Shown here: one piece after another, positions 1-64,000 of the stretch
Layout: each line of letters opens with the position of its first letter
How positions within the stretch are numbered: the first letter of the stretch is position 1
Origin: Leisingera aquaemixtae
GTDB taxonomy: Bacteria > Pseudomonadota > Alphaproteobacteria > Rhodobacterales > Rhodobacteraceae
DNA: 64,000 nt
Direction of reading: 5' to 3'
Assembly (NCBI RefSeq): GCF_001458395.1
Contig: NZ_CYSR01000030.1
Location: 434,001-498,000, forward strand
Translations under genes and position numbers: made by a program
The notes under the pieces: model-generated
Seen by the model: the letters and a program-made list of their open reading frames with translations, nothing else
What the model was told of the DNA's origin: nothing
Database searches by the model: none

Positions 1-277
1 CCATGATCACGTAGTCCACAGCCAGCACCACCAGCGCAGCGATCAGCACGGGCCTGCGTCCTGCGGCATCAGAGATGCTGCCGACGATGGGACCGCAAAG
101 GAACGTCGCCCCCGCGTAGACTGCCATCAGCAGCCCGCCCCAGAATGCCCCCTGCCCGGTGTCTCCGGCGCCAACGCGCGCCATCAGGTCCGGCATGATA
201 GGGAACACAATGCCAATCCCGATAGCATCTATCATCAAGGTGATCAGAACAAAGACTATGGCCCGGTTTTTGAACAT
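1..277 (-). CDS. MFS transporter, TetA-like, N-terminal part (cut by window edge)
   Basis: Only the first 92 codons are present; the gene runs off the left edge. The start is the ATG at 277. The N-terminus is hydrophobic (transmembrane helix 1, with an IGIGIVFPIMP segment), followed by helix 2 and then the loop motif GPIVGSISDAAGRRPVLI. That loop matches the conserved G-x-L-x-D-r-x-G-r-r/k motif between helices 2 and 3 of major facilitator drug:H+ antiporters, and the FPIMP segment is typical of the TetA/multidrug branch. It should be an inner-membrane proton-coupled exporter. The substrate cannot be told from this fragment. Confidence 0.8.
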   Translation of the reverse strand, partial: MFKNRAIVFVLITLMIDAIGIGIVFPIMPDLMARVGAGDTGQGAFWGGLLMAVYAGATFLCGPIVGSISDAAGRRPVLIAALVVLAVDYVIM

Positions 278-338
278 AATTCCCTATCGAACGGGGGCGG
301 CTGCAAAGCAAGTGAAATTCCTGCAGCCGGGCAGACTC

Positions 339-366
339 AAAAAAGGGCGCCCTGCGGCGCCCTTTC
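339..366 (-). terminator. Intrinsic terminator after mltG
   Basis: GGGCGCC and GGCGCCC arms with a short loop, followed on the minus strand by TTTTTT. It lies just past the mltG stop and ends the fabF-mltG transcript before the MFS gene, which starts 62 bases further on. Confidence 0.8.
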
Positions 367-386
367 CTCTTTCCCTGGACACAGCC

Positions 387-1541
387 TCAGTTGTTCTGCT
401 GCTGGGCTTCGATCTCGCGCCATTTGGCCACGTTTCGGTTGTGCTCGTCCAGCGTTTTGGCAAACGCGTGGCCGCCGGTGCCATCGGCGACGAAGAACAC
501 GTAATCCGTGCTCTCCGGGTTCACCGCCGCCTCCAGGCTTGCAAGCCCCGGGTTGGCGATGGGTGTCGGCGGCAGGCCCTCGATCACATAGGTGTTCCAG
601 GGGGTGGCCTTGCGCAGCTCGCTCTGGCGCAGGCCGCGGCCCAGGATGCCTTCGCCCTTGGTGACGCCATAGATCACCGTCGGGTCGGTCTGCAGGCGCA
701 TGCCGCGGTTCAGGCGGTTGGTGAAGACCGAGGCAACCACGCCGCGCTCGGAGGCGACGCCGGTTTCCTTTTCGATGATCGAGGCGAGGATCAGCATCTC
801 CTCGGGCGTCTTGACGGCCGCGTCGTCCGCGCGGCTTTCCCAGGCGGCGTTGATGCGCAGCTGCTGGCGCTCCTGCATCTCGGCCAGAACCGCGGCGCGT
901 TCGGTGCCCGGGGTGACCTCGTAGCTGTCGGGCGCCAGCAGGCCTTCGGCGGGGCGTTCGCCCGGGTCGCCGTCCAGCACGTCCATCGCCTTCAGCGCCT
1001 CGACCACCTGCCAGCTGGTCACGCCCTCGGCCAGCGCGATGCGGTAGCGGGTGTCGGCATCCTGGCGGGTCTCGGTGTATTCCACCGGCACCTCATCGAC
1101 GCCGAGGATGAAATCGGCGATGTCCTCGAACTTGTTCGTCGCCGGGTCCAACTCGCGCACCAGGGTCTGGGTGCGGGTCACGCCGACGCGGTAGACGATC
1201 TCGGTGCCGCAGGTGGAGGCGCCGGAATGGGTGATCTCGTCAACGATCCGCTCCATCGAGCTGCCCGGTTCCACCAGGAAGCTGCCGGCCTTCAGCTGGC
1301 CGGTTTTTTCGCTGTATTTGGCGCCGAGGCGGAAGATGGTGCCGGAGGTGACTGCGCCCTGTGCTTCCAGGTCGCGGCTGACGCGGGCCATGTTGGAGCC
1401 GCGATCCACCCGCAGGCAGATGGCGGTGTCCAGCGGGCCTTCGGCCGTGTACTGCGACTTGCCCCACAGGATGAGGCCGCCCAGCAGGAACAGGGCGGCG
1501 ATCAGGACTGTCAGCATGTTAGAGGCGAGGCTGCGCCACAT
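387..1541 (-). CDS. mltG: Endolytic murein transglycosylase MltG
   Basis: 384 residues. One N-terminal transmembrane helix (about residues 8-28) anchors it in the inner membrane, followed by a periplasmic LysM-like region and the YceG/MltG catalytic domain. The family catalytic glutamate lies in ILASIIEKETG, and the TDPTVIYG and TPWNTY segments are family signatures. In E. coli MltG cleaves nascent glycan strands and is thought to set their length. The ATG overlaps the fabF TGA by one base (TGATG), so the two are probably translationally coupled. fabF-mltG adjacency is common in alphaproteobacteria. Confidence 0.95.
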   Translation of the reverse strand: MWRSLASNMLTVLIAALFLLGGLILWGKSQYTAEGPLDTAICLRVDRGSNMARVSRDLEAQGAVTSGTIFRLGAKYSEKTGQLKAGSFLVEPGSSMERIVDEITHSGASTCGTEIVYRVGVTRTQTLVRELDPATNKFEDIADFILGVDEVPVEYTETRQDADTRYRIALAEGVTSWQVVEALKAMDVLDGDPGERPAEGLLAPDSYEVTPGTERAAVLAEMQERQQLRINAAWESRADDAAVKTPEEMLILASIIEKETGVASERGVVASVFTNRLNRGMRLQTDPTVIYGVTKGEGILGRGLRQSELRKATPWNTYVIEGLPPTPIANPGLASLEAAVNPESTDYVFFVADGTGGHAFAKTLDEHNRNVAKWREIEAQQQNN

Positions 1542-2806
1542 CAGTCAGGTTTCCCGAAGATCACCGACGCGTTGGTGCCGCCAAAGCCGAAGGAGTTCGA
1601 CAGCGCCACGTCGATCTTGCGCTCGCGCTTGGCGTTGGGGGCCAGGTCGACCGGGGTTTCCACGGCGGGGTTGTCGAGGTTGATGGTCGGCGGGGCGACC
1701 TGGTCGCGGATTGCCAGGATCGAGAAGATCGCCTCGATCGCGCCGGCGGCGCCCAAGAGGTGGCCGGTGGCGGATTTGGTCGAGGACATGGTGACATTGG
1801 CGGCGTGGTTGCCCAGCAGCCGCTCCACCGCGCCGAGCTCGATGGTGTCGGCCATGGTGGAGGTGCCATGGGCGTTGATATAGTCGATGGCCGACGGTTC
1901 CAGCCCGGCGTTTCTCAGCGCCGCACGCATCGAGCGTTCGCCGCCCTCGCCATCCTCGGAGGGGGCGGTGATGTGGTAGGCGTCGCCCGACAGGCCGTAG
2001 CCCAGCACCTCGGCATAGATCTTGGCGCCGCGGGCCTTGGCGTGATCATAGTCTTCCAGCACCACGATGCCGGCGCCCTCACCCATCACAAAGCCGTCGC
2101 GGTCGCTGTCATAGGGGCGCGAGGCTTTCTTGGGGTCGTCGGCGTATTTGGTCGACAGCGCCTTGCAGGCGTTGAAGCCCGCGATGCCGATCTCGCAGAT
2201 CGCCGCTTCGGCGCCGCCGGCGACCATCACGTCGGCGTCGCCGGATCTGATCAGCCGGGCCGCGTCGCCAATGGCGTGGGCGCCGGTCGAACAGGCGGTC
2301 ACGACGGAGTGGTTCGGACCCTTGAAGCCGAAACGGATCGACACCTGGCCGGAGATCAGGTTGATCAGCGCGCCGGGGATGAAGAACGGCGACACCCGGC
2401 GGGGGCCTTTCTCCTTGATCATCACGGCGGTGTCGGCAATCGACGACAGGCCGCCGATGCCGGAGCCGATCATCACGCCGGTGCGCAGGCGGCTTTCCTC
2501 ATCCTCGGGCGTCCAGCCGGCGTCGCGCACGGCCATGTCGGCGGCAGCGATGCCATAGAGGATGAAATCATCAATCTTCTTCTGGTCTTTCTTGGCAACC
2601 CAGTCGTCCGGGTTGAAGGTGCCGCCGCTGCCGTCGCCGCGCGGAACCTCACAGGCATAGGTCGTGGTCACGCCGCTTGCCTCTGCGTCAAACTGGGTGA
2701 TGGGGCCCGCGCCCGACTGGCCGTCCAGCAACCGGGTCCAGCTTTCCTCGACTCCGCTGGCCAGAGGGGTAACCAGGCCCAGTCCGGTGACAACTACTCG
2801 ACGCAT
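1541..2806 (-). CDS. fabF: Beta-ketoacyl-ACP synthase II (FabF)
   Basis: 421 residues, starting MRRVVVTGLGLVTP at 2806 behind an AAAGGAG ribosome site; the open frame continues further upstream but without homology. It elongates acyl-ACP with malonyl-ACP in fatty acid synthesis. The thiolase-fold triad is visible: nucleophile Cys172 in VVTACSTGAHA, His in NAHGTST, and Lys/His in KSATGHLLGAAGA. The C-terminal NSFGFGGTNAS glycine-rich loop is intact. It is followed directly by mltG. In many relatives fabF sits right behind acpP; here about 3.6 kb of other genes separate them. Confidence 0.96.
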   Translation of the reverse strand: MRRVVVTGLGLVTPLASGVEESWTRLLDGQSGAGPITQFDAEASGVTTTYACEVPRGDGSGGTFNPDDWVAKKDQKKIDDFILYGIAAADMAVRDAGWTPEDEESRLRTGVMIGSGIGGLSSIADTAVMIKEKGPRRVSPFFIPGALINLISGQVSIRFGFKGPNHSVVTACSTGAHAIGDAARLIRSGDADVMVAGGAEAAICEIGIAGFNACKALSTKYADDPKKASRPYDSDRDGFVMGEGAGIVVLEDYDHAKARGAKIYAEVLGYGLSGDAYHITAPSEDGEGGERSMRAALRNAGLEPSAIDYINAHGTSTMADTIELGAVERLLGNHAANVTMSSTKSATGHLLGAAGAIEAIFSILAIRDQVAPPTINLDNPAVETPVDLAPNAKRERKIDVALSNSFGFGGTNASVIFGKPD

Positions 2807-2923
2807 TCCTTGCTCTCCTTTGCCTCGGCAATCCGTCCGTTCAAATAGCTTGGAATGACCGGCAGGTGCAAGAGCGGGCTGGCAGCAGCCGGGACGAGAC
2901 AAAAAACGGGCTGTTACAATAAT

Positions 2924-2952
2924 TTCACAATGCGGGAACTTTTGGTTAACGA
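2924..2952 (+). promoter_or_regulatory. Candidate sigma-70 promoter for the small RNA at 2958
   Basis: TTCACA (one mismatch to TTGACA) and a weak -10 box TAACGA are separated by exactly 17 bases. A start 6-8 bases downstream would fall just before the first of three packed stem-loops. Inference from spacing only. Confidence 0.4.
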
Positions 2953-2957
2953 CTCTG

Positions 2958-3062
2958 GCGTAGGTTGAGTTTATCAAAACGAGAAACTCGGCATCCGTCC
3001 TCAAGGATTGCCAAAGCGGGCTGGAGCTCTGGGCCATTTTGTCTCCAGCCCGCATTTTTTTT
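2958..3062 (+). ncRNA. Candidate trans-acting small RNA with three stem-loops
   Basis: About 105 nt with no convincing reading frame. Three stems follow one another almost without gaps. SL1 pairs GAGTTT (2967-2972) with AAACTC (2984-2989). SL2 pairs GGCATCC (2990-2996) with GGATTGCC (3005-3012, one bulged T) and exposes GTCCTCAA in its loop. SL3 is a strong terminator stem, GCGGGCTGGAG with CTCCAGCCCGC, followed by eight T. No gene on this strand lies upstream, so the terminator has no other obvious client. The SL2 loop could pair with GAGGA-type ribosome sites (inference). I do not recognise the family. The 490-base gap 2807-3296 otherwise holds only the fabF promoter region and the upstream region of the next gene. 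Confidence 0.55.
3016..3062 (+). terminator. Orphan Rho-independent terminator (3' end of candidate sRNA)
   Basis: An 11-bp GC-rich stem (3016-3026 with 3043-3053) followed by an A and a run of eight T. It is strong on the plus strand only. Confidence 0.8.
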
Positions 3063-3296
3063 CCGGCGCTTGCCGCCGCCCCTGTTCCAAAACGGGCGGG
3101 CCCTGGCGATGCGGCTGAAACGCGATCTCCCTTCTTTCTCTGCCTGTTTGCGCCTGGCTGCTGTGCCGCGCGGCGGTGCGCGCCCTGGCATATGACGCCG
3201 CACAGGTTTTCGCCCGGGGCGGCCGCCGCGTTAACCGCACATTCGCTTCTTTGCGGCATTCTTCTGTTCTGGAAGGATTTGAGGAACGACCCTGCT

Positions 3297-4184
3297 ATGC
3301 GCCAATGGCTCTCCATAGCTGCAACCCTGCTGGTGATCGGCCTGCTCCCCGGGCATGCAAGTGCCGGCTGTGCCGTGCACCGCGACCTGTCGGATCTGCA
3401 CCGGGCCACCAAGGGGTTTCTGTCATATCTGCGCACCGGCGAGGGCGCTTACAGCGTTCAGCATCTGCGCAGCTGGATCAGCACAAATCCGCCGGCGCCG
3501 CTGCGGCAGCGGATGCGGGCGGTGGGGATCCAATCCGTCGAGCCCGGCGCGATGGAGCTGCTGAAGCGGCAGACGGTGCTGCTGCAGATTCTCGACACCC
3601 AGGGCCGCGCCGCGGCGCTGGAAAGCGCCCGCCACATGGGCATCAGGGAACTGGCGGCGGAGTTCGGCACCCGGGTTGAGGCCCTGCCCTGCGACCAGGT
3701 CAAGGATGACGGGCACGGCAGCAAGCTAGTGGCGGTCAATGCAGCGGACGCGCGCCAGCGCCAGCAGATCATCAATGCCGCGATTGCTTGGGTGTCCTTT
3801 CTGGTGCTGGGCGGCAGCGTGCTGTATTTCCTGGACCGCATCGGCATCCGCAGGATCCGCCGCACCAAGCGCTACCCCTGCTCCGTGCCCTGCGTGCTGC
3901 AGGCCGGCGGCCGCACGGTGCCGGCCCATCTGGTCGACCTCAGCCGGGCCGGTGCCAAGGTGCGCCCCGACGCCCCCTGTGAAATCCCGGCGCGGGTCAC
4001 CCTCACGTTCGGCGGCTATACCCTGGACGCCAGCGTGCGGTGGCAGACGGCGGATTATTTCGGGGTGCAATTCGCCCGGGACTTCAATTTCCTGCAGCTG
4101 CACCGCTTGCTGGAAGCCTTCCCGATGGAGGATGAAGACGGCCCCCCGCGGGCGGCGCGGATGCCGCCCGGCCTGGGGATTTAA
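3297..4184 (+). CDS. Membrane-anchored PilZ-domain protein (first of tandem pair)
   Basis: 295 residues from the ATG at 3297, which begins a clear signal peptide (cleavage near HASAG). A mostly helical periplasmic region (about 25-155) is followed by a transmembrane helix (about 158-180) and a cytoplasmic C-terminal PilZ domain. The c-di-GMP signature is intact: R-x-x-x-R in RRTKRYPC and D-x-S-x-x-G in DLSRAGAKV. The periplasmic part has a Cys just after the signal peptide and an LPC motif, both shared with the next gene. Likely an inner-membrane c-di-GMP receptor; its output is unknown. Confidence 0.8.
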   Translation: MRQWLSIAATLLVIGLLPGHASAGCAVHRDLSDLHRATKGFLSYLRTGEGAYSVQHLRSWISTNPPAPLRQRMRAVGIQSVEPGAMELLKRQTVLLQILDTQGRAAALESARHMGIRELAAEFGTRVEALPCDQVKDDGHGSKLVAVNAADARQRQQIINAAIAWVSFLVLGGSVLYFLDRIGIRRIRRTKRYPCSVPCVLQAGGRTVPAHLVDLSRAGAKVRPDAPCEIPARVTLTFGGYTLDASVRWQTADYFGVQFARDFNFLQLHRLLEAFPMEDEDGPPRAARMPPGLGI

Positions 4185-4446
4185 CGGCCGCAGCCCTATG
4201 CCGGCGCTGCGGCCTGCGCCCGGAGCGCCCAGCCCGGCTGCACACGCCCCCTTGAGACCAATGTGAACCGCCAAGCCGCCTTGCAGCACCAGGGCGGCCC
4301 GCGCGCCGCGCTGGCGGCACCTGCCCCGCCTGGCCTGGCCGCCGCTGTTCAGTTTTAACGGAAAATTACTGCGTCCGCTTGCCGGGCGTTAAGACGGTAC
4401 AGCTAAACCCAAGGGAGATTGTTGCACAGTTACGCGAGTCCCTTGA

Positions 4447-5355
4447 ATGGTGTCCAAGTCTCTCGTTCTTTCAGCCGCCGCCGCCCTGGCGCTTGCTGCG
4501 GGCAGCCCTGCCGCCGCCGCGGCCCCGTCCTCCTCCCGCGCGACCTGCATGCTGCTGTCGGATCTTGTGCTGATGCAGTACCAGATGCGCAAATTCCACG
4601 ACATGCTGAAAGCCGGCACCGACACCGGCGAGGCGCGCAGACTGCATCACTGGCTGAGCGACCATCCCCAGGTGGACCTGCGCATCCGGCTGCGGCGGGC
4701 CGGGCTGCAGAACTTTGAGCGCTCCACGCTGGATCTGATCACCCGCCACAAGGGCCTGCTGGAAATCCACCGCAGGCACGGGCCCGGCAAGGCGGAAGCG
4801 GAGGCAAAGCGCCTTGGCACAGACGCCCGGCTGCAAAGCTACAGCGCGCGCATCCTGCCCCTGCCCTGCAACTACGTTCCCCCCGAGGACAGTGCCGGCG
4901 GCGCGCTGAGCGGGCTTGGCCAGCTGAAGCGGCTGCCGCAGGAGGCGGTCATCACCGGTTCGCTGCTGACCCTGATTCTCGGCGCAGCGGCCGGGGTCCT
5001 GGCGCAGCGCCTGGCCCGGCGGCGGCTGCGGTTGTCCCGCCGCCACCCTTGCGCGCTGCCCTGCTTCCTGGAGTGCGGCGATCACCGCTTTGAGGCGCGG
5101 ATTGTGGACATCAGCCGCCTGGGCGCCAAGGTGCGTGTCGGGCTGGAGGACGGCCAGCCTGTTCCGCTGATCAAGGGGGATGTGACGGCCAGTGTGACCG
5201 GCCTGCCGCCGATCGAGGCGCAGACCATCCGGCAGGACCACGACTATGTCGGTATAAAGTTCAGCAGCCGGCTGGCCCGGGCGGAGCTGAAAAGGCTTCG
5301 CAAACGCAATGCGGCGCAGACCGTTGAGCCGCAAGCCGCGGTCAGCCCGGCCTGA
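4447..5355 (+). CDS. Membrane-anchored PilZ-domain protein (second of tandem pair)
   Basis: 302 residues, paralogue of the preceding gene with the same architecture: Ala-rich signal peptide, helical periplasmic region with a Cys (ATCMLLSDL) and an LPC motif (LPLPCNYV), a transmembrane helix near residues 170-195 (TGSLLTLILGAAAGVLA), then PilZ. Both ligand motifs are present: R-rich LSRRHPC and DISRLGAKV. The ribosome site before this ATG is weak, and the adjacent GTG codon could also serve. The 262 bases separating it from its paralogue leave room for its own promoter. It converges on the HisA-like gene. Confidence 0.78.
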   Translation: MVSKSLVLSAAAALALAAGSPAAAAAPSSSRATCMLLSDLVLMQYQMRKFHDMLKAGTDTGEARRLHHWLSDHPQVDLRIRLRRAGLQNFERSTLDLITRHKGLLEIHRRHGPGKAEAEAKRLGTDARLQSYSARILPLPCNYVPPEDSAGGALSGLGQLKRLPQEAVITGSLLTLILGAAAGVLAQRLARRRLRLSRRHPCALPCFLECGDHRFEARIVDISRLGAKVRVGLEDGQPVPLIKGDVTASVTGLPPIEAQTIRQDHDYVGIKFSSRLARAELKRLRKRNAAQTVEPQAAVSPA

Positions 5356-5372
5356 CGCCGCCCGGCCGGGCG

Positions 5373-5406
5373 CGGCCTGCAGCCTGCTTTTGCAGACCGC
5401 AGGCCG
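5373..5406. terminator. Hairpin between convergent genes, no T tract
   Basis: CGGCCTGC (5373-5380) pairs with GCAGGCCG (5399-5406), and an inner CTGC-tttt-GCAG stem fits inside. It sits between the ends of the second PilZ gene and the HisA-like gene, so a terminator or RNA-stabilising role is plausible. Confidence 0.4.
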
Positions 5407-5419
5407 GCTGCAGTTGGCG

Positions 5420-6163
5420 TTACTGGAATTCCGCCACAGGTTCCGGTTCGGGCCGGGCAACGGCCAGCGCTTCCTCAACCGACAGCGTCTTGCGGAACAG
5501 CGCCCGGCCCACCATGGCGCCGGCGATGTTGGGAATGTACTTCAGCCGCGAGACATCATCGGAATTGCGCACCACGCCGTTGGCAATCACCGGCAGTTTC
5601 ACGGTGGACGCCAGATGCGATATCAGCCCCATCTGCGCCTCGGTATCAGCGACGTCGGAATCGATGTCGGTGATGATGATGCCGGCAAACGGCGCGCCCG
5701 CAAAGGCCTCCAGATAGGCCTCTGGGGTGAAGGCGCCGGATTTGCGCCAGCCGTCGGTCATCACCTGGCCCTGCCAGATATCGACCGCCAGAACGATCTG
5801 GTCCGGGTGGTGTTCCGCCAGTTCGCGCACCAGATGCGGGTCGCGCGCCGCAAGGGTGCCGATCACGATGCGCCCGGCGCCCTTGTCGATCCAGCTCTCC
5901 ACCTGCTCGCGCGAGCGCATGCCGCCGCCCAGCTGGACAGGAACGCCGGCGCCGCGGATGATATCAAGGATCAGCGCCTCATTGCTGTGATCGCCCTCAA
6001 TGGCACTGAAATCGGTCAGATGCATCCATTCCGCGCCTGCGGCGGCAAACCCCTTGGCGGTTTCCACCGGATCCACGTGCCAGATCTGCGGCTCGTCGAG
6101 GCGGCCTTTTTCGAGGCTCACGCAGCGGCCGTTCTGAATCTCCATCGTGGGGTATATCATCAT
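5420..6163 (-). CDS. HisA/HisF-family TIM-barrel protein (HisA paralogue)
   Basis: 247 residues, behind a GAGGAGA ribosome site. The whole HisA barrel is recognisable: LTDFSAIEGD, PVQLGGGMRS (phosphate loop), GTLAARDP, LAVDIWQG, TDIDSDV, VIANGV and VGRALF. HisA isomerises ProFAR to PRFAR in histidine synthesis using two aspartates. The second (in LAVD) is kept, but the first, normally at about residue 8 in P-A-x-D, is Glu here (YPTMEIQNG). It stands outside any his operon, between PilZ genes and acpP. This may be a second HisA with altered chemistry rather than the histidine enzyme. Confidence 0.75.
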   Translation of the reverse strand: MMIYPTMEIQNGRCVSLEKGRLDEPQIWHVDPVETAKGFAAAGAEWMHLTDFSAIEGDHSNEALILDIIRGAGVPVQLGGGMRSREQVESWIDKGAGRIVIGTLAARDPHLVRELAEHHPDQIVLAVDIWQGQVMTDGWRKSGAFTPEAYLEAFAGAPFAGIIITDIDSDVADTEAQMGLISHLASTVKLPVIANGVVRNSDDVSRLKYIPNIAGAMVGRALFRKTLSVEEALAVARPEPEPVAEFQ

Positions 6164-6360
6164 AGTGCCAGTCTCCTCTGTGCTCTGCCTTTCGCGGAAA
6201 TATTAGCACGGATCGCCCCCTGCGATACGCCGTATCCTGACCCATTGTGGAACAATTGCGGCACCCGCACCGGGCCGGCTGGTAGCGCAAACAAGCACCA
6301 GGCCGGATCGCCGCAGGCGCAGATTCGGCCGCCGCCGCCGCGGTCCCAGGCGGGCAAAAG

Positions 6361-6396
6361 AAAACGGCGCCCTCCGCAGGGGAGAGCGCCGTTTTT
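6361..6396 (-). terminator. Intrinsic terminator after acpP
   Basis: AAACGGCGC and GCGCCGTTT arms with an internal GC-rich loop, followed by TTTTC on the minus strand, 25 bases past the acpP stop. It isolates acpP from the HisA-like gene. Confidence 0.8.
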
Positions 6397-6420
6397 AATC
6401 CGGTCATCCGGACGCGTCTA

Positions 6421-6654
6421 TCAGGACGCTTCGGAGATGAACTTGACCGCGTCGCCGAAGGTTTGGATGGTTTCGGCTGCGTCGTCCGGGATCTCGATGC
6501 CGAACTCTTCTTCAAACGCCATCACCAGTTCCACGGTGTCCAGGCTGTCTGCGCCCAGATCGTCGATGAAGGAGGCGTTTTCGGTGACCTTGTCCTCTTC
6601 AACACCCAGGTGCTCAACAACGATCTTTTTAACGCGATCTGCGACGTCGCTCAT
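6421..6654 (-). CDS. acpP: Acyl carrier protein
   Basis: 77 residues, the usual size. Acidic four-helix protein with the phosphopantetheine attachment site Ser37 in [11 protein letters not shown]. It carries acyl intermediates for FabD, FabG and FabF encoded nearby. The AGGAAGAG ribosome site is well placed. It lies downstream of fabD-fabG but is separated from fabG by a terminator and about 370 bases, so it can be expressed on its own at high level. Confidence 0.98.
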
Positions 6655-6802
6655 GTCTCTTCCTCGTATTTCAGGGCACTCTGCCCGGTTCTGCCCTTGC
6701 CCGTGCGGGCGGCGTGGTTATTGCCCGGAGCGGGCGGTGTGATCCCCGCGGGACGGGGACAGTGCGGCGTTTCCCTTAGGAAATACCTGCGGATATGGGC
6801 CG

Positions 6803-6830
6803 CCTATAGCATAGACCGCGGCCAAGGCAA
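6803..6830 (-). promoter_or_regulatory. Candidate acpP promoter
   Basis: On the minus strand TTGCCT and TATAGG are 16 bases apart, about 150 bases before the acpP ATG. The same TTGC.. / TATAGG pair with the same spacing occurs before rpsF. No other feature is evident in the 416-base gap 6655-7070 apart from the fabG terminator. Confidence 0.4.
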
Positions 6831-7025
6831 ACGGTTTCGCTTGGTAACAAACTGTGCTGCGGCCCGCACCCTGCGGGTATCAAGCCGTGCAGATGGCCCC
6901 GCAATCAAGTGGTTGCAAGCCGGTTTGCGGAGTTTTTTGCAATTCCGCCTCTTTTCAACCGCTTGACGGCGGCGGCGGGCCGGGGTGCCGGGCCGCTGCG
7001 GCCGGACGCGGTGCAAAACAGGCGG

Positions 7026-7054
7026 GAAAAAGCCCTGCAGTCCGGCTGCAGGGC
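7026..7054 (-). terminator. Intrinsic terminator after fabG
   Basis: GCCCTGCAG and CTGCAGGGC form a perfect 9-bp stem with a 5-base loop, followed by TTTTT on the minus strand, just past the fabG stop. Confidence 0.8.
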
Positions 7055-7070
7055 CCGGCACTGCGCCCGC

Positions 7071-7808
7071 TCAGATCATCGCCATGCCGCCATTCACATG
7101 CAGCGTTGTGCCGGTGACATAGCCGGCTTCCTGGCTGGCCAGATACAGAACCGCGGAGGCGATTTCCTTCGATTCCCCCATGCGCCCGGCCGGGATCTGG
7201 CTCAGAATCGCATCCTTCTGGCTGTCGTTGAGCTTGTCGGTCATCGCGGTGGCGATGAAGCCCGGCGCCACCGCGTTGACGGTGATGCCGCGGTTGGCGA
7301 CCTCATAAGCCAGCGACTTGGACATGCCGACCATGCCGGCCTTGGAGGCGGCATAGTTGCCCTGGCCCGGGTTGCCGGTGGCGCCCACCACCGAGGAGAT
7401 GTTGATGATACGGCCCCAGCGCGCCTTCATCATGCCGCGCAGCACGCCTCGGCACAGCCGCATGGTGGAGGTGAGGTTCACGTTCAGGACGGAGTCCCAT
7501 TCCTCGTCCTTCATCCGCATGAACAGGTTGTCGCGGGTGATGCCAGCGTTGTTGACCAGGATGTCGACGGAGCCCATCGCCTCGGCCGCCTGCTTCGGCA
7601 GCGCCTCGACCGCTTCGGCGTCGGAGAGGTTGCAGGGCAGCACATGGACGCGCTCGCCCAGTTCTTCGGCCAGTGCCTTGAGCGGCTCCTCGCGGGTGCC
7701 CGACAGCGCCACAGTGGCGCCTGCCGCGTGCAGCGCGCGGGCGATGTCGCCGCCGATGCCGCCGGAGGCGCCGGTGACGAGGGCATTCTTGCCAGTCAGA
7801 TCAAACAT
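7071..7808 (-). CDS. fabG: 3-oxoacyl-ACP reductase FabG
   Basis: 245 residues, short-chain dehydrogenase fold. It reduces 3-ketoacyl-ACP with NADPH in the fatty acid elongation cycle. The Rossmann motif is TGASGGIGG (residues 13-20), NNAG is at 86-89, the catalytic Ser is in INISSVVG, and Y152-x-x-x-K156 is in NYAASKAG. It lies 56 bases downstream of fabD in the same orientation and probably shares its transcript. The C-terminal hydrophobic GGMAMI ending is typical of FabG. Confidence 0.97.
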   Translation of the reverse strand: MFDLTGKNALVTGASGGIGGDIARALHAAGATVALSGTREEPLKALAEELGERVHVLPCNLSDAEAVEALPKQAAEAMGSVDILVNNAGITRDNLFMRMKDEEWDSVLNVNLTSTMRLCRGVLRGMMKARWGRIINISSVVGATGNPGQGNYAASKAGMVGMSKSLAYEVANRGITVNAVAPGFIATAMTDKLNDSQKDAILSQIPAGRMGESKEIASAVLYLASQEAGYVTGTTLHVNGGMAMI

Positions 7809-7864
7809 GTGGTTTCCTTCACTTTCGGATCCGGGCCGCGCGGGGCTGGCGCCGGAAAATCTCT

Positions 7865-8797
7865 TTATGCTTCAGCGGCGGCCTTGGCGTCCTCGGGGGT
7901 GCCGACCTGGCGGCAGGCCAGATTGCGGTCGATCTTGCGGATCATGCCCGACAGCGCCTTGCCCGCGCCGATCTCCCAGAATTCAGTGACGCCCTTGGCG
8001 GCCATCGCCTGCACGCTTTCACGCCAGCGCACGGAGCCGGTCACCTGCTCCACCAGCAATGCACGGATTTCGTCCGGGCTGGTGACGGCGTCGGCGCGCA
8101 CGTTGGCAATCAGCGGCACCGCGGGGGATTTGATTTCGACACCCGCCAGCGCCTCGGCCATGGCATCCGCAGCAGGCTGCATCAGGGCGCAGTGGAAGGG
8201 GGCGGACACCGGCAGCATCACCGCGCGCTTGGCGCCCTTCTCCTTGGCGATTTCCGCCGCACGCTCGACCGCGGCTTTGGCGCCGGAGACCACCACCTGG
8301 GTGGGGTCGTTGTCGTTGGCGGCCTGGCAGACCTCGCCCTGGGCGGCTTCCTCAGCCACTGCGCGCACGGCCTCCAGGTCCAGACCCAGGATCGCGGCCA
8401 TCGCGCCCTCGCCCACCGGCACGGCGCTTTGCATGGCCTGGCCGCGGGTGCGCAGCAGGCGGGCGGTGTCGGTCACCGAGACCGCGCCGGCGGCCGCCAG
8501 CGCCGAGTATTCGCCCAGGGAATGGCCGGCCACAAAGGCGGCTTTGTCAATGGTGACGCCTTCGGCCTCCAGCGCCCGCATGGCGGCCATCGAGGTGGCC
8601 ATCAGCGCCGGCTGAGCGTTTTGGGTCAGGGTCAGGGTTTCGATATCGCCCGCCCAGATCAGCTGGCTCAGGCTTTCCCCCAGCGCCTCATCGACCTCGT
8701 CAAAGATGGCCTTGGCTGCCGGATAGGCATCGGCAAGCGCCTTGCCCATACCGATGGTCTGGGCGCCCTGGCCGGGGAACACGAATGCGATCGTCAT
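7865..8797 (-). CDS. fabD: Malonyl-CoA:ACP transacylase FabD
   Basis: 310 residues from the ATG at 8797 (MTIAFVFPGQGAQ); a longer frame upstream has no homology. It transfers malonyl from CoA to ACP. The nucleophile is Ser93 in AGHSLGEYSAL, with the oxyanion motif FPGQGAQ at the N-terminus and conserved Arg and His (VSAPFHCALM) downstream. It is first in the fabD-fabG unit. The gene starts divergently from the cytochrome b561 fusion gene, with 179 bases between them. Confidence 0.97.
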   Translation of the reverse strand: MTIAFVFPGQGAQTIGMGKALADAYPAAKAIFDEVDEALGESLSQLIWAGDIETLTLTQNAQPALMATSMAAMRALEAEGVTIDKAAFVAGHSLGEYSALAAAGAVSVTDTARLLRTRGQAMQSAVPVGEGAMAAILGLDLEAVRAVAEEAAQGEVCQAANDNDPTQVVVSGAKAAVERAAEIAKEKGAKRAVMLPVSAPFHCALMQPAADAMAEALAGVEIKSPAVPLIANVRADAVTSPDEIRALLVEQVTGSVRWRESVQAMAAKGVTEFWEIGAGKALSGMIRKIDRNLACRQVGTPEDAKAAAEA

Positions 8798-8976
8798 TGA
8801 AGACCTCGTCTGTTTTAGCGTTTGGCCTGATGTAACGGCCCTTGACGCAACGCACAAGCAAAGCTGCAGTCTGCGCACCGCTCCTGTGCGCCGGTGATGG
8901 GGGCGCGGATATTGCGCGGGGCGGCGGTGTTGCTACCTTGAGGGCAGACCGCGACTTGAAAAGGACCCGAAACGCC

Positions 8977-10224
8977 ATGCCCGGCCAAAACACGTTTCAG
9001 AGCTATGGCAGCGTTGCCAAGACCTTTCACTGGCTGACCGCGCTGCTGATCTTCTCCGCCTTTCCGCTGGGGTATTTCGCCAATGAGCTGGCGCATCAGA
9101 TACAAAGCCCGGGGTTTGACGGCAGCCAGGCGGTGATCGAGCGCGCCACCCTCTTGTTCTCGCTGCACAAGACCATCGGGGTTGCGGTGTTCTTTACCGC
9201 GCTTCTGCGCATCCTCTGGGCGCTGAGCCAGCCGAAACCCGGCCTGCTGCACCCGGACCGCAAGGCGGAGGCGCTGGCGGCGGAGATGGTGCATTGGCTG
9301 CTCTACGGCTCGCTGGTGGCGGTGCCGCTGAGCGGCTGGATCCACCATGCCGCCACCACCGGCTTTGCGCCGATCTGGTGGCCGTTCGGGCAGAGCCTGC
9401 CGTTTGTGCCGAAGTCCGAGGCGGTGGCGGGGGTCTTTGGCGGTGTGCACTGGGTGCTGGTCTGGACCCTGGCGGGCGCGCTGGGCCTGCATATTGCCGG
9501 CGCGCTGAAGCATCATGTGATCGACCGCGACGCCACCCTGCGGCGGATGCTGCCGGGCCAAGCCAGCCTGCCGCAGCCGCCCGCCCAGAGCCACAGCCTG
9601 CTGCCGCTGCTGGCGGCGCTGCTGGTCTGGGGCGGCGTGCTGGGCGGCGGCGCGGCGCTGGGCCTTTTGGGCGGCAAGCAGGCGGGTGAAAGCGGCACCG
9701 CCGCCCCCGTTGTGGCCGCGGACCCGGGCGCCGGGGCGGCAAGCGGCTGGATTGTGCAATCGGGCACCCTGGGGATTACCGTGACCCAGATGGGCGGCGC
9801 GGTCGCCGGCAGCTTTGGCGAATGGTCCGCCGTGATCAACTTCGAGGAGCCGGCGGCGCCGGGTCCGGCCGGGGATGTGGAGGTGACTGTCGCCATCCCG
9901 TCGCTGCAGCTGGGCACGGTGACACAGCAGGCCATGGGGGCGGATTATTTCGACAGCGCCGCGTTCCCCGCGGCCCTGTTCCAGGCGGAGATCGAGAAGC
10001 TGGCGGAGGGCTATCAGGCGGTTGGCACACTGACGATCAAGGATCAGACGGTGCCGGTCACCCTGCCCTTCGATCTGGCGCTGGAGGGGGACAGCGCGAA
10101 GATGACCGGCGGGCTGACCCTGAACCGGCTGGATTTCGGCATCGGCAAGAGCCTGCCGGACGAAAGCTCGCTGGGGTTTGCCGTCGATGTGGCGGTGGAG
10201 CTGGAAGCCAAGCGGGCGGAATAA
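8977..10224 (+). CDS. Cytochrome b561 - YceI fusion protein
   Basis: 415 residues from the ATG at 8977 behind AAAAGGA. Residues 1-180 form a four-helix diheme cytochrome b561 domain with heme-ligand candidates in KTFHWL, SLHKTIG, VHWVL and LGLHIAG. A fifth helix (LLPLLAALLVWGGVLGGG) and a flexible linker lead to a periplasmic YceI beta-barrel (about 235-415). YceI-fold proteins bind isoprenoid or amide lipids, and b561 proteins move electrons across the membrane, so this may handle a quinone-like lipid (inference). The fused form occurs in other proteobacteria. A separate YceI gene lies 630 bases downstream. Confidence 0.85.
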   Translation: MPGQNTFQSYGSVAKTFHWLTALLIFSAFPLGYFANELAHQIQSPGFDGSQAVIERATLLFSLHKTIGVAVFFTALLRILWALSQPKPGLLHPDRKAEALAAEMVHWLLYGSLVAVPLSGWIHHAATTGFAPIWWPFGQSLPFVPKSEAVAGVFGGVHWVLVWTLAGALGLHIAGALKHHVIDRDATLRRMLPGQASLPQPPAQSHSLLPLLAALLVWGGVLGGGAALGLLGGKQAGESGTAAPVVAADPGAGAASGWIVQSGTLGITVTQMGGAVAGSFGEWSAVINFEEPAAPGPAGDVEVTVAIPSLQLGTVTQQAMGADYFDSAAFPAALFQAEIEKLAEGYQAVGTLTIKDQTVPVTLPFDLALEGDSAKMTGGLTLNRLDFGIGKSLPDESSLGFAVDVAVELEAKRAE

Positions 10225-10267
10225 CCGGCGTCGGGGGGGCGGCTTCCGCCAGCCCTTCGAACCCGTG

Positions 10268-10298
10268 AAAGCCCCGGCAAACGTGCCGGGGCTTTTTG
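10268..10298. terminator. Intrinsic terminator after b561-YceI gene (works both ways)
   Basis: AAAGCCCCGGCA and TGCCGGGGCTTT form a 12-bp stem with a 4-base loop and T5 on the plus strand. It also faces the end of the His-rich gene on the other strand. Confidence 0.85.
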
Positions 10299-10354
10299 TG
10301 CCTGCAGGATCATGCCTTGTGCGGCGGCGCTCGTCCTGGCGCCTGGCCGCGGCT

Positions 10355-10684
10355 TCAGTGCCTGTGCCAGTAGTAGCCGCCATGGCGGCTGTGGTGCCGG
10401 TGGCCGCCGTGGCGGCGGTAATGGTGCCGGTCGCGTCCGGCGTAGTGGCGCCGTGGGCCGTAGTAGCCGTAATGTTTTTTCGGCTGATGGTAATAGGCGC
10501 GGCCGCGGTGGCGGTCCCGGTCTTTATCCAGGCTGTGGACAATGACGCCGAGAGCAATCAGCCCGGCAAGGGCGCGGGCCGCGTCGCGGCCTGAATCATG
10601 GGCGGCGGCGGGCGCGGTAAATGCCAGGCTGGCTGCGAGGGCCAATGCCGCACCGGCTGAAGCGAGAAAGCCTAAGCGGGACAT
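10355..10684 (-). CDS. Small secreted His/Tyr/Arg-rich protein
   Basis: 109 residues from the ATG at 10684 behind a near-perfect AAGGAGG. A signal peptide ends near TAPAAAHD. A short hydrophobic stretch (ARALAGLIALGVIVHSL) follows, then a C-terminal half made almost only of His, Tyr, Arg, Lys and Gly (for example YYHQPKKHYGYYG and HRHHSRHGGYYWHRH). Such tails can bind metals or nucleic acids, but that is inference. It is a stand-alone gene with its own ribosome site, and I do not recognise the family. Confidence 0.7.
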   Translation of the reverse strand: MSRLGFLASAGAALALAASLAFTAPAAAHDSGRDAARALAGLIALGVIVHSLDKDRDRHRGRAYYHQPKKHYGYYGPRRHYAGRDRHHYRRHGGHRHHSRHGGYYWHRH

Positions 10685-10796
10685 GGGTGCCTCCTTTCCG
10701 AAGTGGCCGGAGGGGCCAGCATAAGTGTGCGCCTTCGGAGGCGGAAAGGCCAGTGAACTTAGGTCACGGTTTGGGGAGGCGGGAGCAGGCGGCCAA

Positions 10797-10831
10797 AGGA
10801 AAACCGCCGGCCCCAAGGGAGCCGGCGGCTG
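10797..10831 (-). terminator. Intrinsic terminator after yceI
   Basis: CCGCCGGC and GCCGGCGG arms followed by TTTTCC on the minus strand, 26 bases beyond the stop of the YceI gene. Confidence 0.7.
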
Positions 10832-10856
10832 CAATTTCGCGGAGACCTTTGCCGGG

Positions 10857-11435
10857 TCAGCTGTCGGCCTTCATCGCCTCGACCGAGATCTTGATGTTGA
10901 CCTCGTCGCTCACGAAGGGGGCGAACTGGCCGAGGTTGTAGTCGGAGCGCAGGACCTGGGTGGTGGCATCAAAGCCGGCCCAGGGCTTCTTGGCCATCGG
11001 ATGCTCGCCTTTCTGGTTCAGCTTGGCATCCAGCACCACAGATTTGGTCACGCCGTTCAGGGTCAGATCGCCGGTGATCTTGGCGGCCTCCTCGCCGGTC
11101 ACTTCGATGCCGGTGGAGGTGAAGCTGATGGTTTCATCTTCGGTGGCGTCGAAGAAATCCTTGGTCATGAAGTGATCAAAGCGCGCCTGCCAGCCGGTGA
11201 ACATGCTGCTGAGCGGCATGGAAACGGAGACGGAGGAGTTGGCCGGGTCTTCCTGGTCGAACATGATCTCGCCCTCAAAACCGGCGAACAGCCCGTAGGT
11301 GGTCGAATAGCCAAGGTGGTTGTAGTCGAACAGGATCTGGCTGTGGCCGGGATCCAGGACGTATTTCTCGGGGGCGGCGGCAGCGCCGGTTGCAGCGGCA
11401 GCGGCCAGGGCGGCGGCAAGCAGGGTCTTCTTCAT
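10857..11435 (-). CDS. YceI family periplasmic lipid-binding protein
   Basis: 192 residues from the ATG at 11435. A signal peptide (MKKTLLAAALAAAAATGAAA) precedes a complete YceI domain: YVLDPGHSQILFDYNHLGYS at the start, KDFFDATEDETISF, KITGDLTLNGVTKSV and the C-terminal VNIKISVEA strand. Family members are extended lipocalin-like barrels that bind polyisoprenoid or fatty amides in the periplasm. It is homologous to the C-terminal half of the b561 fusion encoded upstream on the other strand. It may donate lipid to, or share ligand with, that protein (inference). Confidence 0.9.
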   Translation of the reverse strand: MKKTLLAAALAAAAATGAAAAPEKYVLDPGHSQILFDYNHLGYSTTYGLFAGFEGEIMFDQEDPANSSVSVSMPLSSMFTGWQARFDHFMTKDFFDATEDETISFTSTGIEVTGEEAAKITGDLTLNGVTKSVVLDAKLNQKGEHPMAKKPWAGFDATTQVLRSDYNLGQFAPFVSDEVNIKISVEAMKADS

Positions 11436-11534
11436 GGGAAAGGCTCCGTCTGAATTAATCTTATGCAACAGATGCGGCGAATGGCTCCCGAAAAGGAAGC
11501 CGGCAAAAACCAACAGTATCTGTGAGCGGGCGAA

Positions 11535-11563
11535 CACAAAACCCGGCTGTTGTGCAGCCGGGC
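11535..11563 (-). terminator. Intrinsic terminator after the 11.6-12.1 kb membrane-protein gene
   Basis: CCCGGCTG and CAGCCGGG form a perfect 8-bp stem with a 5-base loop, followed by TTTTGTG on the minus strand. Confidence 0.7.
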
Positions 11564-11589
11564 CTGTCTCGCGCAAAAGTGATGGGCGC

Positions 11590-12114
11590 TCAGGTCAGGA
11601 TCCGCACCGCGCCGCTGAACTGGTCGCGCAGCTGGCTGCGCATCGCGGCAGACTGGAGCGGCAGCTCGATCAGCAGGCTGCCGTCTGTTTCATACATCTG
11701 CACCGATGCGGCGGTCAGCCGGACCGCGCCGAGGCTTTCGTAGCTGCGGCGCAGCACCGTGGCCGGGCGGCCCTGCCCGTCCCGCTGCAGCAGGCGCAGC
11801 TCGCGGCGGACCGGATCGAAACAGGCCTCGGACCGGCGGCCGGGCCCCTGCGCGGTCATCAGCACCAGCCCGGCCAGCAGGAAGGCCACCGACACCCCCA
11901 TCCGGATCAGGTTCATCTCCGGGCCGGCGCCGGCCCCGGGCACCAGCCACAGCCCGGTGGAGCCAAGGATCATCGCCGCCCCCAGCAGCCGCAGCAGGAT
12001 CAGCCGCAGTTTCCAGTTTGCCTCCAGCCACAGGCTGAGCGGCATCGCCCTGGCCGCAGCACCAAGCGCCGCGGCGCCGGAGGCCATCGGCGGGGATTGA
12101 TCTGTCACTGCCAT
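11590..12114 (-). CDS. Membrane protein of unknown function
   Basis: 174 residues from the ATG at 12114 behind AAAGGG; an upstream in-frame ATG at 12201 would add 29 residues but lacks a clear ribosome site. Two transmembrane helices (about 42-60 and 72-90) are followed by a soluble C-terminal region beginning RRSEACFDPVRRELRLLQRD, which looks like a small beta domain. This resembles conserved hypothetical membrane proteins of Rhodobacteraceae. No catalytic motif was seen. It is divergent from rpsF and ends in its own terminator. Confidence 0.7.
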   Translation of the reverse strand: MAVTDQSPPMASGAAALGAAARAMPLSLWLEANWKLRLILLRLLGAAMILGSTGLWLVPGAGAGPEMNLIRMGVSVAFLLAGLVLMTAQGPGRRSEACFDPVRRELRLLQRDGQGRPATVLRRSYESLGAVRLTAASVQMYETDGSLLIELPLQSAAMRSQLRDQFSGAVRILT

Positions 12115-12289
12115 CTGACTGCCCTTTCTAAAGCTGCCCTGCCCGCGCGGAACCGCTCTTGCGTTCAGGCGCGCCGTTTGCGTTAAGACTTCGTTAAACA
12201 TTCAGGCCCGGCATTGGGGCAGCAATGGGGCGTGCCTGCGGTTTTGCAGCGGCGGCCCGCTGCGGCCCCCGGGCCGCGCCGGTTTTGCC

Positions 12290-12317
12290 TTGCTCTTTGC
12301 GCCTCAGCCTGTATAGG
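12290..12317 (+). promoter_or_regulatory. Candidate promoter of the rpsF-rpsR-rplI operon
   Basis: TTGCTC and TATAGG are 16 bases apart, about 110 bases before the rpsF ATG. This leaves a leader long enough for a ribosomal-protein autoregulatory site, though I see no specific one. The 312-base gap 12115-12426 holds nothing else I can name. Confidence 0.45.
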
Positions 12318-12426
12318 AGGCCCTGCTTCCGCGACACTTTCGATCCGCGCAGCCTCTCGTGACCAGGCAGTGGAAGCATGTGATGCCCGGTCTATGAAAT
12401 GCGCCTAGACACAAACAGGAGTTCGC

Positions 12427-12780
12427 ATGCCACTCTATGAGCATGTCATGATTGCGCGTCAGGACCTGTCCAACTCGCAAGCAGAAGGCCTCATCGAACA
12501 CTTCGGTGCTGTTCTGTCCGACAACGGCGGCAAGCTGGTCGACCAGGAGTACTGGGGCGTCAAGACCATGGCCTACAAGATCAACAAGAACCGCAAGGGC
12601 CACTATGCCTTCCTGCGCACCGACGCGCCCGCGTCTGCCGTGCAGGAAATGGAGCGCCTGATGCGTCTGCATGATGACGTGATGCGCGTCCTGACCATCA
12701 AGGTCGACGAGCACGCCGAGGGCCCTTCGGTCCAGATGCAGAAGCGCGACGAACGCGGCGAACGCCGTGAGCGCCGCTGA
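12427..12780 (+). CDS. rpsF: 30S ribosomal protein bS6
   Basis: 117 residues behind CAGGAG. The S6 fold is clear: MPLYEHVMIARQDLS opening, DQEYWGVKTMAYKINKN, GHYAFLRTDAP, and a charged Arg/Glu-rich tail. bS6 binds 16S rRNA in the platform of the small subunit together with bS18, encoded next. First gene of the rpsF-rpsR-rplI operon. Confidence 0.98.
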   Translation: MPLYEHVMIARQDLSNSQAEGLIEHFGAVLSDNGGKLVDQEYWGVKTMAYKINKNRKGHYAFLRTDAPASAVQEMERLMRLHDDVMRVLTIKVDEHAEGPSVQMQKRDERGERRERR

Positions 12781-12808
12781 TCAACGCTTGAGAAAAGGAC
12801 GCTAAATC

Positions 12809-13036
12809 ATGGCAGCCAAACCGTTTTTCCGCCGCCGCAAGGTTTGCCCGTTCTCGGGCGACAACGCGCCGAAGATCGACTACAAGGACACCCGTCTGCT
12901 GCAGCGCTACATCTCTGAGCGCGGCAAGATCGTTCCTTCGCGCATCACCGCCGTTTCGGCCAAGAAGCAGCGTGAGCTGGCCCGTGCTATCAAGCGCGCC
13001 CGCTTCCTCGCCCTGCTGCCCTACGCCGTGAAGTAA
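12809..13036 (+). CDS. rpsR: 30S ribosomal protein bS18
   Basis: 75 residues. It contains the S18 core: [36 protein letters not shown] and the basic [13 protein letters not shown]. It forms a heterodimer with bS6 in the 30S platform. The gene is 28 bases after rpsF with an AAAAGGA ribosome site. Confidence 0.98.
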
Positions 13037-13048
13037 GGAGATAAGCAG

Positions 13049-13663
13049 ATGCAAGTTATCCTTCTTGAGCGCGTTGCAAAACTGGGCCAGATGGGCGACG
13101 TCGTTGACGTGAAGCCCGGCTTCGCCCGGAACTTCCTGCTGCCGCAGGGCAAGGCAAAAACCGCCTCCGAGGCCAACATCGCTTCTTTCGAAGCCCAGAA
13201 AGCGCAGCTGGAAGCGCGCAACCTGGAGACCAAGAAAGAAGCCGAGGCTCTGGCTGCGAAGCTGGACGGCCAGCAGTTCATCGTGATTCGCTCCGCATCG
13301 GACGCGGGCGCGCTGTACGGCTCCGTCACCCCGCGCGACGCGGCTGAAGCGGCAACCGAAGCCGGTTTCTCGGTCGACAAGAAACAGGTCGCCCTGATCG
13401 CTCCGATCAAGGACCTCGGCCTGCACTCGGTCTCCGTCAAGCTGCACCCGGAAGTCGAAGCCACCATCAAACTGAACGTTGCGCGTTCGGCAGAAGAAGC
13501 CGAACTGCAGGCATCGGGCAAATCGATCCAGGAGCTGGCCGCCGAAGAGGAAGCCGCTGCTGAATTCGAGATCTCCGAGCTGTTCGACGATATCGGCTCC
13601 GCAGCCTCCGACGACGACGAAGGCCCGGCAATCGAAGCCGCTGGCGACGAAGAAACCAACTGA
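13049..13663 (+). CDS. rplI: 50S ribosomal protein bL9
   Basis: 204 residues, longer than the roughly 150 of E. coli because of an acidic C-terminal extension (from about residue 160: [17 protein letters not shown]...), common in alphaproteobacteria. The N-terminal domain has [19 protein letters not shown] and [12 protein letters not shown], followed by the long connecting helix and the C-terminal RNA-binding domain. It extends from the L1 stalk base and influences frame maintenance. Last gene of the operon, 12 bases after rpsR. Confidence 0.97.
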
Positions 13664-13690
13664 TCCCTTCGGGTCAGCTGAGACATGGGA

Positions 13691-13716
13691 AAGGCCGCCT
13701 TTTGGGCGGCCTTTTT
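13691..13716 (+). terminator. Intrinsic terminator of the rpsF operon
   Basis: AAGGCCGCC and GGCGGCCTT stem with a 5-base loop, followed by TTTTT. Confidence 0.9.
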
Positions 13717-13838
13717 CAGTTTGCGGCGGCCAACGCTAAAAGCCGGCCTAAGTTTTAAGAACATGCGCGTCCGCCATAAACCTTCCGTTTGCCGTTCCTT
13801 GCCAGCATGGCAGCGGGAGCAGAAGGGAGGGGTTTGCC

Positions 13839-14030
13839 TTGGATAACGACCTGGAGCGTGAGGAGCTGGCGCTGCGCCGGCGGCTGCTGTTCCGGCTGTT
13901 GCGCGGCCACCGGTTCGACCGGCCGGACTTCAGAACCGAAGCGATTGCCGATATCGTGCCCAATGGCCTGATTGCGCCGGACCGCAGCCTGTTCGGGACG
14001 CCGGACAAGCCAGGCCGCACGGCTGGCTGA
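13839..14030 (+). CDS. Small hypothetical protein with TTG start
   Basis: 63 residues, starting at TTG (13839) about 8 bases after a strong AAGGGAGGGG. The sequence MDNDLEREELALRRRLLFRL is a charged amphipathic helix, followed by DFRTEAIADIVPNG, which looks like ordered protein and not random frame. I do not recognise it. The strong ribosome site is the main reason to keep it. Its end overlaps a short direct repeat (ACGGCTGGCTGA twice). Confidence 0.45.
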   Translation: MDNDLEREELALRRRLLFRLLRGHRFDRPDFRTEAIADIVPNGLIAPDRSLFGTPDKPGRTAG

Positions 14031-14565
14031 CACGGCTGGCTGATATGGCGGCCTGAAACGGCGGGCAGCGCCCGCGGGACAGGCTGTGCAACGTCAGGTT
14101 CATGCCTGGCCAGACCCCGCCGAAAGCCCCGCTGGCGGAGGCACCGGCACGGTCGCCCGCGCGCATTTCTGCGCCCCGGACGCGCCCCGAAGTCCGGCTT
14201 TGCAAGACAGTCTGGCCGGCGCCCGGCCAAGGGGTTGTTGGGACCGCGGAAAATTGGGAAACAGCCGCGGCCCCGTCTGCCCGATTTGGTCAGATGCCCC
14301 ACAGGCGTGAGGGGCGATCTGCCTGAGGGTCGTGTTGCCTCAATGCGCATCCCCAATATGTAGTGGGCGGGCATATTTAACAAATGTCTAGTGCTTAAAC
14401 TTTGAAGAACCCGCCTGCCCCTCTCAGAACAGCCCCGCTCAGGCGGAAACCCCCTGTCGGTTTGGCGGTTCCCCGCCGCAGGCGGCCCCGGTGGCACGGG
14501 CAGGATTGCAGCGCCCGCCGAGGCGGGTAATCTGCCCGGCGTGAGAAACCGCTTTCGGAGGCCGC
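14031..14565. other. 535-base gap without a convincing gene
   Basis: Open frames here lack ribosome sites and homology. The one structure I see is a bulged hairpin at 14291-14321 (CAGATGCCCC with GGGGCGATCTG, 10-base loop) without a T tract. An AT-richer stretch at about 14350-14400 may hold the promoter of the following lipoprotein gene. Confidence 0.4.
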
Positions 14566-15042
14566 ATGACGCGCCGGACCCCTTTGATCTTGTTTTTTGC
14601 GGCTGCAGTGCTGTCTGCCTGCGCCAGCCCCGCCTCCCCGCCGGAGGTGTCCAGAGCCGCCCCGCCGCTCTACCCCAATGAAACCCCGGATCTGCGCCAG
14701 AAGATCAACTATTGGGCAGATCACTACGAGGTGCCGCGCAGCCTTGTGCACAGGCTGGCGGTCCGCGAAAGCACCCACAGGCCCAAGGCGGTGAACCGCC
14801 CCTACTACGGGCTGCTGCAGATCCTTCCCGCGACAGCGCGGTCGATGGGCTTCAAAGGCGAGCCTCAGGAACTGCTGGATGCCGACACCAACCTGCAATT
14901 TTCCGTAAAGTACCTGCGCGGCGCCTGGCTTCTGGCTGACGGCAGCCAGGACATGGCGGTAAAGCATTACTCGCGCGGTTATTATTACGAGGCCAAGCGC
15001 CGTGGCATGCTGGTGGAAACCGGCCTGCGGCCTGGAGGCTGA
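14566..15042 (+). CDS. Lipoprotein, SLT-type lytic transglycosylase
   Basis: 158 residues. A lipoprotein signal with lipobox LSAC (Cys19) indicates membrane anchoring. The SLT/lysozyme-like domain has the catalytic Glu68 in LAVRESTHRPKAV, then YYGLLQILPATARSMGF and the LQFSVKYLRGAW helix, followed by HYSRGYYY. It should cleave peptidoglycan glycan strands to 1,6-anhydro ends in the periplasm. It is short for the family and has no accessory domain. It stands alone, with terminator hairpins behind it. Confidence 0.85.
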   Translation: MTRRTPLILFFAAAVLSACASPASPPEVSRAAPPLYPNETPDLRQKINYWADHYEVPRSLVHRLAVRESTHRPKAVNRPYYGLLQILPATARSMGFKGEPQELLDADTNLQFSVKYLRGAWLLADGSQDMAVKHYSRGYYYEAKRRGMLVETGLRPGG

Positions 15043-15059
15043 CACCCGCCGGATCCGCA

Positions 15060-15112
15060 TCCGCAGCGCCCCAAGGGGGCGCTGCCCGGCCCAACGGGAC
15101 GCCGGGCTTTCC
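15060..15112 (+). terminator. Two successive hairpins after the transglycosylase gene
   Basis: The first pairs GCAGCGCCCC with GGGGGCGCTGC. The second pairs GCCCGGC with GCCGGGC and is followed by TTTCC. The T tract is short, so termination may be partial. Confidence 0.5.
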
Positions 15113-15204
15113 GCAGGAAAGCGCCAAGGACGGGCGGGAGCGCCGCGCTGAGCATCTGGCGGGGCTTTAGCAAAATTCTAACCGGCGCCCGCTTTACTGG
15201 CGCG

Positions 15205-15678
15205 ATGCTGACCCTGTTCAAACTGCTGCTGCCGGCGCTGATGCCGTCCTGGCGCTTCTTCAAATCGGTGGATCCGTCGCCGCGGGTGGAATGGCGCCTG
15301 CTTTCCAGCGCGTCCGGACCGCCCGCGCCCTGGCAGGAATTCCGGCCGCGGCCCGAGCGGCTGAGCCCGCTTGCTGTGGCCGGGCGGATGCTGTGGAATG
15401 CGCGCTGGAACGAAAGCCTGTTTCTGGTCAGCTGCGCCGAGCGGCTGACGCTGGCGCCGACCGAACACAGCCGCCAGGAAATCCTGCGCCGGATCGCGGC
15501 CGATCTGCGGCGCGGGCAGCCTCCCGGCGCGCTGCAGCCGTACCTGCAGTTCCGCCTGGTTTTTCTGGACCGGGGGGAGGACGGCCAGCTGATCAAGGCC
15601 GTCACCTATCAGTCCGAGCCGCATCTGATGGCCGCCCTCTCCGCTCAAGCGGCACGGGCCGAACGGGCCGCCGCATGA
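15205..15678 (+). CDS. Conserved hypothetical protein, partner of HTTM-like gene
   Basis: 157 residues. The N-terminal helix MLTLFKLLLPALMPSWRFF may be a membrane-interface or signal-anchor segment. The rest is soluble and Arg-rich with conserved-looking patterns (VEWRLLS, WNESLFLVSCAERL, YLQFRLVFLDRG). Its TGA overlaps the ATG of the next gene (ATGA), so the two products are probably made together. I do not recognise a domain. The pairing suggests it works with the membrane protein encoded next. Confidence 0.7.
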   Translation: MLTLFKLLLPALMPSWRFFKSVDPSPRVEWRLLSSASGPPAPWQEFRPRPERLSPLAVAGRMLWNARWNESLFLVSCAERLTLAPTEHSRQEILRRIAADLRRGQPPGALQPYLQFRLVFLDRGEDGQLIKAVTYQSEPHLMAALSAQAARAERAAA

Positions 15679-16358
15679 GCCTGGAGCTGGCCCTGCGCGC
15701 AACCGAGGTGCTGCTGGCGCTCGCCTTTCTGCAGCAAAGCGCCGAGCATATGGCGGGTTTCCGGGATGAGCAGATCCTGCACGGCCCCCGCCTGCTGCTG
15801 GCCGGTTTGCTGCTGTTCGGGATCGCCACGCCCTGGGTCCTGCTGGGACTGGTGATCGTGGGGCTTTTGCTGCTGCAGCGGTTTCAAGGCCCCTACAATG
15901 GCGGCAGCGACAAGATGAGCCTCTTGATCCTCTGCTGCCTGACTGCGGCCCGCTGGCTGCCGTCGGAGCAATGGCAGGAATACGCCTTTGCCTATCTCGC
16001 CGGGCAGCTGGTGATCTGCTACTTCATCTCCGGCCAGGTGAAGATCGTGAACCCCGAATGGCGGTCCGGGCGGGCGCTGCAGGATGTGTTCCGCTTCTCG
16101 GCCTATCCGGTCAGCGAAGGATTGCGCCGCCTGGCGGACCGTCCGCGGCTGCTGTGGGCGATGGGTTGGGCGGTGATGCTGTTTGAGGTGCTGTTTCCGC
16201 TGGCGCTGTTCAGCCGCGAGGCGCTGGTGCTGGCGCTGTTCACCGCGGCGCTGTTCCACCTTGCCAATGCCTGCCTGTTCGGGCTGAACCGGTTTTTCTG
16301 GATCTGGCTGGCGGCCTACCCGTCGCTGCTGTGGCTGCAGGAGCGGGCGGTTCTGTGA
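15675..16358 (+). CDS. HTTM-like multi-pass membrane protein
   Basis: 227 residues from the ATG at 15675, overlapping the previous stop by 4 bases. About six transmembrane helices are visible. The arrangement (GGSDKMSLLILCCLTAARW, then YFISGQVKIVNPEWRSGRAL, then a late HLANACLFGLNRFFWIW) resembles the HTTM domain of vitamin K gamma-carboxylase-like membrane proteins. The YxxSGxxKxxxxxWRxGxA segment is the best family cue. The function in bacteria is mostly unknown. The call is from memory of the family pattern. Confidence 0.6.
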   Translation: MSLELALRATEVLLALAFLQQSAEHMAGFRDEQILHGPRLLLAGLLLFGIATPWVLLGLVIVGLLLLQRFQGPYNGGSDKMSLLILCCLTAARWLPSEQWQEYAFAYLAGQLVICYFISGQVKIVNPEWRSGRALQDVFRFSAYPVSEGLRRLADRPRLLWAMGWAVMLFEVLFPLALFSREALVLALFTAALFHLANACLFGLNRFFWIWLAAYPSLLWLQERAVL

Positions 16359-16372
16359 CCGGGCCGCGCATG

Positions 16373-16400
16373 AAAAAGGCCGCCCCGGGGGCGGCCTTTA
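16373..16400. terminator. Bidirectional terminator between HTTM-like gene and tig
   Basis: AAAGGCCGCC and GGCGGCCTTT form a perfect stem with a short loop. T runs follow on both strands (TTTTTC on the minus strand), so it can end both convergent genes. Confidence 0.85.
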
Positions 16401-16424
16401 AGTGATCTTGCAGGAAGGGGAGGA

Positions 16425-17756
16425 TTACTCCTCTTCCAGCGCCTCAACCGCCTTTTCCAGCTCGTCTTTGGAGACTTCTTTCTCCTCGACTTTGGCCTGG
16501 CCGACGATGTGGTCGACAACCTTGTCTTCGAAGATCGGCGCGCGCAGCTGCTGCTGCATCTGGGCGTTCTGCTGGATGAATTCGAAGAACTGACGCTCCT
16601 GCCCCGGGTACTGGCGGGCCTGGCTCATGATCGCCTGGGTCATTTCGGCGTCGGTCACTTCGACCTCGGCTTTCTGGCCCAGCTCGGCCAGCAGCAGGCC
16701 CAGACGCACGCGGCGCTCTGCCAGCTTGACGTGCTCTTCGGTCGGCTCGATCTCACCGTGGTTGTGATCGTGCACTTCCGGGTTGTCCTCGTGCCACAGC
16801 TGATGCGCGATCTGCTTGGCTTCGGCGTCGACCAGCGACGGCGGCAGGTCGAAGGAGACCAGCGCATCCAGCTTGTCCAGCAGCGCGCGCTTCAGCACCG
16901 CGCGGGCGGCACCGGCGTATTCGGCCTCCAGGCGCTCAGCGATCTGGCCCTTGAGCGCGTCCAGGTCGTCAGAGCCGAATTTCTTGGCCAGCTCGTCGTC
17001 GATCTCAGCCGCTTTCGGAGCCTTCACCTCTTTCACGGTGCAGGTGAACACGGCCTCTTTGCCAGCCAGGTGCTCTGCGCCGTATTCCTCGGGGAAGGAC
17101 ACGGTCACCTCTTTTTCTTCACCGGCTTTGGTGCCGACCAGCTGCTCTTCGAAGCCGGGGATGAAGGAGTTGGAGCCCAGCACCAGCGGGTAGTCGTCGC
17201 CTGCGCCGCCGTCGAAGGCTTCGCCGTCGATCTTGCCGACGAAATCGATCACGACCTGGTCGCCGTCTTCGGCTGCTGCGCCCTCTTCGCGGGCTTCGAA
17301 TTCCTTGGCGGTTTCGGCCAGGTTGGCCAGCGCTTCGCTGACGGCTTCGTCTTCAGCCTTCACAACCAGCTTTTCCAGCTCAACGCCGGAGAAGTCGACC
17401 TCGGGGATTTCCGGCAGTGCCTCGTAGGACATCTCGACGTTGACGTCGTCGCCTTCTTTCCAGTCTTCGTTGGTCATCTTGACTTCGGGCTGCAGCGCCG
17501 GACGGTCGCCGCTATCCTCGAAATGCTTGTTCATGGCGCCGTCGATGGATTCCTGCATCGCTTCGCCCATCAGGCGCTGGCCGAACTGCTTTTTCAGCAG
17601 CGCCATCGGCACCTTGCCCTTGCGGAAACCCTTCATTTCGATTTCCGGCTGAGCTTCGACCAGCTTTTCGTTGACCTTCTCGTCCAGCTCGGCGGCGGTG
17701 ACGGTGATGGCGTAGCCGCGTTTCAGACCTTCGTTCAGCGTCTCGGTGACCTGCAT
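16425..17756 (-). CDS. tig: Trigger factor (ribosome-associated chaperone)
   Basis: 443 residues. I chose the ATG at 17756 ([15 protein letters not shown]), which matches the family start; an in-frame ATG four codons upstream is possible. The N-terminal ribosome-binding domain carries the signature GFRKGKVP. The central FKBP-type prolyl isomerase domain (about 160-245; [20 protein letters not shown]) and the C-terminal chaperone arms follow. It binds the exit tunnel via uL23 and shields nascent chains. The tail is acidic, ending ALEEE. Monocistronic. Confidence 0.96.
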
Positions 17757-17894
17757 CCTATTCCCCATAGAGATTCGGGGCCCCTGTGCGAGGTGCCCCC
17801 AGACAATTTGCGGTCTTCTATTTCCCCCGGCGCGGCGGCGCAAGGGGGATTGCCCCTTTCCTGATCAATCCCGCGCATTTCCGGGGTGCCGTAA

Positions 17895-17926
17895 CGAAAA
17901 ACACGCCCCGCAAAGGGGGCGTGTCT
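17895..17926 (-). terminator. Intrinsic terminator after first porin gene
   Basis: ACACGCCCC and GGGGCGTGT arms, loop about 6 bases, followed by TTTTTCG on the minus strand. Confidence 0.85.
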
Positions 17927-17953
17927 GCCGTTCAGAAACCGGGAAGGTGCGGT

Positions 17954-19072
17954 TCAGAACTTCCAGCGGGCGCCGGCCAGGATGACGTTTGCGTCCTGGT
18001 AGGTCGCGGGGCCGGTGTCGGCATAGGAATAGTCGCGGTAGGCCAGGTAGGTTTCGACATTATAGGCGTCGATCTTCTGAACCGCGGCCACGCCCCAGGA
18101 CTCGGCGCTGTCGCCAACAGTGACCATGTCGGAGCCGTCATAATAGTCAACCGAGAAGGAGGTCGCCCCGGCCGCAATCAGGTCCGCCGAATAGCCCAGC
18201 TTGGCATAGGCATAGGTGCCCGCGATGTCGCGCTCGCCCGCGGCGAGGTTCAGCGACAGGCCGGTGGCCTTGTGCAGAACCGCAAAGGAGCCGGAGATGT
18301 CGCGGGTGTCGGCCTTGCCGGTTTCCTCGGTCCAGGAGGCGCCGATGCCGGTGTCGATGGCAAAGCCTGCGGCATCGTCGTTGGCCCACCGCACCGCCAC
18401 GTCATAGCTTTCGCGGTCGTTGGCGTCCTTCAGGACATCGGTGCCCCAGGAGGTCGAGAAGGTGAACCCCGCCAGCTCCGGCGAGTCATAGCGGACGCGG
18501 CCCAGGCGGCTGCCGTCGAAGTCATTGAAGACATCGCCGATGTCCACGGAGCTGAGTGCGCCGGCGCCGGTGCGGAAGGCATAGCCGCCTGCGGAGTCAG
18601 CCACCGCGTTCGAGGCGCCGAGGCCGGTGCCGGAGAAATCCGCGCCGGTGATGCCGTCGGTTGCCATCGAACCCTGACCGGCCGAGAACCGGCCATAGCG
18701 CGCGTTGTCGAACTGGAAGTCGACGTGGCGGATATTGGTGCGGTCCCAGCTGATGTTGTCGCCGGTCGAAAGCTGGCTGACCCCGTCCGACGAGCGGAAG
18801 CCGAAGGCGGTTTCAAAGTTGAACCGCAGGGTGTTTTCGCCATAGGCCTGCTCCAGCCAGAAGCCGATGCGCGAGTTGGAGGCCGCGTTGTCGGTCAGCC
18901 GGTTGAAGTCCTGCCCGCCATCGTCAAAGGACTGATAGACGGGGTTGAACTGGCCGTACCAGCGGAAGCTGCCGCCGGTGTCGTTGGTATAGGTGGGGCC
19001 TGCAAATGCCGGTGCAGCAAGTGCGGCTGCGAGGGAGGCTGCGCCGGCGCGGGCTGCAATCTTGATTTTCAT
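17954..19072 (-). CDS. Outer-membrane porin (Rhodobacteraceae type), copy 1
   Basis: 372 residues from the ATG at 19072 behind GGAGACAG. A signal peptide (cleaved near APAFAG) precedes a Gly/Asp-rich beta-barrel with alternating strands (SFRWYGQFNPVYQSFDDG, SRIGFWLEQAYG, VDFQFDNARYGRFSAGQGS) and the terminal GARWKF. The final Phe is the BAM recognition signal. It is homologous throughout to the porin encoded immediately upstream (19421-20536) and probably arose by tandem duplication. It has its own terminator, so the two can be regulated separately. Confidence 0.9.
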   Translation of the reverse strand: MKIKIAARAGAASLAAALAAPAFAGPTYTNDTGGSFRWYGQFNPVYQSFDDGGQDFNRLTDNAASNSRIGFWLEQAYGENTLRFNFETAFGFRSSDGVSQLSTGDNISWDRTNIRHVDFQFDNARYGRFSAGQGSMATDGITGADFSGTGLGASNAVADSAGGYAFRTGAGALSSVDIGDVFNDFDGSRLGRVRYDSPELAGFTFSTSWGTDVLKDANDRESYDVAVRWANDDAAGFAIDTGIGASWTEETGKADTRDISGSFAVLHKATGLSLNLAAGERDIAGTYAYAKLGYSADLIAAGATSFSVDYYDGSDMVTVGDSAESWGVAAVQKIDAYNVETYLAYRDYSYADTGPATYQDANVILAGARWKF

Positions 19073-19420
19073 ATTCTGTCTCCTGTTCCGCCGCTTACGG
19101 CCGCTGTCCGGCACAGGCCAGCGCAGCAGCCGAGGGAGCCTCTGCGCGCGTGGCATGAATTCCGGGTCAGATGACCGCTGCGGCATGTGTGAAAATCTGC
19201 TCGTGGCAAAAAATCACCTGCACCGTAGCGCTGGCATGAACCGGGAGATGTGAAGACGGTTACGTTGACGCCCCGCCTGGCGCAAAGCAGCTATGCTTTC
19301 TGCGCAACTCTGAGCCGGGAGCCAGCCGGTCCCGCCGCCGCAGGGGTTCAGGGCAGCCCCCATTGCAAAACGCCCCGGGTTCCCGGAGCGTTTTTTCCGT
19401 TTCGAAGCTTGCTCTGCAGG
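19073..19420. other. 348-base gap between the two porin genes
   Basis: It holds the terminator of the upstream porin gene at its right edge and presumably the promoter of copy 1. An AT-rich stretch (GATTTTTTGCCACG on the minus strand, near 19200) is the best promoter region, but I cannot assign boxes. The short open frames here look spurious. Confidence 0.4.
19367..19398. terminator. Terminator after second porin gene
   Basis: AAAACGCCCCGGG and CCCGGAGCGTTTT form a long stem (one T-G or mismatch step) with a 2-base loop. The T run is TTTT on the minus strand and longer on the plus strand. Confidence 0.75.
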
Positions 19421-20536
19421 TCAGAACTTCCAGCGCGCGCCCAATACCCAGGTCGAGACATCCTGGTAAGACGCCGCGGCATCCTCATAATCATACTCCT
19501 GGTAAGTCAGGTATATGTCGGTATTGAAATTCTTAACCTTCTGAACCGCACCGATACCCCAGCCCTTGGAGCTGGAGCCGTTCACATTGAAGTCCTCGCC
19601 TTCATAGTAATGCACCCCAAGACCGGTCTTGCCCCAGGGCAGCCATTCGTTTTCATAGCCGATCTTGGCGTAGTAATAGCTGGGGTCACTCGCGCCTGCC
19701 GCGTCATTGTCGCGGGTGCCGCCCGCAACGGTGAAGCTGATCCCGTTGTCCAGCAGCACCGAGGCAGAGCCGATCACGTCGGACCGCTCATCGCCATCGT
19801 CTTCGCGCACCTGATAAGCCAGGGATGCGGCGAAATTGGTGGGACCGAACTCCTGCCCGTAGAACACGCCGATATCATAGTAGTCGGCTTCATCGGATGA
19901 AGAGAGGACGTTCTGCCCCCAGGCCAGGCCTGCGGAAAAGCCATTGAAATCCGGCGTGTCGTAACGGATGCGGCCGCGTCTGGACCCGTCGAGATTGTCA
20001 AACGCATCCGCCAGGACCGGCCCGCTGAGCGCCCCCGCGGTGTCGCGGATCAGGAACCCGGCATTGGAGTCGACCTTGAAGGAGTAGAGCGCGGTGCCGA
20101 CATAAGACAGATCCGTCTCCGCCGCGCCGTCCGCCAACATGCTGCCCTGCCCGGCTGAGAATTTGCCCCAGCCTCCCTCCAGCCAGAAGTCAACATGGCG
20201 CAGGTCGGCGCGGGTCCAGCCGCTGTAGTCGGACCCGAACTGATTGACTTCGGTCGAATTGGGAAAGCCCAGCCCGGTCTCAAACCGGAAGCCGAAGGCC
20301 GTGCCGCCCAGGGGCTGGATCAGCCGCAGCCCCACCCGGGACCGGGACAGGTCATTGTCCAGCAGGTTTGTCTCGGTCTGCTGTCCGTCATCGACGGAGA
20401 TGATTGCGGGATTCAGCTGGCCGTAGATTTCAACGGAACCGCCGGTGGTGTTGGTGTATTTCAGTTCGGCTGCCGCAGGCTGCGCCAGAACGCACAGCCC
20501 TGCCGCCGCCGCAGCACAGAAAGGAAGACGGGTCAC
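19421..20536 (-). CDS. Outer-membrane porin (Rhodobacteraceae type), copy 2
   Basis: 371 residues. Signal peptide ending QPAAAE, then a 16-strand-like barrel pattern closely parallel to copy 1: YTNTTGGSVEIYGQLNPAI, SRSRVGLRL, VDFWLEGGWGKFSAGQGSM, RRGRIRYDTPDFNG and the same terminal GARWKF. General diffusion of small solutes is the likely role. Differences from copy 1 concentrate in presumed loops (for example SSDEADYYDIGVFYGQEFG), which suggests altered selectivity or phage/immune exposure. It is the last chromosomal gene before the genomic island border. Confidence 0.9.
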   Translation of the reverse strand: MTRLPFCAAAAAGLCVLAQPAAAELKYTNTTGGSVEIYGQLNPAIISVDDGQQTETNLLDNDLSRSRVGLRLIQPLGGTAFGFRFETGLGFPNSTEVNQFGSDYSGWTRADLRHVDFWLEGGWGKFSAGQGSMLADGAAETDLSYVGTALYSFKVDSNAGFLIRDTAGALSGPVLADAFDNLDGSRRGRIRYDTPDFNGFSAGLAWGQNVLSSSDEADYYDIGVFYGQEFGPTNFAASLAYQVREDDGDERSDVIGSASVLLDNGISFTVAGGTRDNDAAGASDPSYYYAKIGYENEWLPWGKTGLGVHYYEGEDFNVNGSSSKGWGIGAVQKVKNFNTDIYLTYQEYDYEDAAASYQDVSTWVLGARWKF

Positions 20537-20683
20537 GGCTGCTCTCCTTGATCCTCAAACTGGTGATCAGCACCTAGGCGACAGGTAGCGCGCCCGCGTC
20601 AAAGGCAAGGCCTGCTTGCGCACCACCCGCGCCGCAGCTTCCGAACCGTGCGTAAGCTTCCAGTCGAACACATCTGAAGGATG

Positions 20684-20703
20684 GTGCGGGTGAAGGGCCT
20701 TAA
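20684..20703. repeat. Left att site (copy of tRNA-Leu 3' end)
   Basis: TGGTGCGGGTGAAGGG matches 29714-29729 exactly; after one mismatch (C against A) three more bases agree. On the minus strand it reads as the T-stem/acceptor end of tRNA-Leu including CCA. Confidence 0.85.
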
Positions 20704-20714
20704 AAAGCTATATC

Positions 20715-20842
20715 TAGCTATTCTAGCTGATGTCAGCCTGTGCGCGATTGGCCGCTTTTACCTGTAATTTCATAAACTTTGCCATCTCATACAGTCTCGA
20801 CACGTTGCACTGAATACTATACCTTGAGGTGGACCAAAAGGT
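20715..20842. repeat. Short repeats beside the att site
   Basis: TCTAGCT occurs twice (20715-20721 and 20724-20730), and AGGTGGAC occurs twice a little further on (AGGTGGACCAAAAGGTGGAC, from about 20827). Such direct repeats near an att core could be integrase arm-type sites; this is inference. Confidence 0.35.
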
Positions 20843-21948
20843 GGACTGAAACCGAGGGAACCACGGCCAGAAACAAATTGACTGCACGCGGCATTATGGC
20901 TCTCGAGGCGGGGAAATACTGTGATGGCGCTGGGCTCTGGCTGGTTAAACCGGAACCCAAAAACGGCAAATGGGTGCTGCGCATCACGGTTCATGGCAAA
21001 CGACGAGAAATGGGGCTCGGGCGCTGGCCTGATGTAAGTTTGGCCGAGGCGCGTGAAAAGGCGGATGAAGCGCGCCGTGAACTGCGGGATGGGCGCGATC
21101 CGATCCGGGAGCGTCAAAAGCGGCGCCGGGTTGCCCAGCGCAATCTGCACCTGTTTCGAGATATTGCTCATGATGCTTTTGAAACGCGCAAGGCAGAGCT
21201 AAGAGATGGCGGAAAGGCCGGCCGCTGGTTTAGTCCGCTCGAACTGCATGTGTTACCGAAACTGGGCCATATGCCCGTCGCGGAGATCACCCAAATCGAC
21301 CTGCGCGACTGCTTTGCGCCGATCTGGCACACGAAAGCAGAAACCGCTCGCAAGGCCCTGACCCGCACCTCCATCTGCCTGGAACACGCGGCGGCGCTGG
21401 GCATCGATGTGGACCTGCAGGCGCCAAAGAAAGCACGGGCACTACTTGGAAAATCCAAGACAACATCCACCAACATACCTGCGCTTCCCTGGCAAGGGGT
21501 GCCAACCTTCTATCAGAGCCTTGACGAGGGATCTGTGACGCATCTTGCGCTACGGCTGTTGATCCTAACGGGTGTGCGCTCCAAGCCTCTGAGATTTATG
21601 CGGGAAGAGCAGATAGAGGGGGATGTCAGGGTGATCCCCGCGGACCAAATGAAGGGGCGAAAGGACGCGACCGCGGATTTCCGTGTCCCGATCTCCACCG
21701 AGGCGCTGCGTGTTATCAATAAAGCGCGCCAACATGCGCGTGACGGGTATCTCTTCCCTAGCGTTCGCAAGGGCGTGATTTCCGACGCCACCATGTCGCG
21801 GCTGATGGAACGGCGCGGAATGAAGGCTCGACCCCACTGGTTCCGGTCCAGTCTTCGAGTCTGGTTGGCCGAGGCGACGGATGCGAGCCATGAAGTCGCT
21901 GAGACGATGCTTGGCCATGTGGTCGGGAGTGCTGTCGTGCGCGCTTAA
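20779..21948 (+). pseudogene. P4-type tyrosine integrase, lacks catalytic tyrosine
   Basis: The frame covers an N-terminal DUF4102 DNA-binding domain (KLTARGIMALEAGKYCDG, GRWPDVSLAEAREKADEARR), a core-binding domain, and most of the catalytic domain: LTGVRSKPLRF with the first Arg, then PHWFRSSLRVW with His/Arg, then MLGHVVGSAVVRA with the second His. The family continues with a Tyr directly after this RA, but a TAA stands there and the next bases are unrelated. The start is also unclear: no ATG precedes the conserved KLTARGI; TTG codons at 20779 and 20824 are options. Probably disrupted by the IS110-like remnant that follows. Confidence 0.8.
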
Positions 21949-22250
21949 TCGGGCTGGCCTGATGGATGGGTCGGGTTCTCGATAGACTTGCAGCAAATTG
22001 CTGCAACTTGAGGAGAACGAGATGGATTACTTTGTGGGTTTGGACGTGTCACTGCGGACTGTCGCCGTCTGCGTGATTGATACCGACGGCCAACACGTCT
22101 TCGAGCGCATTGCCGCAAAAGACCCCGACCGCCAAACCGCCGAAATCCACTTCCGCATCGCACTCATCAACCGCTTCAACGCACTCGGCACTGCCAAGAT
22201 CATCCGCGTCGCCTAAATTCGGAGGGGAAAGGGGTAGTCAGACCTCAAGA
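21949..22250 (+). mobile_element. IS110-like element remnant
   Basis: Foreign DNA begins where the integrase stops. The leader 21986-22004 contains TTGCAGC-aaatt-GCTGCAA, a perfect 7-bp inverted repeat, before a short transposase-like frame. IS110 elements carry a structured non-coding end before the recombinase gene; only about 70 bases are present here. The right boundary is somewhere before the manC fragment at about 22264. Confidence 0.5.
22022..22216 (+). pseudogene. Transposase fragment, IS110-type N-terminus
   Basis: 64 codons from an ATG behind GAGGAGA. MDYFVGLDVSLRTVAVCVID is the RuvC-like N-terminus of IS110-family transposases, carrying the first catalytic Asp (GLDVS). Full-length proteins have more than 300 residues. 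After about residue 40 the sequence changes to QTAEIHFRIALINRFNALG, which resembles the tail of another transposase type as far as I recall. So this is a deletion product or chimera and cannot be active. Confidence 0.6.
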
Positions 22251-22256
22251 GGGAGT

Positions 22257-22276
22257 TATACCACAATGCCGTGGTA
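22257..22276. repeat. Inverted repeat at the manC breakpoint
   Basis: ATACCAC-aatgcc-GTGGTAT, a perfect 7-bp palindrome arm pair exactly where similarity of the manC fragment ends. It may be an IS end or target structure. Confidence 0.4.
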
Positions 22277-22380
22277 TCACCGGCCAGAGGCACGAACTGC
22301 TTGGCGTAGCTTTTGCGCGACAGCGGCCACAGCCGGGTGCCCGAACCGCCGCACAAAAGGATTGGGGTGATAATCGTCAT
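22264..22380 (-). pseudogene. manC: Truncated mannose-1-phosphate guanylyltransferase (5' end only)
   Basis: Reading from the ATG at 22380 the product begins [20 protein letters not shown] and goes on [17 protein letters not shown], which is the nucleotide-binding start of ManC/GMP (signature [12 protein letters not shown]...KQF). After about 38 residues it runs into unrelated DNA next to the IS110 remnant. Intact ManC has about 470 residues and makes GDP-mannose, the substrate of the Gmd encoded upstream. It lies 21 bases after fcl, so it was the last gene of the sugar operon before being cut. Confidence 0.75.
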
Positions 22381-22401
22381 GTCTCTGCCTCTTGGTCTTT
22401 C

Positions 22402-23376
22402 CTATTTATTTCGCAGGATGGCCAGATCCTGCTGCAAAAACCAGTTGTAGGTTCTGGCGATCCCCTCTTCGAGCGATACCGAAGCCTCCCAGCCCAGACG
22501 GGAAAGCCGCGACACATCCATCAGTTTCTGCATGGTGCCATCGGGCCGGGAAGTATCGAAGGCCAGCCGCCCGCGGAAACCGGTGACGCGTGCAATGGAT
22601 TCCGCCAGTTCCCGAATGGTCATGTCCCGCCCTGTTCCCACGTTGATATGCGACAGCATCGGGGTTGTCTCCCGCTTGTAATCCTCCGGCGCCAGATCCA
22701 TCACAAAGAGCGATGCGGCAGCCATGTCATCCACATGCAGGAACTCCCGGCGCGGCGCTCCGCTGCCCCAGATGACAACTTCCGCCTCCCCTGCCCGCAC
22801 AGCCTCGTCAAACCGGCGGATCAGCGCGGGCAGAACATGCGAGTTTTCCGGGTGGAAATTGTCCCCCGGCCCGTACAGGTTCGTCGGCATCACTGAACGG
22901 TAGTCGGTGCCGTACTGGCGGTTATAGCTCTCGCACAGCTTGATGCCTGCGATCTTGGCAATGGCATAGGGCTCATTGGTGGCTTCCAGCGGGCCGGACA
23001 AAAGCTGCTCCTCGCGGATCGGCGTTTCCGCGTCGCGCGGGTAGATGCAGGATGACCCCAACTGCAGCAGCTTCTGCACCCCGGCCTCAAAGGCGGCGTG
23101 GATCACATTGCACTGAATCATCAGGTTTTCGTAGATGAATTGTGCGGGATAGGTGCTGTTGGCATGAATTCCCCCGACCCGGGCTGCCGCCAGAATGACC
23201 TGGTCAGGCCGCTCAGCCTGCAGGAATTGCTGCACAGCGGCCTGGTTTGTCAGATCCAGTTCGGCAGAGCTGCGGGTCAGCAGCTCCAGCTCTTCCCCGG
23301 TGGCCCGGCGCGCGGCAAGCTGGCGCAGGATAGCGCTGCCGACCATGCCGCGGTGTCCGGCCACAAATATTTTCAT
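22402..23376 (-). CDS. fcl: GDP-L-fucose synthase (GDP-4-keto-6-deoxymannose epimerase/reductase)
   Basis: 324 residues from the ATG at 23376, four bases after the gmd stop. SDR fold with [10 protein letters not shown] near the N-terminus, [26 protein letters not shown] with the catalytic Ser, Y-x-x-x-K in PYAIAKIAG and the substrate loop [20 protein letters not shown]. Converts the Gmd product to GDP-L-fucose with NADPH. The close match over the whole length favours Fcl over ColC, although ColC enzymes belong to the same superfamily. Product use: surface polysaccharide. Confidence 0.93.
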
Positions 23377-23380
23377 ACGT

Positions 23381-24499
23381 TCAGTCCTCCAGCGAGACCG
23401 GCAAATCGTAGCCGTGCTCCTTGAGCAGCGCGTGGCGGCGGGCGGTATGCAGGTCTTCGGCAATCATTTCCGCGCACATCTCCTGTACCGTGATTTCCGG
23501 CACCCAGCCCAGCTTTTCCTTGGCCTTCGTCGGATCGCCAAGCAGCGTTTCCACTTCCGCAGGGCGGAAATAGCGAGGATCGATCCGCATAACCACATCA
23601 CCTGGCTTGAGGGCGGGCGCCTTACCCCCTTCGACTGCGGCGACCACGGCCACCTCGTCGAAGCCGCTGCCAGAAAACTCCAGCATGATGCCCAGTTCCG
23701 CTGCCGCCCACTGAATGAACTGCCGCACCGTGTACTGCACACCGGTGGCGATGACGAAGTCATCCGCCTGCTGTTGCTGCAGCATCATCCATTGCATCCG
23801 CACATAGTCCCGCGCATGACCCCAATCGCGCAGCGCATTGATATTGCCCATGTACAGGCAGGGTTCCAGGCCCTGGGCGATATTGGCCAGTCCGCGGGTA
23901 ATCTTGCGGGTCACAAAGGTCTCGCCGCGGCGCGGGCTCTCGTGGTTAAACAGGATGCCGTTGCAGGCATACATACCATAGGCCTCACGGTAGTTGACCG
24001 TGATCCAGTAGGAGTAAAGCTTGGCCACCGCATAGGGAGAGCGGGGATAGAAAGGCGTGGTTTCGCGCTGCGGCGTTTCCTGCACAAGGCCATATAGCTC
24101 AGACGTCGACGCCTGGTAGAAACGGGTCTTGTTTTCCAGCCCGAGGAAGCGGATAGCCTCCAGCAGGCGCAAAGTTCCGATCGCATCCACATCCGCCGTG
24201 TATTCCGGTGCTTCAAAGGAGACCGCGACATGAGATTGTGCTCCCAGGTTGTAAACTTCATCCGGCTCGACCTCGCGCATGATGCGGGTCAGGTTCGACG
24301 TGTCGGTCAGGTCGCCGTAGTGCAGCTTGAAGCGGGCGTGATCCGCATGCGGGTCCTGGTAGATATGATCCACCCTCTGGGTGTTGAACGAGGAGGCGCG
24401 CCGCTTGATGCCATGCACCTCATAGCCTTTTTCCAGCAAAAGCTCCGCCAGATAGGATCCGTCTTGTCCGGTTACGCCTGTAATCAGTGCTCTTTTCAT
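23381..24499 (-). CDS. gmd: GDP-mannose 4,6-dehydratase
   Basis: 372 residues from the ATG at 24499. The NADP site is [19 protein letters not shown], and the catalytic Thr/Glu/Tyr-Lys are in ASTSELYG and [12 protein letters not shown]. The family segments [16 protein letters not shown] and [10 protein letters not shown] are intact. Converts GDP-D-mannose to GDP-4-keto-6-deoxy-D-mannose, the branch point for L-fucose, rhamnose, perosamine and colitose. Followed 4 bases later by fcl. The GDP-mannose must come from a ManC elsewhere, since the local manC is cut. Confidence 0.96.
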
Positions 24500-24565
24500 C
24501 GCGTGTTTCCGCCGTGTTCTGTTGTCGGCCGGGCAGCGGGAGGATCCGCCCAAACCAGGTAGCTG

Positions 24566-25759
24566 TCAGATGGAGGCCGTGTCCATGTCCTTGGGCCGGG
24601 CGACCGAAGTAAAGACCTCGGCAACCCTGGCGGCATCAGCACGGTCCAGGTTATGATGGTTCGGCAGGTAGATGCCGTAATCATGCACCAGATCCGCATT
24701 GGGCAGCGTCTGCTCGCCGTATTCCCGCACCCAGAAGGGATGGCGGGCAATATTGCCGCAGATCAGCGGGCGGCACTCAATCCGGTGGGCCTTCAGTGTC
24801 TCGAAAACCTCCATCCGGTTCTCGACCAGCGTGCCGTAAGCAAAAGAGGACAGCAGCCCGGTCTCGCTTCGCTGCTGATAGTAGCCGGTCAGCGCCTCCG
24901 CGTAGCAGTCAAAGTTGCGCGCCCGGACGGTGCAGATGTCATCCAGCTTCTTCAGCTGCATCCGCCCGATGAAGGCCTGCAGGTCGGTGGAGCGCAGATT
25001 GAAGCCCGCATGGTAGAACGTGTAGAAATTGCGGAACTCATCAATCTTGTGCTGGCTTTTCAGCCGCTCGCGCCGCTGCGGATCAAGGTCCCTGCTCCAG
25101 CCATGTGAGCGCAGCGACAGCATCACCTGGTGCAGTTCCGCATCGTCGGTCACCACCATTCCGCCCTCGATAGTCGAAATGTGGTGGCCGTAGTAGAATG
25201 AGAAACTGCCCGCCGCTCCGTGGCAGCCCAGTTTGCGGTCTCCGTAAGTGGAGCCCAGCGCTTCGCAGCTGTCCTCCAGCAGCAGGATGCCGTAGCGGTC
25301 GCAAATCTCCTGAATTTCCTTCAAGTGATTTGCGTGACCCAGCACATGCACAAGGATCAGCATCGACGGCGCCTCAGTCCGGCACAGCTCTTCGAGGTGG
25401 TTGAGATCAAGGCCCAGATTGTCAGGGTCGCAATCGCAAAGGCGAACGTCAAAGCCGAGCTGCATCAGCGGCGACACCGTCGTGACCCAGCTTACAGCCG
25501 GGGCAATCACCTTGTTGTTGCGCAAGCGGCCCGCCTCCTTGGCGGCATAGATCATCAGCAGGTTCGCCGAGGAGCCCGAGTTGACAAAGACCGCGTGCCC
25601 GCAGCCCATCCAGTCCGCAAATTCGCGTTCAAACTCCACTGTCAGGGCGTCCTTGGTCAGCCGGTTGCCTGCCAGCATCCATTCCGCAGTTGCTTCCAGC
25701 TCAGCCTGCGAGATCGTATCTTCCGCCAGGGTGACCGGTTTCGGAGCAAGCATGTTCAT
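24566..25759 (-). CDS. ColD-like PLP-dependent sugar 3-dehydratase (DegT family)
   Basis: 397 residues. DegT/DnrJ/EryC1/StrS fold with VNSGSSANLLMIYA (PLP phosphate region), LLEDSCEALGS (Asp163 to the PLP ring nitrogen) and FYYGHHISTIEGGM. In aminotransferases of this family the residue six before EGG is the PLP-forming Lys; here it is His192. The same Lys-to-His change defines GDP-4-keto-6-deoxymannose 3-dehydratase ColD (His188 in E. coli) and CDP-sugar RfbH. With gmd alongside, the likely reaction is removal of the 3-hydroxyl on the way to GDP-colitose. The ATG overlaps the glycosyltransferase stop by 4 bases. Confidence 0.8.
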   Translation of the reverse strand: MNMLAPKPVTLAEDTISQAELEATAEWMLAGNRLTKDALTVEFEREFADWMGCGHAVFVNSGSSANLLMIYAAKEAGRLRNNKVIAPAVSWVTTVSPLMQLGFDVRLCDCDPDNLGLDLNHLEELCRTEAPSMLILVHVLGHANHLKEIQEICDRYGILLLEDSCEALGSTYGDRKLGCHGAAGSFSFYYGHHISTIEGGMVVTDDAELHQVMLSLRSHGWSRDLDPQRRERLKSQHKIDEFRNFYTFYHAGFNLRSTDLQAFIGRMQLKKLDDICTVRARNFDCYAEALTGYYQQRSETGLLSSFAYGTLVENRMEVFETLKAHRIECRPLICGNIARHPFWVREYGEQTLPNADLVHDYGIYLPNHHNLDRADAARVAEVFTSVARPKDMDTASI

Positions 25760-26532
25760 GCGCGCGCACCCCGCACAGCCTGCATGGCCTTCAATTCGAT
25801 GTAGTGATGACGCACTTCATTATAGGCCGCTGCAATGTCGGCCTGCTTCTGCTTGTCTTTGAAGGCATCGATCGTGATGCTGCCGTCATGCGCCCGGAAA
25901 CTGGCCAGCGGCTCTTTAACGAATCCGACCTTCGGGTAACGCAGCATCGATAGAAGCGACGCAAAAATATCCGGTCCGACGCCGTGATACTCACTGGACT
26001 GGAGCGGCAAGCGGCCCTGATAAAGAGCATCGATCAGCACCTGCCGGCGAAAGACTGCCGCACCGGGGGAAATCAACGAGCCGACGATTTTTTCCTCGGC
26101 CAGGCGGTTTTCGAACACCCCCGTATCCGGAAGCCAGTCCAGGAACTGCGTCATCATTTGCCTGCCGGTTCCGTCCTCCACAACCTCGGCCCCGGTGAAG
26201 GCAAATCCCACATCACTGGTCAGCAGCTTTGCGCATTTCTCGATAAAGGTCGGGTGGATCCAGTCATCGTCATATTGCAGATGCACATATTCACCGGAAG
26301 CATGCAGGATGCCCTCCAGCCAGCAGAAATGCGGACCGAAATCGCGGTCGCGGCGGACATAGGTGATCTTGTCCCCGTACTCGGCAGCTACCTCAGGCGT
26401 GCTGTCGGTCGAACCGTGATCCACCACGATCACCTCGCAGGGATGGGTCTGTGCCAGGGCGCTATCGATGGCCTTAAGCAGCATCTCCGCCCGGTTGAAT
26501 GTCGGGATGACAATGGAAATCTGTTCAGACAT
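25756..26532 (-). CDS. Family 2 glycosyltransferase
   Basis: 258 residues from the ATG at 26532, overlapping the end of the SDR gene by 8 bases. GT-A fold: ISIVIPTFNRAEMLLKAIDS at the N-terminus, VVDHGSTDSTPEVAAEY, FGPHFCWLEGI, and the metal-binding D-x-D-like QYDDDWI near residue 85. An acidic catalytic-base region follows (SSEYHGVGPDIF). Likely adds a sugar to a polysaccharide or O-antigen unit on the cytoplasmic side. Donor unknown; the neighbouring GDP-deoxysugar genes suggest fucose or a dideoxyhexose. Confidence 0.88.
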   Translation of the reverse strand: MSEQISIVIPTFNRAEMLLKAIDSALAQTHPCEVIVVDHGSTDSTPEVAAEYGDKITYVRRDRDFGPHFCWLEGILHASGEYVHLQYDDDWIHPTFIEKCAKLLTSDVGFAFTGAEVVEDGTGRQMMTQFLDWLPDTGVFENRLAEEKIVGSLISPGAAVFRRQVLIDALYQGRLPLQSSEYHGVGPDIFASLLSMLRYPKVGFVKEPLASFRAHDGSITIDAFKDKQKQADIAAAYNEVRHHYIELKAMQAVRGARA

Positions 26533-27322
26533 TGCATTCTCCAAGTAATTCCTGCAGGCGCGAAACATCGGCCACCAGATTTGTGCTTTCACCCAAGGGT
26601 TTGATTTTCAGCGGAAACGGGGATAGGGACTGGGCAAATCCGGCCACCGTGACAGGCCTGCCGGAGGCAACATTGACCACACCCTCCGCGTCCGAAAGCG
26701 CCAGCCGCACGAGATAGCGGGCCGCCTCTTCTGCCGTCAGAAAGTCGCGCAGTCCTTCTGCGCCGTACAGCTCGAACTCTTCCTCAGGATCCACCCCGGC
26801 AAAACGCCTTTCCAGCGATGGCCGCAGGTAGCTGCCTGTCTGCTCCGGATCATGGATCGAGAACAGCCGGGCGATGCACAACGAGCGCCCGGAGGCCGCG
26901 CAGATATCCCGAGCAGCATGCTCCGCCATCAGTTTGCTCTGACCATAGAGGGAAACCGGTTTGGTATCGGCGGTCTCGCAAATCGGCGCATACTGGCTGG
27001 AATAGACATGGCTTGACGAACACAGCAGCAGCCGAGCCGATGATCCTGCAAGCGCCGCCAGAAGGTTCATGGTGCCGCCGGCGTTCACCGCATAGGCCCG
27101 GGCTGGATCTGCTTTCACTTCAGCCACCGGAACCATCGCTGCCAGATGAATGACCAGATCCAGCGGCCCCGCTTCCTTGACCGCCGCTGCTGCGGCGGAA
27201 AGGCTCGTCAGATCAGCCGTGTTGCGGATCATTTCTGCCTGCGGCGCCAACTCAGCCAGCGCCCTCAAGGCATGCCGACCAACGATCCCGCCGCTGCCCG
27301 TGATATAGATTCTCTCTGTCAT
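26525..27322 (-). CDS. NAD-dependent epimerase/reductase of the extended SDR family
   Basis: 265 residues, shorter than typical nucleotide-sugar epimerases (about 300). The Rossmann motif is GSGGIVGRHALRAL, then LVIHLAAMVP, catalytic SSSHVYSSQ and Y-x-x-x-K in LYGQSKLMAEHAA, with a late DFLTAEEAARYLVRL. In this operon it could be the second enzyme after the ColD-like dehydratase (a ColC-type epimerase/reductase) or a GDP-4-keto-6-deoxymannose reductase. The sequence alone does not decide between them. It starts 2 bases after the preceding glycosyltransferase stop. Confidence 0.75.
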   Translation of the reverse strand: MTERIYITGSGGIVGRHALRALAELAPQAEMIRNTADLTSLSAAAAAVKEAGPLDLVIHLAAMVPVAEVKADPARAYAVNAGGTMNLLAALAGSSARLLLCSSSHVYSSQYAPICETADTKPVSLYGQSKLMAEHAARDICAASGRSLCIARLFSIHDPEQTGSYLRPSLERRFAGVDPEEEFELYGAEGLRDFLTAEEAARYLVRLALSDAEGVVNVASGRPVTVAGFAQSLSPFPLKIKPLGESTNLVADVSRLQELLGECNV

Positions 27323-27324
27323 GC

Positions 27325-28257
27325 TTACTCTGCGGCCACGGCCTGCTCAGGCAGGCCAAAGATCTTGCGGTACTTGGCCTCAAGAGCCGCGCTTTTTTGC
27401 TCGATTTTGTTCAGCGGCGGCTTCTTCGCAAAAGCCTCTGCCTTGCCATACCAGGAGAAATCCCCGCTCAGCACGGCATTTGCAAAGGAGCGCGTGCTCA
27501 AACCTTGCGATTTGATAAGTTCATTGTCCTTGTGCGGGCGGAATTCGGCCTGTGCATTCGGATCGGAATAGTACCGCCCGATCACCTTGCGCAGGCGGGT
27601 CATTTTCAGCCCCTTCCCTTGCAGAAGATTCCAGAAAATCGCATCTCCGATCGACAGGATCGGCTCACCGTTTCCGAAATAGGTCGGGTACCATTTTCCG
27701 ATGATTTCGAGGTCCCACATCGTTGCAGCACCATAGGTGCCGCGTTCACCGGATCCGCTGCCTAGCCGCAACCCTTCGCAAGGCCGGGGCGGCCAGGCCG
27801 GCACAAAGCAGGTGCCGTCATAACCCGTTACCGGGAATTCCTGCGTCAGATGATCCTTGTCGAAACAGATCAGCCAGTCCCCGCCCACAAGCGCGGACCT
27901 TGTCTCCACTGCCTTCTTTGACAGTTCCTGCACAGCATTGGTTGCTAGCCGGTCATCCATGTTTAGATTCATGGCATATCTGGTTCCGGCCAACGCCACG
28001 CCTGCTGCCCAGGCTTCATAAATGGTGAGCGGTTTTGAAAAGGAATGCCAAGGCGCTTCAAGCCAATCCGGCGCCTGGTCGCCATTGTCGAAGATGTAGC
28101 AAGGTTCAACCGGAATGGACTGGGACTTCAAATTCTCCCAATGCGAGCGCAAAAGCTCCAGCTTGTCAGGCTGCTGATGCCAAACGGCGCAGAATACCGT
28201 TACCAAACGCCGGTCTTTCTGAGCGGTATCCGGCTGATTATGTGACTCAAAGTGCAT
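27325..28257 (-). CDS. Glycosyltransferase-like protein, first gene of sugar operon
   Basis: 310 residues if the ATG at 28257 (MHFESHNQPD) is used; an ATG seven codons upstream is an alternative, and neither has a strong ribosome site. The N-terminal half resembles GT-A glycosyltransferases: VTVFCAVWHQQPDKLELLRS, YIFDNGD, PLTIYEAWAAGVALAGTRY and NLNMDDRL as a likely D-x-D site. The C-terminal half (about 180-310) has no motif I know. It heads a tightly packed operon of seven genes running to the manC fragment. Confidence 0.7.
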   Translation of the reverse strand: MHFESHNQPDTAQKDRRLVTVFCAVWHQQPDKLELLRSHWENLKSQSIPVEPCYIFDNGDQAPDWLEAPWHSFSKPLTIYEAWAAGVALAGTRYAMNLNMDDRLATNAVQELSKKAVETRSALVGGDWLICFDKDHLTQEFPVTGYDGTCFVPAWPPRPCEGLRLGSGSGERGTYGAATMWDLEIIGKWYPTYFGNGEPILSIGDAIFWNLLQGKGLKMTRLRKVIGRYYSDPNAQAEFRPHKDNELIKSQGLSTRSFANAVLSGDFSWYGKAEAFAKKPPLNKIEQKSAALEAKYRKIFGLPEQAVAAE

Positions 28258-28402
28258 TCTGCAGCTTCTCCAAAACAATGTCTGCGAGGCTTTGCCCCTA
28301 TGAGAAACTGGCTAACGGACAAAAAATAATTTTAGGTTAAGTGACGGGTTCTCTGTTCGGTACCCAAGGAGGCAGGCAAACGCCCCAGGAAGGCACAGCC
28401 GG

Positions 28403-28959
28403 TGACGTGCTCCCCGCAGAGTCCGCGGTTATTAGTTCGCCCTGTTCAGGGTTTGGTCCTCTACTGACCGTTGGTGATACTCCCACGGGGTGAGCCCGTC
28501 GAGGCTCGTATGCGGGCGATGGTGATTGTAATCGTCACGCCAAGCCGCGATCAGCTCTCGGGCGTGGCGCAGGTTGGCGAACAAGTGCTCGTTCAGGCAC
28601 TCGTCCCGGAGGCGGCCATTGAAGCTTTCCACGAAGCCGTTCTGCATGGGCTTGCCTGGCGCGATGTAGTGCCACTCGACCTTCCGGTCTTCCTGCCATT
28701 TCAGAATGGCATTCGACGTCAGTTCGGTCCCATTATCGCTGACCACCATGCAGGGATAGCCACGCGTTCGGGCGATATTATCGAGCTCACGGGCAACCCG
28801 CTGGCCGGAGAGTGAGGTGTCCACGACCGCGGCCAGGCATTCCCGGCTGAAGTCGTCTATGACGCATAGCACCCGGAAACGGCGGCCATCGGACAGGCTG
28901 TCTCCTCGCTTGGAGAACAGGCTAACTTCAAATCGCGGACTTTTCAGGGGAGCACGTCA
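28403..28959. mobile_element. IS3-family element with both ends but an internal deletion
   Basis: Terminal inverted repeats are visible: TGACGTGCTCCCC at 28403-28415 and its complement at 28947-28959. Similarity continues inward as GTCCGCG at both ends with one extra base. Total length is 557 bases, about half of a normal IS3 element. orfA and the first half of orfB are gone. No target-site duplication is seen at the flanks (CGG against GCC). It lies upstream of the sugar operon. Confidence 0.7.
28432..28931 (-). pseudogene. IS3-family transposase OrfB, C-terminal part
   Basis: The open frame runs from the right inverted repeat without a stop into [20 protein letters not shown], and an ATG at 28872 is only an internal Met. 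The rve integrase core has all three DDE residues (D in VIDDFSR, D in VVSDNGTE, E in [17 protein letters not shown]) and the [19 protein letters not shown] tail typical of IS3 OrfB. The N-terminal DNA-binding part and OrfA are missing, so it cannot transpose alone. Confidence 0.8.
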
Positions 28960-29713
28960 GCCATGTCGATCACTCCAATAACCCCTGCCGATAAAAGCCA
29001 GGGGCACGGTCACACATGGGCCAATTCTCAATGAAAACTTTCGCCTGTCCCGGGTCAGATCTAAGCGGAAATCACCAGGCAAACACCTAGAAGAGCAACG
29101 ACGGTTTTGTTGCGCACTGTGTGAGTTCACCGGTTCCAGAACCTCGCAGTTGCAACAAACGGCAGGAACGGCGGGTTGCGCCACAGCAGAAATCCTCGGC
29201 TGTTTGTGTCAAACTGTCGAGTTTTCAAGGGGCACTTCCTGCGCGTTGCTGCCGTCGGAGCGATCTACAGCATAAGTAGAAGCTATCTAGCGTCACCGAG
29301 CGTCCGCTTCCCGGGAAGGCGCCCCCGATAAATCCACCTGCAGTATTCAGCGCCGCCTGCTCTATATCAATGGCCGCTCCGGGGTTGCGCTGCGGACGAA
29401 ACAGCAATTTTCCCAAACAATCTTAATGTCGGTTCGTAGGCACATTCGGCACCGGCCATCTGTGCCACTTTGAAACGTTTGGACGCTTATTGGAGCTGTC
29501 TTGATTTGTGAACCATTGAGCTACTCACAAATGGTCAGGACCGAAAAAGAGCGCGCAGTGCACCCCCCCCGATGGCCCTCCCGCAGACGGAGGGCGTTTG
29601 GGGTTCAGATCTCCTGGCGCATCAGGCGGAACTAAAAAGGGGGACTAGGGGGTGGGCTAAACTTCCAACACCCCAACTAACCAAATGAAATACATAATTA
29701 TTCCTTGGTCTAT
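28960..29713. other. 754-base AT-richer stretch without a convincing gene
   Basis: At 29018-29040 and 29052-29074 two related blocks occur (GGGCCAATTCTCAATGAAAA and GGGTCAGATCTAAGCGGAAA). They resemble the repeated transposase-binding sites at the ends of IS21-type elements. A hairpin at 29575-29595 (GCCCTCC with GGAGGGC) is followed by GTTT. There is a run of eight C at 29563-29570. The open frames here are short, without ribosome sites or homology. Confidence 0.4.
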
Positions 29714-29733
29714 TGGTGCGGGTGAAGGGACTT
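29714..29733. repeat. Right att site inside tRNA-Leu
   Basis: The last 16 bases of the tRNA (with CCA) are identical to 20684-20699 in the same orientation, marking the second island border. Confidence 0.85.
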
Positions 29734-29798
29734 GAACCCCCACGCCTTGCGGCGCCAGAACCTAAATCTGGTGCGTCTACCAATTCCGCCACACCCGC
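29714..29798 (-). tRNA. tRNA-Leu (anticodon UAG)
   Basis: 85 bases including an encoded CCA. The acceptor GCGGGTG pairs with CACCCGC. The D-arm GGCGGAATTGGTAGACGC, the anticodon stem-loop CCAGATTTAGGTTCTGG (anticodon TAG), the long variable arm GCGCCGCAAGGCGT and the T-loop GTTCAAGTC are all standard for class II tRNA-Leu, close to E. coli leuW. Its 3' end is the integration site of the island, and the coding sequence is preserved intact. Confidence 0.97.
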
Positions 29799-30018
29799 AC
29801 GGCACAAAGGTCTGCCCCTCGTGTGACGCGCTGAATAGCAAAGCTTGGCGGCGGATGCGAGCGGAAATCGCGCCGCCGCGGCCGTTGTGCAAAACAGCAA
29901 CAATCCATGCGGAATATCGCAACGATGAGCGGGTTTTTGCGCAATAAGGCTGGGCCTGGAATCCGGTTGTGCCGTAGTTTGGCAGAAAAAGTCTGAGGCA
30001 GACAAAGCGAGCAACAAC

Positions 30019-30546
30019 ATGAAACCGTTTGGAAATGCGGCCCTGCGCGCGCAATTGGCGATGCGCGGGCAGGCACAGCCCCGGCGGCTGTTTCAGGGCA
30101 GCCAGAACATCAGCCTCTTGCGCGGCACCGCTGTGCTGACCCGCGAGGGGGAGCGCGCAGCAGAAGACATCACGGCAGGCGACAGCCTGATCACCCGCAC
30201 CCAGGGCATGGCCCGGGTCGAGGCCGTCCGCAGCCGCCGCGCGATGCTGCAGGCGGTCTGCATTGCTGCCGGTTCTCTGGGCGATACCGGGGGCGAAGGC
30301 GGCCTCACCGTGCCGTGGGACCAGCGCATTCTGGTGCGCGACTGGCGCACCAAGGCGATGTTCGGCCAGCCGCAGGCGGTGGTGCCGGCCTATGAGCTGG
30401 TGGACGGCGAGTTCATCCGCGACCTCGGCCTGCAGATGATGGATCTGACGGTGCTGGAGTTCTCCCGCCCGCATGTGATCTACGCAGGCGGTCTGGAGCT
30501 GGCCGCGGCCGCCGCGCCGCAAGAGGACCTGCGCCCGGCGGCCTGA
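30019..30546 (+). CDS. Hint-domain (hedgehog/intein type) protein
   Basis: 175 residues. The core reads GTAVLTREGERAAEDITAGDSLITRTQGMARVEAVRSRR, the pattern of the Hint_2 domain seen in many Rhodobacteraceae proteins: a residue before T-x-x-G, then V/I-E-D/L-x-x-G-D. The usual nucleophilic Cys/Ser at the splice position is replaced by the G-T of RGTAV. There is no secreted partner domain and no C-terminal His-Asn, so autocatalytic splicing is unlikely. Convergent with the NAD(P)HX gene with only 3 bases between the stops and no terminator. Confidence 0.7.
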   Translation: MKPFGNAALRAQLAMRGQAQPRRLFQGSQNISLLRGTAVLTREGERAAEDITAGDSLITRTQGMARVEAVRSRRAMLQAVCIAAGSLGDTGGEGGLTVPWDQRILVRDWRTKAMFGQPQAVVPAYELVDGEFIRDLGLQMMDLTVLEFSRPHVIYAGGLELAAAAAPQEDLRPAA

Positions 30547-30549
30547 TCC

Positions 30550-32289
30550 TTAAAGCCCCAGTTTACGGAAGACTGCGGGGATCTGCTCCGGCAGGTCCTC
30601 GGCAATCAGGCCGGGGCCGAATTCCAGCGCGCATTCGACATGGATATAGGCGGCGGTCTCGGACGCCTGCATCGGGGAAAACCCGCGCGCCAGCAGCCCG
30701 GTGATAAAGCCCGCCAGCACATCCCCCGACCCGGCGGTGGCCAGCCAGGGCGCGGACCGCTCGTAATGAGCGGAGTTCACAGAGCAGCGCCCGTCCGGCG
30801 CGGCGATCACCGTATCCGGCCCCTTGAACAGCACCACGCAGCCCGCGCGTTTGGCCGCTTCGCGGGTGGCGTCGACCTTGGAATAGGCCGGCCCAGTGGT
30901 CGCGGGCGCCTTCAGTTTTTCAGCCAAGTCCGGAAACAGCCTGGAAAATTCGCCGCCATGCGGGGTGATCACGCAGTTTTCGTGCAGGGCCTCGAACAGC
31001 GCCTCCGGCTTCAGCTCAAACCGGGTGAGCGCATCAGCGTCCAGAACGGTTGGCCGCTGTTCCTTCAGCGCCGCAAAGACCATTGCCTGAGTGTCCGCGC
31101 CGCGGCCCATGCCCGGCCCAAGGCAGAGAGCGCTGAGGCGGTCGTCTTCCAGCAGTTCCGCAAGCCCATGCGCCCCGTCGATCTGGCGCAGCATGATGGC
31201 GTTCAGGTTGGCAGCGTTCTCAAACATCGCCGAGCGCGGTGAGCCGACAGTAACCAGCCCCGCCCCGATCCGCAGGGCGCCGCGGGCGGCAAGGCGCGCT
31301 GCTCCGGTTTTGCCGTGACCGCCGGAGAGGACGAGGGCGTGGCCGTGGCTGTATTTGTGGCCGCCTAGCCGAGAAGACTTATTCAAATCGTAGCCAGGCC
31401 ACATCCGCTTTGAACGCCCGTTTGGTATATCAAACGAAAGCTGGGTAGCCAAATCCGCGCTTCTTGCTATCTTTAGATGCGACGGGTGCCGGTCTTCCTG
31501 GCCTAGCCCGATATCAACTAACCGCTCCCTCCGAAGCCCTTCATGCAGTCCGTGGCAGACCTTCCGCCGATGGAAGGTTACAACCAGATCGGATTGCAGA
31601 AACCGCTTAGATGCATCCTCAAGCCACCATTTGGACTTGATCTCAGCATCGCGTTCTTCATCACCGGAATCCACGGGCAAGTCAGGGATAAGAAACTCGC
31701 CGCTGTCGCTGTCCATGCCAGACGGGCAGTCCACCGCGACACGATGATACGGAACTCGCCAGGGGTGTCTGCATCCCACATCCCGCCCCTCAACTGCATG
31801 GTATGCATTGGCCAGTTCAAGAGGTATCGCCCGAGTCAGGCCGGTTCCAAACATTGCATCAACCAGCAGCACCGGACGCTGACCTTGCGCGACAGCTTTT
31901 TCTGTCAGTTGAACAACGCCGCCCAACTCCCGCCACCGCTCATAATTCACCTTCGCATCCGGCGGCAGCTTCTCCGGGTCTCCATAAAGGAACACCTCCA
32001 CCGCCCAGCCGCGCTCTTTCAGCAGCCGCGCCACCACAAATCCGTCGCCGCCATTGTTGCCAGGCCCGCACAGGACCACCACCCGGCGCGGCATTTCATC
32101 TTTCCCCAAATACTCCGGGGGTGCGGGGGCCGGCCCCCGCTCATCCGCGAGTTCCGGCCATTCCTCGAAGATGGCCTCGACCACCCCCTGCCCGGCCCGT
32201 TCCATCAGTTCCAGCCCGGTGACTTCCCCGGACTCGATGGCGGTCTGCTCAATCGCCCGCATCTGGGCTGCGGTCAGCAGTTCGGTCAT
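30550..32289 (-). CDS. nnr: Bifunctional NAD(P)HX epimerase / ADP-dependent dehydratase
   Basis: 579 residues, longer than the usual 480-540. The N-terminal YjeF_N epimerase has GPGNNGGDGFVVARLL, VDAMFGTGL and VAVDCPSGMDSDSG. The C-terminal YjeF/carbohydrate-kinase dehydratase has GHALVLSGGHGKTGAARLAA, LCLGPGMGRG, CVITPHGGEFSRL and ATAGSGDVLAG with the catalytic Asp. Repairs hydrated NADH and NADPH. An insert of about 35 charged residues (about 198-232) sits where the family has a short loop before the VVTF strand, and a smaller one at about 165-180. Confidence 0.93.
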   Translation of the reverse strand: MTELLTAAQMRAIEQTAIESGEVTGLELMERAGQGVVEAIFEEWPELADERGPAPAPPEYLGKDEMPRRVVVLCGPGNNGGDGFVVARLLKERGWAVEVFLYGDPEKLPPDAKVNYERWRELGGVVQLTEKAVAQGQRPVLLVDAMFGTGLTRAIPLELANAYHAVEGRDVGCRHPWRVPYHRVAVDCPSGMDSDSGEFLIPDLPVDSGDEERDAEIKSKWWLEDASKRFLQSDLVVTFHRRKVCHGLHEGLRRERLVDIGLGQEDRHPSHLKIARSADLATQLSFDIPNGRSKRMWPGYDLNKSSRLGGHKYSHGHALVLSGGHGKTGAARLAARGALRIGAGLVTVGSPRSAMFENAANLNAIMLRQIDGAHGLAELLEDDRLSALCLGPGMGRGADTQAMVFAALKEQRPTVLDADALTRFELKPEALFEALHENCVITPHGGEFSRLFPDLAEKLKAPATTGPAYSKVDATREAAKRAGCVVLFKGPDTVIAAPDGRCSVNSAHYERSAPWLATAGSGDVLAGFITGLLARGFSPMQASETAAYIHVECALEFGPGLIAEDLPEQIPAVFRKLGL

Positions 32290-32313
32290 GTTTTGCCCTT
32301 CCCCGATTCAATT

Positions 32314-32334
32314 CTGCGCAATTTGCAGGCGCAG
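32314..32334. promoter_or_regulatory. Inverted repeat upstream of glnB, possible NtrC-type operator
   Basis: CTGCGC and GCGCAG with 9 bases between, about 130 bases before the glnB ATG. Position and symmetry fit a regulator site, and glnB-glnA is a classic NtrC target. I see no convincing sigma-54 promoter, so the assignment is tentative. Confidence 0.35.
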
Positions 32335-32427
32335 CGCTTAATTTTTAGGCAGCTACGATCAAATCCTGCCCGCAATTGCCGCAGCGGCCCAAGAGCGCAT
32401 TGCTGCCCTCATTTAGAAGTGAAATGA

Positions 32428-32799
<372 letters not shown>

Positions 32800-32846
32800 G
32801 ACACCAACGAAAATCCTTACATCTCTGCAAAAAAAGGACCGAGGGA

Positions 32847-34253
32847 ATGAGCGTAGACGCAGTTCTCAAGACACTTAAGGACGAGGACGTCGCCTATGTC
32901 GACATCCGCTTCACCGATGTGCGCGGCAAGCTGCAGCACGTGACCGTGGACGTGGACCTGGTCGACGAAGACTTCCTGGAAGAAGGCTTCATGTTCGACG
33001 GCTCGTCGATCGCCGGCTGGAAGTCGATCGAAAACTCCGACATGAAACTGATGGCGGACACCGAGTCCGCTTACATCGACCCGTTCTATGCGGAAAAAAC
33101 CCTGTGCCTGCACTGCTCCATCGTTGAGCCGGACACCGGCGAAGCCTATGAGCGCGACCCGCGCGGCACCGCCCAGAAAGCCGAGGCTTACCTCAAGTCC
33201 TCCGGCATCGGCGACGTGGCCTATATGGGCCCGGAAGCGGAATTCTTCCTGTTTGACGACGTGCGTTACTCCAACACCATCAACAAGGTGTCCTACGAAG
33301 TTGACGCAACCGACGGCTCCTGGAACACCGACGCCGAGTTCGAAATGGGCAACATGGGCCACCGCCCGGGCCTGAAGGGCGGCTACTTCCCGGTCAACCC
33401 GACCGACGAAGCGCAGGACCTGCGGTCCGAAATGCTGTCGACCATGAAGCGTCTGGGCATGAAAGTGGACAAGCACCACCACGAGGTTGCGTCCTGCCAG
33501 CACGAGCTGGGCCTAATCTTCGACAGCCTGACCAAACAGGCCGACGAGATCCAGAAGTACAAATATGTGATCCACAACGTGGCGCACGCCTATGGCAAGT
33601 CGGCAACCTTCATGCCGAAGCCGATCTATGGCGACAACGGCTCCGGCATGCACGTGAACATGTCGATCTGGAAAGACGGCAAGCCGCTGTTTGCAGGCGA
33701 CAAATACGCCGACCTGTCCCAGGAAGCGCTGTATTTCATCGGCGGCATCCTGAAGCACGCCAAGACCCTGAACGCCTTCACCAACCCGGGCACCAACTCC
33801 TACAAGCGCCTGATCCCGGGCTTCGAGGCCCCGGTTCTGCGCGCCTACTCCGCCCGCAACCGCTCCGGCTGCGTCCGGATCCCGTGGACCGAAAGCCCGA
33901 AAGCGAAGCGCGTCGAGGCCCGTTTCCCCGATCCGAGCGCAAACCCCTACCTGTGCTTTGCCGCGCTGCTGATGGCCGGCCTGGACGGCATCCGCAACAA
34001 GATCGATCCGGGCGAAGCCATGGACAAGAACCTGTACGACCTGCCGGCCGAGGAGCTGGAAGGCATCCCGACCGTCTGCGGCTCGCTGCGCGAAGCGGTT
34101 GACGCGCTGGCCGCCGACCACGACTTCCTGCTGCAGGGCGATGTGTTCACCAAAGACCAGATCGACGGCTACATCGCGCTGAAGATGGAAGAGGTCCACA
34201 AGTACGAGCACACCCCGCACCCGGTTGAGTTCGGCATGTACTACAGCTGCTAA
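32847..34253 (+). CDS. glnA: Glutamine synthetase type I
   Basis: 468 residues, the same as the enteric enzyme. Signatures present: FDGSSIAGW (N-terminal beta-grasp), [10 protein letters not shown], the [10 protein letters not shown] metal and substrate region, [11 protein letters not shown], and the [12 protein letters not shown] site. The adenylylation Tyr is at 397 in [10 protein letters not shown], so covalent control by GlnE is expected. It forms a dodecamer that condenses glutamate and ammonia. Second gene of glnBA, with a terminator directly after it. Confidence 0.98.
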
Positions 34254-34272
34254 AATCTTGAAATCCAAAGGA

Positions 34273-34299
34273 AAAGGCGCCCTTCGCGGCGCCTTTTTT
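34273..34299 (+). terminator. Intrinsic terminator of glnBA
   Basis: AAAGGCGCC and GGCGCCTTT stem with a 5-7 base loop, then TTTTTT; 20 bases past the glnA stop. Confidence 0.9.
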
Positions 34300-34334
34300 C
34301 TGTTTTAACCTGCGGGCAGAGGCGGTTCAGCGCG

Positions 34335-35810
34335 TCAGCCGGCCAGGCGCAGGCTGCCGCCTCTCTCCGCGCCGGGCGCCCTAACCGGGGCGGTTGTTTG
34401 GGCAACCTTGAAAGACTTGACCAGATCGGCCAGTGCCTGCGCATCCTGGCGCATGGTGACCGTGGCGGCCGTCGTCTGCTCGACCATCGCCGCGTTCTGC
34501 TGGGTGACCCCGTCCAGATGCGAGACACCGGTGTTGATCTCCGTCAGGCCGGTGGTCTGCTCGCTTGTGGAGGCGGAAACCGACGCCGACAGCTCCGACA
34601 CCCGTTTCACATCGGTCACGATCCGGGTCAGAACTTCGCCGGCCCGGTCGACAAGCGAGACGCCTTCGTCCACATGGCCTGAGCTGATGTTGATCAGTTC
34701 TTTGATTTCCTTGGCGGACACGGCGGCCCGCTGAGCCAGCCCGCGCACTTCGGAGGCGACAACCGCAAAGCCGCGCCCGGCTTCGCCGGCGCGCGCGGCC
34801 TCGACCCCGGCGTTCAGCGCCAGCAGATTTGTCTGGAAGGAAATATCGTCAATCACGCCGATAATCTGGGAGATCCGGTCAGACGAGTCGGCGATTTCCT
34901 TCATCTTGCTCACGGCGTCGGTCACCACCGCAAAGCCGTCCTCGGCGCAGGCTTGCGCGGTTGCGGCAACGGTGCTGGTTTCCATGGTCGCTTCCGAAGA
35001 AGACCGCATGCTGGAGGTGATTTCCTCAACCGCCGCCGCCGTCTCCTCCAGCGTTGCAGCCTGGGTTTCGGTGCGCTGCGACAACTCCTGCGCAGCGTCG
35101 GAGATTTCACCGGCGGTGCTGTTCAGGCCCTCGGCGGAGTCCTGGATGCTGCCAATCACGCCGGCCAGGCTGCCCATCAGCCGGTTGAACGTGACCCGCA
35201 CCGCGTCGTAACGCGCGGGGTAGTCGCTTTCGCCGGGGGCCGGGATTATCTGGGAGAGATCGCGGGCTTCCATCCGCTCAATCCCGGACGTGATATAGTC
35301 AAAGGCGGTGTCCTGCTCCGCGCGCTGCGCCGCGAAGTAGGCGTCGATCACGAAATAGGTGTCCATCGCGAACACCCGGTTCAGCGCCCCCAGCATGGCA
35401 AACAGCTTGCGCCGCCCGCCTGGGGTGACTGCGGCTCCGAACCTGTCGCCAAGAACCTGCTGAATGTGGGAGGTCGCCCGGGCATAGGCGGACAGGTAAA
35501 GCTCGAAGGGCAGTTGGATCTTGAAGTGGACCGCGCCGACCCGCTCCGCCGACGCAAAGTATTCCTCCGGGAAATCGCCTCTCAGCAGCAGTTCCCAATG
35601 CCGCTTTTGCGACGTTCTGGCGTGGGTGAGGATTTCCTCATTGGTGAAGAACTTGCTTGCTTCCCGGTCGGACTGGGCAAAGGCATAGAACTTGTCGAGG
35701 ATCACATCGAAGTAAGGCGCCAGCAGGGAACTTGCGCGCATCAGATCTTTTTGATGGTCTCCATCAAGCGCAAATTTCGAGATGATGCGCTGGTTATCAG
35801 TTTTACTCAT
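34335..35810 (-). CDS. Globin-coupled chemoreceptor (soluble methyl-accepting protein)
   Basis: 491 residues with no transmembrane segment. Residues 1-175 form a protoglobin sensor with the proximal heme His at about 95 ([14 protein letters not shown]), as in HemAT and other globin-coupled sensors. A long coiled coil (about 215-460) is the methyl-accepting signalling domain, with the CheA/CheW contact hairpin [20 protein letters not shown] and [15 protein letters not shown]. Expected to sense O2 or another gas in the cytoplasm and bias the flagellar motor. Monocistronic, divergent from the YegD-like gene. Confidence 0.9.
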
Positions 35811-36039
35811 CTTCCAAACTCCAAAGACCCTGCTCTGGGCAGCAGGTAAGAAAAGTGTGATATTCAGGAATTAAGATACTTTTACGGCGGGTTTACTGTT
35901 GATATTTGAAGGAGTTGTACCTTCTGCGGCAATCCGCCCTGTGGCAATTTCCCGGCGGCCGGGACTGAGTGATTCGCCTTGATCGAAGCTGCCACTTGCT
36001 GTACCCGCGGCGGTTCCGCTTGGCCTGCAGGAGCGCGCT

Positions 36040-37287
36040 ATGACTGCCCCGAACACTCTTGGTATCGACTTTGGAACCTCCAACTCCGCCGCCGGGATCG
36101 CGGTTGCCGGGCGCCCCTGGCTGGTGGAGATGGAACCCGGAGAGCAGACGCTGCCCACCGCAGTCTTCTTTGCGGAGGGCGCGCGCCAGATGCGGATCGG
36201 GCACAGCGCCGCCCGGGCCCTGATCAGCGGCGAGGAAGGCCGTTTCATGCGGGCGCTCAAGAGCCTGCTCGGCACCTCCCTTCTGCATGAGGAGCGGCGG
36301 CTGGGCGGCGAGCGGATCAGCTTTGCCGCCATCATCGCCCGCTTTCTGGCGGAACTGAAACGGCGCGCCGAGGCGGCCACGCACATGCAGTTCACCCATG
36401 CCCTGTCGGGGCGGCCGGTGCGGTTTCACTCGAACGACCCCGGCCGCAACGCGCAGGCGGAGAAGGATCTGCGCGCCTGCTATCTTGAAGCTGGTTTCGA
36501 GGACGTGCTGTTCATGTACGAGCCCGAAGCCGCGCTGCGCGCCGCTGCGCCGTCGCCGGGTCTGGGGCTGATTGTCGACATCGGCGGCGGCACCTCGGAC
36601 TTCACCGCTTTTGAGCAGGGGGCAGACGGCGCCGCGCGCATCCTGGCTTCGCACGGGATCCGTCTGGGCGGCACCGATTTCGACCGGCAACTGAGCATTC
36701 AGCATGTGATGCCGCTGTTGGGCCGCGGCAGCCTTATCCGCAATACCTTCGGCGGCGGCACCCTGCCCGCGCCGAACCGGCTGTTCAACGACCTGGCCAC
36801 CTGGCAGATGATCCCGTTTCTGTACAGCCCCGAAAACCGCCGGGCCGCGAAGGATCTGGCCGCCAATGCAGCGGAGCCAGAGAAGCTGGCGCGGCTGGTA
36901 ACCTTGCTGGAGGACGAACTGGGGCACGAATTGGCCTTTGCGGTCGAGCGCGGCAAGATCCGCGCCAATGACGCCGGAGACAGCGCGGCCATCGACCTCA
37001 AGCTTTTGCAACGCGGGTTGTCCGTGCCGCTGCCCGGCGCGGATATGAATCAAACGCTGGCGGACCAGACCCGGGCAATCGGGGTGTGCGCAGCCGAAAC
37101 CCTGGACCAGGCAGGTATCGATGCGGTGCGAGTGGACCGCATTGTCATGGTCGGCGGCTCGTCGCTGCTGGCGCCGGTGCAGGCTGAGATGCGGCTGCTG
37201 TGCCCGAATGCCCGTGTTGAAACGGAAAACGCGATGACCGCAGTGGCCGCGGGGCTGGCACTGGCCGCCGGAACAGCTTTTTCCTGA
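36040..37287 (+). CDS. yegD: Hsp70-family protein, YegD-like
   Basis: 415 residues, lacking the C-terminal substrate-binding domain of DnaK. The actin-like ATPase motifs are present: LGIDFGTSNSAAGI (phosphate 1), LIVDIGGGTSDFTAF (phosphate 2), GTDFDRQLS and IVMVGGSSLLAPVQAEM (adenosine). Length and the GTSNS variant fit the YegD group, of unknown client. Such a short form may hydrolyse ATP without classical folding activity. It is a single gene and starts 229 bases from the divergent chemoreceptor. Confidence 0.88.
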   Translation: MTAPNTLGIDFGTSNSAAGIAVAGRPWLVEMEPGEQTLPTAVFFAEGARQMRIGHSAARALISGEEGRFMRALKSLLGTSLLHEERRLGGERISFAAIIARFLAELKRRAEAATHMQFTHALSGRPVRFHSNDPGRNAQAEKDLRACYLEAGFEDVLFMYEPEAALRAAAPSPGLGLIVDIGGGTSDFTAFEQGADGAARILASHGIRLGGTDFDRQLSIQHVMPLLGRGSLIRNTFGGGTLPAPNRLFNDLATWQMIPFLYSPENRRAAKDLAANAAEPEKLARLVTLLEDELGHELAFAVERGKIRANDAGDSAAIDLKLLQRGLSVPLPGADMNQTLADQTRAIGVCAAETLDQAGIDAVRVDRIVMVGGSSLLAPVQAEMRLLCPNARVETENAMTAVAAGLALAAGTAFS

Positions 37288-37381
37288 GCGGATGGGAACC
37301 ATTGGCAGGATTTCCCGTTAGACATAGGCCGCCGTCACGCTAGGCTGCTAAGACACGAGTCACATTTCGAGAGTATCTTTC

Positions 37382-38176
37382 ATGCGCCGGCTGCTTGCCC
37401 CTGCCCTGATTTCCGTCCTCCTTGCCTCCCCCGCCGTTGCCGCGACCTGCGGCAATACTTCTGCCGGGTTCGATACCTGGAAACAGGCCTTCAGCGCTGA
37501 GGCCAAGCGCGCCGGGGTGCGGAAGGCGGGGCTGCAGGCGCTGGCCAATGCGCAATACGCCCGCCGCACCATCGCCGCCGACCGCAACCAGAAGAGCTTC
37601 AAGTACTCGCTGGAGAAATTCATGCAGGTCCGCGGCTCTTCCACCATTGTGGCACAGGGCCGCAAGCGCAAGGCGCGGAACCCGGATTTCTATGCCGCGC
37701 TTGAGCGCAAGTACGGCGTGCCCGCGGGGGTGCTGATTGCCATTCACGGCATGGAGACCGCCTTTGGCAATTACATGGGCGACAGCCAGGTGGTCTCGGC
37801 CATCGTGACCCTGACCTATGACTGCCGCCGCTCCGATTTCTTCCGCCCGCACGCGCTGGGGGCGCTGAAACTGGTGGACCAGGGCGCCATTACCCCGGCC
37901 ACCCTTGGCGCCAAGCACGGCGAGCTCGGCCATACCCAGTTCCTGCCCGGCAATGCCTTGCAATACGGCCAGGACTGGGACGGGAACGGCCGGGTGGATT
38001 TCTACAACATGGGCGATGCGCTGGCCTCCACCGCCAATTACCTGCGCCAGAAGGGCTGGAAACCCGGCAAGGGTTATCAGCCGGGTGAGCCGAACTATCC
38101 CGTGCTGAAGCAATGGAACGCCGCGACTGTTTATCAGCAGTCGCTGGCGATCATGGGGCGCCAGATCGACGGCTGA
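37382..38176 (+). CDS. Lytic murein transglycosylase, MltB family
   Basis: 264 residues. Signal peptide MRRLLAPALISVLLASPAVA, then the SLT_2 domain. The likely catalytic Glu125 is in IAIHGMETAFGNYMGD, the counterpart of G-V-E-T-x-x-G in MltB. GHTQFLPGNALQYGQDWDG and DALASTANYLRQKGW are further family markers. No lipobox is seen, so the protein should be soluble in the periplasm. It lacks the C-terminal peptidoglycan-binding domain of some relatives. Confidence 0.88.
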   Translation: MRRLLAPALISVLLASPAVAATCGNTSAGFDTWKQAFSAEAKRAGVRKAGLQALANAQYARRTIAADRNQKSFKYSLEKFMQVRGSSTIVAQGRKRKARNPDFYAALERKYGVPAGVLIAIHGMETAFGNYMGDSQVVSAIVTLTYDCRRSDFFRPHALGALKLVDQGAITPATLGAKHGELGHTQFLPGNALQYGQDWDGNGRVDFYNMGDALASTANYLRQKGWKPGKGYQPGEPNYPVLKQWNAATVYQQSLAIMGRQIDG

Positions 38177-38550
38177 GCGCCCGCCGCCAACCCCTCCGCG
38201 TACCCCGCCGCCAGCCCTGCCGCCAGTGGCCTGCACCGCACCTGTGCCTGCCTGCACGGCGGCCGCAGCGGCCAGTTGCGCACGCGGCCGGGAACAGTGG
38301 CCGCGATTCCCGCGGCATTGTAAGGCCTAAGGCATCAATGTGTCCGGCGCGTGCCACAGTTGAGCCGTATTCCGCCGACCGGCTTCGCAAGGCGAACGTG
38401 AAATCAAATAATAACAGACACTTAAATAGTTTCGGGTCTTTTAACGCCCGATCCGCAATCTTTGCCGCCGGGCCGTGATTTCCGCCCAACTTTCAACCCG
38501 TTCCAAATTTATTCTTATTTTATCGGCACCCTGAATGGAGGATCCGGACG
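38177..38550. other. 374-base gap, AT-rich promoter region near its right end
   Basis: The left part is GC-rich with Cys/Arg-coding spurious frames. The stretch 38395-38530 is strikingly AT-richer (for example AAATCAAATAATAACAGACA) and probably holds the promoter of the next gene. No terminator or RNA was recognised. Confidence 0.4.
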
Positions 38551-39384
38551 GTGGCAGAGAACGTGCAATATGCGGGCAGGCTTGGGCTCGAAAGCCGGAA
38601 TGCGGCAACCCTCCCGGCTGCGGTGTCCGCTGTGGTGGACACGCTTGAAGACTTCGGCCACCCGGCAGATGCCATCGAGGCCCGCGCCGAGAATACCGTC
38701 CGGCTGCAATGCGACAACTACCTTGTCACGGTGCGCCTGCGCCGGGTGCCGCTTCGGCGCTCCAGCAAGCTGACCGGCGGTATGCTGCAGCCTGTTAGCC
38801 TGCTGGAAGTGGCGCTGTCCCCGCTGCACGAAGACCATTGCGACCAGGAGATTGCAGAATTGCTGCTGGCCGAAATGCTACGGCGGACGCTGCCCGTGGT
38901 CGATGCCACCTCGGTTGAATGGCTTAAGTCCAACGTGGCGCTGACCTGCGACCAGTTCCTTGGCGTGTTTGAACCGCAGCAGGCCGGGCCGGTCCTGGCG
39001 GAGCGCGAGGCTGCTGCCAGCCGTCCGGTCCAGCCGCCGCGCACCCGCCCGCGCGGACGCGCCTGTTTCAAGCCGGTTGAGCAAACGGCAACTGCGCTGG
39101 AGGCGCATTGCGAGCGCGCCTTTCAGGCTGCCGTCAACCGCTCTGCTGGACCGGGCGCAAATGCGGCCGCGACGCAGGCCCGCGCCCGGATGCGCAAGAC
39201 CGTGCAAGCCGGGCCTCAGGGCGGCGGCTGGGGCGGTCCGTTGCAGGCCTCCGCGCTGTCCGCGTCCATCCTGGCACCGCGCCGCCGCCTGCGCTTTGTC
39301 AGCCACCTGCTGCTGGTGGCCGCCCTGTTCCTGTTCCTGGACAGTGCCGGAATGGTGCAGGCTGCACGGCCGCTGTTCCCCTAA
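38551..39384 (+). CDS. Hypothetical protein with C-terminal membrane helix, GTG start
   Basis: 277 residues starting at GTG (38551) behind GGAGGA. Residues 1-145 form an ordered alpha/beta-looking domain (LPAAVSAVVDTLEDFGHPAD, VRLQCDNYLVTVRLRRVPL). A low-complexity Ala/Arg-rich linker follows, then a C-terminal hydrophobic segment (HLLLVAALFLFLDSAGMV) that could be a tail anchor. I do not recognise the domain. Its last 4 bases overlap the end of the convergent gene. Confidence 0.65.
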   Translation: MAENVQYAGRLGLESRNAATLPAAVSAVVDTLEDFGHPADAIEARAENTVRLQCDNYLVTVRLRRVPLRRSSKLTGGMLQPVSLLEVALSPLHEDHCDQEIAELLLAEMLRRTLPVVDATSVEWLKSNVALTCDQFLGVFEPQQAGPVLAEREAAASRPVQPPRTRPRGRACFKPVEQTATALEAHCERAFQAAVNRSAGPGANAAATQARARMRKTVQAGPQGGGWGGPLQASALSASILAPRRRLRFVSHLLLVAALFLFLDSAGMVQAARPLFP

Positions 39385-40154
39385 AGCTGGCCTCCGCCAT
39401 CGGCCTGCGGCGCGCGCCACTGGCGCATCACATCTGCCCGCCCAAGCACGCGTGTGTGAATGGCAAACACCACCGCGCGGGTCTGCGGCAGCCGCATAAT
39501 CACCTGCTTTTCGCTGCGCAGATAGCCGGCCCTGCTGCCGTGCGGCCGGTCCCGCGGCGCAAGCTGGCTGCGCGGCTGGAACAGCGCCGGATCGTGATAC
39601 CACAAGGCGTTGAACCGCCACAGCGGCCGCCCCGCCTGCACCCCGTCAAACAGCCGCTGCACCCGCGCTGCGATGCCCGCGTCGTAGCTGTCCACCGGCA
39701 CATGAATGCCGGTGAGCGGCTGCAGGAATTTCTCCGCCAGCGTCCAGCTTGCCGGAAAGCACAGCACCGCGCCGGTCAGAACATGCTCCGGCGCGCTGTC
39801 CGGCTTTTGCAGAATGCAGAAATCCTGCTGCGCGAAACGGCCCAGGGTGCCTAAGGGGTCCTCCCAATCGACCGGAACCCGCACGCCATCCGGCCGCCGC
39901 GCGGTCTCGCCCGCGCCGGGGTCCAGCGTGTCCAGCGCCATGTGCAGCAGCTCTTGCGCCGCCGCCATCGCGCGGGCGTCCAGCTGCAAGACCTCGTCCC
40001 GCCGGCTTGCCAGCAGCCGCTCCCGCTCTGCCATCTGGCCCGCATAGGCGTCATCGGCCATCAGCCAAGCCTCCGGTGCGAGCGGCTGGATGCCGGGGAG
40101 CTTCTTCTCCTCCAGCGGATTGTAGGGAATGGTCTTCTGAAGAATCGCCGTCAT
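39381..40154 (-). CDS. Heme-dependent oxidative N-demethylase family protein (DUF3445)
   Basis: 257 residues. The family signatures are PGIQPLAPEAWL near the N-terminus, QQDFCILQK, CFPASWTLAEKFLQPLTGIHVPV in the middle and LRSEKQVIMRLPQTRAVVFAIHT near the C-terminus. Known members bind heme and oxidatively demethylate secondary amines; the dimethylamine monooxygenase of methylated-amine users is related. Here there is no dmmBC partner nearby, so the substrate is open. It sits next to dddP, another gene of methylated-osmolyte breakdown, on the opposite strand. Confidence 0.8.
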   Translation of the reverse strand: MTAILQKTIPYNPLEEKKLPGIQPLAPEAWLMADDAYAGQMAERERLLASRRDEVLQLDARAMAAAQELLHMALDTLDPGAGETARRPDGVRVPVDWEDPLGTLGRFAQQDFCILQKPDSAPEHVLTGAVLCFPASWTLAEKFLQPLTGIHVPVDSYDAGIAARVQRLFDGVQAGRPLWRFNALWYHDPALFQPRSQLAPRDRPHGSRAGYLRSEKQVIMRLPQTRAVVFAIHTRVLGRADVMRQWRAPQADGGGQL

Positions 40155-40303
40155 CCATTTGCAATAGCATCCAAACCGGCGGGAAACAGTCGCAACGTTG
40201 CATCACAGGTCAGAAATGACCCGAAAACCTGTCGCTTTCCGCAGCGCTTTTCGCGGCCCCCGGCGGCACACTGGACAGGACTGTGCAGCAAGGACCTCCC
40301 GGC

Positions 40304-41647
40304 ATGAACGAGCATTACCGCGACATCCGCAAGATCGATCCCACCCGCGGCGCGAGACTGGGCGACAACACCCCGAACGACAATGACCGGGTCGAGATCG
40401 GCCCGACCCAGCTGGCCTTTGCCGAATGGGCCGAGGCCGGGCTGCAGTTGCCGGACCTGCAGGCGCTGCGCAGCTTTCGCTGGGAGCGGCTGACGCGTTT
40501 CATCAACGCCCGCGGCTATGGCGGCCTGCTGGTCTTTGATCCGCTGAACATCCGCTATGCCACTGACTCAACCAACATGCAGCTCTGGAACACCCACAAC
40601 CCGTTCCGCGCGCTGCTGATCTGCGCTGACGGCTATATGGTGCTGTGGGACTACAAGCAGTCGCCGTTCCTTAGCGAATTCAACCCGCTGGTGCGCGAGC
40701 AGCGGGCCGGGGCCGACCTGTTCTATTTCGACCGCGGCGACAAGATCGACGTGGCAGCGGACAAGTTTTCGAACGAAGTGCGCATCCTGCTGGAAGAGCA
40801 CAGCGGCAGCAACAAGCGGCTGGCGGTGGATAAGGTGATGCTGCACGGCCTGCGCGCCCTTGAGGCGCAGGGGCTGGAGATCTTCCCCGGTGAGGAGCTG
40901 ACCGAGAAATGCCGCGCCGTGAAGGGCCCGGACGAGATCCTGGCAATGCGCTGCGCCCATCACGCCTGCGAAACTGCGGTGGCAGCAATGGAGACATTCG
41001 CCCGCGAGAAGATCCCGGGCGGCAATATCTCCGAGGATGACGTCTGGGCGGTGCTGCACGCGGAAAACATCCGCCGCGGCGGCGAGTGGATCGAAACCCG
41101 GCTTCTGGCCTCCGGCCCGCGCACCAACCCGTGGTTCCAGGAATGCGGCCCCCGCATCATCCAGAACAACGAGATCATCAGCTTTGACACCGACCTCGTC
41201 GGCTCCTACGGGATCTGCATCGACATCTCCCGCAGCTGGTGGATCGGCGATGAAAAGCCGCGGCCCGGCATGATTTACGCCATGCAGCACGGGCTGGAGC
41301 ACATTCGCCACAACATGGAGATGCTGAAGCCCGGCGTGAACATCCAGGAGCTGTCGCGCGGCTGCCACCCCCTTGATGCGCAGTTCCAGAAGCAAAAATA
41401 CGGCTGCATGATGCACGGCGTCGGCCTGTGCGACGAGTGGCCGCTGGTGGCTTACCCGGACCAAATGGTCGAAGGCGCCTTCGACTACGCGCTGGAACCT
41501 GGCATGGTGCTGTGCGTCGAGGCGCTGGTGTCCCCCGAGGGCGGCGACTTCTCGATCAAGCTGGAGGACCAGGTGCTGATCACCGAGGATGGGTATGAGA
41601 ACCTGACCAGCTACCCGTTCGACAAGGCGCTCTTGGGCGAAGCTTGA
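40304..41647 (+). CDS. dddP: DMSP lyase DddP (M24 peptidase fold)
   Basis: 447 residues from the ATG at 40304 (MNEHYRDIRKIDPTRGA). It has the creatinase/M24 pita-bread fold, but the sequence matches DddP, not Xaa-Pro peptidases. Counting from this start, the metal ligands reported for Roseobacter DddP fall exactly at Asp295, Asp297, Asp307, His371, Glu406 and Glu421, and the proposed catalytic Asp at 377 (HGVGLCDEWP). The enzyme cleaves dimethylsulfoniopropionate to DMS and acrylate in the cytoplasm. No acrylate-use genes (such as acuI) are adjacent. Single gene. Confidence 0.93.
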   Translation: MNEHYRDIRKIDPTRGARLGDNTPNDNDRVEIGPTQLAFAEWAEAGLQLPDLQALRSFRWERLTRFINARGYGGLLVFDPLNIRYATDSTNMQLWNTHNPFRALLICADGYMVLWDYKQSPFLSEFNPLVREQRAGADLFYFDRGDKIDVAADKFSNEVRILLEEHSGSNKRLAVDKVMLHGLRALEAQGLEIFPGEELTEKCRAVKGPDEILAMRCAHHACETAVAAMETFAREKIPGGNISEDDVWAVLHAENIRRGGEWIETRLLASGPRTNPWFQECGPRIIQNNEIISFDTDLVGSYGICIDISRSWWIGDEKPRPGMIYAMQHGLEHIRHNMEMLKPGVNIQELSRGCHPLDAQFQKQKYGCMMHGVGLCDEWPLVAYPDQMVEGAFDYALEPGMVLCVEALVSPEGGDFSIKLEDQVLITEDGYENLTSYPFDKALLGEA

Positions 41648-41657
41648 TACCGCAGCG

Positions 41658-41684
41658 CCGGTCCCTCCCGACAGGAGGGGCCGG
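41658..41684. terminator. Hairpin between convergent dddP and Nudix genes
   Basis: CCGGTCCCTCC and GGAGGGGCCGG form a strong stem with a 5-base loop and no T tract. Possible weak terminator for either gene. Confidence 0.45.
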
Positions 41685-41701
41685 GACAGCCTGCGGCGCC
41701 G

Positions 41702-42250
41702 TCAGGCGCCTCCGCTTAAGAACGGCGCCAGCTTTTCGCGCAGCACCTGCACGCCGGGCGACTCCGTTACTTCTGCCAGCTGGGACAGCGGAACCCAGGC
41801 CAAGGCGTGGGATTCCCCGCTGGCGGCGATCTCTCCGGCCTCGGCCTGAAACAGGTAACGCACGTCGTAGTGCAGATGCGCGCAGTCGCGGGCATTGGCC
41901 GGGATTTCGTGGATGTCGACGTCGAACACCCTGTCCGACAGCGGCCTGATCCTGGCCAGCCCGCTTTCCTCATAGGCTTCCTTCAGCGCCACAAAGCGCA
42001 CGTCGGCGATGTCGTCGCAATGGCCGCCCATCTGGAACCAGCGGTTGAGTTTCTTGTGATGGGTCAGCAGCACGCTGTTCCTGTCCTGCGACAGCACGAA
42101 GGCGGAGCCGGTCACATGGCCGGTTTGCGGATTGCGGCCAAAGGCTTGTGGTTCAGTTCCGCAAAACGCCTGCAAACGCCGCCACATTTCCCGGTCGCGC
42201 GCGCTCTGCGGGCTGTAACACCCGATGCCCGTAAGGGCGCTGCTGCTCAT
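41702..42250 (-). CDS. Nudix hydrolase
   Basis: 182 residues. The Nudix fold is shown by GSAFVLSQDRNSVLLTHHKKLNRWFQMGGHCDD and the box-like helix VALKEAYEESGLARI. The core R-E-x-x-E-E-x-G appears as K-E-A-Y-E-E-S-G, keeping the metal-binding glutamates, but the first Glu of the consensus (G-x5-E) is missing, as in several atypical subfamilies. The substrate is a nucleoside diphosphate linked to something else and cannot be named. Convergent with dddP. Confidence 0.88.
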   Translation of the reverse strand: MSSSALTGIGCYSPQSARDREMWRRLQAFCGTEPQAFGRNPQTGHVTGSAFVLSQDRNSVLLTHHKKLNRWFQMGGHCDDIADVRFVALKEAYEESGLARIRPLSDRVFDVDIHEIPANARDCAHLHYDVRYLFQAEAGEIAASGESHALAWVPLSQLAEVTESPGVQVLREKLAPFLSGGA

Positions 42251-42345
42251 CTGGCTTCACCTTCCCGTGACGTTCCGTCCCGCTGCCTTGTTCAGGCCCC
42301 GCCGAACGCTCAATCTATGCGGAACACCCAATAAAGGCCACGCCC

Positions 42346-43578
42346 ATGCCCACGGAACGGATTACTTTCACCGGCCACGCCGGAAACACCCTTGCTACCC
42401 GCCTCGACCTGCCCGAGGGGCCGGTGCTGGCCACCGCACTTTTTGCCCATTGCTTCACCTGCTCCAAGGACATCCCGGCTGCGCGGCGGATTGCCGGGCG
42501 GCTGGCGGCGATGGGAATCGCGGTTTTACGATTCGATTTCACCGGGCTTGGCCATTCCGAGGGCGAGTTCGAAAACACCACCTTCAGCTCCAACGTGGCG
42601 GATCTGATCAAGGCGGCGCAGTACCTCGCGGCGCGCGACATAGCGCCGGCGCTGCTGATCGGGCATTCGCTGGGCGGTGCCGCAGTGCTGCGGGCGCGGG
42701 CGGGCATCCCGTCGGTCAAGGGGGTGGTGACGCTGGCCGCACCGTTTGATCCGGGCCATGTCTCCCACCACTTCGAAGCCGCTCTGCCGGAGATCGAGGC
42801 CAAGGGACGCGCCGAGGTGTGCCTTGGCGGGCGGCCGTTTGTGATCGGCAAGGAATTCGTCGACGACATCAGCGCCGAGGCGCTGGCGCCTGCGATTGCT
42901 GAACTCAAGGCCGCGCTGCTGGTGCTGCATGCGCCGCGCGACGAGACCGTGAGCATCGACAATGCCGCCTCCATCTTCACCGCTGCCAAACACCCCAAGA
43001 GCTTTGTCACTCTGGATGACGCCGATCACCTGATTTCCCGGCCGGCAGACGCGGAATACGCCGCCGAGGTCATCGCCGCCTGGGCCGGGCGCTATATCGG
43101 AATGGCCCCGCCCGCGCCGCCGCCCGGCGCGCCGGAAGGCATCCTGCGGGTGACGGAGGCGGATCCGGACGGGTTCCTGCAGGACGTGCAATCCGGCCCC
43201 TACCACCACGCGCTGGCGGACGAGCCGCTGGCCTATGGCGGCACCAACCGTGGCATGTCTCCCTATGGGTTCGTGGCTGCAGGCCTGGGCGCCTGCACCT
43301 CGATGACGCTCAGGATGTATGCCCGCCGCAAGGGCTGGCCGCTGGAGGGGATCAGCGTCGATGTGAGCCATGACAAGGTCCATGCCCAGGACGCCCTGCC
43401 CTCCGGGCCTGCCAAGATCGACCAGTTCACCCGAGTGGTGCGCCTGTGCGGCCCCTTGAGCGGAGAGCAGCGCAGCCGGCTCTTGGAAATCGCCGACAAA
43501 TGCCCGGTGCACCGGACGCTGGAAAGCGGCGCCAGGGTGGTGACCCGGCTGGAGACCACGGAGCATTCCGGGGCCTGA
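42346..43578 (+). CDS. Alpha/beta hydrolase - OsmC fusion protein
   Basis: 410 residues. Residues 1-250 are an alpha/beta hydrolase: HCFTCSKD oxyanion region, nucleophile Ser108 in LLIGHSLGGAAVL, Asp near HAPRDETVSI and His in DDADHLI. Residues 275-405 are an OsmC-like domain with the redox cysteines in GLGACTSMTLRMYARRKGW and DKCPVHRTLE. OsmC/Ohr proteins reduce organic hydroperoxides, so the fusion may first hydrolyse an ester and then detoxify the peroxide (inference). This fusion is widespread in proteobacteria. Confidence 0.92.
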   Translation: MPTERITFTGHAGNTLATRLDLPEGPVLATALFAHCFTCSKDIPAARRIAGRLAAMGIAVLRFDFTGLGHSEGEFENTTFSSNVADLIKAAQYLAARDIAPALLIGHSLGGAAVLRARAGIPSVKGVVTLAAPFDPGHVSHHFEAALPEIEAKGRAEVCLGGRPFVIGKEFVDDISAEALAPAIAELKAALLVLHAPRDETVSIDNAASIFTAAKHPKSFVTLDDADHLISRPADAEYAAEVIAAWAGRYIGMAPPAPPPGAPEGILRVTEADPDGFLQDVQSGPYHHALADEPLAYGGTNRGMSPYGFVAAGLGACTSMTLRMYARRKGWPLEGISVDVSHDKVHAQDALPSGPAKIDQFTRVVRLCGPLSGEQRSRLLEIADKCPVHRTLESGARVVTRLETTEHSGA

Positions 43579-43645
43579 GCACAGAAAACTCCGGCGCTGC
43601 TCCCGCCCCCGGACCGTGCAGGAAACCTGCACCGCCAGCGGCCTT

Positions 43646-43715
43646 GGGTCCGGCGCCGCGCTCAGCGCGGCGCCGGACCCAACTGCGGCAGGCCTTCGGC
43701 AGAAGGCCGCAGCGC
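43646..43715. repeat. Perfect 35-base palindrome plus second hairpin
   Basis: At 43646-43680 two 17-base arms beginning GGGTCCGGCGCC are exact reverse complements around a single C. Directly after, CTGC and GCAG enclose GGCCTTC-ggca-GAAGGCC (43683-43712). Neither has a T tract. They follow the alpha/beta hydrolase-OsmC gene and could stabilise or end its mRNA, or be a repetitive extragenic palindrome. Confidence 0.7.
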
Positions 43716-43826
43716 AGGCGGGAGCCGCTGCCCGCCGCGGAAGTTTGCGCCATATCAAAGTGCCGCCGCGCGGTCCCGTCCATGCTGTTTCCAGTCCCGG
43801 CGCCGGCCGGGCTATGGAGGAGACAC

Positions 43827-44084
43827 ATGGGACTTTTTGCAAAACTCGCACGCAGCAGCGATCTGGTGCAGGGCATGGCCAGCCGTCTGGGCGTGGACTA
43901 TGGCGAAATCGTTGCCGCAGACCCGCAGGCGCAGGGCCGCAAATACATGCGCGCCGTCCTGCGCTGCAGCACTTGCGGCAATCAGGACGGCTGCAGCAGC
44001 TTGCAGCGCGAGGCGGCAGAACTGGACGAGGCGCCCTCCTACTGCCGCAACGCCCGGCTGCTGTCGCATCTGCGCGGGGACTGA
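43827..44084 (+). CDS. DUF6455-like small Cys-containing protein
   Basis: 85 residues behind GGAGGAG. The sequence MGLFAKLARSSDLVQGMASR, then LRCSTCGNQDGCSSLQRE and PSYCRNARLL, carries four cysteines in a C-x2-C-x5-C...C pattern, which could bind zinc or an Fe-S cluster. It matches the small DUF6455 family common in Rhodobacteraceae as I recall it. Function unknown. Monocistronic between the hydrolase gene and purB. Confidence 0.7.
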   Translation: MGLFAKLARSSDLVQGMASRLGVDYGEIVAADPQAQGRKYMRAVLRCSTCGNQDGCSSLQREAAELDEAPSYCRNARLLSHLRGD

Positions 44085-44356
44085 TCCCCGCCTTCCCGGC
44101 CATTCCTGACCGCCGCAAGCCGGGGGCTGTTGCGGCGCTGATGCCCTTGCGCCCGCTTGGTCCGCAGGTCCGGCGGAGCGCCCCCAAGCGCTGAGGGCCT
44201 GCCAAGCTCCGCTGGCGCAAACCGGCACTGCCCCGGATGATACCGCAATCATCAGGGCAAACTGCCTCATGCGCCCCGGCCAGCCTTGCTGTCCAGCCTG
44301 TCCTGATCTAAGAGGCCGGGCATCTGCTGCGCAATCACACAAAGGTGCCTTCGCCC

Positions 44357-45661
44357 ATGATCCCCCGCTATTCCCGCCCCGAGATGGTCGCAATCTGGTC
44401 GCCCGAGACCAAGTTCAAGATCTGGTACGAGATCGAGGCCCACGCCTGCGAAGCCATGGCCAACCTCGGCGTGATCCCGCGCGAGAACGCAGACGCGGTG
44501 TGGAAAGCCAAGGACGTGGAGTTCGACGTCGCCCGGATCGACGAGATCGAGGCGGTGACCAAGCATGACGTGATCGCCTTCCTGACCCACCTGGCGGAGC
44601 ATGTGGGCTCCGAGGAAGCCCGGTTTGTGCACCAGGGCATGACTTCCTCCGACGTGCTGGACACCTGCCTGAACGTGCAGCTGGTGCGCGCCGCGGACAT
44701 CCTGCTGGACGGTGTGGACAAGGTGCTGGCGGCTCTGAAGAAACGCGCGCTGGAGCACAAGAACACCGTGCGCGTCGGCCGCAGCCATGGCATCCACGCC
44801 GAGCCCACCACCATGGGCCTGACCTTTGCCCGTTTCTACGCGGAGATGGACCGCAACAAGAACCGTCTGGAAAAGGCCCGCTGGGAAGTCGCCACCGGCG
44901 CGATCTCCGGCGCGGTCGGCACCTTTGCCAACATCGACCCGGCGGTTGAGGAGCACGTCTGCGAGCAGCTGGGCCTGCGCCCCGAGCCGATCTCCACCCA
45001 GGTGATCCCGCGCGACCGCCACGCGATGTTCTTTGCCACTCTCGGCGTCATCGCGTCGTCCATCGAGAACATTGCTGTGGAAATCCGCCACATGCAGCGC
45101 ACCGAAGTGCTGGAAGGCGCGGAGTTCTTCTCGATGGGTCAGAAAGGCTCCTCGGCGATGCCGCACAAGAAGAACCCGGTGCTGACCGAGAACCTCACGG
45201 GCCTGGCGCGGCTGGTGCGCATGGCGGTGATCCCGGCGATGGAAAACGTGGCGCTGTGGCATGAGCGCGACATCTCGCATTCCTCCGTCGAGCGCGGCAT
45301 CGGCCCGGATGCGACCGTGACCCTGGATTTCGCCCTGCACCGCCTGGCAGGTGTTATCGACAAGATGCTGGTGTTCCCGGAGAACATGCTGGACAACATG
45401 AACAAATTCCCCGGCCTGGTGATGTCGCAGCGGGTGCTGCTGGCCCTGACCCAGGCGGGCGTCAGCCGCGAGGACGCTTATGCCATGGTGCAGCGCAATG
45501 CCCTGAAGGTCTGGGAAGAGCGCGTCGATTTCCGCGAGCTGCTGCTGGCCGATGCCGATGTGGTTGCTGCCCTTGGCGAAGACGCGATCAACGAGAAATT
45601 CGACATGGGCTATCACACCAAACATGTCGACACGATCTTCAAGCGCGTGTTCGGCGAATAA
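44357..45661 (+). CDS. purB: Adenylosuccinate lyase
   Basis: 434 residues from the ATG at 44357 (MIPRYSRPEM); a GTG 12 bases upstream is in frame. Fumarase/aspartase superfamily: HQGMTSSDVLDTC (substrate Thr/Ser), VGRSHGIHAEPTTMG (catalytic His), and the flexible signature loop MGQKGSSAMPHKKNPV with the catalytic Ser. It catalyses two steps of purine synthesis, releasing fumarate from SAICAR and from adenylosuccinate. Single gene with terminator. Confidence 0.97.
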   Translation: MIPRYSRPEMVAIWSPETKFKIWYEIEAHACEAMANLGVIPRENADAVWKAKDVEFDVARIDEIEAVTKHDVIAFLTHLAEHVGSEEARFVHQGMTSSDVLDTCLNVQLVRAADILLDGVDKVLAALKKRALEHKNTVRVGRSHGIHAEPTTMGLTFARFYAEMDRNKNRLEKARWEVATGAISGAVGTFANIDPAVEEHVCEQLGLRPEPISTQVIPRDRHAMFFATLGVIASSIENIAVEIRHMQRTEVLEGAEFFSMGQKGSSAMPHKKNPVLTENLTGLARLVRMAVIPAMENVALWHERDISHSSVERGIGPDATVTLDFALHRLAGVIDKMLVFPENMLDNMNKFPGLVMSQRVLLALTQAGVSREDAYAMVQRNALKVWEERVDFRELLLADADVVAALGEDAINEKFDMGYHTKHVDTIFKRVFGE

Positions 45662-45685
45662 GCTGCCCGCAGCATTGGACCTTCA

Positions 45686-45714
45686 GCGCCCCGTCATCTC
45701 GACGGGGCGTTTTG
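45686..45714 (+). terminator. Intrinsic terminator after purB
   Basis: CGCCCCGTC and GACGGGGCG perfect 9-bp stem with a 5-base loop, then TTTT. Confidence 0.85.
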
Positions 45715-45816
45715 CGTCTTGCTGCCAGGCAAACGCCTTTGTGAACAGATTTACAGATCCAGACAGGTCTTCCGGGGTTACAATGGGCAAAACATTCTGC
45801 GACTGGAGTTTCCGAT

Positions 45817-46350
45817 ATGCGTTTTCTTGCCCTGGCCGCCGCCCTGACCCTGCCGGTTACTGCCATCGCCGCCGGCGGCAACGACTGGAACCCGCCCAAG
45901 CCCACCGAGACCACCAAGACCTGCAAGGGCAAGCGGGTCTGGGATGACGCGAAGAAGCGCTGCGTGCGGCCGCGGAAATCCTCGCTGAACCAGGATCAGC
46001 TGCTGGGCGCAGCGCGCGAGCTGGCCTATGCGGGCCGTCAGCAGGATGCCCAGGCGGTGCTGAGCGCGATGGCGGATCAGCAGGATTCCCTTGTGCTGAC
46101 CTACTGGGGCTTCACCCACCGCAAACTGGGCCATTTGGATCAGGCGCAGGCCTATTACGATCAGGCGCTGGCGCGCGATCCGGATAACCTCCTTGCCCGT
46201 TCGTATATGGGCCAAGGCCTTGTGCAACAGGGCAAATACGGCGCCGCCCTGATACAGTGGAAAGAGATCAGGGCACGGGGCGGCGACGGCACCTGGGCCG
46301 AAGCCGCGCTGCGCAGCGCGCTGGAAACGGGCGCGTCTTACAGCTACTAG
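45817..46350 (+). CDS. Periplasmic TPR-repeat protein
   Basis: 177 residues. Signal peptide MRFLALAAALTLPVTAIAAG, a Cys pair around CKGKRVWDDAKKRC (possible disulfide), then about three tetratricopeptide repeats (ELAYAGRQQDAQAVLSAMA, TYWGFTHRKLGHLDQAQAYY, AYYDQALARDPDNLLARSYM). Probably a periplasmic protein-interaction module. It stands just upstream of fliG in the same direction, with 75 bases between; a functional link is not shown. Confidence 0.8.
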   Translation: MRFLALAAALTLPVTAIAAGGNDWNPPKPTETTKTCKGKRVWDDAKKRCVRPRKSSLNQDQLLGAARELAYAGRQQDAQAVLSAMADQQDSLVLTYWGFTHRKLGHLDQAQAYYDQALARDPDNLLARSYMGQGLVQQGKYGAALIQWKEIRARGGDGTWAEAALRSALETGASYSY

Positions 46351-46425
46351 GCTTCAGGCTTTCTTTACGGCTTGCGGCCTATTCTGCCCTCCATGATCGA
46401 GAAGAATCTTTGGTAGGGTGCGAGA

Positions 46426-47535
46426 ATGCCTCAAGACAACATGCTGGCGCTTCCAATGGCAACTGGCGGTTCCGACTTCGGCGGGTTTTCCGCCCCGGCG
46501 CCGATGGGCGGCGGGACCAGCAGCGGCCTGAGCGGCAAGGCCAAGGCCGCGATCATTGTCCGGCTGCTGCTGAACGAAGGCGCCGAAATCCCGCTGGAGG
46601 AGCTGCCGGACGATCTGCAGCTGGAACTGACCCAGCAGATGGGCAAGATGCGGATTGTCGACCGCGACACCTTGCATGCGGTGGCGGGCGAATTTGCCGA
46701 CCTGCTGGACAATGTCGGCCTGCATTTCCCCAACGGCCTGGCCGGCGCCTTGAACGCGATGGAAGGCAAAATCAGCCGCTATACCCACAGCCGCCTGCGC
46801 AAGGAGGCCGGGGTGCGGCAGTTCGGCGACCCCTGGCAGCGGCTGAAACAGCTGCCGCCGGAAGATCTGGCGTCGCTGGCGGAGGCCGAAAGCACGGAGG
46901 TGGCCGCGGTGCTGCTCTCCAAGCTGGACACCGCCAAGGCGGCGCAGATGCTGGTCCACCTGCCGGGCCCGGTTGCCCGGCGCATCACCTATGCGGTGAG
47001 CCAGACCGCCAATGTGACGCCCGATACCGTCGACCGGATCGGCCTGTCGCTGGCGGCCCAGGTTGAGGCCCGGCCGGAGCTTGCCTTCAACGACACCCCG
47101 GGCCAGCGGCTGGGCGGTATCCTGACCGAAGCCGCCGCCGCCAAGCGCGATGAGGTTCTAACCGCGCTGGACGAGGAGGACGAGGATTTCGCCGTCAAGG
47201 TGCGCAAGGCGATCTTCACCTATGCGCTGATCGGCGAGCGGATGCAGCCCATCGACGTGCCCAAGCTGATCCGGGTCCTGTCGCAGCCGGATCTGGTCAC
47301 TGCCATGGCCTTCGCCTCGGACGAGGAAGACGTGGCGACCAACGAATTCCTGCTGAAGAACATGTCGAGCCGGATGGCCGACAACATCCGCGAGGAGGTG
47401 GCGGAGCGCGGCAAGGTCAAGCGCACCGACGGCGAAGCGGCGTTCAGCATGATCATCTCGGCCATGCGCGACCTGGTGGCAACCGGCGAGATCGAGCTGA
47501 AGTCCGACGACGAGGAAAACGGCGGCGAGGACTGA
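46426..47535 (+). CDS. fliG: Flagellar motor switch protein FliG (divergent form)
   Basis: 369 residues. An N-terminal Gly-rich stretch is followed by GKAKAAIIVRLLLNEGAEIPL, typical of the FliG N-terminal domain. The middle domain (LPPEDLASLAEAESTEVAAVLLSKL) corresponds to the EHPQ-type armadillo region. The C-terminal motor domain ends FLLKNMSSRMADNIREEVAERGKVKRTDGEAAFSMI, matching the FLSNMSKRA...LREDLE pattern. It forms the rotor ring that meets the MotA stator. No other flagellar gene is in this window. Confidence 0.85.
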   Translation: MPQDNMLALPMATGGSDFGGFSAPAPMGGGTSSGLSGKAKAAIIVRLLLNEGAEIPLEELPDDLQLELTQQMGKMRIVDRDTLHAVAGEFADLLDNVGLHFPNGLAGALNAMEGKISRYTHSRLRKEAGVRQFGDPWQRLKQLPPEDLASLAEAESTEVAAVLLSKLDTAKAAQMLVHLPGPVARRITYAVSQTANVTPDTVDRIGLSLAAQVEARPELAFNDTPGQRLGGILTEAAAAKRDEVLTALDEEDEDFAVKVRKAIFTYALIGERMQPIDVPKLIRVLSQPDLVTAMAFASDEEDVATNEFLLKNMSSRMADNIREEVAERGKVKRTDGEAAFSMIISAMRDLVATGEIELKSDDEENGGED

Positions 47536-47688
47536 CTCTACCACCCGCCCCCGGCGCGGAATGCATCACCGGCTGCCGCCCTGCTCTGACGGGGCGGCGG
47601 CTGGGTGCGACCTGCTTGTGCCCGCCGGCGCGGCTGCTTATGATGCAGCCTTCCAGCCGCATTTTCGCGCCGCAGCCACCCAGATGCC

Positions 47689-48573
47689 ATGCCAGTAGAC
47701 CCTTCCGAGCTCTCCACCTGGAGCCATGTCAAATATTTTGGCAGCAACCTGTTTCTGCGCGGGCTGCTGCTGGGTGCCGGGCTGATCCCTTACCGGCTGC
47801 GGGTTCCGATGATGGGCCGCCTGGTCACCGCCATGGGGCGGCTCGCCGGCTTTGACAAGCGGGTGCGCAACAACCTGCGCCATGTCAGCCCAGAGCTTTC
47901 CGGGCTTGATCCCGAGCAGCTCTACCGCGATGTCAGCGACAATGCCGGCCGGATGATCGCCGAGTTGTACGACGGGCAGACCTTCCATGAGAAGGCCAGA
48001 TCGGCCCCGATCACCGGCCCCGGGCTGGAAGCGCTGGAGATCGCGCGCGCCGCCGGGCGGCCGGTGCTTCTGGCCACTGCGCATTTCGGCAATTACGACG
48101 CCGCCCGCGCGGCGCTGACCGCCCGCGGCCACGACATGGGCGCGCTGTACCGGCGGATGGCCAACCCCTATTTCAACGAGCACTATGTCGCCGCAATGAA
48201 AACCACCGGCGAGCTGATGTTCGAACAGGGCAAGCGCGGCATGGTCGAACTGGTCCGGCATCTGAAAAAGGGCGGCATCGCCGCCATCGTCACCGATCTC
48301 TATGCCCAGGGCGGTGAGCCGATCGACTTTTTCGGCAAGCCTGCGGTTACTTCAACCGTGCCCGCGGAACTGGCGCTGAAATTCGGCGCCGTGCTGATCC
48401 CGGTTTACGCGGTGCGCCAGGAAAACGGCCTGGATTTCGAGATTATCATGAACGCCGAAGTTCCCCCTTCGGACCCGCTGACCATGACCAAGGCGCTGAC
48501 GGCCGATCTGGAATCCATCGTGCGCAAGCACACCGGCCAGTGGTTCTGGATCCACCGGCGCTGGAAAACCTGA
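47689..48573 (+). CDS. Lysophospholipid/lauroyl acyltransferase family protein (LpxL-like)
   Basis: 294 residues. The acyltransferase motif H-x4-D is in LLATAHFGNYDAARAAL. A following block (GALYRRMANPYFNEHYV) and the late QWFWIHRRWKT ending are typical of HtrB/LpxL lipid A acyltransferases. The N-terminal hydrophobic helix (about 22-42) anchors it to the inner membrane. Likely adds a secondary acyl chain to lipid A or a related lipid. The start at 47689 has a weak ribosome site. Confidence 0.88.
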   Translation: MPVDPSELSTWSHVKYFGSNLFLRGLLLGAGLIPYRLRVPMMGRLVTAMGRLAGFDKRVRNNLRHVSPELSGLDPEQLYRDVSDNAGRMIAELYDGQTFHEKARSAPITGPGLEALEIARAAGRPVLLATAHFGNYDAARAALTARGHDMGALYRRMANPYFNEHYVAAMKTTGELMFEQGKRGMVELVRHLKKGGIAAIVTDLYAQGGEPIDFFGKPAVTSTVPAELALKFGAVLIPVYAVRQENGLDFEIIMNAEVPPSDPLTMTKALTADLESIVRKHTGQWFWIHRRWKT

Positions 48574-48612
48574 CCGCCGCTGCCGCGCCCCTGACGGCGC
48601 GCCGTGCCGGGG

Positions 48613-49314
48613 TCAGTCCGTCCGCGCGGCGGCGATGACCGGACCGAACGGCGCTTCCTGCACCAGCACCGCGGCAGGCTGGCTGCCGGTCAGCGGAACT
48701 GTCAGCTCCAGCGGCTCTGTGCCGTCCCACTCAGCCGCCAGCTGCCAGTCCTCCACCACATTGGCATAGCTCAGGGTTTTCCCGGCCAGCTCGCCGCGGG
48801 TGATGCTGACGGTGCGTTCCGGGGTAAAGCGCACCAGTTGCACCAGCAGCCGGGCTTTCGGCATCGGGGACCGGGGCTGCAGACGGATCACCAATTCCCC
48901 GCCCTGCCGCCGCAGCGTCAGCGCCACCTGGCGCGGCTTCTTCTGGTGCTTCCGGATCGCGCTCTCCACCTGCACGGCATCGGCGCCGACCACGTCCTCC
49001 TGGCCCATGATGACCATCTGCGGGGTGTAGATCATCCGGCGCCCGCCGGCCTTGGCATAGCCCTTTTGCCGCCGGGTATGGGCAGGCTTGGCGAACTTGT
49101 CCTTCCAGCCGATGTAATCCCAGTAATCCACATGCAGCGCCAGCGGCAGCACGTCATCGCGGGCGGCCAGCTTATGCAGCAGCGCATCGGCGGGCGGGCA
49201 GGACGAACAGCCCTGCGAGGTAAACAGCTCCACCACCACGGGTTCTGCTGCGGATTGGCCATGCACCGGCAGGGCCAGGGCCAGAACCGTCATGATCGAC
49301 GCCAGAAATTTCAT
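48613..49314 (-). CDS. DUF1223 thioredoxin-fold secreted protein
   Basis: 233 residues. A signal peptide (cleaved near VHGQSAAE) is followed by VVVELFTSQGCSSCPPADALL, with the C-x-x-C-P motif of the DUF1223 family. HVDYWDYIGWKDKFAKP and IYTPQMVIMGQEDVVG are further family blocks. A periplasmic redox role is likely but not established. It is divergent from acnA, an arrangement I know from other Rhodobacteraceae. Confidence 0.88.
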   Translation of the reverse strand: MKFLASIMTVLALALPVHGQSAAEPVVVELFTSQGCSSCPPADALLHKLAARDDVLPLALHVDYWDYIGWKDKFAKPAHTRRQKGYAKAGGRRMIYTPQMVIMGQEDVVGADAVQVESAIRKHQKKPRQVALTLRRQGGELVIRLQPRSPMPKARLLVQLVRFTPERTVSITRGELAGKTLSYANVVEDWQLAAEWDGTEPLELTVPLTGSQPAAVLVQEAPFGPVIAAARTD

Positions 49315-49537
49315 GAATCGCCTTCTCTGCTACTTAGCCCACTGGTCTAAAGATGTGCCGGGGGTTAGGCCAATCAATCATTTTTGAGGCCCGAGGGCAG
49401 CGGCAGCGCGGCCAAAAATGTGTACAATCGCATACAAAACTGCCCCTGCGGCGTTTGAACTATTGAATGCAGCGCTTACCTCATGCATTTAACAAGCAGC
49501 GAATTCCCAAGTTTCAATTTCTTGAGGGAGGCCACCC

Positions 49538-52312
<2,775 letters not shown>

Positions 52313-52334
52313 GGCCAGCCGCCGCCAGACCGTC

Positions 52335-52361
52335 AAGGGCGCCCGTTCGGGCGCCCTTTTC
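52335..52361 (+). terminator. Intrinsic terminator after acnA
   Basis: AAGGGCGCCCG and CGGGCGCCCTT perfect stem with a 2-base loop, followed by TTTT. Confidence 0.85.
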
Positions 52362-52410
52362 CATTGGATACGGCGTCTGCATTCAGTCAGGAACCGCCCG
52401 GCGGTCCCGG

Positions 52411-53196
52411 CTAGTGGCTGTAGTTGCGGCTGTGCAGGATCCGGCCGATCTCCCCTTCGGCCTTCAACTCCCTGATCGCGCGGTCGAACTCTTCCAGGTA
52501 GGCCGCTGCGCCGCTGGCGCGGGACAGTCCGAAGTGCGACATACGGCTGGAGACCGGTTTCCCGGCGGCGGCAATCCGTTCTTGCCAGCCGTTCAGGCCC
52601 ACGTGGTACCGCCCGACGGCATCGTCGATGGCAATCAGGTCCAGCTGGCCGAACAGGAGCATTTGCATCAGACCGGCCGCATCGCCGCTTTTGACGATCC
52701 GGTTGCGGGCGCTGAACGCCGCTTCCATCTCCGGGTCGATGACGCTGCCGTTCACCATGCCCAGCCTCAGGTGCGACACACCGGCATAGCCCGCGCCCCA
52801 TGCCAGCCCGTCTGGAAAGCGGCCCTGGTTGTACCAAAGCGTGTTTGTCTGCTGAAAGGCGGGTTCGGTAAAGGCCAGGAAGGCCTCGCGCTCCGGGGAC
52901 TTGTACAACGGCAGGATGCCATCTGCCTCTCCTGACTTTGCCTGGGCGAGGCAGCGCTGCCAGGGCAGCAGAACGGTGACCGCGCTGAGGCCGTCGATCC
53001 GCTCCATCACCGCGTCCAGAAGGTCCACCTTCAGTCCGCTGGACGGGATGCTGCTGGTTCCCAATGTGTAGGGCGGATAAGGATCGTAGCAGAAGGTCAG
53101 GACTGTTTCCGCCCGCGCAGCCGCGGCAAAGAGGAAGGCGGCCAAAACGCAGCCCAGTCCTGTTTTCAAATACCTTGCGGGATCAATCGCTTTCAT
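52411..53196 (-). CDS. Orphan periplasmic solute-binding protein (SBP_bac_3 type)
   Basis: 261 residues from the ATG at 53196. Signal peptide ending near AAARAE, then VLTFCYDPYPPYTLG, the entry motif of amino-acid-type binding proteins. FTEPAFQQTNTLWYNQGR and IDDAVGRYHVGL follow as lobe-crossing segments. No ABC permease or ATPase gene is nearby, so it may feed a distant transporter or act as a sensor. The stop lies close to the acnA terminator on the other strand. Confidence 0.82.
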   Translation of the reverse strand: MKAIDPARYLKTGLGCVLAAFLFAAAARAETVLTFCYDPYPPYTLGTSSIPSSGLKVDLLDAVMERIDGLSAVTVLLPWQRCLAQAKSGEADGILPLYKSPEREAFLAFTEPAFQQTNTLWYNQGRFPDGLAWGAGYAGVSHLRLGMVNGSVIDPEMEAAFSARNRIVKSGDAAGLMQMLLFGQLDLIAIDDAVGRYHVGLNGWQERIAAAGKPVSSRMSHFGLSRASGAAAYLEEFDRAIRELKAEGEIGRILHSRNYSH

Positions 53197-53459
53197 CTCT
53201 TTCCCGGACTGCGTGTTTGACCGGCACACAGTGCCGCGAAATCCTGAACTTCTTAACCATAAAATCCTGCAGTATTCCGCAGCAGATTGAAAGAGCCCGC
53301 AGGAAACCCGTCCTGACAAATGCGGGCCCGCGCGGCGCACGATAAGCTGACAACTCCCGCAGCGTTAGCGGCTGTATCATTCGTTAATATTGTGTAAACA
53401 TAAATGTAAAATAGATCTTTTCCCTTTTAGGGCGCATTCAGAGGCCGCACGCAGAACGT

Positions 53460-53744
53460 ATGAAAGAAGCCGCATTTGCCGTTATTTTTCCGGACATAGA
53501 CACTTTTGAAGACCATGCTAAGGCGGTGGCGGCAATGATCTGCGAGACCCGGAGCTTTCCCGGCTGCATCGAGGCCCATGCCGGCATCAACCGCGCGCGC
53601 CATGAAATTGCTGTGTTCCACTTCTGGGAATCAAACGATCACCTGGACCGCTACCTGACCTGGCGCGCCGAACGCGGCGACCTGGACGCCCGCAGCGCCA
53701 CGATGCGGCGCGAACAGGATTTCCGCACTTACTCCGTGCCGTAA
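53460..53744 (+). CDS. ABM-fold monooxygenase-like protein, copy 1
   Basis: 94 residues, the size of single-domain antibiotic-biosynthesis-monooxygenase (ABM) proteins. The pattern SFPGCIEAHAGINRARHEIAVFHFWES...YLTWR is the family core: a beta strand, then the W-E-S helix turn. The ribosome site is weak. The same core recurs in the gene at 54245. These folds act as cofactor-free oxygenases or stress proteins. Function not assignable from sequence. Confidence 0.8.
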   Translation: MKEAAFAVIFPDIDTFEDHAKAVAAMICETRSFPGCIEAHAGINRARHEIAVFHFWESNDHLDRYLTWRAERGDLDARSATMRREQDFRTYSVP

Positions 53745-53832
53745 GACCTGCGCGGGCCTGCCGCCGCCTGCACAATATCTGTTCGCAAACCGCAGATTGC
53801 CCCGCCGCGCCGGGCGCGGCAATAGTGGGTCC

Positions 53833-54171
53833 ATGAAACGGACCAGCAGCATCACCGGCTATCACGCCCACGTCTATTTCGGCGAAACCACCGCCGAACA
53901 GGCCCGCACCCTTTGCCAGAAAGCGGCCGAGCAGTTCGGCGTTCAGATGGGCAGGATGCATCCGAAAAACGTGGGCCCGCATCCAAGGTGGTCCTGCCAG
54001 CTGGCCGCCAGCCCGGAGCAATTCGCCAAGCTGCTGCCCTGGCTGGCCCTGAACCGGGAGGGGCTGATCGTGTTTGCCCATCCGGAAACCGGCGACGCCC
54101 TGGCGGATCATCGCGATCACGGTATCTGGCTGGGGGCCGGACTGCCTCTGGATCTCAGCATTTTCAGCTGA
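53833..54171 (+). CDS. DOPA 4,5-dioxygenase family protein
   Basis: 112 residues from the ATG at 53833. It has ITGYHAHVYFGE at the start, MGRMHPKNVGPHPRWSCQL with the conserved His residues, and GLIVFAHPETGDALADHRDH near the C-terminus, as in the DOPA-dioxygenase family. Plant and fungal members open the catechol ring of DOPA; most bacterial members are uncharacterised. It sits between two paralogous ABM-fold genes in the same direction, suggesting a shared aromatic substrate (inference). Confidence 0.88.
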   Translation: MKRTSSITGYHAHVYFGETTAEQARTLCQKAAEQFGVQMGRMHPKNVGPHPRWSCQLAASPEQFAKLLPWLALNREGLIVFAHPETGDALADHRDHGIWLGAGLPLDLSIFS

Positions 54172-54244
54172 TATGCGGCGCCTCCAGCAGAAATTTCCGG
54201 GCAGCCGGCCAGGCCGCTGCCCCTTTTGACACGCGGAGCTTCCA

Positions 54245-54538
54245 TTGACCGAAGCAGTAATCATTGAGCTGCAGCCACTGCCGGGGCAATACACCCGGCT
54301 GGCGGTACTGGTGAAACAGATGGTGGAACAGGTCCGGGATTATCCCGGCTGCCTGCAAGCGGACACGCTGCTTGCCCCGGACCGGAACGAAATTGCCATC
54401 TTCCAGCGCTGGGAAAGCACCGAAGCCTTCAGCGACTATCTGATCTGGCGCTCCAAGCAGGCGGATTTCGAACAGCTCCACAAGCTGCTTGCGGCGGAGC
54501 CGGACTTCAAGAGCTTCACCCTCGGCACGGGCGCCTGA
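54245..54538 (+). CDS. ABM-fold monooxygenase-like protein, copy 2 (TTG start)
   Basis: 97 residues starting at TTG (54245) behind GGAG. It shares the core of copy 1: DYPGCLQADTLLAPDRNEIAIFQRWES...YLIWR, with the same spacing. The duplicated copies flank the DOPA dioxygenase-like gene. Convergent with ccmG, with 14 bases between the stops. Confidence 0.8.
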   Translation: MTEAVIIELQPLPGQYTRLAVLVKQMVEQVRDYPGCLQADTLLAPDRNEIAIFQRWESTEAFSDYLIWRSKQADFEQLHKLLAAEPDFKSFTLGTGA

Positions 54539-54552
54539 CGCGCCCTGCCCGG

Positions 54553-55092
54553 TTACTGGCCCGCGGCCTTCTCCATCGCCGGGCGCAGGGTCTTTTCGAT
54601 CACCCGCTGGGTAACAGGCCCTGCAAAGCGCAGCACGATCTTGCCCTCGCCATCCACCACGTAGGTCTCAGGCACACCATACAGGCCCCAGTCGATAGCC
54701 ATCCGGCCCTTCTCGTCCCGGCCGATGGCCGCATAGGGATCTCCGAGCTCCTTCAGGAAGGCCTCGGCATTGGTCAGCTGGTCCTTGTAGTTGATGCCGT
54801 AAATCGGAATGCCTTCGTTGGACAGCGCCTCAAGGTTCGGATGCTCCACCCGGCAGGGCGCGCACCAGCTGGCCCAGTAGTTCACCAGTTTCACATTGCC
54901 GTCGCGCAGCGTGGCATCGCTGAACATTTCCTTGCCGGGAAACTCATCCAGTACAACCGGCGGTGCGGGCTGGCCCTCGCGGGCGGAGGGCAGGCTGTTG
55001 GGGTCTTCGCGGAACATGCCCACCAGCGCCAGGCCGACAAAGCCTGCAAACACCAGGCCAGGGACCGCCATCAAGGGAGAGATCTTAGCCAT
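54553..55092 (-). CDS. ccmG: Thiol:disulfide interchange protein CcmG (DsbE)
   Basis: 179 residues. An N-terminal signal-anchor helix (VPGLVFAGFVGLALVGMF) precedes a periplasmic thioredoxin domain with the active site W-C77-A-P-C80 in NYWASWCAPCRVEHP and the cis-Pro in LYGVPETYVVD. It keeps apocytochrome c thiols reduced for heme attachment. The ATG overlaps the ccmD stop by 8 bases. Last gene of the ccm block here; ccmE, F and H are not in the window. Confidence 0.95.
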   Translation of the reverse strand: MAKISPLMAVPGLVFAGFVGLALVGMFREDPNSLPSAREGQPAPPVVLDEFPGKEMFSDATLRDGNVKLVNYWASWCAPCRVEHPNLEALSNEGIPIYGINYKDQLTNAEAFLKELGDPYAAIGRDEKGRMAIDWGLYGVPETYVVDGEGKIVLRFAGPVTQRVIEKTLRPAMEKAAGQ

Positions 55093-55240
55093 TGCGCTTC
55101 ACCCGGCTTTCCAGGGTTTCCATCTCCCGGCGGACCTTGCGGCCGCGCCAGATCGTCAGCACCACCAGCGCCACCAGCAAAAGCAGCGATGCGGCGTAGG
55201 CCGACAGCACCGTATCGGCGTATTTTCCAAGATCGGGCAT
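55085..55240 (-). CDS. ccmD: Heme exporter accessory protein CcmD
   Basis: 51 residues, too short for most gene callers. It reads MPDLGKYADTVLSAYAASLL, then LLVALVVLTIWRGRKV as one transmembrane helix, and a charged tail. Size, single helix and position between ccmC and ccmG are typical. It stabilises CcmC-CcmE and helps release holo-CcmE. The ATG shares one base with the ccmC TGA (TGATG). Confidence 0.92.
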   Translation of the reverse strand: MPDLGKYADTVLSAYAASLLLLVALVVLTIWRGRKVRREMETLESRVKRNG

Positions 55241-55971
55241 CAGGCCTCCAGCCGTTCGCGCGCCATCAGAGCCTTGATGCGGCGGGCGCGGATTTCAGTT
55301 CCGGTGCGGTAGAACACCAGTGCGATGAACAACAGCACAAACCCTGCCATGCAGACATACAGCGGATTGGAAAACGCATCGGCGACGTTCTCCTTTTTGT
55401 CCAGCGAAAGCGACGCGCCCTGGTGCAGCCCCTGGTTCCAGAAGTTCACCGCGTAGCGGCTGAGCACGGCAAACACCGACCCCACCAGGCACAGGATCGA
55501 CGTGAGGTCGGCGGCGGTGTCGGGATTGTCGATCGCCTCCCACAGGGCGATGTAGCCGAGGTAGAACAGGAACAGCACCAGGAAGGACGTGAGCCGCGGA
55601 TCCCAGGCCCACCAGGTGCCCCACATCGGCTGGCCCCAGATCGCCCCGGTGATCAGCGCAATCACCGTCATCACCACGCCCACAGGCGCGGCGGCCCGGG
55701 CCGCCAGCGCGCTGACATGGTGGCGGCGGATCACCCAGACCAGCGAAGTGACCAGCATCATGAACCAGGCGTTGATCGCCATCAGCGCCGAGGGCACATG
55801 CAGGAAGATGATCTTGACGGTGGAGCCCTGACGGTAGTCATCAGGCGTGAAGAAAAACCCCCAGACCAGCCCCACGGTGATCAGAACCGCTGAGCCGGCC
55901 CACAAGGCCGGCATCACCTTTTCGGTGGTGGCCAGGAATTTCTTCGGGTTGGCGTATTCCCAGATCGACAT
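55240..55971 (-). CDS. ccmC: Heme-handling protein CcmC
   Basis: 243 residues, six transmembrane helices. The tryptophan-rich heme-binding motif GTWWAWDPRLTS lies in a periplasmic loop, flanked by His residues (FLHVPSA and RHHVSAL before, NFWNQGLHQG after). CcmC loads heme onto CcmE. It follows ccmB by 46 bases in the same operon and is joined to ccmD. Confidence 0.96.
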   Translation of the reverse strand: MSIWEYANPKKFLATTEKVMPALWAGSAVLITVGLVWGFFFTPDDYRQGSTVKIIFLHVPSALMAINAWFMMLVTSLVWVIRRHHVSALAARAAAPVGVVMTVIALITGAIWGQPMWGTWWAWDPRLTSFLVLFLFYLGYIALWEAIDNPDTAADLTSILCLVGSVFAVLSRYAVNFWNQGLHQGASLSLDKKENVADAFSNPLYVCMAGFVLLFIALVFYRTGTEIRARRIKALMARERLEA

Positions 55972-56017
55972 GATGGCTATTTAGCTCTTGTTCTCGGGTT
56001 TCTCAATTGGCTGGCCC

Positions 56018-56674
56018 CTAGCGCAAATTGACGCGCAGGACGGCAGCACTGGCAAAGGGCAGCAAGGCGATGGAAGCGGCGGAGATCCCGGCCAGCAGCA
56101 GTAGCGGCGTCTGCACCGCCATGCCCTCGGCGCCGCGGCGGGCCACCTCCGAGCCGAAAATCAGCGTCGGCACATAGAGCGGCATCACCAAGAGGGACAT
56201 CAGCAGGCCCCCCCGTTTCAGCCCCACCGTCAGCGCGGCGCCGAAGGTGCCGATGACGGACAGCGCAGGCGTGCCCAGCAGCAGGGAGATCACCAGCCAT
56301 TGAAAGCCGGCGGCCGGCAGATTCAGCAAGACGCCGAGCACCGGCGCGGCCATCACCAGCGGCAGCCCGGTGGTGATCCAATGGGCCAGCGCCTTGATCG
56401 TGACGGTGCTTTCCAGCGGCAGCGGTGCGGTGGCCAGAAGGTCGAGCGAGCCGTCCTCCCAATCCAGCGCCAAGAGCCGGTCGAGCGACAACAGGCAGGC
56501 GAGAAGCGCCCCCAGCCACAGCACGCCGGGCGCGATACGGGCCAGCAGTTCGGACTGCGGGCCGACGGAGAACGGAACCATCACGGTCACGATCAGAAAG
56601 AACGCAAGGCCCAGGCCAAAGCCGCCGCCCGCACGCAGGGCAAGCTTGAGATCCCGCAGGAGAAGCGCAATCAC
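56018..56674 (-). CDS. ccmB: Heme exporter protein CcmB
   Basis: 218 residues, six transmembrane helices, starting [48 protein letters not shown] and the [23 protein letters not shown] loop are typical of CcmB, the permease partner of CcmA. With CcmA it forms the ABC unit that releases holo-CcmE from CcmC. The start overlaps the ccmA stop by 4 bases (ATGA). Confidence 0.95.
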
Positions 56675-57285
56675 AAGAAGTCTCCGTCAAAGTCGTCGAT
56701 CTCCGGCGGCTTGGCCTTGTAGGGGCCGACGTCCAGCACCTCTGCCTCCAGCCCCAGATCGATGTGGGTGGCAATCAGCGCCGAACCGCCCTGCCCCAGA
56801 TGCGCCCGCACCGCATTTGCGAACATCGCGACCGAGGCCGTGTCGAGGCTTACCGTCGGTTCATCCATGATCCAGACCGGGCGGCCCGTGACCAGCATCC
56901 GGCTGAGGCCCAGGCGGCGTTTCTGTCCAGCCGACAGCGCACCGGCTTGCCGGTCGCGCAGGGTTTGAAGGTCGAACCCGTCCAGCGCCTGTTCAATGCC
57001 ATTGCGGCCAAAGACACTGGCCCAGAAAGTCAGGTTCTCTGCCACCGTCAGCGTCGGCTTCAGCCCGTCGGAATGGGCGGCATAGGCGATCTGGTCCTCA
57101 GCGCCCTCAACCTGCCCCCGCAGCGGGGGTTGCAGGCCTGCGACGGTGCGCAGCAGCGTGGTCTTGCCGATGCCGTTGGGGCCGCGCAGGATCAGCGCCT
57201 TGCCGGAAGCCAAGGAAAAACTCAGCCCCTCCAGCACCGGGATACCTCCGCGGGCCACGCTCAGATCCGTCACAGTTAATGTCAT
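56671..57285 (-). CDS. ccmA: Heme exporter ATP-binding protein CcmA
   Basis: 204 residues. ABC ATPase with Walker [16 protein letters not shown], the signature [17 protein letters not shown] and Walker [13 protein letters not shown], all intact. Short compared with other ABC ATPases, as normal for CcmA. First of the ccm genes, 88 bases after the Mth938-like gene. That gap has a weak hairpin but no clear terminator, so read-through from the sec genes is possible. Confidence 0.96.
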
Positions 57286-57373
57286 GAAGCCCGCTTATCC
57301 CATTGTGCCCGCGCATGAAAAGACCATTTAGCCGCGGCCCGCTTTGCGGCAGGTCAAAAGACTCTGCACAAAA

Positions 57374-57727
57374 TCAGACCGGCAGCGCCGCCATGGCGAT
57401 CCGCCGGCCCTCTGACAGCAGAACATTGTAGGTGCGGCACGCGGCAGGCGAATTCATGATCTCCACCCCCAGACCGGCCTGCTCCAGCGCGACGCGCAGC
57501 TCCGCCGGGATATGGGCGATCTCTTCGCCTGTGCCGATGAACAGCACGTCGATCTCCCCGGCCAGCGCCAGCAGCGGCTCTGCATCACCCAGCCCGCCCC
57601 AGGCCGCGGTGCCGGCCGCCGATGTCAGAACCGCCCCCTGATGCACCTGCCCGCCGATGCGGAAGAACCCCGCGCCATAGCCGTCAATCGGCTGCGCGTC
57701 GCTATAGCTCACTTCATTCAGGCGCAT
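57374..57727 (-). CDS. Mth938-like (DUF498) protein
   Basis: 117 residues. The fold is indicated by IDGYGAGFFRIGGQVHQGAVL, EIDVLFIGTGEEIAHIPAELR and the C-terminal SPAACRTYNVLLSEGRRIAMAALPV, which match the Mth938 family, homologous to human NDUFAF3. The role in bacteria is unclear; NDUFAF3 helps assemble respiratory complex I. Its position right after secD-secF and tauE is conserved in alphaproteobacteria as I recall it. Confidence 0.88.
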   Translation of the reverse strand: MRLNEVSYSDAQPIDGYGAGFFRIGGQVHQGAVLTSAAGTAAWGGLGDAEPLLALAGEIDVLFIGTGEEIAHIPAELRVALEQAGLGVEIMNSPAACRTYNVLLSEGRRIAMAALPV

Positions 57728-57738
57728 ACGCGGTCCTT

Positions 57739-58491
57739 TCAGTCAAATACAGGGAGGCTGGATACCACGGCCAGCCCGATCACGGAATAGGAGGCAAAGC
57801 GGTAGAGCTTCTCCAATCCGGGATCGAACAGCGCCTTTCCGGTGAGCGTGGTGATCACGTAAGGCACGCCGAGGAGGCAGGCCAGGATCACCGCCTTGAG
57901 GCTAGCCATGCCGCCAAAGATCAGGTTGGCAGCGATCACCACGTCAAGCGCCGCAAGGAACACGATGGTATTGGCCCGGACCCGCGCCACGTCGCGCACA
58001 TTGGCCAAGTAAAAGACGATGATCACCGGCCCGGTCAGCCCCGTCATGCCGCCGACCACGCCCGCCGCGCCGCCGATGGCAAACCGTCCCGGCCAGCCCA
58101 GCCGCCCCTGCCAGCGCCAGCCGGAGATCACCGCGGCCAGCGTCACGCCGATGACCGCGGCTGCCAGCCAGCGCAGCGTCAGCGGATCAAGTTGCGACAT
58201 GACCCACAGCCCGGCCGGAACCGTGACCGCCGCCGCCATTGCCAGCGCGCCGACCTCTGCCTTGTCAGCCGTGCTCCAGGCCTGCGGGAACAGGGTGATG
58301 GTGGAAAACACCCCCATCAGCACCATCAGAAACACGACATCCGCCGCGGGCAGGAACTGCGCGCCGACAGGGACAAAGATCATCGCGGTGCCAAAACCAG
58401 TGAAGCCGCGGACAAGACCCGCGGCTCCAATAGTCAGGAACAGCCAGAACAGCCCCGGTGTGTCCAGGGCTGCCTGAAAGGCCTCAAGCAT
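57739..58491 (-). CDS. Sulfite exporter TauE/SafE family membrane protein
   Basis: 250 residues, about eight transmembrane helices in two repeats, with the family glycine motifs GLVRGFTGFGTAMIFVPV and GGAAGVVGGMTGLTGPVIIVFY. Members export sulfite, sulfoacetate or related anions; the substrate is unknown here. The start overlaps the secF stop by 8 bases and the stop is 11 bases before the next gene, so it is inside the sec operon. Confidence 0.92.
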   Translation of the reverse strand: MLEAFQAALDTPGLFWLFLTIGAAGLVRGFTGFGTAMIFVPVGAQFLPAADVVFLMVLMGVFSTITLFPQAWSTADKAEVGALAMAAAVTVPAGLWVMSQLDPLTLRWLAAAVIGVTLAAVISGWRWQGRLGWPGRFAIGGAAGVVGGMTGLTGPVIIVFYLANVRDVARVRANTIVFLAALDVVIAANLIFGGMASLKAVILACLLGVPYVITTLTGKALFDPGLEKLYRFASYSVIGLAVVSSLPVFD

Positions 58492-59452
58492 CGATGTTCG
58501 AAAACTGGTTGCCGGTGGTGTTCGCCTGCTTCGACCAGTCGCGCTTCACCCCCAGTTTCAGCAGGATGGTGGAGGCCACGAACACGGACGAATAGGTCCC
58601 GACCAGCACCCCCCAGATCATCGCAAAGACAAAGCCGCGGATCACGTCGCCGCCCAGCACGTACAGCGAGATCAGCGCCAGCAGCGTGGTGACAGAGGTC
58701 ATCACCGTCCGGCTGAGCGTCTCGTTGATCGAGATGTTCAGAACTTCGGCCAGATCCTTCTGCTTGTAACGGCGCAGGTTCTCGCGCACCCGGTCGAACA
58801 CAACCACGGTGTCGTTCAGCGAGTAACCGACGATGGTCAGCAGGGCGGCAATGATCGCCAGGTCGAAGCGGATCTGCAGTTCCGAAAACACGCCGATGGT
58901 CAGCACCACGTCATGCACCAGTGCCGCCACCGCACCGAGGGCAAACTGCCACTCGAACCGCAGCCAGATGTAGACCAGCACCGCCGCAATCGCCAAAGCG
59001 ACCGCAATCACCGCCGTGGTGATCAGCTCGCCCGAGACCTTGGGACCGACGGATTCAACCGAGACAAATTTGATGCCCGGCGCCACGGCGTCCAGCGCGG
59101 TTTTCAGCGTTTCGATCATCTCGCCGGAGATCGCCTCGCCGTCGTCCTGTGCTTGAATGCGGATCATGGCAACGTGCTGGTCTTCCTCGAACGACGGGTC
59201 GAACACCTCGGTGATCGACACATCGCCCAGCTCATGCACCGCCAGCGCGTCGCGGTAGGCGCCGACATCCACAACTTCGGATGCCTCGGTGCGGATGGTG
59301 GTGCCGCCGCGGAAGTCGATGCCGAAGTTCAGCCCCTGCCACAGGAAGGAGGCCATCGCCACCACCATCATCAGGGCAGAAATGCCCAGCCACAGCTTGG
59401 CGCGTTTGAAGAAATCGAAAGAGGTTTCCTGGGGAACAAGTCTCAGCCGCAT
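58484..59452 (-). CDS. secF: Protein translocase subunit SecF
   Basis: 322 residues from the ATG at 59452. Six transmembrane helices; NFGIDFRGGT after the first helix and IVGYSLNDTVVVFDRVRENL are the SecF hallmarks. With SecD it uses the proton gradient to help pull proteins across the inner membrane after SecA-driven translocation. Only 1 base separates it from the secD stop. Confidence 0.97.
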   Translation of the reverse strand: MRLRLVPQETSFDFFKRAKLWLGISALMMVVAMASFLWQGLNFGIDFRGGTTIRTEASEVVDVGAYRDALAVHELGDVSITEVFDPSFEEDQHVAMIRIQAQDDGEAISGEMIETLKTALDAVAPGIKFVSVESVGPKVSGELITTAVIAVALAIAAVLVYIWLRFEWQFALGAVAALVHDVVLTIGVFSELQIRFDLAIIAALLTIVGYSLNDTVVVFDRVRENLRRYKQKDLAEVLNISINETLSRTVMTSVTTLLALISLYVLGGDVIRGFVFAMIWGVLVGTYSSVFVASTILLKLGVKRDWSKQANTTGNQFSNIDA

Positions 59453-59453
59453 A

Positions 59454-61115
59454 TCACACCTCAATCGTTTTCGGACGGCGCCGTTCAAACCACATGACGA
59501 TCATCAGGCGGGTGACAAAGATCGCGGTGAAAACCGAGGTCAGGATGCCCAAGCCAAGGGTGATCGCAAAGCCGCGCACCGGGCCGGAGCCGATGGCGAA
59601 CAGGATCACCGCAGTGATGAAAGTGGTGATGTTGGCGTCGAGAATGGCGCTCAGCGCCTTGGAGTAGCCTTCGTCGATGGCCTTGGCCGGGCCGCGGCCC
59701 GATTTCAGCTCCTCGCGGATACGTTCGAAGATCAGCACGTTGGCGTCCACCGCCATACCGACCGTCAGCACGATGCCGGCGATGCCCGGCAGCGTCAGGG
59801 TGCCGCCGATCAGGCTGAGCATGCCGAAGATCAGCGCAATGTTCAGGATCAGCGCCACATTGGCAAACAGGCCGAACAGGCCATAGCTGAGGCCCATGAA
59901 CACCAGCACCGCGACAAAGGCCACGATGGTGGCAATCTTGCCGGCATCGATGCTGTCCTGGCCCAGCTCGGGGCCGATGGTGCGCTCTTCCAGGAATTCC
60001 AGCCCGGCAGGCAGCGCGCCTGCGCGCAGCAGCACGGCCAGATTGGTGCTTTCCTCGATGGTGAAGTTGCCGGTGATGATGCCGGAGCCGCCGGGGATGT
60101 GCGACTGGATCACCGGGGCAGAGACCACCTCGTCATCCAGCACGATCGCAAAGGGCGAGCCGATGTTTTCGGCGGTGTAGTCGCCAAAGCGGCGCGCGCC
60201 GGAGGTGTTGAAGCGGAATGTCACCGCAGGCCGGCCGTTCTGGTCATAGGAGGGCTGGGCATCCACCAGGTCCTCACCGGTCACAACCGCTGCGGCTTCG
60301 ATGGTGTAATAGGCGCCTTCCTCATCCAGTGACGGGATCACCTTGTTGCCCATGCCGGGGGCAGCGTCGGGATCGCTGCCGCGGCCCACAACCGGGTTGA
60401 AGGTCAGCTGCGCGGTGGTGCCGATGATTTCCTTCAGTTCCGACGCGGACCCGATGCCGGGAACCTGGATCAGGATCCGGTCGGCGCCCTGGCGCTGGAT
60501 GGTCGGCTCGCGGGTGCCCACCTCGTCGATGCGGCGGCGCACGATTTCCAGGGACTGGCGCACGGTGCGGTCGTCGGAGGCAATCTTTTCCTCCTCACTC
60601 AGGCGCACCACCAGGATGTCGCCCTGAGCCGAGACCTCGATGTCGTTGGCGCCGACGCCGGTCAGCGTGGTGATCGGGTTGGCAAGGCCGCGCACGATTT
60701 CCAGAGCGCGGGCCATGCCATCGGGTTTGGAGAGCTTCAGGCGAATCTCATCCGCAGGCCCCGGCTGGCGGCGGAAGGTGCCGACGGTATCACGCTCCGG
60801 CCGCAGCGCATCGCGCACCTCCGGCCACAGCGCATCCATGCGCGCCTCATAGACGTCCTCAACCTGCACTTCGGCCAGCAGATGCGCGCCGCCCCGCAGG
60901 TCAAGGCCCAGGTTCACCAGACCCGACGGCAGGAACGACGGCCACTGGCCCGCCGTTTCCAGCCGCTCCGGCGTTTCGCCCTTGGCGATGATATCGGCGG
61001 CCGCGTCGTTGGACTGTTCGACGCGGGTGTAAAACCCGTTTGGCAGGGCAAGCATCAATCCAGCTGCGCACACCAGCCAGATCAGCACCCTCTTCCAGAG
61101 ATCAATTTGCAGCAT
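59454..61115 (-). CDS. secD: Protein translocase subunit SecD
   Basis: 553 residues. The first transmembrane helix is followed by LGLDLRGGAHLLAEV, the large periplasmic P1 domain (VRRRIDEVGTREPTIQRQGADRI) and a C-terminal six-helix region with GMAVDANVLIFERIREEL. Paired with SecF encoded next. yajC lies 33 bases upstream, completing the yajC-secD-secF accessory translocase unit. Confidence 0.97.
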   Translation of the reverse strand: MLQIDLWKRVLIWLVCAAGLMLALPNGFYTRVEQSNDAAADIIAKGETPERLETAGQWPSFLPSGLVNLGLDLRGGAHLLAEVQVEDVYEARMDALWPEVRDALRPERDTVGTFRRQPGPADEIRLKLSKPDGMARALEIVRGLANPITTLTGVGANDIEVSAQGDILVVRLSEEEKIASDDRTVRQSLEIVRRRIDEVGTREPTIQRQGADRILIQVPGIGSASELKEIIGTTAQLTFNPVVGRGSDPDAAPGMGNKVIPSLDEEGAYYTIEAAAVVTGEDLVDAQPSYDQNGRPAVTFRFNTSGARRFGDYTAENIGSPFAIVLDDEVVSAPVIQSHIPGGSGIITGNFTIEESTNLAVLLRAGALPAGLEFLEERTIGPELGQDSIDAGKIATIVAFVAVLVFMGLSYGLFGLFANVALILNIALIFGMLSLIGGTLTLPGIAGIVLTVGMAVDANVLIFERIREELKSGRGPAKAIDEGYSKALSAILDANITTFITAVILFAIGSGPVRGFAITLGLGILTSVFTAIFVTRLMIVMWFERRRPKTIEV

Positions 61116-61148
61116 TGCCCTGCCTTTTCAGATGGTTGCAAGGGGCGC

Positions 61149-61433
61149 TTAAGCTGCCGGCTCGGTCTTGTTCAGAACCTGGGCAATGGTCGCCTTGACC
61201 ACGCGCACCTTGACGCCCTCGGCGATTTCCACCTCGATCTCGCCGTCTTCCTTGACCTTGGCCACCTTGCCGATCACGCCGCCCTGGGTCACCACCTGGT
61301 CACCGCGGCGCAGGCCGTCCACCATCGCCTGATGCTGTTTCATCTTCTTCTGCTGCGGGCGGATCAGCAGGAAGTACATGATCGCGAAGATCAGGATAAG
61401 CGGGAGAAATTGGCCGATTGCGCCAGCGTCCAT
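61149..61433 (-). CDS. yajC: Sec translocase accessory subunit YajC
   Basis: 94 residues. A single N-terminal transmembrane helix (FLPLILIFAIMYFLLIRPQQ) with the conserved R-P-Q-Q-K-K, then a small cytoplasmic domain (LRRGDQVVTQGGVIGKVAKV). It associates with SecDF. First gene of the ten-gene minus-strand block running to ccmG. Confidence 0.96.
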   Translation of the reverse strand: MDAGAIGQFLPLILIFAIMYFLLIRPQQKKMKQHQAMVDGLRRGDQVVTQGGVIGKVAKVKEDGEIEVEIAEGVKVRVVKATIAQVLNKTEPAA

Positions 61434-61744
61434 GGGATATTCCTTCTGTCAAAGCGGCAAGGTGTTCATGCCGGAAATTTGCAGCGGAACCTATGCGCTG
61501 GACCGGGGGTTTGCAAGGGAACGCTGCAGCCCCGCAGGGGCGGAGTGCAGGCCACGGCGGCACCGGCTCCGGCAGGTGGCGCAAGAAAGCGTCAACAGAC
61601 ACCGCCGGAACGCGGATTTCGATTGCAAAACAGCGTGATTCGGCGCTTTGCTTTCCCGTGCGCAAGCCGCCAGGCGCGGGGCTTTGCCCCCCTCTTTCCG
61701 GTCCGGATGGCGGCCCGGCCATTCCTGAAAGAAGGAACAGGCGC
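61434..61744. other. 311-base divergent promoter region, nothing else named
   Basis: It separates yajC from the SET-domain gene. A loose hairpin lies at 61530-61554 (CTGCAGCCCC against GGGG...TGCAG). No clear promoter boxes or RNA motifs were recognised. Confidence 0.35.
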
Positions 61745-62161
61745 ATGATGATGGTGCGCTGCTATCTCGCCCCCTCAGCCATCGAAGGTCTGGGCGTTTT
61801 CTGCCATGACAACATCACCAAGGGCGACATTGTCTGGCGTTACGACAGGATGCTCGACACCACCTTCCCCGAGAGCAAGCTGGACAATGTCGAACCGCAC
61901 ATGAAGGAGTTCCTTGAACGCTACTGCTTCCCGGATCCTTGCCGCCCGGGCTACCTGATCCTGCAATGCGACGAAGGGCGTTTCCTGAACCACTCCATGT
62001 ACCCGAACCTCGATTTTTCCGACGGGGTATGGGGCCGGGCGCTGGCCAATGTTCCGGCCGGCACGGAACTGACTTTCGACTATGCCGACTTCCTGACCGG
62101 AGAGATCCGCATGCAGCCGCCGCGGCATCACGTGCATATGCTGCCGATGGCCGCGGAATGA
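61745..62161 (+). CDS. SET-domain protein (protein-lysine methyltransferase type)
   Basis: 138 residues, almost only the SET domain. Start among three Met codons at 61745-61751, behind AAGGA. SAIEGLGVFCHDNITKGDIVW is the SET-N part; GRFLNHSMYPNLDF holds the N-H-S-x-x-P-N cofactor motif; LTFDYADFL holds the late Tyr. It lacks pre-SET and post-SET zinc regions. Bacterial members may methylate a DNA-binding or ribosomal protein; the target here is unknown. Confidence 0.85.
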   Translation: MMMVRCYLAPSAIEGLGVFCHDNITKGDIVWRYDRMLDTTFPESKLDNVEPHMKEFLERYCFPDPCRPGYLILQCDEGRFLNHSMYPNLDFSDGVWGRALANVPAGTELTFDYADFLTGEIRMQPPRHHVHMLPMAAE

Positions 62162-62331
62162 GCAAAATGAGGCCGGGTCCAGCACCCGGCCTTAGCAATT
62201 CCGCAGCCACCGGGCTGTGACCGAATAACCCGCTTGCAGACAGACCGCACGCCCCCCTTCCCCTTTGTTCACCCTTGCGTCATAGGATGGGCCTACTGAT
62301 TCAATTGTTTGCAACGCTAGGAGAGACTCTC

Positions 62332-63624
62332 ATGCATGACATCCGCGCTATCCGCGAAAATCCTGCCGCTTTCGACGCCGCTGTGGCGCGGCGCGGGGAT
62401 GCGGGCGTGTCATCCGAGATCCTGGCGCTGGACGAGGCGCGCCGGGCCAAGATCCTGGCGGCGGAAACCGCGCAAGCTGAGCAGAACAAGGCCTCCAAGG
62501 AAGTCGGAGCTGCCAAGGGCCGCGGCGATGAGGCCGAATTCGAACGCCTGCGCGCGCTGGTGGCCGAAAAGAAGGCCGAAGTGGCCGCCATGAACACCGA
62601 GGCCAAGGAACTGGACCAGCAGCTCAATGATATGCTGATGACCATTCCGAACCTGCCTTTCGACGATGTGCCGCTGGGCGAGGACGAAGACGACAACGTC
62701 GAAATCCGCCGCTGGGGTGAGCCGAAGGCGCTGGAGTTCGAGGCCAAGGAGCATTTCGAGATCGAAGGCGTGAAGCCGGGCATGGATTTCGAGGTTGCGG
62801 CCAAGCTGTCGGGCAGCCGGTTTGTGGTGCTCTCCGGTGCGGTGGCCCGCATCCACCGGGCGCTGGCGCAGTTCATGATCAACACCCATGTGGACGAAAA
62901 CGGCCTGACCGAGACCTGGACCCCGGTGCTGGTGCGCGAAGAGATGATGTACGGCACCGGCCAGTTGCCCAAGTTCGGCGAGGACAGCTACAAGACCACT
63001 GACGGCTGGTGGCTGGTCCCGACGGCAGAGGTCACGCTGACCAATATCGTCAACGGTCTGGTGGTCGAAGAAGGCTACCTGCCGCGCCGCTATGTGGCCC
63101 ACACCCAGTGCTTCCGTTCCGAGGCGGGTTCGGCCGGCAAGGACACTGCCGGCATGCTGCGCCAGCACCAGTTCGAGAAGGTCGAAATGGTCTCTGTCAC
63201 CCATCCGGACAAGAGCGTTGAGGAGCATGAGCGCATGACCCGCTGCGCCGAGGACATCCTGGAGCGTCTGGGCCTGCCCTACCGCACCATTGTCCTGTGC
63301 ACCGGCGACATGGGCTTTGGCGCCCGCAAGACCCACGACATCGAGGTCTGGGTGCCCGGGCAGAACACCTACCGCGAGATCTCCTCGGTCTCGGTCTGCG
63401 GCGATTTCCAGGCCCGCCGGATGAATGCGCGCTTCAAGCCCGCGGATGGCGGCAAGCCGCAGTTCGTGCACACGCTGAACGGCTCCGGTCTGGCCGTCGG
63501 GCGCTGTCTGATTGCGGTGCTGGAAAACGGCCAGCAGGCCGATGGCTCGGTCAAGCTGCCCGAGGTTCTGGTGCCCTACCTTGGCGGCAAGCTGACCCTG
63601 AGCGCCGAGGGGCAGCTGGTCTGA
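62332..63624 (+). CDS. serS: Seryl-tRNA synthetase
   Basis: 430 residues from the ATG at 62332 behind AGGAGAG. The N-terminal long coiled-coil arm (about 25-105) grips the tRNA-Ser variable arm. The class II core has motif 2 [20 protein letters not shown] and motif 3 [19 protein letters not shown]. The serine and adenylate pocket is visible in [10 protein letters not shown]. Single gene with a strong terminator. Confidence 0.98.
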
Positions 63625-63645
63625 CCCAACCCAGCCACAAACAAG

Positions 63646-63676
63646 AAAACCGGCGCCATCTGGCGCCGGTTTTTAT
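63646..63676. terminator. Bidirectional terminator between serS and the Lys-rich gene
   Basis: AAAACCGGCGCCA and TGGCGCCGGTTTT stem with a 2-base loop, T runs on both strands. Confidence 0.9.
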
Positions 63677-63696
63677 TTGAGATCAAAGGCCAGACG

Positions 63697-64000
63697 TTAC
63701 TTCTTCGCCTTCTTCTTTTTCTTCTCGCCGGTCTTCCCCTCCAGGATCGCCTGCGCCTTGGCCTTCTCCTTTTCGATGGCCTTCTTGGCCTTGGCCTTCA
63801 TCTTCTTGGCCTTCAGCTTGGCCTTGATTTTCGCGGCCGCAAATTCCTCCGACAGATTGGCGGCCTTGCGCTTGGCCTTGGCGGCCTTGGCCTTGGCTTT
63901 TGCCGCCTTCTCCTCCGCTGCCTTGCGGGCCGCTTCGGCTTCGGCAAGCTTTCTGTCCATCTCTTCCTGCGACGGCTGCGCCTGAGAGGCCTCCGCCTGG
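63697..64000 (-). CDS. Lys/Ala-rich protein, 3' part (cut by window edge)
   Basis: A Met at 63960 could start an 87-residue product, but the frame stays open through the edge (QAEASQAQPSQEE before that Met), so the gene probably continues beyond the window. The visible part is nearly all Lys, Ala and Glu in heptad-like order (EKAAKAKAKAAKAKRKAANL, KAKLKAKKMKAKAKKAIEKE), ending in a Lys tail KKKKKAKK. This resembles histone H1-like tails or a long charged helix. Possible nucleic-acid binding; family not recognised. Confidence 0.6.
   Translation of the reverse strand, partial: QAEASQAQPSQEEMDRKLAEAEAARKAAEEKAAKAKAKAAKAKRKAANLSEEFAAAKIKAKLKAKKMKAKAKKAIEKEKAKAQAILEGKTGEKKKKKAKK

Follow-up and report, generated by a model that had tools for sequence, protein, structure and literature searches.

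What does the group of sugar genes at tRNA-Leu(UAG) of Leisingera aquaemixtae make, and did it arrive as the cargo of one genomic island? The preliminary description had placed here a single 9-kb island bringing foreign cargo. We analysed the whole stretch of 64,000 nucleotides (the window). The insertion site is made up of the following features:

19421-20536, minus strand: porB, left-hand core flank; adjoins the tRNA in empty-site relatives
20682-20697: far att repeat, exact 16-nt duplicate of the tRNA-Leu(UAG) 3′ end
20779-21948, plus strand: P4-type tyrosine integrase gene, cut just before the catalytic Tyr (Pfam Arm-DNA-bind_3, Phage_int_M, Phage_integrase)
29714-29729: att repeat within the tRNA-Leu(UAG) 3′ end, 16 nt, exact
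29714-29798, minus strand: intact tRNA-Leu(UAG), the integration target (ARAGORN and Rfam)
30019-32289: hint and nnr, right-hand core flank

The 16-mer at the 3′ end of the tRNA gene occurs at only two sites in the window when up to two mismatches are allowed, 20682-20697 and 29714-29729. Shuffled controls gave a mean of 0.08, and two matches were seen in 0 of 100 shuffles. The exact 16-bp direct repeat described earlier is thereby upheld. As the longer match extends over 23 nt (91%), the far border, previously called at 20684, was 2 nt off, and its true start is 20682. An empty site in relatives had been suggested as a check, and the tRNA-Leu(UAG) site was indeed found empty in 7 of the 21 genus genomes (G001, G004, G010, G011, G015, G018 and G019; one genome per species, with G000 denoting the window genome). 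These include the closest relative, the sister species G004. The ∼170 bp from porB to the far repeat (20512-20681) are strongly diverged from the empty sites of relatives; beyond the far repeat, the window has one extra base in common with four of these empty sites, and the remainder aligns weakly. At the level of its sequence, the region is confirmed as a tRNA island with readable borders.

The integrase ORF starts 81 bp inside the far repeat and lies, as had been noted, beside the 20682-20697 repeat at the border away from the intact tRNA. This layout had been called the less common one, which agrees with three phage-like inserts at tRNA-Leu(UAG) (in G005, G007 and G014), where the integrase adjoins the tRNA; yet the far-end layout recurs at tRNA-Leu(UAG) in G005, in an island of ∼9.3 kb with a 14-bp repeat and other cargo, which we take to be MacAB-like. 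Elsewhere in the genus, relatives of the integrase were found in seven stretches, two of which carry a tRNA-Ser(GCU) gene (located immediately upstream of the integrase in L277), and five of which have none within the DNA examined. In the integrase alignment, eight relatives go on with Y.R where the window protein stops, and we assume the missing Tyr to be the catalytic residue of tyrosine recombinases. A tblastn search with the last 60 residues of these relatives against 20601-29800 did not find the C-terminal piece elsewhere in the island; it returned the retained part of the integrase gene and otherwise weak matches (best E 0.051). The complete integrase of a self-mobile integrative element is thus lacking, as the gene ends before the Tyr. 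The window integrase is expected to be inactive, and since it is cut before this residue the island should have lost the ability to move by its own means; it should stay fixed unless its ends are acted on by the integrase of another element.

The interior of the island contains the following features:

21946-28402: block shared with G004:C2:3706509-3712964, 98.96% identical
21946-22275: scar of two transposase pieces, common to G004 (named by eye)
22264-22371, minus strand: manC-type GDP-mannose pyrophosphorylase gene, N-terminal fragment of 36 positions (TIGR01479 44.7 bits, below the cut-off as a fragment)
22402-23376, minus strand: fcl, GDP-L-fucose synthase family (NF047922 506.8 bits, cut-off 500)
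23381-24499, minus strand: gmd, GDP-mannose 4,6-dehydratase (TIGR01472 575 bits, cut-off 415)
24566-25759, minus strand: colD-like PMP-dependent sugar 3-dehydratase with His replacing the aminotransferase Lys (best PDB match ColD/WbdK 2gms, 223 bits, His aligned)
25756-26592, minus strand: gt2, family 2 glycosyltransferase (PF00535, E 6e-28)
26525-27322, minus strand: sdr, short extended-SDR protein of 265 aa (YxxxK kept; without Cys where Fcl and ColC have one)
27325-28257, minus strand: orf7, possible glycosyltransferase (TIGR04009 (WcaE) E 0.0013, far below cut-off; invariant MNLNMDDRL)
28403-28959: internally deleted IS3-type element with perfect 13-nt inverted ends

The profile matches across 22402-28257 bear out the earlier reading of the cargo as sugar genes. 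The scar at 21946-22275 and the IS3-type remnant at 28403-28959 do the same for the broken IS elements; the scar presumably consists of an IS110-like piece followed by an IS5-like piece (labels given by eye). For orf7 there was no Pfam, PHROG or PDB match at the limits applied, and its profile comparison with gt2 was not significant. A fold model of orf7 had a mean pLDDT of 46.5, too poor for use.

The ColD protein, a predicted His-type sugar 3-dehydratase, belongs to a clade of its own. It scores 223 bits to 2gms, where the canonical ColD of G386 reaches 580, and within the samples searched its clade was seen only in Rhodobacteraceae. Its motif is HHISTIEGG, and all 11 window-type loci scanned have HH[IV]STIEGG; among 11 loci of the other ColD group, the His-motif pattern matched 3, all with His, and the remaining 8 fell outside it. 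The role of the catalytic His in ColD-type 3-dehydratases is described in PMC8987622. In the literature collection searched, no paper contained both the words colitose and Rhodobacteraceae.

We propose that the cargo is more than plain fucose synthesis and that it would place a GDP-linked 3,6-dideoxyhexose, isomer unspecified, on surface polysaccharide. In the most likely scheme, Gmd would make GDP-4-keto-6-deoxymannose, for which the genome has three manC-type matches over cut-off to supply GDP-mannose. The ColD-like enzyme would then remove the C3 hydroxyl, and reduction would give the GDP-3,6-dideoxyhexose, which gt2, perhaps with orf7, would add to a surface polysaccharide. We infer both the enzyme chemistry and the surface location of the product from the gene families.

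The partners of colD bear on which enzyme comes last. Both sdr and gt2 adjoin colD in all 15 window-type genomes, whereas ColC is the usual partner of other ColD genes. The fcl gene adjoins the cassette in 11 of the 15, being unlinked in G312, G347 and G597; in G510 the contig ends at colD. We put forward, tentatively, that sdr-gt2-colD forms a ColC-free route, in which a ColD clade of its own and a dedicated 265-aa reductase would yield a GDP-3,6-dideoxy-D-hexose with its own glycosyltransferase, the module spreading as a cassette between chromosomal sites. Such a sugar would be tyvelose-like, tyvelose being a CDP-activated 3,6-dideoxy-D-hexose. A fold search gave an extended SDR fold for sdr with many SDR classes tied, so that reductase and epimerase were not separated.

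It is possible, though short of probable, that the cassette instead makes GDP-L-colitose, Fcl taking over the ColC step (5-epimerase/4-reductase) after ColD and sdr having another role. The catalytic residues of Fcl are Cys109 and His179, and the Cys and His positions common to Fcl and ColC are absent from sdr. A match to Fcl was found in 15 of 15 window-type genomes (only cassette carriers were counted), and Fcl as the last enzyme therefore fits as well as sdr. Of 38 other ColD loci, 32 have a ColC- or Fcl-like gene close to colD; in L242, L243 and partly L255 the nearby gene is Fcl-like, not ColC-like. Against colitose stand the score of the window Fcl, above the fucose-synthase cut-off where two ColC-type proteins reach 295 and 312, and the constancy of sdr and gt2, rather than fcl, beside colD.

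Whatever the product, the history of the cassette appears to differ from that of the island. The block shared with G004 comprises orf7-sdr-gt2-colD-gmd-fcl together with the transposase scar and the manC stub, and in G004 it lies at another locus with the same scars. Its edge at 21946 coincides with the integrase cut. The flanks are 92.6-93.4% identical between G000 and G004, vs 98.96% for the block, with exceptions among individual windows (1 of 32 flank windows up to 99.2%, 1 of 12 block windows down to 96.4%). At third codon positions the six cassette genes are 97.8-99.6% identical and six core genes 83.2-93.4%. Between these two genomes colD (99.2%) is more similar than tig (97.3%), whereas it is below tig in all 10 comparisons that set either of them against five other genomes. 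G000 and G004 are not the only pair with a high colD similarity: between G011 and G014, too, colD (98.1%) exceeds tig (96.9%). The cassette is present in 9 of the 21 genus genomes at five sites, in G005 close to genes for exopolysaccharide (Poly_export, Wzz, group 1 glycosyltransferase). Inspection of the block borders by eye revealed no target duplication. The left flank of the block in G004, looked for in G000, gave partial repeats only.

These observations make it unlikely that island and sugar cargo came to tRNA-Leu as a single unit, which then decayed there. That reading draws on the presence of integrase, cargo and IS remnants within one unit bounded by the repeat, and on the somewhat low GC3 of the cargo. 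GC and GC3 are 0.56-0.61 and 0.66-0.78 in the cargo (22402-28257) and 0.60-0.70 and 0.72-0.86 in eight neighbouring core genes; the cargo values tend to be lower, but the shift is mild and the ranges overlap. Of the single foreign island described earlier, the island itself stands (repeat, integrase, empty site). The arrival of the cargo in one event does not, as the cassette lies away from tRNA-Leu(UAG) in 8 of the 9 carrier genomes, and G004 has the same block and scars elsewhere with its tRNA site empty; the coincidence of block edge and integrase cut also speaks against it.

With a near-identical cassette elsewhere in G004, the sugar genes appear to travel apart from the island. We consider it likely that the locus is a composite, a P4-type-integrase island at tRNA-Leu with a separately moving sugar cassette joined inside. 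The borders, the empty site, the separate history of the block, the integrase truncation and the gene families are read from sequence; the order of events we infer. First, a small integrative element carrying a P4-type integrase gene would have entered tRNA-Leu(UAG) at its 3′ end, so that the 16-bp repeat came to lie beside porB and the integrase at the tRNA-far end. Later, the six-gene sugar cassette, mobile on its own among Leisingera and bounded by IS scars, would have joined inside the island, the integrase losing its catalytic end at the cassette edge.

A cassette making L-fucose-type sugars only, with the DegT-family protein an ordinary, perosamine-like aminotransferase, is very unlikely: Gmd and Fcl are the GDP-L-fucose pair and perosamine synthases belong to the DegT family, but the catalytic Lys is replaced by His in the window and all window-type loci scanned, and ColD outscores perosamine synthase by ∼106 bits in a PDB search with the window protein. 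That the cassette was misjoined to the tRNA-Leu region, as the IS remnants at both block edges and a draft genome of 40 contigs might suggest, is barely credible, since contig C30 is continuous across the region, the border sequences are short scars and not long repeats, and G000 has one full-length copy of gmd and one close match to colD.

Taken together, cassette and carrier island have separate histories, seen here with readable borders, and island-by-island tallies would therefore misdate the trait. The ColD clade with its constant reductase-like and glycosyltransferase partners also leads to a testable prediction, namely that marine Rhodobacteraceae have an unusual dideoxy sugar.

Among known systems, the gmd-fcl pairs on Phaeobacter/Leisingera plasmids are the plasmid DNA closest to the cassette, matching it over gmd-fcl (75.7-78.6% in the 15 matches listed), but those 15 matches cover only 34-35% of the cassette. 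None of 356 matching plasmid records reaches 80% coverage of the whole cassette, and the plasmid ColD relatives are all <60% identical (15 records). With the GDP-L-colitose pathway (Gmd, ColD, ColC) the window shares Gmd and a predicted His-type PMP-dependent 3-dehydratase. It differs in the separate ColD clade, in the constant partners sdr and gt2 and in the adjacent Fcl, which is of the fucose-synthase type. Like P4-type (Arm-DNA-bind_3) tRNA islands, the window unit is integrated at a tRNA 3′ end, with an intact tRNA, a far short direct repeat and the integrase between the repeats; unlike them, its integrase lies at the tRNA-far end and is cut before the catalytic Tyr, and a 6.5-kb cassette of its own history occupies most of the unit.

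The segment between porB and tRNA-Leu(UAG) is very likely composite, consisting of a presumably older tRNA island and a separately mobile cassette of orf7 (a possible glycosyltransferase), sdr (a 265-aa short SDR), gt2 (a family 2 glycosyltransferase), colD, gmd and fcl. Its features are, in window positions:

20682-20697: far repeat, an exact copy of the last 16 nt of tRNA-Leu(UAG)
20779-21948: tyrosine integrase, between both repeats
22402-28257: the six sugar genes, between both repeats
28403-28959: internally deleted remnant of an IS3-type element; its 13-nt inverted ends are perfect
29714-29798, minus strand: tRNA-Leu(UAG), the integration target

The tRNA-end 16-mer had no further match in the 64 kb with up to two mismatches, and two matches were obtained in 0 of 100 shuffles. 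IS remains are also present between the repeats. The cargo had been described as foreign-type; its GC3 (0.66-0.78) does differ from that of eight neighbouring core genes (0.72-0.86), but the shift is mild and the ranges overlap.

The empty tRNA-Leu site that the preliminary description proposed to look for in relatives was found in seven of the 21 Leisingera genomes (G001, G004, G010, G011, G015, G018, G019). A scan with nnr, which lies right of the island, gave 80 named loci, the best 80 of 248. In four of these, all Leisingera (L011, L014, L015 and L019, the same assemblies as G010, G001, G019 and G011, respectively), porB lies at most about 220 bp past the tRNA, followed by porA and tig. 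Repeat-bounded inserts occupy tRNA-Leu(UAG) in four genus genomes (the window's own, with 9.0 kb, G005, G007 and G014), and the other ten have different arrangements or could not be assigned from the DNA examined. The 170 bp from the far repeat to porB (20512-20681) diverge strongly from relatives, which counts against a perfect empty-site picture; this stretch, the porB start and its upstream sequence, is far more diverged than the remaining porB. Within nnr, positions 31362-31921 have no DNA match to the closest relative, G004, with ∼93% identity on either side, and the gene looks mosaic. In 12 Ruegeria loci (L050, L056, L058, L059, L060, L063, L067, L069, L076, L078, L080, L088) porB follows nnr and tRNA-Leu(UAG) was not found in the locus. 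In these, the tRNA has therefore either changed place or disappeared from the locus.

The inserts at tRNA-Leu(UAG) are of two kinds. Phage-type integrases directly adjoin it in G005 (inner unit), G007 (a Pfam match) and G014 (loci L184-L190 and L172 of these genomes); the inserts of the three genomes span 36-40 kb with tRNA repeats of about 53-56 nt. P4-type integrases, 41% identical to each other, stand at the porB end in the window unit and the G005 outer unit, each of about 9 kb (9.3 kb in G005) with repeats of 16 and 14 nt, respectively. The G005 outer unit carries a MacAB-like export set, judged by eye from the translation, and no sugar genes. As the phage-type insert stands between this unit and the tRNA, the site has been used twice. 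The far-end integrase, previously called the less common layout, is real, recurring and, with two P4-type units compared with three phage-type units, rarer here. An integrase scan of the 59 named loci (of 80) with a forward tRNA-Leu gave phage-type integrases on the tRNA side in eight, two being fragments; L009 and L013 among them are the G007 and G014 assemblies. L024 has a weak P4-type match beside the tRNA and L021 a fragment 6.7 kb off. Rhodobacteraceae prophages located in tRNA genes, Leu included, are described in PMC8224337.

Judged by sequence comparison, the history of the cassette is separate from that of the island. The block comprising the cassette and its scars (21946-28402) matches G004:C2:3706509-3712964 at 98.96% identity in an alignment of 6,457 bp that contains a single gap column. 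The G004 tRNA-Leu site is empty and lies 2.5 Mb from that block in contig coordinates, and the tRNA-site flanks are 92.6-93.4% identical. In 500-bp windows the median identity to G004 is 99.3% for the block (n = 12, lowest 96.4) and 94.2% for three of four aligned flank stretches (n = 32, highest 99.2). At third codon positions the six cassette genes agree at 97.8-99.6% and six core genes at 83.2-93.4%. The colD similarity of G000 (the window's genome) or G004 to five other genomes is below that of tig in 10/10 comparisons; it exceeds tig in two of the 21 pairs of the seven genomes (G000-G004, G011-G014). Both blocks share broken ends, namely transposase pieces (21946-22275) and a manC-type stub (22264-22371, 36 positions). 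In the genus, colD occurs at 91-100% identity in nine of 21 genomes, with sdr and gt2 in all nine. The fcl-side neighbours are common to G010, G011, G014, G015 (one gene visible) and G018, and are different in each of G000, G004, G005 and G016. The sequence at about 29079-29330 is a dispersed repeat: another four partial copies of it exist in the genome, and it matches the G004 stretch at a minimum of three places, one of them immediately beyond the G004 block.

The window integrase stops at one block edge, precisely at the point where eight relatives go on to Y.R and the remainder of the catalytic end; a search within the island did not find this missing C-terminal end. The IS3-type remnant abuts the other edge, and no target duplication was seen at the edges. 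The cassette could have been joined to the island by transposition of an IS, by recombination of IS copies with each other, or through a deletion. Sequence related to the IS3-type remnant adjoins the cassette in G015.

The closest match of the DegT-family protein is ColD (2gms, 223 bits), and it has His in place of the aminotransferase Lys; according to PMC8987622, this His is the acid/base of 3-dehydratases. ColD matches at E ≤ 1e-60 occur in 16/394 family, 37/390 order and 12/398 phylum genomes; the window type, at 70-100% identity, accounts for 5, 6 and 1 of these, and all others are 34-44% identical. The window-type set comprises 15 genomes (nine of the genus, G244, G312, G347, G510, G516 and G597). 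All have sdr and gt2 adjacent to colD; orf7 was found in 13 (not in G244 or G347), and fcl adjoins the cassette in 11, G005 and G516 having a different Fcl lineage (53-57% identity). The other ColD matches fall in 43 genomes, with 38 inspectable loci. A ColC- or Fcl-like gene lies within about 1.5 kb of colD in 32 of these (three partial matches), and the window-type sdr was the best match within that distance in none; a 32% relative of sdr occurs in a wider stretch in G764.

It is possible, and we propose it tentatively, that the ColD-like enzyme and sdr yield a GDP-3,6-dideoxy-D-hexose without ColC. The sdr product keeps YxxxK and has His in 15/15 genomes where Fcl and ColC have a Cys that we take to be the epimerase residue. 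Its best PDB sequence match is the GDP-6-deoxymannose reductase 6x3b; fold comparison did not separate SDR classes. Against this reading, an Fcl match exists somewhere in 15/15 window-type genomes, a count taken over cassette-bearing genomes; 12 score over the cut-off and three at 494-500 bits. Gmd and Fcl of the window exceed the NCBIfam cut-offs, Fcl narrowly, with 507 bits on the fucose-synthase model compared with 295 and 312 for two ColC-type proteins. GDP-mannose supply is predicted to be covered in G000 by three manC-type matches over cut-off. The G016 copy is probably silent, because its gmd is broken by two stops (G016:C2:582039-582443) and no further gmd was found in that genome; none was found in G510, where the contig carrying the cassette stops at colD. 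In the window's island, neither export nor chain-length genes were identified next to the cassette. In G005 the cassette lies near export, chain-length and glycosyltransferase genes, a neighbourhood that supports a putative role in surface polysaccharide.

A literature search gave no paper combining the words colitose and Rhodobacteraceae, and among papers combining Leisingera, genomic island and integrase (including PMC4148982 and PMC8224337) none is on this site by its title. Mobile sugar cargo in a tRNA island is already known; what is new here is the separation of the unit into an island that is disabled and a cassette travelling separately, and the finding that colD, sdr and gt2 form a constant module whose ColD belongs to a separate clade, the window protein being non-canonical in comparison with the canonical ColD of G386, which scores 580 bits against 2gms.
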